Shown: positions 1 to 64,000 of the stretch, in pieces
Numbering within the stretch: position 1 is the first letter of the stretch
Layout: each line of letters starts with the position of its first letter
Assembly: GCA_039096225.1 (NCBI GenBank)
Contig: JBBPEB010000007.1
Coordinates: 434,001 to 498,000 of the forward strand
Source of the DNA: Blastocystis sp. Blastoise
Taxonomy: Eukaryota > Sar > Bigyra > Opalinata > Blastocystidae
Reading direction: 5' to 3'
Length of the DNA stretch: 64,000 bases
Notes under the pieces: generated by a model
What the model saw: only the letters and a program-made list of their open reading frames with translations
What the model was told of the DNA's origin: nothing
The model's database searches: none
Program-made: the position numbers and the translations under genes

Positions 1-1421
1 TTTAAAAGGATATATAGCTTGAATATCTTCTTCATTATATATATATTTATAGAAATAGGATTGTGTATTATTAGGAGTATATCCATCTATAAATACAGAA
101 GAAGAAGGAGATAGAGCAGAAGCAGTAGAAGTGTCTGTTAATATTAAACTCTCTATATATATTATATTTATTATATTTATTATATATATTATATATGTAT
201 ACCTGATTTTTCATGTTTCACAATAGACTATATTTTAAAAAATATATGAATATATCATTTAAATATATATATAGATAAAAATATACATGTGTTTTCCATG
301 TAGAAATTGGACAAAAATAATTAGCATGTGTTGTTGGACTAATAATATATATATATATATTTATGATTACAAAAGAAAAATATAATTTCATAAAAATATA
401 TATATTTATTTACTAATGATATTTAAATAATATTCCCACGGGAACATTCTTTTGAAGACGAGATTTATCTTCAATATTAATAATTAAATTATTATCTAAT
501 GTTGCTGATATAAACTTTAAATGAATTCCATAATTATAATATTGACGTAAAGTAATATGAAACATTAATCGAAATTTTCTATATAGATATATATATTATA
601 TTTATTATTATTATTATTATACTATAAATTAATTAATTTATTATAAAAATAATACATAATAATATAATATACATATTATTATAAGATAATGTGAATTCAG
701 TAACTGTAGGAAAAGATAGAAATTCCATTACCGAGCAAACAGTACTATCAAATATATAATTAAAGAAATCAATATAGTATTCATTATATATATATAAATA
801 TAATAAAAATAAATAATAGGATATTAATTTGTTTATTGTCAAAGTATTCAATTTTGAAAATTCCTGTTTTTAATAATCGCTTTTGAATAATAATTCTATA
901 AAGTGTATATATATATAATATATATAGATAATACATACATAAAAAAACATATATATATATATATATATTTAAAAAAACAAATATATACATTTAAAACATA
1001 TATAGATTTAAAATAAAAAATAATATTAATATAAATACGTTTTTTCTAATGGTTGTGGATATTCATATTTTGTTAGAGAAGTGGATGAGAAATTCTTTGT
1101 AACTAAATCAAACAGAGATGTAGGTTCACCTTTTTCTAGAAGAATAAATCTCAAGTTCATAAGTTAAGATATATATATAAAATTCTACAAATATATTATA
1201 TAACATTAATAATAATAAAAAAAGGATATTTTGCCTTTTATTGGATGATGTTCTAATGTAATATATTTAAATGAAACATTAATCTTCATAGAATCTTGAC
1301 CATTGAAGCAGGAATAGATATTGTTTGTACTCGTTGCTACATCACAATCATCAGGATCTAATGAATTCATAAAATTTAAAAAAATGAATCCTATACCGAA
1401 TTTTGAGCAACTTGCGCCCAT
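1..1421 (-). CDS. Unrecognised multi-exon gene, 3' end outside the window
   Basis: I do not recognise this protein. Eight exons fit (1421-1230, 1154-1039, 895-825, about 778-673, 578-414, 338-287, 227-203, 152-<1), giving 293 codons with consistent phase up to the window edge. It begins MGASCSKFG, a possible N-myristoylation/palmitoylation signal. It is a soluble-looking mixed alpha/beta protein with conserved-looking stretches such as FRLMFHITLRQYYNYG, LIINIEDKSRLQKNVPVG and ANYFCPISTW. A TAG at 413-415 is not the stop: it lies at the join of a GTAAAT donor and is spliced out, after which YPTTHANYFCP continues in phase. Intron 1 and probably intron 3 are AT-AC type. It is divergent from the HERC gene. 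The exon structure is well supported; the function is unknown. Confidence 0.7.
779..824 (-). other. Possible second AT-AC-like intron in the same gene
   Basis: The exon coding EYFDNKQI is followed on the minus strand by ATATCCTATT, and the next exon (YIDFFNYIFDST) follows ...ATGAATAC. No GT donor exists in this exon. With the U12 start at 824 the phase-correct end is ...GAAT. With an AC end (777) the start would be ATCCTATT at 822. Both give the same residues I-N-Y. No good branch-site match is visible, so the class is uncertain, but a non-GT donor is required. Confidence 0.45.
1155..1229 (-). other. U12-type AT-AC intron (intron 1 of the minus-strand gene)
   Basis: Read on the minus strand, the exon ends ...GGCAAA and the intron starts ATATCCTTTT, the canonical minor-spliceosome 5' site. 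Near the end lies ATCTTAACTT, close to the U12 branch consensus TTCCTTAAC, followed 6-10 bases later by the terminal AC (TATGAAC). There is no usable GT donor nearby. Removing exactly this interval keeps phase 0 and joins HHPIKGK to LRFILLEKGE. Confidence 0.8.
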
Positions 1422-2159
1422 TTAAAATTAATTCCAGCTTTTGATATGCTTTTAAAAAGTATGATAAAGATCTAATTTCTATTTCTTTTTTTGAACACAA
1501 ATTTCCCTGATTATTTCTTCATTATCACGAATTAAACACGAAAAAATCAAAAATCCTCACAAAAACGAAAGGCTTAGAAAACACCAAGTTTCTATTTGTG
1601 TTTACATCTTTTTTTCACTATTCATGAATTCATCTGTTAACAAAAATACTCACAATATATGTAATATCATCAAATAAATTTATATAATTTTCTCAAAACG
1701 ATCATTTCGACCCTTTTTGGATTCAACCATTACTATTTCTAGGTTAACTAACTTGAAGCGTATCACAGAAACTCTAAAACATCAACAGAATATCAAAGCC
1801 AATGATATTTATCCAAAGTAATTCAAACATAAAAGATTTTAAAACAACTTGACCTCTCACTCAATACAAACTACCGTTTCACCTCCTGAATCACCTCATT
1901 ATCATCGTTTCTCAAGGCTATATCCGAATAATAATAATAAAAAACAAAAACTTGAATAAAAGAAAAATACAGAAAATTTCTGAAAGAAAATAAAAACACA
2001 TGAGGAACAAAAAAAACTGACTACAAATAAAAAGAAAACTACGGGAAATCAAAAGGGAAATGAAGAAAAAAAAAGAGCAAAGATATAGAATAAATTATTA
2101 TACATTCATAAACGTTTTTTAAAGCACTAAACAAACCTTAAAATATTATTAAAGGCATT
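1422..2159. promoter_or_regulatory. Divergent intergenic region
   Basis: About 740 bp separate the two oppositely transcribed start codons. The sequence is A+T rich, with A-runs on the HERC side (1920-2110), and no coding potential is visible. It must hold both promoters. I see no recognisable factor site. Confidence 0.4.
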
Positions 2160-21824
<19,665 letters not shown>

Positions 21825-22320
21825 AATACATTCTATTCTATATTATATATATATTTTTTTTTAATTTATTCTACATAATTTTTTTGTATTTATTTATTCC
21901 TTTTTTGTTTTTTTTTTCCTTCTACATATTAAGCATTGAATGCCTTTTTTTATTGTTATTTCTATTTTAATAGACTCTGTAATTCTAATTAATTTTTATT
22001 TCATATGTTATTCATTTCTTACTTCATTTTCCATTCAATGTAATCAAATTTTATTTTTATAAACTTGTTTGTATTCTTTCCATAATTCTATTATCAAAAT
22101 CATTTTCAAATCAATCATTTGTCCTATCTATCACAAAAAAAACAATACACAAAAAAAAAGTAGACAGTTTATAATATAATTGTGTTTATTTTTAAAAATA
22201 CACTTATGTTTTATAAATAATTTGGAAAGTGTCAAAAGAATCATAATTTAATTTTATTTTTGTTTATTCTATTTTTATTCATGAATGATTACTCAAATGC
22301 ATATTTAATCTTGTTTTCGA
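21825..22320. other. Intergenic region, HERC 3' end to KAR5-like start
   Basis: T-rich downstream sequence of the HERC gene passes into A-rich sequence (22130-22160) and then the upstream region of the next gene. I see no coding sequence, RNA gene or clear regulatory motif. Confidence 0.4.
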
Positions 22321-22806
22321 ATGAAATTATATTTGCTTCTACTATTTACAGTTTTCGTTTCGAGTGTTTTTCAAGATACAGATACATCTTGGTATAATGA
22401 GAAGGTTAGAGAAGGAATAGATGCATATAAATACTGGGAATCAATGCAAGTTGTGAGTCAAAATGAAGATTGTTGGAGTGTATATTCTTCTTTTTACTTT
22501 ATTAAAGAATATCATGTATTTTTTTATGATAATTTTAGAGAGCTATTCATCAGTTTGATAATGATTGTGAAAATATGAATACTAGAGACAAACAAACATT
22601 TTCTTATAATGTATTTCGTTGTTTTATGAATGACAATAGAAGATTATTAACTCCTTGTTTTGAAGCTGATTCCTTCGATTGTATATCTCAATTAACTAGT
22701 GAAGAAATTGTTTTATATACTATGTTTAAAAACCAAGCAGAATCTATTTGTTACTTTCAAAAAACAGTAGTATGCATAGAATTATATATAAATATTCTAT
22801 TATAGC

Positions 22807-22848
<42 letters not shown>

Positions 22849-24905
22849 TTATTAATATTATTATTATATTTATTGTTATTATTATATTTATTAATATTAT
22901 TATTATTATTCATATATATGTTAATATTTTTCATAAGTTTTTTTTTTATAGTTTTGGCAACAAAGAAATACTCGAATAATTAATAATCTTCAAGATACTT
23001 CTTTTGAAGTATTAAAACAAATTTATATATATATTATTTTTGTATTGTCTCTTTTTTATTCATATTTATATCATTATTATTTATATATTATATTTAACAT
23101 GAATATGAATATACACGATCATTTATATATAACTATATATATATAGTTATATGTCTGTTGATAGGCAAGATTCGATAATTCAGAATCAGGATGATATTTT
23201 ACATGGTTATGATAATACTATAAAAGTTATTGAAAATGCAAATCATAGTATTACTGGCTTATCTGTATTTATATATATTATTATTATAATAATTATATAA
23301 TATATTGTTATAAAACAATAAAATGTCTTTTTTTATTGTTGAATAAAATAATATATTTAATATATATATCTATATATAAATATATTAATTATAGAATTAT
23401 ATAAATGATAATTTAAGTGATGTACAGAAGAGTTGGAAAGAGAATGTAAATAAAATAAAAGAAATGTTAAATAGAATCAAAGAACAATTAGCCTATATTA
23501 TTGATTTACAAAATATTATCTTTGTTGCTTTTAATAATATAAAATCATTTATTGTCTTCTTATTAATGATTGGAAGTGTCTTTATTCTTACTAGTCATAA
23601 ATATGTATATAAATATATTTATTTAGTCTTTATTTCAAATAAATTAAACATTTTTATTATTGTTCTGTATAAATAATCTATTTATTTCAAATAAATTAGA
23701 CATTTTTATTATTGTTCTATATTAAAAAAACTATTTATTTCAAATTAATCAAGCATATTTTTATTGTTCTATATAAATAATCTATTTATTTCAAATAATC
23801 TATACATTATTTTTCTTCTGTTATATAGTCTATTCATCTAAGACCTTTTCTATTGTTTCTTCTTCTTCTTAGTTTCTTTATAGAAAGATGGGCTCTTCTT
23901 TATTTTCAAGAATGGTTTTCAGATATTCTTATTCTTAAAGTAATTGATAATTGTCGATATACATTAGGACTCTTTATGGTTATTTTAGTAGTTCGTTCTT
24001 TTATTCTTGGAAATAATCACTCAAAACAATCTTATCAACATATGAAAGAAATGGTATTTTATATTATTAGTTATTTATAATAGAATTCATCCTTTTTTTA
24101 AACTATATTTTTTATATACATAAATAGACTATATATATATATATTTATGTTTATTTTACTTATATAGTATAAGGATTATGATAGTTATAATCATATTCGA
24201 AAGAATCATAATTATGCATATCATTATATTCCATTAAGTAAGGACCCTAATGTATTTGATTTCGATAATGATCCTACATATATGCCTGTAGAATATTCAT
24301 ATGATGAGGACGAAGAGAATAATAATGATGAAAATATTAATAATGATAATAATAATGAAGATGGTAATCATGATAATGAAAATCTTGATTTCTTAAAAGA
24401 ATATAATCAAAATTTTGATTCTCATGTATATTATGTTATCTAATAGATAATTTTATATTTTTTATATATACTTTCATAATATTTATTATTAATATATCAT
24501 TTTATACTATTCTTTATTATTATATATATTTTTTATACTATGTTTTATTATTATCTATATTTTTATACTACTTTTTATATTCAATAACTTATTATTTTAT
24601 CTTCATGATTATTATACTCCTTATTATAGTCCTCTACAATATCATCCCAATCAAGATATTTCCTTCGTAAGAATGTTCCCACTAAATATATCCTTTCTAT
24701 TCTTTCTTTTCCTATAAATAAATATAATATAGCTTCATAATATCTTCTCTATATTCTCCAATAAAATAATTAAATTACATATACATATTCTTAATTCTTT
24801 ATAAATAATAAGATTATAGAATATGAGCATCCAGATCTCTTTGAGAAGCGACTTGTTAATACTCAAAAGTATTATTTAAAACATCCTACATATTATTTAG
24901 ATTAA
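22321..24905 (+). CDS. KAR5: KAR5/GEX1/Brambleberry-like nuclear-fusion membrane protein
   Basis: It begins with a signal peptide (MKLYLLLLFTVFVSSVF). A cysteine-patterned ectodomain follows (CW..AI..F...C..M, FRCF, CFEADSFDC, SICYFQK), the hallmark of the Kar5/GEX1/Brambleberry family, which acts at the nuclear envelope/ER in karyogamy. Then come helices with Gln-rich heptads (QDSIIQNQDDIL), a membrane segment near 23545-23600, and further hydrophobic segments in 23829-24010. A charged Asn/Asp/Glu-rich tail ends at TAA 24903-24905. Exons: 22321-22479, 22539-22769, 22952-~23022, ~23147-23264, 23395-23604, 23829-24053, 24168-24425, ~24630-24687, 24813-24905. Joins 3/4, 7/8 and 8/9 are not settled: at 3/4 the most natural protein needs a non-GT donor. 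About 480 residues. Family call is confident; fine structure is not. Confidence 0.8.
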
Positions 24906-25746
24906 AGAAATATAGTACTAGATCCAGTTTCTTCAAATATATATATTTATAATCAATCATTATATGGAAATTACCTTTTTAATACTCTCATTATCAATAT
25001 AATATAAATATATATATTATACAAAAAATATTATAAAAGAATATTATTTATTGAAGAAACGTGTGTTTTTCTTATCTATATCTATTTCTCTATTTCTTTT
25101 TTCTTTATATTATGTATCTATTTAAGTTAATTTTGTTTATCCTTTATTGTTTGTTGTATTATTATTTCTTATAATGTATGATTATCCATTCTTTATGTAC
25201 ACCGTACATTTTGTTAGTCGAAAATCATGTTTCACAAAAATAATTAGTATTTTTGAATATATATCACTAGAAAATAATGTGTACAAAAAAATTATACCAT
25301 CATTTGCATGATAAACCTATAATTATTTATTCATTATCAATACCCATTCATCCTGATTCATAAATACTTGTAAAACAAAAGTTTAGAACCATTTCATGAT
25401 CATTCAATTACATTCTATTGGGTGAAATCCACTATTTTAGCATTATTTAATATAATACACGTATATATATTAATAAATCATATATATAAATAGAAACTAA
25501 CTTATCATAAAATCATATTCTTCTTCTAATTACTCGTATTATTTCAAGCCAGTGATAATATCATATTTTCGTATCGTGTACTCTGTGTTTTGCAGATATA
25601 TGAGATATTTAGAAAAGTGATATTGGCAAACACGGCAAAAACACCGAACTCACTTTTTTATCCTTTAATTCATCATAATTTATTAATCACCTTGAGTATT
25701 TATACTTTGTAATCTTCAGCACATAAAGTTCCTTAATAATCAAGAA
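24906..25746. other. Intergenic region upstream of the small heat-shock gene
   Basis: About 840 bp without coding signal. I looked for heat-shock elements (arrays of nGAAn in alternating orientation) before the HSP20 start and found none convincing; TTCTTCTTC at about 25522 is one-directional. Confidence 0.4.
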
Positions 25747-26433
25747 ATGGCTGCCAATGACGATGTTCATGTACATTCCGTAGAGAGTGATCCAAGCAGA
25801 GAGTTTTCTCCAATGAATGTGTATTATAGATTAGAATCTCCAATTCGATTAACTCCTCCTCCTCCTCCAATGATGAAGACGAAATCAATGAAAAAAACAA
25901 TCATTCTTCCAACCATGTTAAAGAAATCAAACTCTGCAGATGAAATACGAAATGAAACTATGTTAAATAGAAGACATTCAAGACTTATGAGATTATATGG
26001 TCATTATTTAAGTGAAAGTACAGAGGTTATAAATGAAGATAATCCAATTACTGATTCATTCGATATAATTGATGAGTTGTCTCCTGACTATATGTATCCT
26101 TATGAGAGCATAGGTCGTCTTGATCTTCGAGAAAATGATAAGATATATCAAGTATTCATAGATCTTCCAGGAATCAAAAGAAAAGATATAGCCTTAAAAT
26201 TGATCCATAATAGTCTATATTTAGAATGTCATCGATTTGAAGAAGATGATGATCATGAATATACATATACAATAGGCGAACGTCATTATGGTCGAATATG
26301 TCGTAAGATTCCTTTTGAGGAACCAGTTCAAATCGATCAAATCAGTGCTAAATTTGAGAATGGAGTCCTTATCATTCTTGTACCGAAGCGTATAGACATA
26401 GTAACAACAGAAACACCAATTGAAATATCTTGA
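25747..26433 (+). CDS. Small heat-shock protein (HSP20/alpha-crystallin family)
   Basis: A single uninterrupted exon of 228 codons. Residues 1-118 form a long N-terminal arm with a proline run (PPPPPMM) and basic, serine-rich sequence. The alpha-crystallin domain lies at about 119-219: YQVFIDLPGIKRKDIALKL, then strands to KIPFEEPVQIDQISAKFENG and VLIILVPK. The end, PIEIS, carries the I-x-I motif that docks into neighbouring dimers. The family is an ATP-independent holdase that forms oligomers and limits aggregation. The N-terminal arm is unusually long and may set oligomer size or localisation. It is one of the few intronless genes here, which fits a stress gene that must be expressed when splicing fails (inference). 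Confidence 0.93.
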   Translation: MAANDDVHVHSVESDPSREFSPMNVYYRLESPIRLTPPPPPMMKTKSMKKTIILPTMLKKSNSADEIRNETMLNRRHSRLMRLYGHYLSESTEVINEDNPITDSFDIIDELSPDYMYPYESIGRLDLRENDKIYQVFIDLPGIKRKDIALKLIHNSLYLECHRFEEDDDHEYTYTIGERHYGRICRKIPFEEPVQIDQISAKFENGVLIILVPKRIDIVTTETPIEIS

Positions 26434-27497
26434 ATTATCCTATTCATTTATTAAATAATCATTTTTCTTTCAAATCAATATTTAATGTAATTCTTTTATT
26501 GATTTTTTCATTAATATTAATTCTTTTTAATATACTATACGTTCTATAATTTAATAACGATAAGATTGGCTATTCATTCTTAGTAAATAGGAAATAGTTG
26601 AAATTATCTATGCATAATTATGTTTGTTATATTTGCTATCACACTAGCAGCTTCCTAATTAAATAATTAAATATTAATAAAAAAGAAAAATAAAATGAAA
26701 CCAATCTAACAACGCAATTATTTATTTAAATTGTAATATATACATTAAAAGCTTCTGTATAAGAGATATTTGATGTTTTAGGTCTCAAACAATAATATAT
26801 AAAGAATTTATGAAGAGAAGATAACTTTGAAAAGAATTCATCATAATAAAAAAAGAAAAAAACATGAAATCTTATTCATTTCATATGTGTTATCATCAGA
26901 TTATGTAGAAATCGTTATATATATGTTAGTTTTTAGTTATATGATATACTTTGGTTACAAAGAGTGTGAAACACCTTGATTATTGGAAAAAATGAAAATG
27001 ATCATGTTGTTAAAAAGGGCAATTTTATTTAAATAATAAGTTTATTATTGTGAGTACTTTAGACTCAAACATATTTTATTAAAAAAAAGCGAATACAATA
27101 ATAAAAATAATTAACGAATGTGAGTGTTGAGTATTAAAAGAAGTAGAAACACAAAGATATAATAAAAGCAAGTTGTTCATGAACATACAAATAGGAAAAT
27201 ACTTAAGATATAGACCTATGAATATAACGTATACAATTGTTGTGTCTTAAAAAATTGTGTTTTTAGAAAAAAAGGGATCGGGATTTTCATGGAGATATCT
27301 TTTATTTTGGAGGAAAAGTTTGGATATTCACGATACATCGCGTACCTTTCTACCCTCGACTTAGGATATGAGTGTCTATACTATCATTTTGCATATAAAT
27401 TCCTAAGTCGACGGTCATTTGCATTACCTTTTTCTTTTTATGTTTTCTTGGAAATAACTTAGTTATCTTAATTTTATTTATTCAAAACCAAATAAAA
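26434..27497. other. Intergenic region between HSP20 and sorting nexin genes
   Basis: About 1,060 bp with no open frame of interest on either strand and no recognisable RNA gene. The only structured element I see is the inverted repeat at 27356-27411. Confidence 0.4.
27356..27411. repeat. 11-bp perfect inverted repeat upstream of the sorting nexin gene
   Basis: TCGACTTAGGA (27356-27366) is matched by TCCTAAGTCGA (27401-27411) with a 34-nt gap. It lies about 90 bp before the start codon in comparatively GC-rich sequence for this genome. It could be a paired regulatory site or a 5' UTR hairpin. Confidence 0.6.
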
Positions 27498-29169
27498 ATG
27501 GCTGAAACTGGTATATATTTTGTTATATTACTAATATATTTATCTTTCTCTTATTTTTTATGACTTATATTCTATAATTATAGCTACTGCTCCCGCTACT
27601 AAGGTACAATTTGAATTTATCTTAATTTAACTTAATTAATATTATAGCCTGAATTCGTTATTCGTGTATGCGATCCTGTCAGACAAGGTGAAGGTATGAA
27701 AGCCTATGTCACTTATACTGTTCGTACTGAAACTGATAACGAAAGTTATGATGAACATGAATATACTGTTATTCGTAGATACAGTGATTTCATTTGGCTT
27801 CATGACGCTCTTTCTGTTGAATATGGATACATTGTTATTCCTCCTATGCCTGAAAAGAACGCTTTAGCTCGTTTTGATGCTGAATTTGTTGAAATCAGAA
27901 GAGCTGCTCTTCAAACTTTCCTTATGTCTATCTCTCTATATATATAGTTTTAATTATATTTTTTTTATTATTGTTAATTTTTTTAAATATTTATTAGTAT
28001 ATCATGATATTTTCCATGAAATATATGTATTTTAATTTTTTTTTTAGCTTTTAATTGAACTAATGATTATATATATATAGCTTCATGCTACTTTAAAGAG
28101 TTCTGAAATTTTCAAGAATTTCTTAACTTTAGATCAAGATGATTTAAGTGGTTACAAGAAGGAAACTAGTACTGTATGTTCTAATGTTTTTTTTTTCAAA
28201 TCTATATATTGACATTTTTTATGTTATGTTTTTTTTTATAAAATAATACATATAATTTTAAATATAGTTATATAAAATATATATATATATATAATATATA
28301 TAGAAGATTTCTCTTAATGATTTAAAGGATAATCCTCTTGAATCTTCAATGAAGCTTTTAAATATTATTGGTAAGAAAGCTATGAAGATGGGTAAGGATG
28401 TTACTAAACAAATTAAAGATAAACAAGAAGGTGCTCCTAAAGTAGATGATGAATTTACTAAGAAAGCTCGTTATTTTGCTGAACTTCTTACTCAAATTGA
28501 TGGTTATTGTGAACATGCTTCTCTTCTCGTTGAATCTGAACGTGCTGAAGCTGAAAGTATGACTTTATTAGGTAATGCTATTGCTTCTCTTGATCAAATG
28601 GAAGATGAACAACCTCTTATTACTGCTCAAAAGAGTTATGAACAAGCTTCTGAAGCTTTATCTAGCCTTATGTCTGAAAAGGCTAATCTTGAAGTATTTA
28701 TTTTTTAATAATTATTTATATTATTTATTTATTTTAATAATTATTTAAATTGTTTATTTTTTAAATAATTTCTATATTATTATTATATATAGGTACGTGC
28801 TTTTGTTGAACCTATTCGTATTCAAGTATTATATCTTGAAGAAGCTAAGAATACTATTCTTCGTAGAGGTCTTACTCAAGATGAATATGATGATGCTTTA
28901 AAGAGTGCTAAGGCTGCTAAGGCTGCTTATTCTAAGGCTGAAAGTGGTGATGGTGATGCTACTGCTGCTAAGAAGGAATATAAGAAGAAAGCTAAACTTG
29001 CTAAGAAATTAGAAGAAAAACTTAAGGAATTTACTGATAAGATGAATGGTGAATTAGATGAATTCCAAAATAATAAATATCATGCTTTAAGAAATGTTCT
29101 TATTGATTTTATTAGACTTCAAATTGATTATGCTGGAAAGGTATTCTATTTAATTTTTTTTTTTAAATC

Positions 29170-29202
<33 letters not shown>

Positions 29203-29403
29203 TTAAATTTCTTATTATATATGTATTTTAAAGTTTATTTTGTAAATAAATCAAATATATAATATAATAAATATATAGATTAAGAAGATTTGGGCTAATC
29301 TTCTTCCTGAACTTCAAGCTCTTGATATTGAATCTCTTTCTGCTAAGGCTGTAGAAAAGGCTACTGAACAATTAGAAAATCGTGATGAAACTCCTCTTGA
29401 ATC

Positions 29404-29440
<37 letters not shown>

Positions 29441-29608
29441 ATTTCTGATGATGATGAATCTTCTGAAGAAGAAAAACCTAAGAAGAAGGCTAAGAAGGCT
29501 GCTAAGAAACCTGCTAAGAAGGCTAAGAAATCAAAGAAGGAAGATAGTGATGATGATGATAGTGAAGTTTCTGATCTTTCTGATGATGATTCTGATTCTG
29601 ATCTTTAA
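27498..29608 (+). CDS. PX-BAR sorting nexin (SNX1/Vps5-like) with acidic/lysine tail
   Basis: Seven exons (27498-27510, 27584-27603, 27648-27935, 28081-28173, 28304-28693, 28793-29140, 29279-29608) give 493 residues. The PX domain lies at about 10-135: VIRRYSDFIWLHDAL is the phosphoinositide-binding RRYSxF motif and IPPMPEKN the proline loop. A helical Vps5/BAR-like region follows (about 150-415), expected to dimerise and tubulate endosomal membrane as in retromer. The last ~65 residues are unusual: an Asp run, then KKKAKKAAKKPAKKAKK, then a second Asp/Ser block. Codon choice is strongly biased (GCT, CGT, AAG), suggesting high expression. The intron after residue ~107 lacks a GT donor. Confidence 0.88.
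27936..28080 (+). other. Non-canonical intron (CT...AG) in the sorting nexin gene
   Basis: The PX alignment requires joining ...FLMSIS to LHATLKSSEIFKNFL, in phase 0. That puts the donor at CTATATATATAG instead of the usual GTATATAT. The only nearby GT (27926) gives a frame with an immediate stop. The acceptor is an ordinary TATATATAG. Either the donor is truly CT or this assembly has one wrong base. Confidence 0.6.
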
Positions 29609-30396
29609 ATTTAAAACATACAATCACTTCTTGTTCTCTTAGGTAGTTGTTATTTTCTATGTTATTATAAGCTACACAGTTCCTTTTATAAACTGTTCTG
29701 TTATTTATATATATAATATATTATATATATTTTCTTTTAAATAATTAATTGTATTCTATTCCATTATCTCAATCAGTTTTTGTGTGTTATTTCCTAAATA
29801 AGGTTTACACATGTGACATTGTATTTATTTTGTTAAACTGTGTTTATTTCGTTATGGTTGTTGACATATTATTATTATCTTAATTCTTTTATGTCATATG
29901 ATGAAAAATGTAATATGATAAAAACATAACTAATTTCTTATATAAGGAAATGAAAGTAAAAGAGTATTGACGGTAAAACAATTGTAATAACATAAGAAAA
30001 AAGTATAACAAGGAATCTATAATAAGAAAAGAATAAACAAATAATGATTTATATGAATAAAAAAACAAATACAGTATTTTGAAATGACATGAAATGATGA
30101 CACAATAAAATGAAAAGAAGAAAAAAGGAAAAAAATATAAATAATACCTTCTATTTTTAAAAATATATATATGTTATCTATTATTATATATATATATAGA
30201 TTTGTAAATAGATAAAGAAAATGATTATCAATAAGATATTTCTTTCTATAAAAATATGAAAGAAAAATAAATATTTATATAATATATATAATATATATTT
30301 TATAATATATAATATATATATATATAGAACACTGTGAAGAGTATTCTATTTTCTCACATAATTTAGTATATATTAAATAAAATTATTCATATTTCT
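29609..30396. other. Convergent intergenic region
   Basis: About 790 bp between two converging genes, with T-rich downstream sequence on the left and A-rich on the right, the expected 3' UTR asymmetry for each strand. No gene, hairpin or RNA is recognisable. Confidence 0.4.
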
Positions 30397-30489
30397 TTAG
30401 AATTCGTGTTTATCTTGAAGATGTTCTTGAAGTTGAATAAATTGTCCAAATACTGGATCTTTCATAATCACAGAAACATGACATACTTC

Positions 30490-30520
<31 letters not shown>

Positions 30521-31396
30521 ATTTTATACATAGAATGATATTTAAAAAAAAAATATTTTTTGTAATTGATGAAATATAGTAAGTCTACTTAATATATAAC
30601 ATATATAGATATAATAATTTTTAAAATTAAAATAATAATAATAATAATAACATATATATATACGGTAAATATAATCATTTAATAATTTCATTCTAGTAAA
30701 TAAAAAGTCTTTGTCTAATCGTTTAAAGAAAGTCTTTGATGGAAAAGGAGGCTAAAAAGAGGGAATATATATATATATATATAGAAATATTAGCTTTATA
30801 TTAAAAGAATAATAATAAAAAAAAAAATAAAAATAAAAAGAATATAAAAAAAATAAAAAAAAAAATAAAAATAAAAAGAATATAAAAAAAAAATAAAAAT
30901 AATTATAATATCCCAAATACATACCAGCGCAAAGTTGAATTCTTTAACAAGATGGCAATGTAAATTATAAAAATCAGAATATCGTCTCCAAATATACCAA
31001 ATAACACCGTCTCGTTCAATAATTACTTTATAAGAAGCAAAATGTTGTTTCTTATATTGACAAATAGAAAAGTCCTACATAGAACATAAATTTAATACCA
31101 ATCAATGAAACAAAATATTATTATGTTTTTAAATAAATATCTAATTATATATAAAAACAAACAAATAAATAAATAAATAATAAAACAAAATACGGTAACA
31201 GTTACTCGAACATATCCTATCGTTGTTTGCCTAAGATAATCACTCAATTTTTCTGCTACTTTGAGAAGAGTCTCTTCTGTCTTATCAGTGTACTAAACAT
31301 ATTACAAACCATATGTACTCTATAATAAAAGCAAAAAAATACGGAAAGTGTAGACGCTCTGTTTTGGCTACTTTTATGAATTGGCTGTGAACTCAT
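30397..31396 (-). CDS. Small PX-domain protein (SNX3/Grd19-sized sorting nexin)
   Basis: Five short exons (31396-31343, 31292-31194, 31074-30925, 30751-30664, 30488-30397) give 160 residues and phases all agree. After a 40-residue N-terminus, one PX domain fills the protein: GYVRVTVTDFSICQYKKQHF, then WRRYSDFYNLHCHLV with the Arg-Arg-Tyr-Ser phosphoinositide motif, then PPFPSKTFFKRL and a final helix. The size matches SNX3/Grd19, which binds PI3P and sorts cargo with retromer. The match to SNX3 itself is by size and architecture only. It converges on the larger PX-BAR sorting nexin. Every exon is under 151 nt, so it is easily missed by ORF-based search. Confidence 0.85.
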
Positions 31397-31918
31397 TCTC
31401 TTTAACTGAACTAATATATACTAAGTCTCTACTTATTGCTATTTGATTCTATAAGTTAAAATAACAAATCTTTCTATAAAATAAACTACTTTAAAATAAG
31501 CTTCATTAGATTCAATGAAAGAATCCAGATTTTTTTTTGTTTTTTGGGGTTTTCTTTGTGTTTTTCCTTGAAATCAAAATATGAATTCTTTTTACTGATT
31601 TTAATTCAGATCGAATCTGAAAAAAGAATTCTGTAGTTTTTTGCTTAATTTTTTTTGTTGAATTCAAATTAGAATGACTGAAAATTATTTCAGTTCTCCC
31701 GATGCATTTTCTTTAAATATGGAGTGATTTTTTTTTTTTTCTGATTTAAGTACATTCTTCCCTTTGTACCTTTTTCCCTCATCAGAAAACATTGATTTTT
31801 AAATATTATTCTGGTCTTGAATAGAAATCATCCTTTTTCTACAAGTATCATTCTCGAATTTGTTTTATCTTATCTTATATTTGAAATTATTCAATATCAT
31901 TTGCAACGAAAATAAGAT
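31397..31918. promoter_or_regulatory. Divergent intergenic region between PX gene and APE2 gene
   Basis: Start codons of the two genes are 522 bp apart. The sequence holds T-runs and TTTTTTGGGGTTTT near 31540, otherwise no recognisable element. Both promoters should lie here. Confidence 0.4.
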
Positions 31919-37609
<5,691 letters not shown>

Positions 37610-38195
37610 AAATGATTGCCTATTTAAATCTAAAACTTTCTGTGATGTTATATATTGCAGTTATATCCAATTTATTTTCAATCTTATTTATATATCTTTG
37701 ACTCTCTTTTAAAAATAGCAACAATATAGCTATTTCAGTTTTCATATATTTATTATTATTATCTTTCTGGGTTTGAAAGTATTTTATGAAGCAATTTCAA
37801 TCCATTTATGTAACATTTATACAGTTATTTCAATAGTATTGATATTTTTTGTATTTTGTAAAAATGTTATTCTCATGGTTATTTGTTTTAATATCAATCA
37901 TTGTTTGTTTATTTTCATGATTATCGCATTTGTAAAAACCAAAAAGTCAAAAAGGGCCTTAATTATTTTTGAAATGAGCCTTTATTCGTTTTAAAAAGAG
38001 GTCATAAAAATAAAAATGAAATAAATCTTGATTTTTAAAGGGAAATTGTAGTTTATAAGAGGCCATATATTTTTATAGGACCCTTATTAATTTTATTGGT
38101 ACTTTTTATTCATAAAAAGGTTTTTCATTATATGGCTCTGTTTTTTTTAAAGAATATATTGTATTTTGCAGTATTTACATTATAGTTAATTCATT
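37610..38195. other. Intergenic region between APE2 and L23 genes
   Basis: About 590 bp of A+T-rich sequence with only short chance frames. A 5' UTR and promoter of the ribosomal protein gene must be here, but I see no recognisable ribosomal-protein promoter motif. Confidence 0.4.
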
Positions 38196-38995
38196 ATGTC
38201 TTCTAAACGTGGTATGACTTTTTATACGTTCAATTAGTAATTATTAATTAAAAATAGGTCGTGCTGGAGCTACTGGTCAAAAGTTCAGAACTACTCTTGG
38301 TTTACCCAACTGTGCTATCTTAAACTGTGCTGATAACACTGGTGCCAAGAATCTCTATGTTATTTCCGTTACTGGTGTCAAGGGTACACTTAACATGCTT
38401 CCTTCCGCCTCTGTCGGTGATATGTTTATGGCTTCTGTCAAGAAGGGTTCTCCTGAACTTCGTAAGAAGGTTACTCCTTTTTTCATTTTATATATATAAA
38501 TTTTTATTATTTTTATAATTTTTTCTTTATTTTTATTTTATTTTTATTTTATTTTTATTTTATTTTTATTTTTCTATCTTTTGATTTCATGTGTATAATA
38601 TTTATATATTTTTTTGGTTACTCCTGCTCTTGTCGTTAGACAACGTAAATCTTGGAGAAGAAAGAACGGTGTTTATCTTTATTTTGAAGGTATTTATATA
38701 TATATATTACATTTATAGATATTAACACAATTTCAAATTCAATCATTTATAAACGAATGATCTTCATCTTTTTTATTATTATTGAAATATTATTTTATAA
38801 ATAGATAATTCATTTCAAATATATATATTTTTATATTATTATTGCTATTATATACATTATATAAATATAGATAACGCTGGTGTCGTCGTCAACCCTAAGG
38901 GTGAAATGAAGGGATCTGGTATTACTGGACCTGTTGCCAAGGAAGCTGCTGATTTATGGCCTAAAGTCGCTTCTGCTGCTAGTTCCATCTGGTAA
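38196..38995 (+). CDS. RPL23: 60S ribosomal protein L23 (uL14)
   Basis: Four exons (38196-38211, 38258-38469, 38617-38689, 38871-38995) give 141 residues, against 140 in animals. Family motifs are intact: [71 protein letters not shown] and [14 protein letters not shown]. It sits on the 60S subunit near the sarcin-ricin loop and in an intersubunit bridge, contacted by eIF6. Codon use is strongly biased (GTC, AAG, GGT), the most GC-rich coding in the window. Intron 2 has no AG acceptor and is bounded by a 10-bp direct repeat. Confidence 0.98.
38470..38616 (+). other. Non-canonical L23 intron bounded by a 10-bp direct repeat
   Basis: GGTTACTCCT occurs at 38469-38478 and again at 38616-38625. 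The conserved protein ([11 protein letters not shown]) requires that exactly one copy be kept. Every possible excision within the repeat lacks a GT-AG pair; the nearest is GT...TG (AAG|GTTACTCC ... TTTTTTTG|GTTACTCC). No AG occurs in the ~45 nt before the second copy. The interior is T-rich with TTTTATTTTTA repeats. Confidence 0.8.
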
Positions 38996-39210
38996 ACAAT
39001 TTCAACTTATTACGAAGATATACTGCAATGTGTTTTGTGTTTTGTTTTTTATTAAATATAACAGTTATATATATATTTAGCTTTATTTTTGTGGATATAT
39101 TTTTAAAATAATAATTTCTTTATCGTTTTTCTTTACATATTTTATAAATAGTATTACATTTTTAAATACAAAACCCAGAAAAAAGATAAAGCTATAAATT
39201 TATCATTCTT

Positions 39211-39848
39211 TTAAGCATCACAGCCTTTCATAATACTAATACCACCACTTGTTCCAAGACGATTAGCTCCAGCTTCAATCATTTTCATGGCATCTTCATA
39301 AGTACGAATACCACCAGCAGCTTTAACTTTACCATTGTATTGATCAGCAACACGTCTCATGATCTTAACAGCTTCAACAGTAGCTCCATCTATTATAGAA
39401 AGAGAATTATTTGAATAAATAAAAAAAAAGAATAGATACAATTTTTTATAGAATATATATTGTTTATAGTAATAGGAGAATAATTATAAAATAGTTGAAT
39501 GCATACTTATAATATAAATAAATATTATAATAATAATAAAAAGAATAAAAAAAGAATCACAAAAAAATAAATAGATAAAGAATTATAAAGAATATAACTA
39601 TACTAGTACCAAAACCAGTAGAAGTTTTAACAAATTGAGCACCAGCCTTAAAAGTCAAATGAGAAGCTTTTTCAATTTCTTCATCATTTAAATAACAACT
39701 ATATTAGTAATAATATATATATAGTATTATTTATTATTATTATTATTATATAGAATTCAATATACGTTTCAATAATAACCTTGAGAAGAGTATTATGTTG
39801 TTTACACATATCAGCTACAGACCTATTTTAAATATAACATTATTGATA

Positions 39849-39884
<36 letters not shown>

Positions 39885-40318
39885 AATATATATATAACTA
39901 ATAAATAAATAATAAATAAATAAATAAATAATAATAAAAAAACATAACAAATAATTATAGATTAAAAGAAATACTTTATATCTTGTTCAACAGCGTCGTA
40001 GTCACCAGCTTTCATTAAACCAATAGGAATAACCATATCAACTTCATCAGCACCATCTTCAATAGCAACTTCGGTTTCATGGACCTTAGCAGCTGTAGAT
40101 GTAGCACCTAAGGGAAAACCAATAACAGTACAGACTTTAACAGATGATTGTTCTTTCTTGAAATATTCAGCAGCTAATTTAACAAATACAGGATTGATAC
40201 AAACACTCCAGAAGTGGTTTTCAGTAGCTTCCTTACATAATTTCTCAATATCATTAGGAGTAGCAAAAGCTTTAAGGAGGGTATGATCAATATATGAAGC
40301 AATAGTCTTTGAATCCAT
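39211..40318 (-). CDS. deoC: Deoxyribose-phosphate aldolase (DERA)
   Basis: Four exons (40318-39975, 39822-39766, 39698-39610, 39389-39211) give 222 residues, the short class I form. The enzyme cleaves 2-deoxyribose 5-phosphate to glyceraldehyde 3-phosphate and acetaldehyde in deoxynucleoside catabolism. Visible features are [41 protein letters not shown] with the catalytic Asp, the Schiff-base lysine in FVKTSTGFG, and VKAAGGIRT with the second active-site lysine. It ends [14 protein letters not shown]. It is close to bacterial enzymes in length and motifs, but its introns and codon use match its neighbours. It converges on L23 and is divergent from REV7. Confidence 0.96.
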
Positions 40319-40595
40319 AGTAAATCTTGTATAATCTAAAAGAAAATGAATAATCTTTAAAAGAAAATTTTATTTACGGATTTATTCTGAAGAATTCTTA
40401 ACTACCTATCATTTGTGTTTTTTCAGAATTTTCTTTAAAGAATTATTAAAAATCATTCATATTTCTATTATTAATTATAGAAAATATACTTTTGTAAGTT
40501 TGAATTACAGAACTCTATATATATACTATTGCTCCTTGATTTTTAATATTAAAGAAATTATCTCATTGTGATTATTCAAGAATAGTTGTGAAATA
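40319..40595. promoter_or_regulatory. Divergent promoter region, DERA and REV7
   Basis: Only 277 bp separate the two start codons, so the promoters must be close or shared. No motif is recognisable beyond A+T richness. Confidence 0.4.
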
Positions 40596-41744
40596 ATGCC
40601 ACCATCCTTATATTCAGAAGGTGAATATACTAAAAATAACAACTAGATTATACTATAATTGCTATATATAGCATTATCTGATATTCTTTTGGAATATTTT
40701 GAAGTTTATATTCATCAGATACTATTCTATTCAAAGTTATATCCAAAAGGTATTTTCATTATTCTATATACGTGAATGATTTCAATTTAGAATTATTTGA
40801 AAGATCTGTAAAGTATAATACGTTGACCATGATGTGCAGACATCCAGAACTGAATGAATATATATATAAATTTGTTCAAAGTTTAAAAGACTGGCTACTT
40901 GATGTATAAATATATATATTTGTCTTATTCTTTGTATATATTATTGTGTATACTTATTAATTATTATTTTTTTCTTCTAGGGTTCATTATCTTCCTTTGA
41001 TATATTGATTTATAATAATATTGATGAAATTGTTGAAACTTTTAAATTAAAGGTGTGATGTTATTATTATAATTATTATTATTCGATTTTTTTTTATATT
41101 TAATTATTCTATAGATTGAATCATTAGCTGTGAATTTAACAGATGTTATTGATTTTGATAAAGTATATTTTGATCTTATTTTTATGATATATAAAATATC
41201 TATATAATAAAGTCAGTCTAATAATGATTTATTTAAAAAATATATGTTGTTTTCTATTTGATTGAATATACTATATATTTTTTTGAATATGATTTTATAT
41301 AGATTAGAATATATATTAAATATATATATAGATTAGATCATCAATGAGATCTAGTATTTTACGAATCTCTTTATCAGAACAATATTATAAACAATTATCA
41401 TCAGGTATATATATTTTTTATTATTCAATAGTATATAGAATTCTATATATATATTATTTTTATATATTTTATAGAATGTACATTTCGTTTACAAGTCGAA
41501 AGACATATGGAGAAGAAGATAGATAATAAAATACATCAGAATATGAATCAAAAGGCAAAAATGAAATTAGATTATTCTGAAATTAAAGTATTATTATATA
41601 TGTTATCCTATTTTAAAGTTAAATAATAATAAATGTAATGATAACCTATATATATAGAAAGAATCTACATCAACTATTTTTACTCAATCCATTGGTACAA
41701 TTTATACTCCTATTCTTTCTATGCAAATATTATGTTATACATAA
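40596..41744 (+). CDS. REV7: REV7/MAD2L2 HORMA-domain protein
   Basis: Eight small exons (40596-40620, 40672-40749, 40791-40903, 40981-41052, 41115-41162, 41332-41404, 41475-41587, 41658-41744) sum to 609 nt, 202 residues, against 211 in human. The diagnostic stretch is YFEVYIHQILFYSKLYPK followed by LFERSVKYNTLTMMCRHPEL and NEYIYKFVQSLKDWLL, matching REV7 rather than MAD2 or HOP1. The C-terminal part (ECTFRLQVER) corresponds to the safety-belt region. REV7 is the structural subunit of DNA polymerase zeta, linking REV3 and REV1 in translesion synthesis. None of the exons exceeds 113 nt. The first intron uses GTGAAT; it is 51 nt. Confidence 0.92.
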
Positions 41745-41882
41745 GTCATATAGTGAATTCTTTTTGCTAATTCTTTTGTGTTTAAAAAATAAATATAAAT
41801 TATAGAATAATTAAAAAATAAAAACAAAAACCAATATAGAATTATCATAAACATCACATATATAACAATAAAACAAAAAGAT

Positions 41883-42622
41883 TTACATCAAATCCTTTTT
41901 AATAATTTCTAATAAATCATTCACTTGTGATTCATTCAAACGCTCAGGACATTCTTCAATAATCTAAATATTATATAGATATTATATAAATATAATAAAT
42001 ATAATATAAATATAATATAAATATAATAAATATAATATAAATATAATAAATATAATATAAATAGAATAATACAATAAATAGAATAATATAATAAATAGAA
42101 TACTATAATAAGTATAATAAATTGAATAATAAAAATATATCTAAAAAACATTAATAAACTATAATTATATACAAGATAGATATCTACTGGTAACATAGGA
42201 ACAATATTAAGTAATTGCATTCGCTCAGCTTTAGTTATATGTATATTAGCACTCTTTTCAAATTCATCTACATCTTTTAAAAACATCTCTACTCTATATA
42301 TTTTATAATTTTAATGATAGATTTCCTAAATTACAAAAAGAATTTAAAAAGCATAGAGAATAAAAAAAGGAGATTAACAAAGAAATAAAAAAAAAAATAC
42401 TTTTCAGGAGTGATTGTATCTGCTGCTGTTGTTTTAATATAAGAACGTACATGACTTTGAATAAAAGGAAATTGTCCAAGAATTCGTGATTGTTTCGTTC
42501 TTTTAGGAGGTCTTTGTTCTTCAACACACCATAACACTTCTGCATTCGATAATAATGTTTTTTCTTTTGCTCTATATATAAAAAAAATATCGATATAACG
42601 TAAAACAAACATACATTTCCAT
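41883..42622 (-). CDS. RPC9: RNA polymerase III subunit RPC9/Rpc17 (CRCP)
   Basis: Four exons (42622-42615, 42571-42401, 42293-42173, 41963-41883) give 126 residues. The first exon is only 8 nt (Met-Glu and part of Ile). Motifs are LLSNAEVLWCV at the N-terminus, HVRSYIKTTAADTITPEKV in the middle, and the HRDC-like end ITKAERMQLLNIVPMLPVDI then CPERLNESQVNDLL. The family pairs with RPC8 (Rpc25) to form the Pol III stalk that acts in initiation. It converges on REV7 with 138 bp between stop codons and diverges from the RWDD1 gene. Confidence 0.9.
41980..42122 (-). repeat. ATAATATAAAT tandem repeats in the last RPC9 intron
   Basis: The intron contains about ten copies of an 11-12 nt AT-only unit, degenerating to AATAGAATAAT units towards 42120. 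It reads as a spurious minus-strand frame rich in Tyr, Ile and Leu. Confidence 0.8.
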
Positions 42623-42891
42623 TTGATTTTGTTTTTGATAAAGTCTATCTAATGAATATAGATAAGAGTCGGTATTTGTTACATACTTATAGAATTAAGT
42701 CTTGCTGAATTTATAAAAATATATAGATAAACTGTATTTTAAAAGAAAACAATGAAACCATTGGGAATTCTCAATTTTATAGTCAATTATCCTAGATAAT
42801 CACAAGTAGAATGATTGATGTTCTATTTTTTTTTAAAGAACTTTTTAAAAGTCTTTTTTATATTTATATTCTCATAATATAGTTATCAAGA
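42623..42891. promoter_or_regulatory. Divergent promoter region, RPC9 and RWDD1
   Basis: The two start codons are 269 bp apart. No defined element is visible. Confidence 0.4.
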
Positions 42892-44245
42892 ATGTCTCGT
42901 ATGTTTTTTATACTTGATAGATTTACTTAGAATAGTTGAAGAATTAAAAGAACAACAAATGATGGAAATTGAAGCCATGGAATCCATCTATATGGACGAA
43001 TTTCAATTGATAAATAAGGATGAAGGTGAGTATTCTATAAAGATTATTCCTGATCCTTCTGGTGAAAACTTCGTATCTGTTGTTTTACATGTAAAATATA
43101 CTGAAGAATATCCTAATTCTCTTCCTGAAATTACTCTTGATGATCCTGTTTGTTTAAGAGGTACAGATCTTGAACAAATATATGATATAATTGATTCTTG
43201 TGGTAAAGAATTACTTGGAAATGAAATGATATTTACTATTGCTGAATCTGTTCGAGAATTCTTAATTCCTATTAATGAGCCTAGAAGTTCTGTATTTATT
43301 TATTATTTTATTTATTTATTTATTTTTTTATTAATTTATTTATTTACATAGTTTTCTTTATAATCTATATAATAATTTTATTATATATAAATATATAGGA
43401 AGTTAGTATGTATGAACAAATGATGAATAAACAAAAACATGATGCTAAAATACAAGCTATTGTAAGCTATTAATGTTTTTTTTAAATATATATATATATA
43501 TATATTTATATATATTTAGAAAGAAGCTGAAACTACTGTTGCTGAAAAACAAGTTAAAAAGAGAGGTATTTATAAGCTATTTATATATTTATTATTATCT
43601 ATGTTTCATTACAAATCTATATTAATTGCTTATATTCAATTTATATATATATATTTACTTTTATGATGAAATAATGTATATATATAATATAATATATAAT
43701 ATATACATATATAATATATATATAGGTACTCCTGTTACTCCTGAAGTCTTTCTTGCTTGGTTTGAAAAGTTTATGGATGAAATGGGCCATCATTTCTTAA
43801 CTGCAGAAGATAGTGATAAACCATCAGGTATATATATATATGTATTATTTGCTTATTTTTTATGATTTAATATTTTATATATATATATATATGCTATGTA
43901 CTTGAATAATCTTTATTATATATATATTATATTCTATTTTTTAGTTTTTTTTTACATAATCTATATTTAATGATAAACTATATATATAATATAACAATAA
44001 TAATTATTATAGGACGTGAATTATTCGAGAAACATTCTAAAGAATTATTGGCTCAAGAAAGATGTATATATATATATTTATATATTTATATAAATTCTTT
44101 TTTATATGACAAATAATAATATAATAGATTCTTTATTATCCTATACTATTACTATTATCTTTTTATCTTCTTTTATCATTTTCTTATCATTTTCTTATCA
44201 TTTTCTTATCATTTTCTTATCATTTCATTTCTTCTCTTCTTTTTC

Positions 44246-44279
<34 letters not shown>

Positions 44280-44458
44280 GTATAGCTCTTGAAGAGGGTG
44301 AAGGTGTATATGAAGATGAAGATGAAATATTAAAGGAATTAGAAGAACAACAAGCCAAAGAAGGGATTAATAATGATGCTACTCCTGAATATGGAGAAAT
44401 ATATAATATAGATTCAGATAATCTACCTAGTACAGATGATGAAGAAGATGAAGAATAA
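42892..44458 (+). CDS. RWDD1: RWD-domain protein RWDD1/Gir2 (DRG2-binding)
   Basis: Seven exons (42892-42898, 42921-43291, 43399-43461, 43520-43565, 43726-43827, 44013-44063, 44286-44458) give 270 residues. The RWD domain is at about 8-125: EIEAMESIYMDEFQL and VKYTEEYPNSLPEI show the YPxxxP turn of the family. Then comes a charged helix, the GTPVTPEVFLAWFEKFMDEM block and SGRELFEKH typical of RWDD1/DFRP2, and a very acidic tail. Known relatives bind the GTPase DRG2/Rbg2 and Gcn1 on ribosomes and dampen Gcn2 signalling. The first exon is 7 nt followed by a 22-nt intron; without it the start would have no in-frame ATG. Confidence 0.9.
42899..42920 (+). other. 22-nt mini-intron in the RWDD1 gene
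   Basis: ATGTCTC is followed by GTATGTTTTTTATACTTGATAG and then the RWD-coding exon. Without removal the ATG frame stops at TAG 42928-42930; with removal it reads MSHLLRIVEELKEQQ in phase. This would be among the shortest spliceosomal introns known. Confidence 0.6.
44176..44225 (+). repeat. 11-nt tandem repeat (TCATTTTCTTA)
   Basis: Four to five tandem copies lie in the last RWDD1 intron, followed by a (TTA)n run and a TATAG acceptor. The unit is pyrimidine-rich on the sense strand. Confidence 0.8.
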
Positions 44459-45191
44459 AGAAATATATATTTGAATTCTATTCAAATAAAATAACTAGTT
44501 TTTTTATTTAATATATATAATTCTATTCTATAATATATATTTTTCTTTTATTCATCATCAACGTTAGGATTGATTCATCTCGTTTTTTTTCTGGTTTTAT
44601 ATACTTGGGAATATTCTTTTCGTATTCATTCTTGATAAGAAATACTTTCTTTCTATATATATATATTCTTTTTCCTCTTTGTGTTCATTTTTATACTATT
44701 GCATCAACAACTTGTTTTTTTTTGTTTTTCATTTTGTTTTTTTTATAACACTCCATTCAAAGTAAAATAATCAAAAAATATTTAAATTACAAGAATTCAT
44801 ATTTTGAAAATACTTTCGTTATGTAGTTCTTTCGTTTTTCACATACATGTGATTAGTCCTCATTCAGTATGTAGAATTATAGTTGTAGTTGACTAGACAA
44901 AACAGGGTCAGATATATCTATTATAGAAATATATATAAAACCCTAATTGACACACACAAAAAAACACATTTATGTAATTATAATATTCAAATTAAATACC
45001 ATCAACTATAGATTGCTATCAAATCATTCTCAACGGTATTTATATCACAATTTGATCAAAATTAAAAGAATAAATGAAAAAGAACAACAATATTGTGGAA
45101 ACACCATAATAACCATAAAAAAGAGTTATTATCCTGAAGTTTCACTTCTTTTCCCGAAACAACTTTTTTTCTTTAGTTAATATAGTTATCT
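44459..45191. other. Intergenic region before the giant UBL-AAA-VWA gene
   Basis: About 730 bp. The first half is T-rich 3' UTR-like sequence. At 44938-44946 is AAACCCTAA, identical to a telo-box, a rare C-triplet in this background, about 245 bp before the start codon. A 234-nt frame (44947-45180) without an ATG start ends just before the gene and is probably 5' UTR. Confidence 0.4.
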
Positions 45192-48009
45192 ATGGAAAAT
45201 TTTTACGTTTCTGCAAACGGAAGGTCTGAGTCCATCCCATTGGATGACCCAGATACCTCTTGCGAAATGCTAGCTGATTGCATTGAAGTATTTTCATTTC
45301 TTAAACATCTTTATTATTTGTAGAAACTGTTTAATATACCAGTGGAAAGTCAGATATGGCAATATGATGGAAGAATGATTCCTATTGAAGGCACTTTTCG
45401 TTCACAACGATTTGCACGACAACAAACACTTTTCGTTTATACAAGACAAGTCTCTGATAATCAGGGTGATCCAAATCAAGAAATTACAATTTATGCTCAA
45501 TATGAAGACACCTGTTTGTCATTAGATTGCGTTTTGAATACAAGAATAGAGGAAATTCTTAATTGTTTTCTTTCTGTATGTACAATGAATAATTTGATTA
45601 TTACTTATTATACGTTTTTATTATAGTTATTCTTTGAAAGAGAAATTTTTGTTGATAATCCTTGTTTCGAATTTAATGGTGAATTCCTTGATAATGAAAA
45701 TACACTTGCTGATTATCATATCCAACATAGAGATAGATTAACTATCTTAAATAAACATCCTATTCAATTAGTATGTAAATATATTTTTTTTGTTTATAAT
45801 TATATTTTTAGGAATCTCCAAATCAATATTCTTCATTTAATATGAATATGAATAATATGAATATGAATATGAATAATATGAATATGAATATGAATAATAT
45901 GAATATGAATAATATGAATATGAATATGAATAATATGAATATGAATAATATGAATATGAATTATAATAATATGAATTATAATAATATGAATACTATGTCT
46001 CAATATCCTCCTATTACTATGTCTTCTAATTATAATCGTACTATTCCTATACCTCTGTCTAATCCTTATCCTTCTACTTATATTATGAATAATAATCAAC
46101 AATTACCTACTATGAATAATAATATGTATATGAATAATAATATGAATATGAATAATATGAATAATAATATGAATAATAATATGAATAATAATATGAATGA
46201 TATGAATAATAATAATAATAATCCAAATATTCCAAGTTCTATTCAGCCTATAAATCCTATACAATCCTTACCCTCTCTCTCTTCTCCTCCTCTTCCTCCT
46301 CCTCTTCCTATACCTCCATGTATACCTACTTCTAATCAGACTTCTTCTATTCCTATGCTATCATCACCTATTCATACTAGTAATAATACTAATTATAATA
46401 ATACTAATAATCCTAATTATAATAATAATCCTAATAATAATATACCTTCATCTCTACCTACTTTACCTTCTCTTCCTTTTCTACCTTCACTTCCTATACA
46501 AAACAATATGAATATAAATTCTTCTTCAATTCCAACATTACCACTCAATCAATTTAATTCGAATCCCTCTTTATCCTCTAATGCTGATCATGCCGCTGGT
46601 TCACAATCACGTGACCCAAACGTCATTAACAGTCTTTCAGGAAATAATAATATGAATAATATGAATATGAATATTCCTAATATGAATATTCCTAATATGA
46701 ATAATAATATGAATAATAATATGAATAATAATATGAATAATAATAATATGAATATTCCTAATATGAATAACATTATGAATAATAATATGAATAATAATAT
46801 GAATAATAATAATATGAATATCCCTAATATGAATAACATTATGAATAATAATATGAATAATAATATGAATAATACTATGAATATCCCAACTAATGCCTTT
46901 AGAATTCCTTCTCATCCATCTCTTCCTTTTATGCCGTTTCCTTATTCTATGTCATTTCCTTATTCTCTATCACTTCCATTACATAATCTCTCCTCTACTC
47001 TTCATAACCCAATGCAACTAATGAATCCAAATAATCCTATTATTCCTAATAATATAAATAATATGAACATTCCTAATAATATAAATAATATGAATATAAA
47101 TAATAATATAAATAATATGAATATAAATAATAATATTCCAAATAATTTCAGTTCTACTCCTGAAATGAACTTTAATTCTTCTTCTTCTATTAATATAATT
47201 CCTGATTCAGTTGAAATAATGAATGAAAATGATATAGATAAAGATGACGTATATATATATATATATATATTATTATATTATTATATCTCATTCTATATAT
47301 AGCAGTTTTGTCTCTATACTCATGATAAATTATATAAATTAATTTCTAAAAGTGATTTTAATAATTTGGATGATATTCTAACAGATATACATGTATATAT
47401 ATTTATATTCTTCTTAATTTTTTTTTCTTCTTATTCTTATTATTATTCTATATATAGACTAATAAATCTCTTCCTTATCCTATATATATATTTACTGACG
47501 GTCATCGTATTCAGTCTTTTGAAGAATTATATAATAGTCTTTCTAAGACGATCTCCTTTTATTCTGTATATTATTATTATAGTTTATTCTATATATAAAA
47601 TAATATATTTTATTTGTTTATTCTATATATTTGTTGTATATATATAAACGGATATATTCTATATAATAGTATTATTAAATAGTTTTTAGATAAGTTTTTA
47701 ACATATATATATATAGATATCTTCTATTGAAATGGATTCTATTCACTCTGAAGAACCTTGTTTTGAAGGTATATACTATTTATAATATTAATAATAATAA
47801 TAATAATATAATATATATATAGATGAATGTAATGATAAAACTACTGGTTATTTATGCTTTAATTGTATATATATTATATTATATTATATATATACATATA
47901 TATATATATAATTATTATAGATACTTCATCTTTCCTTTCTGTTGAAGCTATTAATAAATTCCTATGGAACATTCCTAAAGAAACATCTATTCTCTATATG
48001 TCTGGTATA

Positions 48010-48056
<47 letters not shown>

Positions 48057-49966
48057 TAATAATAATAATATAATAATTATGATAAGTAAAATAATGGAAT
48101 AAAATTATTTTATTTATTATTATTATATATATATATATATATATAGATATTAATGATATTAAATATCGATATAAGATATTTATTGATGATAATAATATCA
48201 CGAAATGTATTCCTTATAGTATTACTATACCCCTTTTAAGTATATATATTTATTATTATTAATATAACTATACTATTATTTATATATAGCTACTTTAGGT
48301 ATAGATTTTGAAAAAGAAGAAGAAAAAGAGGATGATAAGAAGATATATATATCATTTCCTTATACTCATCATATTACAACTGTTCATATATCCTGTATAT
48401 ATATTATATAAGATAATATTACTAATAATAATTATAATATTTTAATTCATAAATATGACAATAATAATAGTATACATAATAATATATATATAATAATAAT
48501 AATATATATAGTATTTGAAGATGACGATTTATATGAAGATGCAACTGAAGAACGAGAAACCGTTATAAAACACTATTTAAATTGTTTCCCTAAAGATGAT
48601 AAAATACAGATATTAATTGATCAAAAAGATTATTCTTCTATTCTTCACAGTCTTTCTAATGGTATCATATATGATAATGGTGATACTGGTATATATATAT
48701 ATATAATACTATATAATACTATATACATTTTTATTTATAAAACTATATATATACATTTTTATAAAACTATATATAGGTATATTACTATCAAGAATTCATT
48801 CTAATGATTTATTAATTGAATATCCTCCTGATATATCTATTCTTATTCAATCATCTATTGATAATTCTTCAAAAACATTGATTTCTTCATTATTTTTAGG
48901 AATGAATTCATTTATGATAAATGATCATTTTTATATTCAATCTATATCAAAAAATACTGGATCTAAAAAAGCAAAAACAATTGATTATGTATTTCCTTAT
49001 GTTAAGCAAAATGATGAGAATTCTTATAATATATTTGAAGGTTGTATTTATACTTATTATATTTCGAATATTAAAGATAAAGAAATTACTATTGGTTCAA
49101 CAACAATTATTTGTAAATATAATAATTTAATTATTCATTCAACAGATAGTCAATTTTCTATATTTATGGATTCTATTGAATATATATATCAGCCTTATCG
49201 TTCTATTTCTCCTATACAAAAACGTATTATTCCAACATTTACGGATAATGCTATAAAACGTAATCAATGTGTTGAACAGAGTATTTTAAAAGGTATGAAT
49301 TTATTAATTGAAGGTACAACTTCTTCTGCTAAAACATATACTGTTGAATATATATGTCAAAAATGTCAATTACCTTTATTAAGATTTAATTTCTCTCCTT
49401 CAACTACTCTAGAAGATCTTATAGGTGATTATATTATTAAAACTATTAATGGAAAACAAAAATTAGTATTTTCTGAAGGTCCATTTACTCAAGCATTTAT
49501 TAATGGTTATATATTATTATTAGATGAAATGTCATTAGCAAGAGAAGAAGTAATAGAACCACTTATGGGTTGTTTAGATTCTGAAGAATTATATATAAAT
49601 AAAACATCTGGCTATCAAATATATAAAATGCATAAAGATTTCCGTATTATTGCTACTCAAAATCCTGCTGGTTCTACTTATGAACGTACTAAATTTAATA
49701 ATCGAGTTTTAGATCATTTCAGACTGCTGAAACATCCTGAATTTCCTGAAATGAGTGATGAAGAAATTCAACGTATTTCTGATAATATTTTTATAAATAA
49801 TAATGAGAATAATAATAATGATAATATTGATGATGATGAATTGAAGAATAAGAATAATAATAAAGAGGATATTCATGAGAGTAATGAACGATCTTATAAT
49901 ACTTTTGAAGCTTATGATCAAGCTAAAAAAAGAAATGAGAAGTATAAAAAAGATATTATTGACAAG

Positions 49967-50003
<37 letters not shown>

Positions 50004-50405
50004 GTGATAAAAATAAAAATGAGGGTGATGAAGATATTCTTCCTTATTCTACTTATTCCCGTGAATATACTATTCGTGATTTCACACGTGTATCTTCTTT
50101 ATGTCGTTATATGTCACTTTCTCATGCTTTATCACTTGTATTTTCAAATCCAGAAATAGAATCCTTTAATTGTCCTTCTATTCCTATTACTTATTCAAAA
50201 CAACCTATGTATCCATCTATATGGAATGAATGTATATATAATATTGATAGAGGATTAACTGCAGGAAATCATATTTTAATAGTATCAAAATCTGCATTTA
50301 CATCTTCAACTTATATTCATGCTTATTTAGATTATAAAATGAATCTATATAATAAAAAGAATAAAGAAATGAAAAATAATAATGATTATGATGATAATAA
50401 TAGTG

Positions 50406-50442
<37 letters not shown>

Positions 50443-53400
50443 TAATAATAATAACAATAATAATAATAATAATTCTTCTGAATCATTATTATATTCTATA
50501 CATAATGTGAATACTATATATTGTTATAGTTCATTAGCTACAGATACTTTAGTAGGATCCTATATTATGAATAAAGAGAATCGTAAGAAGCCTATATGGA
50601 AAGATTCTGCTTTATTACAATCAATAACTAATGGTGAAATATGTTTATTTGAATCATTACATTTATTAAAATCAAATGTAATTGAAAGATTAAATTCATT
50701 ATTAGAATTAATTCCTAATGATGGAAATAATCATATTATTCGTTTTGATGAACGTACTATTCAACCTGTTATTACTATTCATCCTAATTTTAGAATTATT
50801 GCTACTGTAGAAGAAAATGCACTTAAACGTTTTTCACCTGCTTTATTAAATCGATTTTTAATTATTAATATAGATGAACAATTAATAAAAGATGAACAAT
50901 TATTTACTGATATTCCTTTTGATAAATATGATTCTAAAATATCGAATCATGATTATAATAAGAATGACAATAATAATAATTATAATATAAATTCTATAAT
51001 TAGTACTGATTCTGATAGTGATTCTAACACTAATTCTGATAGTGATTCAGATAGTGATAATAATAATAATAAATATAATAATAATACTAATAAATATTAT
51101 AATAATAATTCTAGTGATGATTCTTCTAGTGATGATTCTTCTAGTGATAATTATGAAGAAGAAGATTTTTTCTCTTCATTTTTAACAACGAACAAAATAG
51201 ATTTCAGTGAATTTGATACATTTGAAAAAATGAATATTTATAAATTATATAATTTTCTTTCTCAATTTTTAGATGATAAACAAATAAGTAAATATTTATC
51301 TGTATATTTAAAAAGTGATTCAATATCTTCTTTAGAAGATAATATACCTGATATTATTCATAAAAAAGAATATTTTGAATTATTATTTTCTATATGTTTT
51401 AATCGTTGTATAAGTATATATGGATTATCCGAAAGTGGAAAGACTTATTTATTAGATAATATATTATATAATATTCATAATTCAAATCATATAGTATTAC
51501 ATTTATCAAATGATACAGAAATAGGTCAATTATTAGGTCATTATTCTATAGATGGTGAATTTCATGATGGTATATTATTACAATGTATAAAAGAAGGTAA
51601 AGTATTAATATTAGATCAAGCACAAATGATTAATAAAGAAATATTTGAAGAATGTCAACAATTTATGAATCCTTTAATTGATTCATTTATATATAGTTAT
51701 CAAACTATACATATTCATCCTGAATTTAGAATAATATTTAATTATACTACACAATCTATAGAACATTTACCATATATATTACCTGAATATATACAAAGAA
51801 TACCAATTCCTTCGTATACAAAGGAAGAAATTAAATTAATTATAAATGATAAAGATTTAGATTTGATTATAGATAAAGAATCGCTTTCTTTATCATTACT
51901 TTTAAAATATCAAGAAATATATACATATTATTATGAACAATCTCATTTTTCTATTTTATATTATATATTTTTATATTCAAAGAATCCTGAAGAATTATGT
52001 AAATTAAATCCTAAAGAATATTCTATATATTTATCTTTTTGTTCAACTCCAATTACTTATAAAGAACGAAAAATTAATTATTTCGATGAAGGTTATAATG
52101 AAGATGATGATGATTATTTCTTAAGAAGTAGTAATTCTAATATAGATGACATATCAAATCATTTAATTAATAAATATGATGAATATATTACTGATAGTGA
52201 TAGTAGTGATAATGATAGTTATAATAGTGATACTGATAGTAGTGATAATGATAGTTATAATAGTGATAATAGTGATAATAGTGATAGTAGTGATACTGAT
52301 AGTGATTATTCTAATAATTCTAATAATTCTAATAATTCTAATAATTCTAATAATTCTAATAATTCTAATAATTCTAGTGATAGTGACAGTGACAGTGATC
52401 ATTATGTTATAAAGAAAAAGAAGAACTTTTTTGATTCAAAATCATTAAAGAAAGAATCTCTTCAATATAATGCACAAAAAACTCTTGTTACAAAGAAGTA
52501 TTATTATACTTTATCAAAATTAACAATGAATTTAAATATTGTATTATATAAACCTTTAGAAGATGTAAAACAATCATTTCTTCAATTATTATTTAAAGTA
52601 TTATTATTAAAGAAATCATATCCATTATTATTTATTGGTCAATCGGATGAACGTAATAATTTAATTTCTTATCTCTATCCTTCTGTTGAATGTATAGAAT
52701 TATCTCATAGTTTAGAATCATTTCATTTATTAGGTCAAACAACAATTATGAATAATATAGCTCTTAAACAATTATTATTAACATTTAATCATATATTAAA
52801 AGATGAAGATCATCCTTTTTATTCATGGATTAAAAATATAGAAGAAAAATCAAATGATAATAATAATAATCAAACTTCATTATTATTATATCAACCAGGA
52901 ATAGTCTTTAATTCTATATTAAATAATCAAGTTATAATATTAGATAATTTAGATTTATTAAATCATGATACTTATCAACGATTTTTACTTTTATTAAATA
53001 TATCTCCATATGAAGTATTATATGAAGATATGAATGGATCATTTTCTAAAGAAATTAATAATTATTATTCTAAATTAATAGATTCTAATTATAATTATAC
53101 TATAAGTAAAAATCATATATCATTTCCTATTCATGCAACCGTCGATCGATTACATTATAATACTGTTGCTTGTTATCATGATTTCTTCCCTATATATCTA
53201 TATACTACAGAAGATGAAGAATTATATAATAAATATCCTATATTAGAAAAAGTTGATGATTTATTATTATTAACAAATCATCATACAAGATCTATACAAG
53301 AAGGATTAAATAAATATAATATTTCATTAACTATTATTGATATATTACAACAAATTATATCTTCATTTCATAAATTATCTGATTGTTTATATTTCTTAAT

Positions 53401-54029
53401 GAGTTGTTTTACTGATAGTCTTTCTAGAAATACTTTAAATACATTACCTTTTATTCATAATGTTTCTCCTCAATTATTAACATTATTAAAACAAAATAAT
53501 GATAATGAAAATGAAGTTAATGTTAATGATTTATATGATATATTTGAAAAATCATTTATTGATAAAATATGGCCATTATTTAATAATAAAAAATCTACTA
53601 TAAAATTTTATCCTGTAAAAACTATATTAATAATAGGTATTATTATACAATTAGGTAATGAATATAATATACCAACAATATTAGAAGGTGCTCCAGGTAT
53701 AGGTAAATCAGCTTTTGCTATTGAATATTATAAATATAAACAAATACCTTTAGAACGATTTAATTTTGCACCTAATATGACTATACAAGATTTATTTGGT
53801 AGTTATACTATTAATCAATTTAAAGAATTAGATTTTATACCTGGTAAATTAACAACATTTTTAATGTCTGATTCTACTAAACAACATGTATTATTATTAG
53901 ATGAAATTAATTTAGCACCTGTAGATGTATTAGAAGTTATTACTTCTCTTATTGAATATAGTAAAAATACAAATTTAGATTATTATTTAAATAATATTAA
54001 AAAAGATGATGATAATGATGATGATGATG

Positions 54030-54072
<43 letters not shown>

Positions 54073-57000
54073 GAATGATAATAATAATAATAATAATAAT
54101 CAATATAAAAATATATATAAAAATAATAATAAACAAAATAATAATAATTCAGAATATAAATCAACTATGGTTTCTTTACGTAATTATTTCTATATACCTG
54201 GTTTTAAAAAGATATGTTTACCTCCAATGACAATTATATGTACATTAAATCCTGCTATTATGTCTTCTCAACGTAATTCTTTACCTAATTCATTAATACA
54301 GAAATGCTTATTATTTAAAGATATAAGTTATTCTATATCAGAATTAATTTATATTAGTCAACGTATTATTGAAAATGTTGCGAATACATTAGAATCTACA
54401 AAAGATCTATATGAAAAGAATAAAAATAAGAATAATATAAATAATGTTACTATTATTCAATCCAATGAATTTATTAATATTCTTAAAGAATTATTTAAAG
54501 CAAATTTAGAACTTTCTAAAGAATATCGTACACCTTTTTCATTAAGAGATATTCTGAAAGTATCTGAATTAATCTTAAAAGGAAATTTAAATATATATGC
54601 TGCTTTTTGGATTGTATTTGGTTGTAAATATTATGAAAAAGGCTATAAAAGAATTAATTCTATCTTAAAATTAAATTCAATAGATAATATATCTATTCAA
54701 ATCAATTCAAATTTATTAGTCTTTCATGGCCCATGGTCAATTACATTTGATGTCGAAAATAAAGAAAAAGATCCTTTATTATTATCTTCTGAATTATTAT
54801 TATGTTATAAATTAGCATTATCTTATGAGAGTAAACGTACTATTATTTTATATGGTCCTTCACCTTCAGGTAAATCGTATACTATACAAAGATATGCAGA
54901 ATTAATGAAAAAGAAATTAATTCGTATACCATTACATTCTGAATCTTCTTCTTCTACATTATTAGGTGAATTAGAATTATTAGAAGATAATGGTAAACCT
55001 ATATTAAGATTTAGAAATGGACCTTTACCAGATGCTATGGAAAATGGGTATTGGATATTAATTGAAGATATTCATTTAGCTAGTGGTGAATTATTAGAAA
55101 GATTTAATAGTTTATGTGAAGAAAATCCTACTTTTAAATTATTAGAATCAGATGTAGAATGTACTTATGTTAGTAATTTATCGAAAAAGTATTTTATAAA
55201 TGATTTAATAACAAATAAACAAATCGTAAATCCAAAATATGGTAAAAAATTAATACATCCAGAATTTCGATTATTTTTTACATTATCTACGAATAATATA
55301 ACTGTTATTCCTCCACCTTTATTATCTCGTTGTATTATTATTGCTACAGAATCATTATCAAATCAACAATCTATTCAAGAATTATGTTTATTAAAACATA
55401 ATAGTTTTAAACCTGAAAATTTTGGTGAAAAAGAATGTACAAATTTCCGTAAAGCTTTGAATGTAATTGATACAAATGATAAAGAACAATTTAAATTAGT
55501 ATATGATCATGAAATAAATTCGAAGAATAAAGTTATAGTAAGTCTTAATAAATTTAGTAAAAAAGATGACGATTATTCTACATTTTTAACATTATTACAA
55601 TCAAATAAACCAGATATAAATGCATTAAGAGAATGTATTAAGAAGATTATTAAATATTCAATTGATACATTTACGGATCAAGATTATGAATTAATTGATA
55701 AATGTATTTATAGAAATAGAGATAATTTTATTGTATATCCTTTATTTTTAATAAAGAAAACTTTAGAAGAACAGAAAGGAGTGAATATACCTATTTATCG
55801 TCAGAATAATCCATATTATAAACGATTTAAACATTGGTTACAGTTATCTGATTATAATATACCTTTAAAGAATGAATATAAACAAAATTTTAATTATATG
55901 CATCCATTATTATTATCAACAAATAAAAATATTGAATTTAGTAATATATTTGAAATTGAAAAGCCAAATATAAATAGTTTCTTTTATTATTATTTAAAAG
56001 ATGAAATGGATGTATTTTATAATCAAAATACTATAAGAGAACATAAAGTTATATATCAATATATTGAAGAGATTATAGAAAAAGAAAATATTATAGATAC
56101 AAAAAAATATAGTAGTATTATTGGTTGTGTTAGTAGTTTATGTTCTATATATTATAAATATTCTAAACTTAAGAAAGATATTGATGATGCTACTAACAAT
56201 AAGCATAATGAAAAATGTTTTTCTTTATTAGAAGAAATTAATAATTATATTCGAGATATACCAAGAATTAAAAAGGTTTTAGATGAAAATCATATATATC
56301 CAAAAGAATTAACTACATATATTACTGAAATACGTGAAAGTAAAGATAGTTTAGATATGTATTATGATAAAGATACAGATAGTAATACAAAATCAAACCG
56401 AAATAAGTTATTATTAACACGATATAAAAGTAAATTGAAAGATTTTGATCAAGGTGTATCGAGTGGTTTAGACAACATAGAAAAATCAATTAATATAAAG
56501 AATTATTTACCATTTTTTGAAAAACTAAAATCATTCCAAGATAAACTTGATTATAATACGATTAATAATAAAGAATTAAAATTATACTTACAATGTAGTC
56601 ATTTTATAGTATTTTATGAATGGCTAGATAGTCAGAAATTGAATGTAGTTTCATCATTTTATCAATTTTATGATATGTTTAAATCAATTCAATTAAATTC
56701 AGAACAATTATTTATATCTATTGGTGATTTTAAAAATTATTATCCTTATTTAAAACAATATATTAATTATTATATGTCATTATTATGTTCTTATATTACT
56801 ATAGATGATACTATATTAAAACTAATAAAGGGAAGTGATTTATATATACATCAATCTAATGTTAAAGAAGAAGAGTTAATAAAATGTTTATCATTTTTAG
56901 GTAAGCATGATTGTTTATCTATAGAAAATAATAAACGAATTAAATCTTTAAAATCAACAACGAATAAAGAAACAATAAAATCAAATTATAATTTTATTAT

Positions 57001-60000
57001 TAAAAAACAATTTCTAGATACAAGTCCTGTGCCTTTTATAGATATATATAAATCTAAATTATTACAATTAAAAGAATTAATTATTCAAGAAGGAAGTTTA
57101 GATAGTAATTTATTATTATCCTCAGGTAATTATACTTCTGAATATAATACTATAGAAGATATTGAAGAAGGTAAAATATATAATAAAAGAAATTTTGAAT
57201 ATGAACATCAATATAGACATTCTTCTCCTTATAATGAACTTAATGAATTCATTATTAGTACAAATATTAATAATAAAGATAAATTATATTTAATATGTCC
57301 TTATAAGAGAATAAATGCTTATCAAGTTGTTTATTCAATTATAGAAGAATTATTTAAAAATAAAGAGAAAAAGAATTTATTAATAGAAAAATGTAAAGAG
57401 TTGAATGATTTTGATTCGATTATAGAAGATATTGATAATATATATGAAGAAGATTATATAGATAAAAAAGAAAGTAATGAAAATAAACAAATAGCGAATA
57501 AAGACAAGATTCAAAAACTAGAAGAAAATGAGAATAGAATTATTAAAGAATTGAATGATTGTGTTGATACTATTGAAGGAAAAATGGTTGAAAGAGTAAA
57601 AAGTGATGAAGAAGCTAAGAAATATACTCAATCTTTAGAGAATCATAATTCAGTTTTGTTTTTAAATACTTTATTATTTCATAAAGCATTTAATAACACA
57701 ATTAGTACAATAAAATCTTTGGATAATAAATGTATTTCATTTGAAATGATCAAATTTAGTATATACAAGATTCTAGAACATTCTGAAAGGAATTCTTTTA
57801 GATCCGAGAAAAATAATTCCTTTTCTTTTCAAATTGTATATATAACTGTAAGTAAAGAAATAGAATCTAAAAATGATAGTATTCAAGTAACATTGAAGAC
57901 TAAATATAATCATTATCAATCATTATCTTTAAGTTATTCACCTATAGAATTAAAACCAAATAAAATTAATGATGTATTAAATGTTATGGATGAAAAGAAA
58001 GATAATTTTGAATTATCTATTCCTTATATATATAAAAAGAATATGAAGAATTCTGTATATATATTTGTATTACCTTTTTCGACATTTCCAATGAGTGTAG
58101 AAACTAATGTCGAAACTAATATTTCATATTATTATTATTCATATATTATTAATAAAAATGTGCAATCCTTAACAGATAATTTTAAAGATGTTGAAGAAGG
58201 TAATAATAATAATAATAATAATAAACATAAAAAAGGAAAGAAGGCTAATAATAATAAGAAAAAACAAAAACAACAAAAAAACATGATTATTAATGGATTT
58301 GATGAAAGAATTGCTTATGTATTATTATTATTATTAAAAAACTTTTGTATTACTTATACTATTCATTATAAAGTTGAATTTCCTAAGCCATCAATTGATT
58401 TATTGAATCAGTTTTTTGAAAATCAATCTCGTAATTTATCAGTAGATTCTCTTTCTAAACCAAAAAATAAATTTATTTATTTCTTTAAGAAGCCTATAAA
58501 TGATAGTGATTTATCATTATTAATGTTTGAAGCTTATGAAGATAAACAAAATGAAAATTATGGATATATTACTTTTAATTATCAAATATTATATACTATT
58601 TATCAACAAGAACATCCGATCAATAATCAATTAGATGAAGAAGAAAAGGATCAGAATCTTTTATATAAGAATTATCCTTCTTTATTATTAAAAGAAATTA
58701 CTATTATTAATAGTATTTATACAATACAAGTAGATAATAGTTTAAAGAAACCATTACAATTATCAGATTTGATTATTATTACAGATAAATCGGATAATTT
58801 ACCCTATAAACAATATAAATGTAAAGAAAATCAATCTATAAATAAAGAAGATGAACATTATAAAGAATTACAAAAAGATTTTGAAAAGAATAAGAAAGAA
58901 AAAGAAGATTTATTAGAATATAAACAAAGATTAGAGAAAGAAGAAATAGAATTAGTAGAACCAAAACATTTAAGTGTGAATATATTTATTCCTCCAATAA
59001 AAACTATGAAACGTATTTCTGATTCTATTCAATTTACTTTAAAAGATTGTATAGTTATATTAGGAAATAATAATGAAGAGATTTTATTCCCTAAAGATGA
59101 TATATATCATTTACCTGTATTTTTATTAAATTATCATAAACCTAGTATATCTATACCTATAATGAATCCAAAATCATTATCATTATCATTTAAAAGTGAT
59201 GATTGTATTGTAGAATATAAAGAAAATCAATTATATATTACTTATGAAGACAATGCTTTTCATAAAATACGATTAATGCAATCCGCTATTCATATAACTG
59301 TAGAAGAATCATATACAAAAACATTTTTTGTTACATTTTCATTTTCTGATGATGATAAGATTGTTTTTGTTGATAAAGAATGTAGTTGTTTTAGTAATAT
59401 AATAACTGTATCTCCTCAAGAACGTGAAGTTCATTATACATATAAAAATAAAACAGGAGAAATTAAAAATCAATCTTATAATAAAAAGAATAGTAAACCT
59501 CAAAAATATAAATTATTTGATGAATATTATGTTTCTTTTGAAGATACGGAACAGAATTGTAAATATTTTAAAATTAAAAATGGTGAATTTACTCCTTATA
59601 TGAATAGAAAAGATTGTATTAATTATTTATCAATTCCTCCTTCTATAATAAATCAAGTAGATACATTTATAAATAATATTGAATCACATAATATTAATTT
59701 CTATATAGAAGCCTTACAAAGTTTACCTTATCTTTTATGTATACAGAATAATCAAGAGAATTATGTTATATATTATTCTATATATAATTATTTAAAACAA
59801 TCATGTGATAAAAATCTTTATTTACCTTATATAAAGGATATTATTAATACTATAAATACATTATTAACACAGAAAAAGTTATTATCATGGACAGATGCAG
59901 ATTCTATAATACAAGCAAATAAAGAAGATAAAAAGAAACACAAACAAGAAGTTCAACAAATAAAAGAAAAAGAAAAAGAAAAAGAAAAAAAGATTGAAGA

Positions 60001-60191
60001 AAATAAGAAAAAACAAGAATTAAAAGCTAGTTTATTTGTCACTACTTCTACTTATATATCTCCTCAACAAAAAGGAAAAGGACAAACAAAGAATATATTA
60101 AAGAAAGATTTAACAAGTGAATTAAAGAATACTATTAATTTATTTACACCAAAACCTGTTTTGGATGCTTCTTATAATGATATTGATATAG

Positions 60192-60249
<58 letters not shown>

Positions 60250-63200
60250 ATCAATATTAACAGAAGAAGAACTTAAAGAAAAGAAACTTAAAAAGCAAAA
60301 GGAAATAGAATCTATACATGATAATTTACGTTCTATTCAAAGTAATATTGTTGTGGATATGTTTAAGAAATTATCATTAAATAAATATTTTGAAGAATAT
60401 ATATTAAAACGTTGTGATACAGAAGAATGTATAAAACCGAAAAGAATAGAAAAATCAACAATAATTAATATATCAATTGAAAATGATAATGATAATAATG
60501 AAGAGAAATTAAATAATCTTTCATCTAATGAATATGATTCTATATATAAATCAATATTACCTTCATTTATTCATCTTTATGATATAGTTTATTCTTCGAA
60601 ATATATTCAATATGAATCAATACAACATTTATCAATTATTATAGATACAAATCTTTCATTTAAGAAACAAAAATCCAGATTACGTACAATTGAAGCTATC
60701 CTATTGGTTCTTCTTTGTGAAGAATGTCATATTGGTTGTTCTATTTATTGTACAGGTTCAAGAAGTCAAATATTCTTATTAGCTGTTGAAAAAGAATCAA
60801 TTGAAAGTAAAATAACTAAATTGTTTGATTTAGAAAGTATTTCAAAAACACCATCTACTCCTTTAGATTTCTTTGAATATAAGACTATTATTAAAGATGA
60901 TCCTACTAAAAAATATATATTAATAACAGATGCTTTTTCTGAACAATTAATGTCTACAAATACTATTATTAAGGAATATATACAGAAATTATTACCTTAT
61001 TTATATATTATTCATATTATTGGAACACAAGAAGATGAAAAACTTTCTGATAAGAATCAACAATTTATGAATAATCAATTACAATTATTATATAAGAATA
61101 ATCTATATAGTGTACAATCCTATTTAGAGATTAAATCCTATAAGTATCCTGATTCATTTATTCATTTCTTTTTTACTGATAAACTTATTCAATTAAAATA
61201 TTCACAAAAAGTTAGTAAAGATAATAATAATACTATAAAATCAATACCTCTATATAATAATTCACAAATACCTATAGAAGATTATACTATATTAAAATAT
61301 GATCATCAAGGAATAAAACCATTTATTTTACCAGATATTCGTGAAGATCGTTTATTATATATTCCTGAAGTGAATAATGAAGAATTATATACTTATTTAA
61401 ACAGTAAAATACCTGGAGATCTATTTTTTAATGTATTTAATAATACTATATTACAACCCAATAAACCTACTTCATGGGTAGCTTCTACTACAGGTACTAC
61501 TTTACATAATAGTAATTATTTCCGATTTGTATTAACAGGAACAGGTGATGGTAAAATATTTAAAAAGAAAACAGGAAATAAAATAAGAAGTTATTGTGTT
61601 TCTATAGTAATTGATTGCAGTTATTCTGCATTTAATACTATTAATAAATCACATAGTTATAGTACTATATTATTTTTATTAAGAGGTATTAGTGAAATGT
61701 CTATTCCTTGTATTGATATATGGGTTATTAATGATTCTATTCATCAAATAGCTACTGGAATTAATTCGGATCAATTATGGACTGAATCTATCTTATCTAC
61801 ACTTATTTCTTCTTTAGAAAAACCATCTAGAAATACTATTTTATCTCAAGGATTATTAATTGCTTGCTCTACATTAAAAGCAAGATCAGAAAATAGTTTA
61901 TTATTTGTATTCACTAATGGAACAACTATAAAAGGTGAACAAGAATATATTAATTCTATTTTAACTAGAAATGATATTCTTTGTTATACAATAGGACTTG
62001 GTTATTTATTATATAATTATAAAAATATATATCCAACATTTATTTGGTCTGCTAATCCTCATTTATTAAGAGATATTTTTATGAATATTAATATATCTTC
62101 AAATACTATTCGTCCTACTATTGAATGTAAATCATTCTCTATATTTAATCAACTTTCCAATACTATAGAATTATCAGAACAATCTTATGAACCTCATAAT
62201 GAAAATATTATTAAACAAATTAATAATCATGAAGGTATATATGAACAATTAGCTGGTGTTTTTAATATACAATCGATAGAAGAAGGTAATAATAATGATA
62301 ATAAGAATCAATTTGAAGGACAAGAAATGAATACTGATTTTGATTTATGTAGAGATGGATCGTTTAAAGGATTTAAAGTATTATTTGTTATATTATATTT
62401 ATGTAGAAATGAAAGAGATGATCAAGGTCATATTATTGATCCTAAAATTACAAGAGATATATTAATAGAAGGAGATGTAGAGAAAGATTATCGTATGTCA
62501 CCCTGTATTAAATTAGAACAAAAAGGATTTAAAGTTGATATTGTATATGATTATGAAACTGCTTCTCGTTATTTAGAAACAGGTAAATATCGTGTTTGTT
62601 GTATTACATGTAGTCCTGGAGATAAAGTATTACCTGAAAATGATAATAAGATTTATAGTCATATATCCAATAGTTATGGTAGATATGAACAAAATGCAAA
62701 TGGAAAACGTATCAATAATGATTATAAGTTTTTATCATTATTTTTAAATACATTACATCATTTTAATAATTGTGGAGGAGGTATAATGTGGATGTTAGAG
62801 AATTATCCATATACATTTGAAGCAGATATGTATTTTAAATCTTTTGAAGATATTCCACAATTAGTAGATCCAAGAAAAGCTATTCCTGGTGGTAATAATA
62901 TAGTTAGAGATAAAAGTGGTATTAAGAATAATGCTACTGAACCAGGTACATATATACAAGTAGGTGGTGATGTAATAAGAAATAGTACTCAAGCAGTTAT
63001 TCAATTAGATGTCGGATTAACTACTATTTATGAAGGTAAAACATTAGCTGCTATGAGTGAAAGTGCATTAATTAATAGAGGATTCTTTGTTTTTGCACGT
63101 GATCATGAAGGAAATCCTTCTATAATGATTCGTGAAGATTCAAATCGTCATAGTAATAATAATGATGGTACTCATAAAGGTAGAGTTATTATTGATAGCG

Positions 63201-64000
63201 CTGCTTCTAAATTATTCTTAGAATTCGATACTATAGGTACATGTCGTTGGATATCCAATAGTTTTGCTTGGTTAGAAAATGTTGAAGAATATATACTTGC
63301 AGGTGCATCTGTTTTACCTAAAACACTCGATATGAATAGAAATATTCGAGAAGTAACTACAGATATTCCTTATGAAGAACGAAGATCTTCAAAATCAGCT
63401 AATTTTGTATTAAGTATAATTGTTGATTGTACAGGATCTATGCAAGGAGAAATTGATGGTGTTAAATATAATATTGTTCGTGCTATAGAACAAGTTGAAG
63501 ACTATAAAAAGAAACATGCTTTATCTTCATGTGAAATATTAATGCAATTTATGGGTTATCGTGAAATAGAAGCACTACATCATAATCATCCAGATCGTTT
63601 CTTCTCTGAAATTAAAAATAATAGTTTTGACATTCAGAATTATTTATATAGTGTTCAAGCTGGTGGTGGTTCATGTTGTTGTGATTTAGAAGGTGGATTA
63701 GAAGATGCTGTTGATAAAGTTATTAATAAATATCCTTCTCCTGAATATGTCCATGCTTTTATTATTATTGGTGATCAACCCTATCATGGAGAACAATATG
63801 GATGTAGATATTCTAATCATCATCCAGTGACTGGTCAGTCTTATGATCATGTATGGAGAAATGTGAGTAATAAATTAAAACAACTTGATGCTTATGTATA
63901 TTTTATTCCTGCAAGAAATGAAGAAATGTTACCATCATATGAAATATTGCGAAAAGCTTATGATCCTACACATGTGTTCAAAACAAAAATGTCAAGAGAT
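45192..64000 (+). CDS. Giant tandem-UBL, six-AAA+, triple-VWA protein (midasin-like), incomplete at the window end
   Basis: Thirteen exons (45192-45287, 45324-45575, 45627-45770, 45812-47248, 47303-47392, 47458-47565, 47717-47768, 47823-47864, 47921-48004, 48147-48239, 48290-48394, 48512-48688, 48777->64000) give at least 5,968 residues. The last exon exceeds 15.2 kb without a stop. Residues about 30-75 and 100-165 are ubiquitin-like (LFNIPVESQIWQYDGRMIPI; ENTLADYHIQHRDRLTILNK). A Met/Asn low-complexity region follows, then six AAA+ modules (about 1070-3100), a long linker with Lys/Glu coiled coil, and three VWA-like domains. This resembles midasin (Rea1/Mdn1), the ribosome-assembly remodeller, in order and scale, but midasin lacks N-terminal ubiquitin-like domains and triple VWA. 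True function is not established; RNF213-like or a new family are alternatives. Confidence 0.85.
45842..45970 (+). repeat. Met-Asn repeat (ATGAATATGAATAAT)n
   Basis: Nine or so 15-nt units coding M-N-M-N-N, continuing in degenerate form at 46110-46215 and 46648-46890 with inserted IPNMN units. It lies directly after the second ubiquitin-like domain. The reverse strand reads as a His-Ile repeat without meaning. Confidence 0.95.
49260..55370 (+). other. Six AAA+ modules of the giant protein
   Basis: AAA1: GTTSSAKT (Gly before Lys replaced) and YILLLDEMSLA. AAA2: degenerate Walker A (SKSAFTSST) with a 40-residue Asn insert, then RFSPALLNRF. AAA3: intact GLSESGKT, Walker B VLILDQAQM. AAA4: degenerate (GQSDERNN), VIILDNLD. 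AAA5: fully canonical GAPGIGKS and VLLLDEINLA, with sensor NP in LNPAIM. AAA6: GPSPSGKS and ILIEDIHLA, with LSRC. Walker A positions are about 49312, 50280, 51430, 52640, 53693 and 54857. The spacing and the DE(I/M)(S/N)LA style are those of midasin/dynein AAA_5 rings. ATP hydrolysis is most likely at AAA5, possibly AAA1 and AAA6. Confidence 0.85.
52312..52376 (+). repeat. (TCTAATAAT)n coding Ser-Asn-Asn
   Basis: Seven 9-nt units between Ser/Asp-rich segments (52190-52400) in the loop between AAA3 and AAA4. The flanks are GATAGT-type Asp-Ser repeats, a likely phosphorylated acidic linker by composition only. Confidence 0.9.
60620..64000 (+). other. Three VWA-like domains and an intervening Rossmann-like segment
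   Basis: VWA1 (about 60620-61020): HLSIIIDTNLSF, partial MIDAS, then KYILITDAFSE. VWA2 (61590-61990): SIVIDCSYSAF, a full D-x-S-x-S, then SLLFVFTNGT. VWA3 (63400->63960): SIIVDCTGSMQGEIDGVK, D-x-T-G-S, then GGGLE-like GGLEDAVDKVIN and FIIIGDQPYHG. Between VWA2 and VWA3 (62350-62860) FKVLFVILYLC, YRVCCITCSPG and NNCGGGIMWMLENYP resemble a flavodoxin/class I amidotransferase-like alpha-beta fold without an evident catalytic triad. Domain 3 has the best metal site. The open frame is still running at the window end. Confidence 0.75.

Follow-up and report, generated by a model that had tools for sequence, protein, structure and literature searches.

The analysed window is a stretch of 64,000 nucleotides from the genome of Blastocystis sp. 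Blastoise, in which we found a single predicted gene that starts at position 45192, reaches its stop codon at 64072 and would encode a product of 5,991 residues from 13 exons (forward strand, like all features given below). The reading frame is open over 5,968 codons up to the window end at 64,000, and extension along the contig, which the original prediction had called for, closed the chain after 23 more amino acids with a stop at 64070-64072. All 12 introns have the form GTAT...TAG, and an Rfam scan and a tRNA scan of the window gave no matches. From its N-terminus, the chain comprises two ubiquitin-like domains (UBL1 and UBL2), a spacer, six AAA modules, a linker, the domains VWA1 and VWA2, an unannotated domain and VWA3. 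The spacer exon, rich in Asn, Met and Pro, contributes 479 amino acids (171 N, 62 M; 45812..47248), and further downstream a pre-AAA region (47921..49213; the exons from 47921 and the start of the 48777 exon) is common to the paralogues P0001 and P0002. A stand-alone UBL-UBL protein is known elsewhere in the genome (C3:1538k, with no family match within the next 5 kb), which would fit an annotation artefact, that is, a separate UBL-UBL gene directly upstream of an AAA6-VWA gene; we regard this as very improbable, as the 13 exons contain no stop, their splice sites are consistent, UBL exons also lie upstream of the ring at C3:822k, and the same fusion occurs in P0001, which is one GenBank protein (WA158_005327, contig C21). 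P0001 is collinear with the window chain from residue 1 (27% over residues 1-163, E 1.7e-19; 46% over 751-1409), and about 300 residues between spacer and ring can be aligned (31% over 751-1040 with P0001; 28% over 746-1036 with P0002). At the level of sequence, the domain architecture is confirmed as real, and the ubiquitin-like domains and the AAA ring would indeed be parts of the same chain.

UBL1 (residues 1-76; 45192..45455) is encoded by exon 45192-45287 and the start of exon 45324-45575, and UBL2 (residues 85-164; 45480..45770) by exons 45324-45575 and 45627-45770. Pfam ubiquitin matched UBL1 at 0.0053 and UBL2, which can be aligned with ubiquitin, at 0.0014 (Rad60-SLD 0.00085). When copies from the window, C21, C3 and C25 genes were taken singly, all six that were aligned matched Pfam ubiquitin at E<=1 (best 0.0013), under the curated cut-off wherever a cut-off was shown; UBL1 and UBL2 of the window jointly reached 32.5 bits and exceeded the cut-off of 25.4. 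UBL1 matched the family UBL profile, which was constructed in part from UBL1 itself, at E 5.3e-29, and against PDB the profile found a polyubiquitin of nine units at 3.7e-61 as well as natural chains of one ubiquitin from 1.3e-6 onward. These profile matches to ubiquitin argue for the two N-terminal ubiquitin-like domains that had been proposed. A third ubiquitin-fold domain (residues 644-709; 47303..47565, exons 47303-47392 and 47458-47565) is tentative, and we rejected it as an established one: the match to Pfam DCX (0.0029) is a hint only, and hhalign to the UBL profile was negative. Pfam NLE (PF08154) had no match in UBL1 or UBL2 and matched at two other places only in the genome, which contains Ytm1 and one further NLE-type gene. 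Altogether, the 33.3 Mb genome holds at least 17 AAA1-bearing genes, and the UBL pair was detected in 3 of 17 (window, C21 and C3), the same three that have the highest AAA1 identities (100, 80 and 71%, the others 33-52%). VWA3 was not found in the C3 giant, and a short copy on C25 has UBL1 and VWA3 but no AAA module.

Six AAA modules with midasin-style Walker B motifs had been predicted; the six modules are present, but a Walker B motif in all of them proved too generous. Canonical Walker A and Walker B (DE) sequences occur only in AAA1 (49259..49876; GTTSSAKT, LLLDE) and AAA5 (53633..54316; GAPGIGKS, LLLDE). AAA2 (50234..50896) and AAA4 (52583..53236) are without a P-loop, AAA3 (51368..51976) combines Walker A GLSESGKT with LDQ at Walker B, and AAA6 (54800..55426) combines GPSPSGKS with LIED. 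With AAA1 and AAA5 as its only canonical modules, the window chain does not follow midasin, where, according to the available part of PMC6286127, AAA2-AAA5 are functional ATPase sites and Walker B is lost in AAA1 and AAA6. AAA1 is of the AAA_5, MoxR-clade type, with CbbQ, NorQ and CobS among its PDB matches; the one NCBIfam match, to CobS, scored 38 bits where the cut-off is 559 and reflects plain AAA similarity. The six slots could be aligned across 15 of the 35 family sequences, which were the 15 used. In a tree of 78 modules, for which 8 of the 35 family members and 5 of 30 midasins were sampled, the odd slots of the family and of midasin fell on one side of a branch (98/93), so that both share the odd/even alternation, with the exception of Blastocystis slot 3, which grouped among the even slots. 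Its placement with the odd slots was rejected (AU p 0.034), as was family slot 3 as a single clade (p 0.018), and for slots 1, 2, 4, 5 and 6 slot-by-slot orthology with midasin was neither established nor rejected (AU p 0.09-0.39). The hhalign slot matrices were set aside as orthology evidence: family against midasin, the same slot scored best in three of six cases (slots 4, 5 and 6), and Blastocystis against parabasalids, the diagonal was best for slots 1, 2 and 4 (3/6), barely and by column only for slot 5, and not for slots 3 and 6.

The linker (55427..60613, approximate bounds) spans about 1,730 residues by these bounds, in agreement with the predicted figure of about 1,700 and with the length in midasin. 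It is followed by VWA1 (60614..61126; DTNLS ... ST ... TDA) and VWA2 (61457..62086; DCSYS ... T ... TNG, with a KIW-type lead), the family profiles of which matched the midasin MIDAS domain in hhalign at 81% (E 1.3e-5) and 96% (E 1.2e-9, 158 columns), respectively, compared to at most 0.2% for linker controls; with Blastocystis rows alone, the match fell to 12% for VWA1 and 59% for VWA2. Pfam had no match on VWA1 and matched no VWA family on VWA2. The lead motif reads GKIFKKK-IRSY in VWA2 and DKIWLRR-KRxY in midasin, and VWA2 is, judged by its sequence profile, related to the MIDAS domain of midasin. Its motif nevertheless departs from the midasin DxSxS-T-(S/T)DG: the window reads DCSYS-T-TNG, the three UBL-bearing giants have DCSYS, DCTQR and DCSYN, and TNG replaces TDG in all three, a change also seen in UBL-less members. 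VWA1 in the same giants reads DTNLS, DLNVS and DVNVS, with ST and D. VWA3 (63398..64000 and the 23 amino acids to the stop; DCTGS ... GD) matched Pfam VWA_4 at 0.0011, under the cut-off, and is of a different type from VWA1 and VWA2. Of the expected C-terminal VWA domains with MIDAS motifs, there are three, and two of these match midasin MIDAS; the MIDAS relative, VWA2, has an altered motif and is not terminal. Between VWA2 and VWA3 lies the unannotated domain of about 300 residues (62342..63292), with a central GG motif aligned in 34 of 34 rows. Pfam and PDB sequence searches with it gave no significant match, and pattern matching over contigs of prokaryotes and viruses yielded 120 and 71 matches, none of which tblastn confirmed. 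By eye only, the domain resembles GATase1-like domains.

The C-terminal MIDAS domain of midasin grips the ubiquitin-like domains of Rsa4 and Ytm1, and the ring pulls both off pre-60S particles. For the window chain, it had been proposed that the UBLs act as a built-in pseudo-substrate or autoinhibitor, gripped by the chain's own MIDAS-type VWA in such a way that the ring is held idle or two molecules are linked. Both partners are present in one chain, VWA1 keeps a near-MIDAS motif in all three UBL-bearing giants, the C25 copy retains UBL1 and VWA3 without the ring, and in three of seven UBLs acidic residues adjoin the position of the binding Glu. However, MIDAS binding requires an acidic residue, E80 in Ytm1 and E114 in Rsa4 (PMC6624252, in its available part), and all seven aligned UBL1 and UBL2 copies have Q, N or R at the position of Ytm1 E80; the Glu is retained in Blastocystis' own Ytm1. 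Together with the altered VWA2 motif, the loss of the binding Glu argues against the UBLs as a ligand of their own MIDAS domain. VWA3, which had been suggested as the partner, is not the MIDAS relative, and we therefore rejected a UBL-VWA3 pairing as a midasin-like contact. Moreover, C3 carries UBLs in a chain with no detected VWA3, 14 of the 17 members have no detected UBL, and the UBL-less P0006 and P0007, the full proteins of which were read, keep the VWA1 and VWA2 regions. We thus consider self-gripping unlikely; autoinhibition via another interface is conceivable, but nothing in our analysis points toward it.

Outside Blastocystis, we found parabasalid members, TRFO_17377, TRFO_31156 and TVAG_476450, all annotated as 'hypothetical protein'. 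These giants have the same six slots, VWA2 and the unannotated-domain motif as the window chain but, unlike it, no UBL was found in them; in the wider group some members have an N-terminal kinase, and several either lack VWA3 or have a different type of domain there. Pkinase was found at the N-terminus of P0052 and P0059 (2 of 2 scanned), which are metagenomic and belong to a parabasalid-like group. In the open-access literature searched we found no description of the family, consistent with the suggestion that it may be undescribed: 'Midasin-like protein' appears once, in a table, in PMC9896827, the available part of PMC5608401 has no VWA term and uses 'AAA' for Pex1/Pex6 only, and that of PMC7159879 mentions neither Blastocystis nor Trichomonas. 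The available part of the latter does describe bacterial MoxR-vWA pairs with variable effectors. AAA_5 and VWA also occur in the window chain, and the family's variable N-termini would correspond by analogy only to the third, variable component of these ternary systems. Kinase and UBL N-termini on chains encoded by so many genes would suit a fast-evolving, multicopy surveillance or conflict family that senses or remodels invader or host proteins through swappable signalling N-termini. Recent copies have pN/pS values of 0.70-0.89 against null means of 0.96-1.18 (four of six close-copy pairs compared against the null, non-UBL members only), yet values this high also fit relaxed constraint after duplication; dN/dS between diverged paralogues was saturated and was dropped. 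As no effector domain was recognised and the single PADLOC match, to mad8, covers a P-loop stretch (1.5e-5), we hold a surveillance role to be possible but doubtful.

As the original prediction had advised, we looked for a separate canonical midasin and found it on C34 (8.1e-189 to PDB midasin, ring and linker collinear; its MIDAS motif was not found within the 30 kb examined), and since it is present, we rejected the window chain as a midasin orthologue. The family is multicopy alongside it, and the window chain further differs from midasin in having three VWAs and an extra domain and in carrying UBLs itself. The midasin AAA lid families PF17865 and PF17867 had no Pfam match at E<=1 in the window chain but are present in the canonical gene. 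An accessory midasin that strips alternative UBL factors from pre-60S would agree with the MIDAS-related VWA2 and the midasin-like ring; with the canonical midasin and Ytm1 both retained and a different pattern of active sites, such a specialist role in ribosome assembly seems to us quite improbable. NorQ-NorD, RavA-ViaA and CbbQ-CbbO combine MoxR-type AAA and VWA as the window chain does and are thought to remodel clients, but these bacterial couples are separate small proteins, in contrast to six AAA and three VWA domains together. RNF213 is not known to have a VWA domain, and it has an E3 module, which was not recognised in the window chain (Pfam matched no E3 family within residues 1-173, 644-900 and 895-5968). 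Otherwise it is likewise giant, has a core of six AAA modules that resembles dynein, and is linked to ubiquitin, as described in the available part of PMC7311170.

Taken together, and with a probability that we put at roughly 0.55, the window chain is a remodelling ATPase of the midasin type, divergent and contained in a single chain, in which the N-terminal targeting module can be exchanged; its ring and head are deduced from sequence. AAA1 and AAA5 would hydrolyse ATP to move the linker, and the VWA head would sit on the ring, as it does in midasin and NorQD, and pull or twist a bound client. The N-terminus would choose client or location; it is a pair of UBLs in one clade of Blastocystis and a protein kinase in some parabasalid-like members. 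Most likely, the UBL pair would serve as a handle for docking, either to a receptor of ubiquitin or UBLs or to the VWA of a partner, and not as a ligand of its own MIDAS domain; that the short C25 copy keeps UBL1 with VWA3 would suit a UBL-VWA3 link and counts against the handle role. More speculatively, and in our view with rather low odds, the family could be a eukaryotic counterpart of the MoxR-vWA systems, built into chains of 6,000 residues, in which the MIDAS-UBL contact has been rewired and UBLs in cis, on the short motor-less copy and on the stand-alone UBL-UBL protein form a network on VWA1 or VWA3 instead of on the former MIDAS. If true, this would be an expanded, fast-evolving family of anaerobic protists whose interchangeable N-termini (UBL pair, kinase and others) direct a motor derived from midasin.

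Midasin is usually regarded as a solitary, essential motor of ribosome assembly. The AAA6-VWA giants of parabasalids and of Blastocystis, a protist that is very common in the human gut, suggest that its motor plan was copied and re-aimed. The family may serve as a set of natural experiments to show which AAA slots have to be functional and what role extra VWA heads play, it also informs how the MIDAS-UBL contact evolves once key residues change, and for proteins labelled 'hypothetical' a domain map is now available.

Extension of the contig past position 64000, as the original prediction had proposed, closed the reading frame of the giant gene that begins in the window at 45192. The predicted gene has 13 exons, running from the ATG at 45192 to a long exon from 48777, and each of its 12 introns begins with GTAT and ends with TAG. 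Its frame contains 5,968 codons without a stop up to the window end, and the contig DNA beyond, which overlaps the window end exactly, adds 23 residues before a stop at 64070-64072, such that the gene extends 72 bases beyond the window. The window spans C29:434001-498000 of the genome of the stramenopile Blastocystis sp. Blastoise (Opalinata), which comprises 33.3 Mb in 34 contigs. Elsewhere in the window, consecutive frames at 9429-18959 encode RCC1 repeats, MIB_HERC2 and SPRY domains, with weak matches to BTK and UBA-like domains beside MIB_HERC2; these are possibly exons of a single giant HERC2-like gene. An Hsp20/alpha-crystallin domain (E 4.7e-12) is located at 25747-26433.

The two N-terminal ubiquitin-like domains that had been read from the sequence were confirmed. 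UBL1 (residues 1-76) and UBL2 (residues 85-164) singly match Pfam ubiquitin below its curated cut-off of 25.4 bits, which they exceed jointly at 32.5 bits. All six UBL copies collected from four genes match Pfam ubiquitin at E<=1, with intron-spanning joins made by eye in two of them (C3 UBL2 and C25 UBL1, named after their contigs), and a profile of the six retrieves ubiquitin throughout the PDB. Searched against 65 proteins, this profile detected P0001 (WA158_005327) and the window protein, both of which had contributed rows to it; none of the remaining 63 gave a convincing match, the best domain among them reaching an i-E of 0.86 (midasin P0031). A third domain, UBL3 (residues 644-709), is proposed tentatively. 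The presence of UBLs and ring in one chain was likewise borne out, since the same order recurs in P0001, a GenBank protein from contig C21 that opens with this UBL pair and stays collinear with the window protein as far as its end, and UBL exons lie upstream of a ring at C3:822k. The available sequence of P0002, which lies on a metagenomic contig of 8.7 kb, starts by eye at the end of the UBL3-aligned stretch of P0001.

Using AAA1 of the window gene as query, we found at least 17 family genes in the genome, together with the separate canonical midasin whose presence the original prediction had left to be checked. Open frames of 4,429-5,515 codons, figures that are lower bounds, were seen in 15 of the 17. 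UBLs were found at three of these AAA1-bearing loci (the window gene, C21 and C3:825k), which are also the top three in AAA1 identity (100, 80 and 71%; remaining family genes 33-52%). No UBL was found at the remaining family loci by genome search, at C8 (two), C25:926k, C26 and part of C16:713k by profile searches of locus DNA, or in the annotated Blastoise proteins P0006 and P0007. A short copy at C25:9k (L011, C25:8336-12733, close to a contig end) runs from UBL1 through an unannotated domain to VWA3, with AAA absent, and might be either a remnant or a short form that still functions. At C3:1538k (C3:1531.5-1539.7k; L041, L045), UBL1-UBL2 is followed by a long Pro/Ser/Asn-rich tail, with no AAA match and no family match within the next 5 kb, and this stand-alone protein is a possible partner in trans. 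Four recent copies outside the UBL clade (two on C8, one each on C25 and C26; 82-94% identical) have frames open over 4,818-4,913 codons. In four of their six possible pairs, pN/pS was 0.70-0.89 against means of 0.96-1.18 under a null that used the substitution spectrum of the pair concerned, with 20 replicates per pair. Three of the four fell under the null range and C8a-C26 within it (0.89; range 0.85-1.13), a pattern that fits either weak constraint or diversification and does not tell the two apart.

Three protein searches yielded 34 members of the family (P0001-P0009, P0040-P0064) and 30 proteins that are named as midasins or contain the lid family PF17867 of midasin (P0010-P0039). Among the family members with a named source, four are from Blastocystis (three Blastoise, one B. 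hominis) and the others from the parabasalids Tritrichomonas foetus (3), T. musculus (2) and Trichomonas vaginalis (1), and the other 24 of the 34 were placed by similarity only (Blastocystis 4, parabasalids 20). Because only proteins of comparable length that share exact words with the query can be retrieved in this way, the taxon range is possibly wider. In the metagenomic proteins P0052 and P0059 of the parabasalid-like group, a protein kinase is fused to the N-terminus of the AAA6-VWA chain, and in P0061 of the same group a kinase is indicated by a precomputed label. UBLs are one among several N-terminal options of the family.

Six AAA modules with midasin-style Walker B motifs had been described, of which the six stood and the motifs did so only in part: the P-loop positions are alignable across 15 family sequences including the window protein, but in the window protein Walker B reads DE in slots 1 and 5 only, LDQ in slot 3 and IED in slot 6, and is absent from slots 2 and 4. 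This differs from Rea1, for which passages of PMC6286127 describe functional AAA2-AAA5 and no Walker B in AAA1 and AAA6. When 78 modules, from eight of 35 family sequences and five of 30 midasins, were placed in a tree under a mixture model, all odd modules of family and midasin share one side of a 98/93 branch, with the exception of Blastocystis slot 3 (four proteins), and the family odd slots cluster together (98/91), apart from same-numbered midasin slots. Pairing of family and midasin modules by slot was tested for slots 1, 2, 4, 5 and 6 and rejected for none of them (p 0.09-0.39). Family slot 3 as a single clade (p 0.018) and all odd slots as a single clade including Blastocystis slot 3 (p 0.034) were both rejected, which may be a long-branch effect.

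For the VWA domains, profiles were drawn from 23 of the 34 family rows (11 were left out, with VWA1 or VWA3 missing or of another type) and from 24 of the 25 midasins tried. VWA2 aligned with the MIDAS domain of midasin along 158 columns (96%, E 1.2e-9), and VWA1 did so more weakly (81%, 1.3e-5). Neither VWA3 (4%) nor the unannotated domain (0.07%) matched, and controls with a midasin linker block stayed at or below 0.2%. With Blastocystis rows only, the matches were weaker (VWA2 59%, VWA1 12%, VWA3 0.2%). The VWA2 alignment takes in the midasin lead DKIWLRR...KRxY, with GKIFKKK...IRSY as its counterpart in the window protein, and VWA3 is similar to Pfam VWA_4. Blastocystis VWA3 domains carry Cys-rich loops (GGGSCCCDLEGG in the window protein, about residues 5851-5874), possibly a metal site; many parabasalid-like members have a GGGDGPEDW-type sequence there, and P0006 and P0007 have lost the DxTGS motif from VWA3. 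Between VWA2 and VWA3, the central motif of the unannotated domain of about 300 residues is alignable in all 34 rows; the domain has no significant match in Pfam or PDB and is reminiscent, by eye only, of GATase1-like domains.

The original prediction further suggested that the UBLs, tethered to the same ring, could serve as a built-in pseudo-substrate, autoinhibitor or dimerisation device. In midasin, as passages of PMC6624252 describe, an acidic UBL residue, Ytm1 E80 or Rsa4 E114, serves the metal as its sixth ligand. At the position aligned with Ytm1 E80, the four UBL1 copies have Q, Q, N and N and the three UBL2 copies R, Q and N, so that none of the seven is acidic; Blastocystis Ytm1 itself keeps Glu. 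Acids adjoin this position in three of the seven (window UBL2 at +1, C25 UBL1 and C3 UBL2 at -1), and a shifted ligand is therefore possible. In the three giants that bear UBLs, the VWA2 motif is DCSYS, DCTQR and DCSYN, and TNG replaces TDG in all three, as in P0003, P0004, P0005, P0008 and P0052 (TDG in P0006 and P0007). VWA1 of all three has D-x-N-x-S, with ST and D retained. The C3 member has UBLs without VWA3, because its frame stops after the unannotated domain and VWA3 was found neither in the next 1.7 kb nor by genome search. Taken together with UBL1 and VWA3 occurring without a ring on C25, these sequence features argue against the textbook MIDAS-UBL contact and leave VWA1 or VWA3, through a new interface, as candidates.

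The observation behind the original prediction stands and its interpretation was half right: the window gene is a member of a divergent midasin-type family, not midasin itself. For MoxR-type rings and their VWA partners, passages of PMC13036017 (on NorQD) and PMC9976466 propose that a VWA finger in the ring pore twists and stretches a linker, and in passages of PMC11603028 the Rea1 linker swings toward the ring-docked MIDAS domain. The parts of such a motor are present in the chain, and we infer its movements: by analogy, the window protein would go through a NorQD- or Rea1-like cycle powered by slots 1 and 5, and the N-terminal module, which varies among members, would select the client or the place of action.
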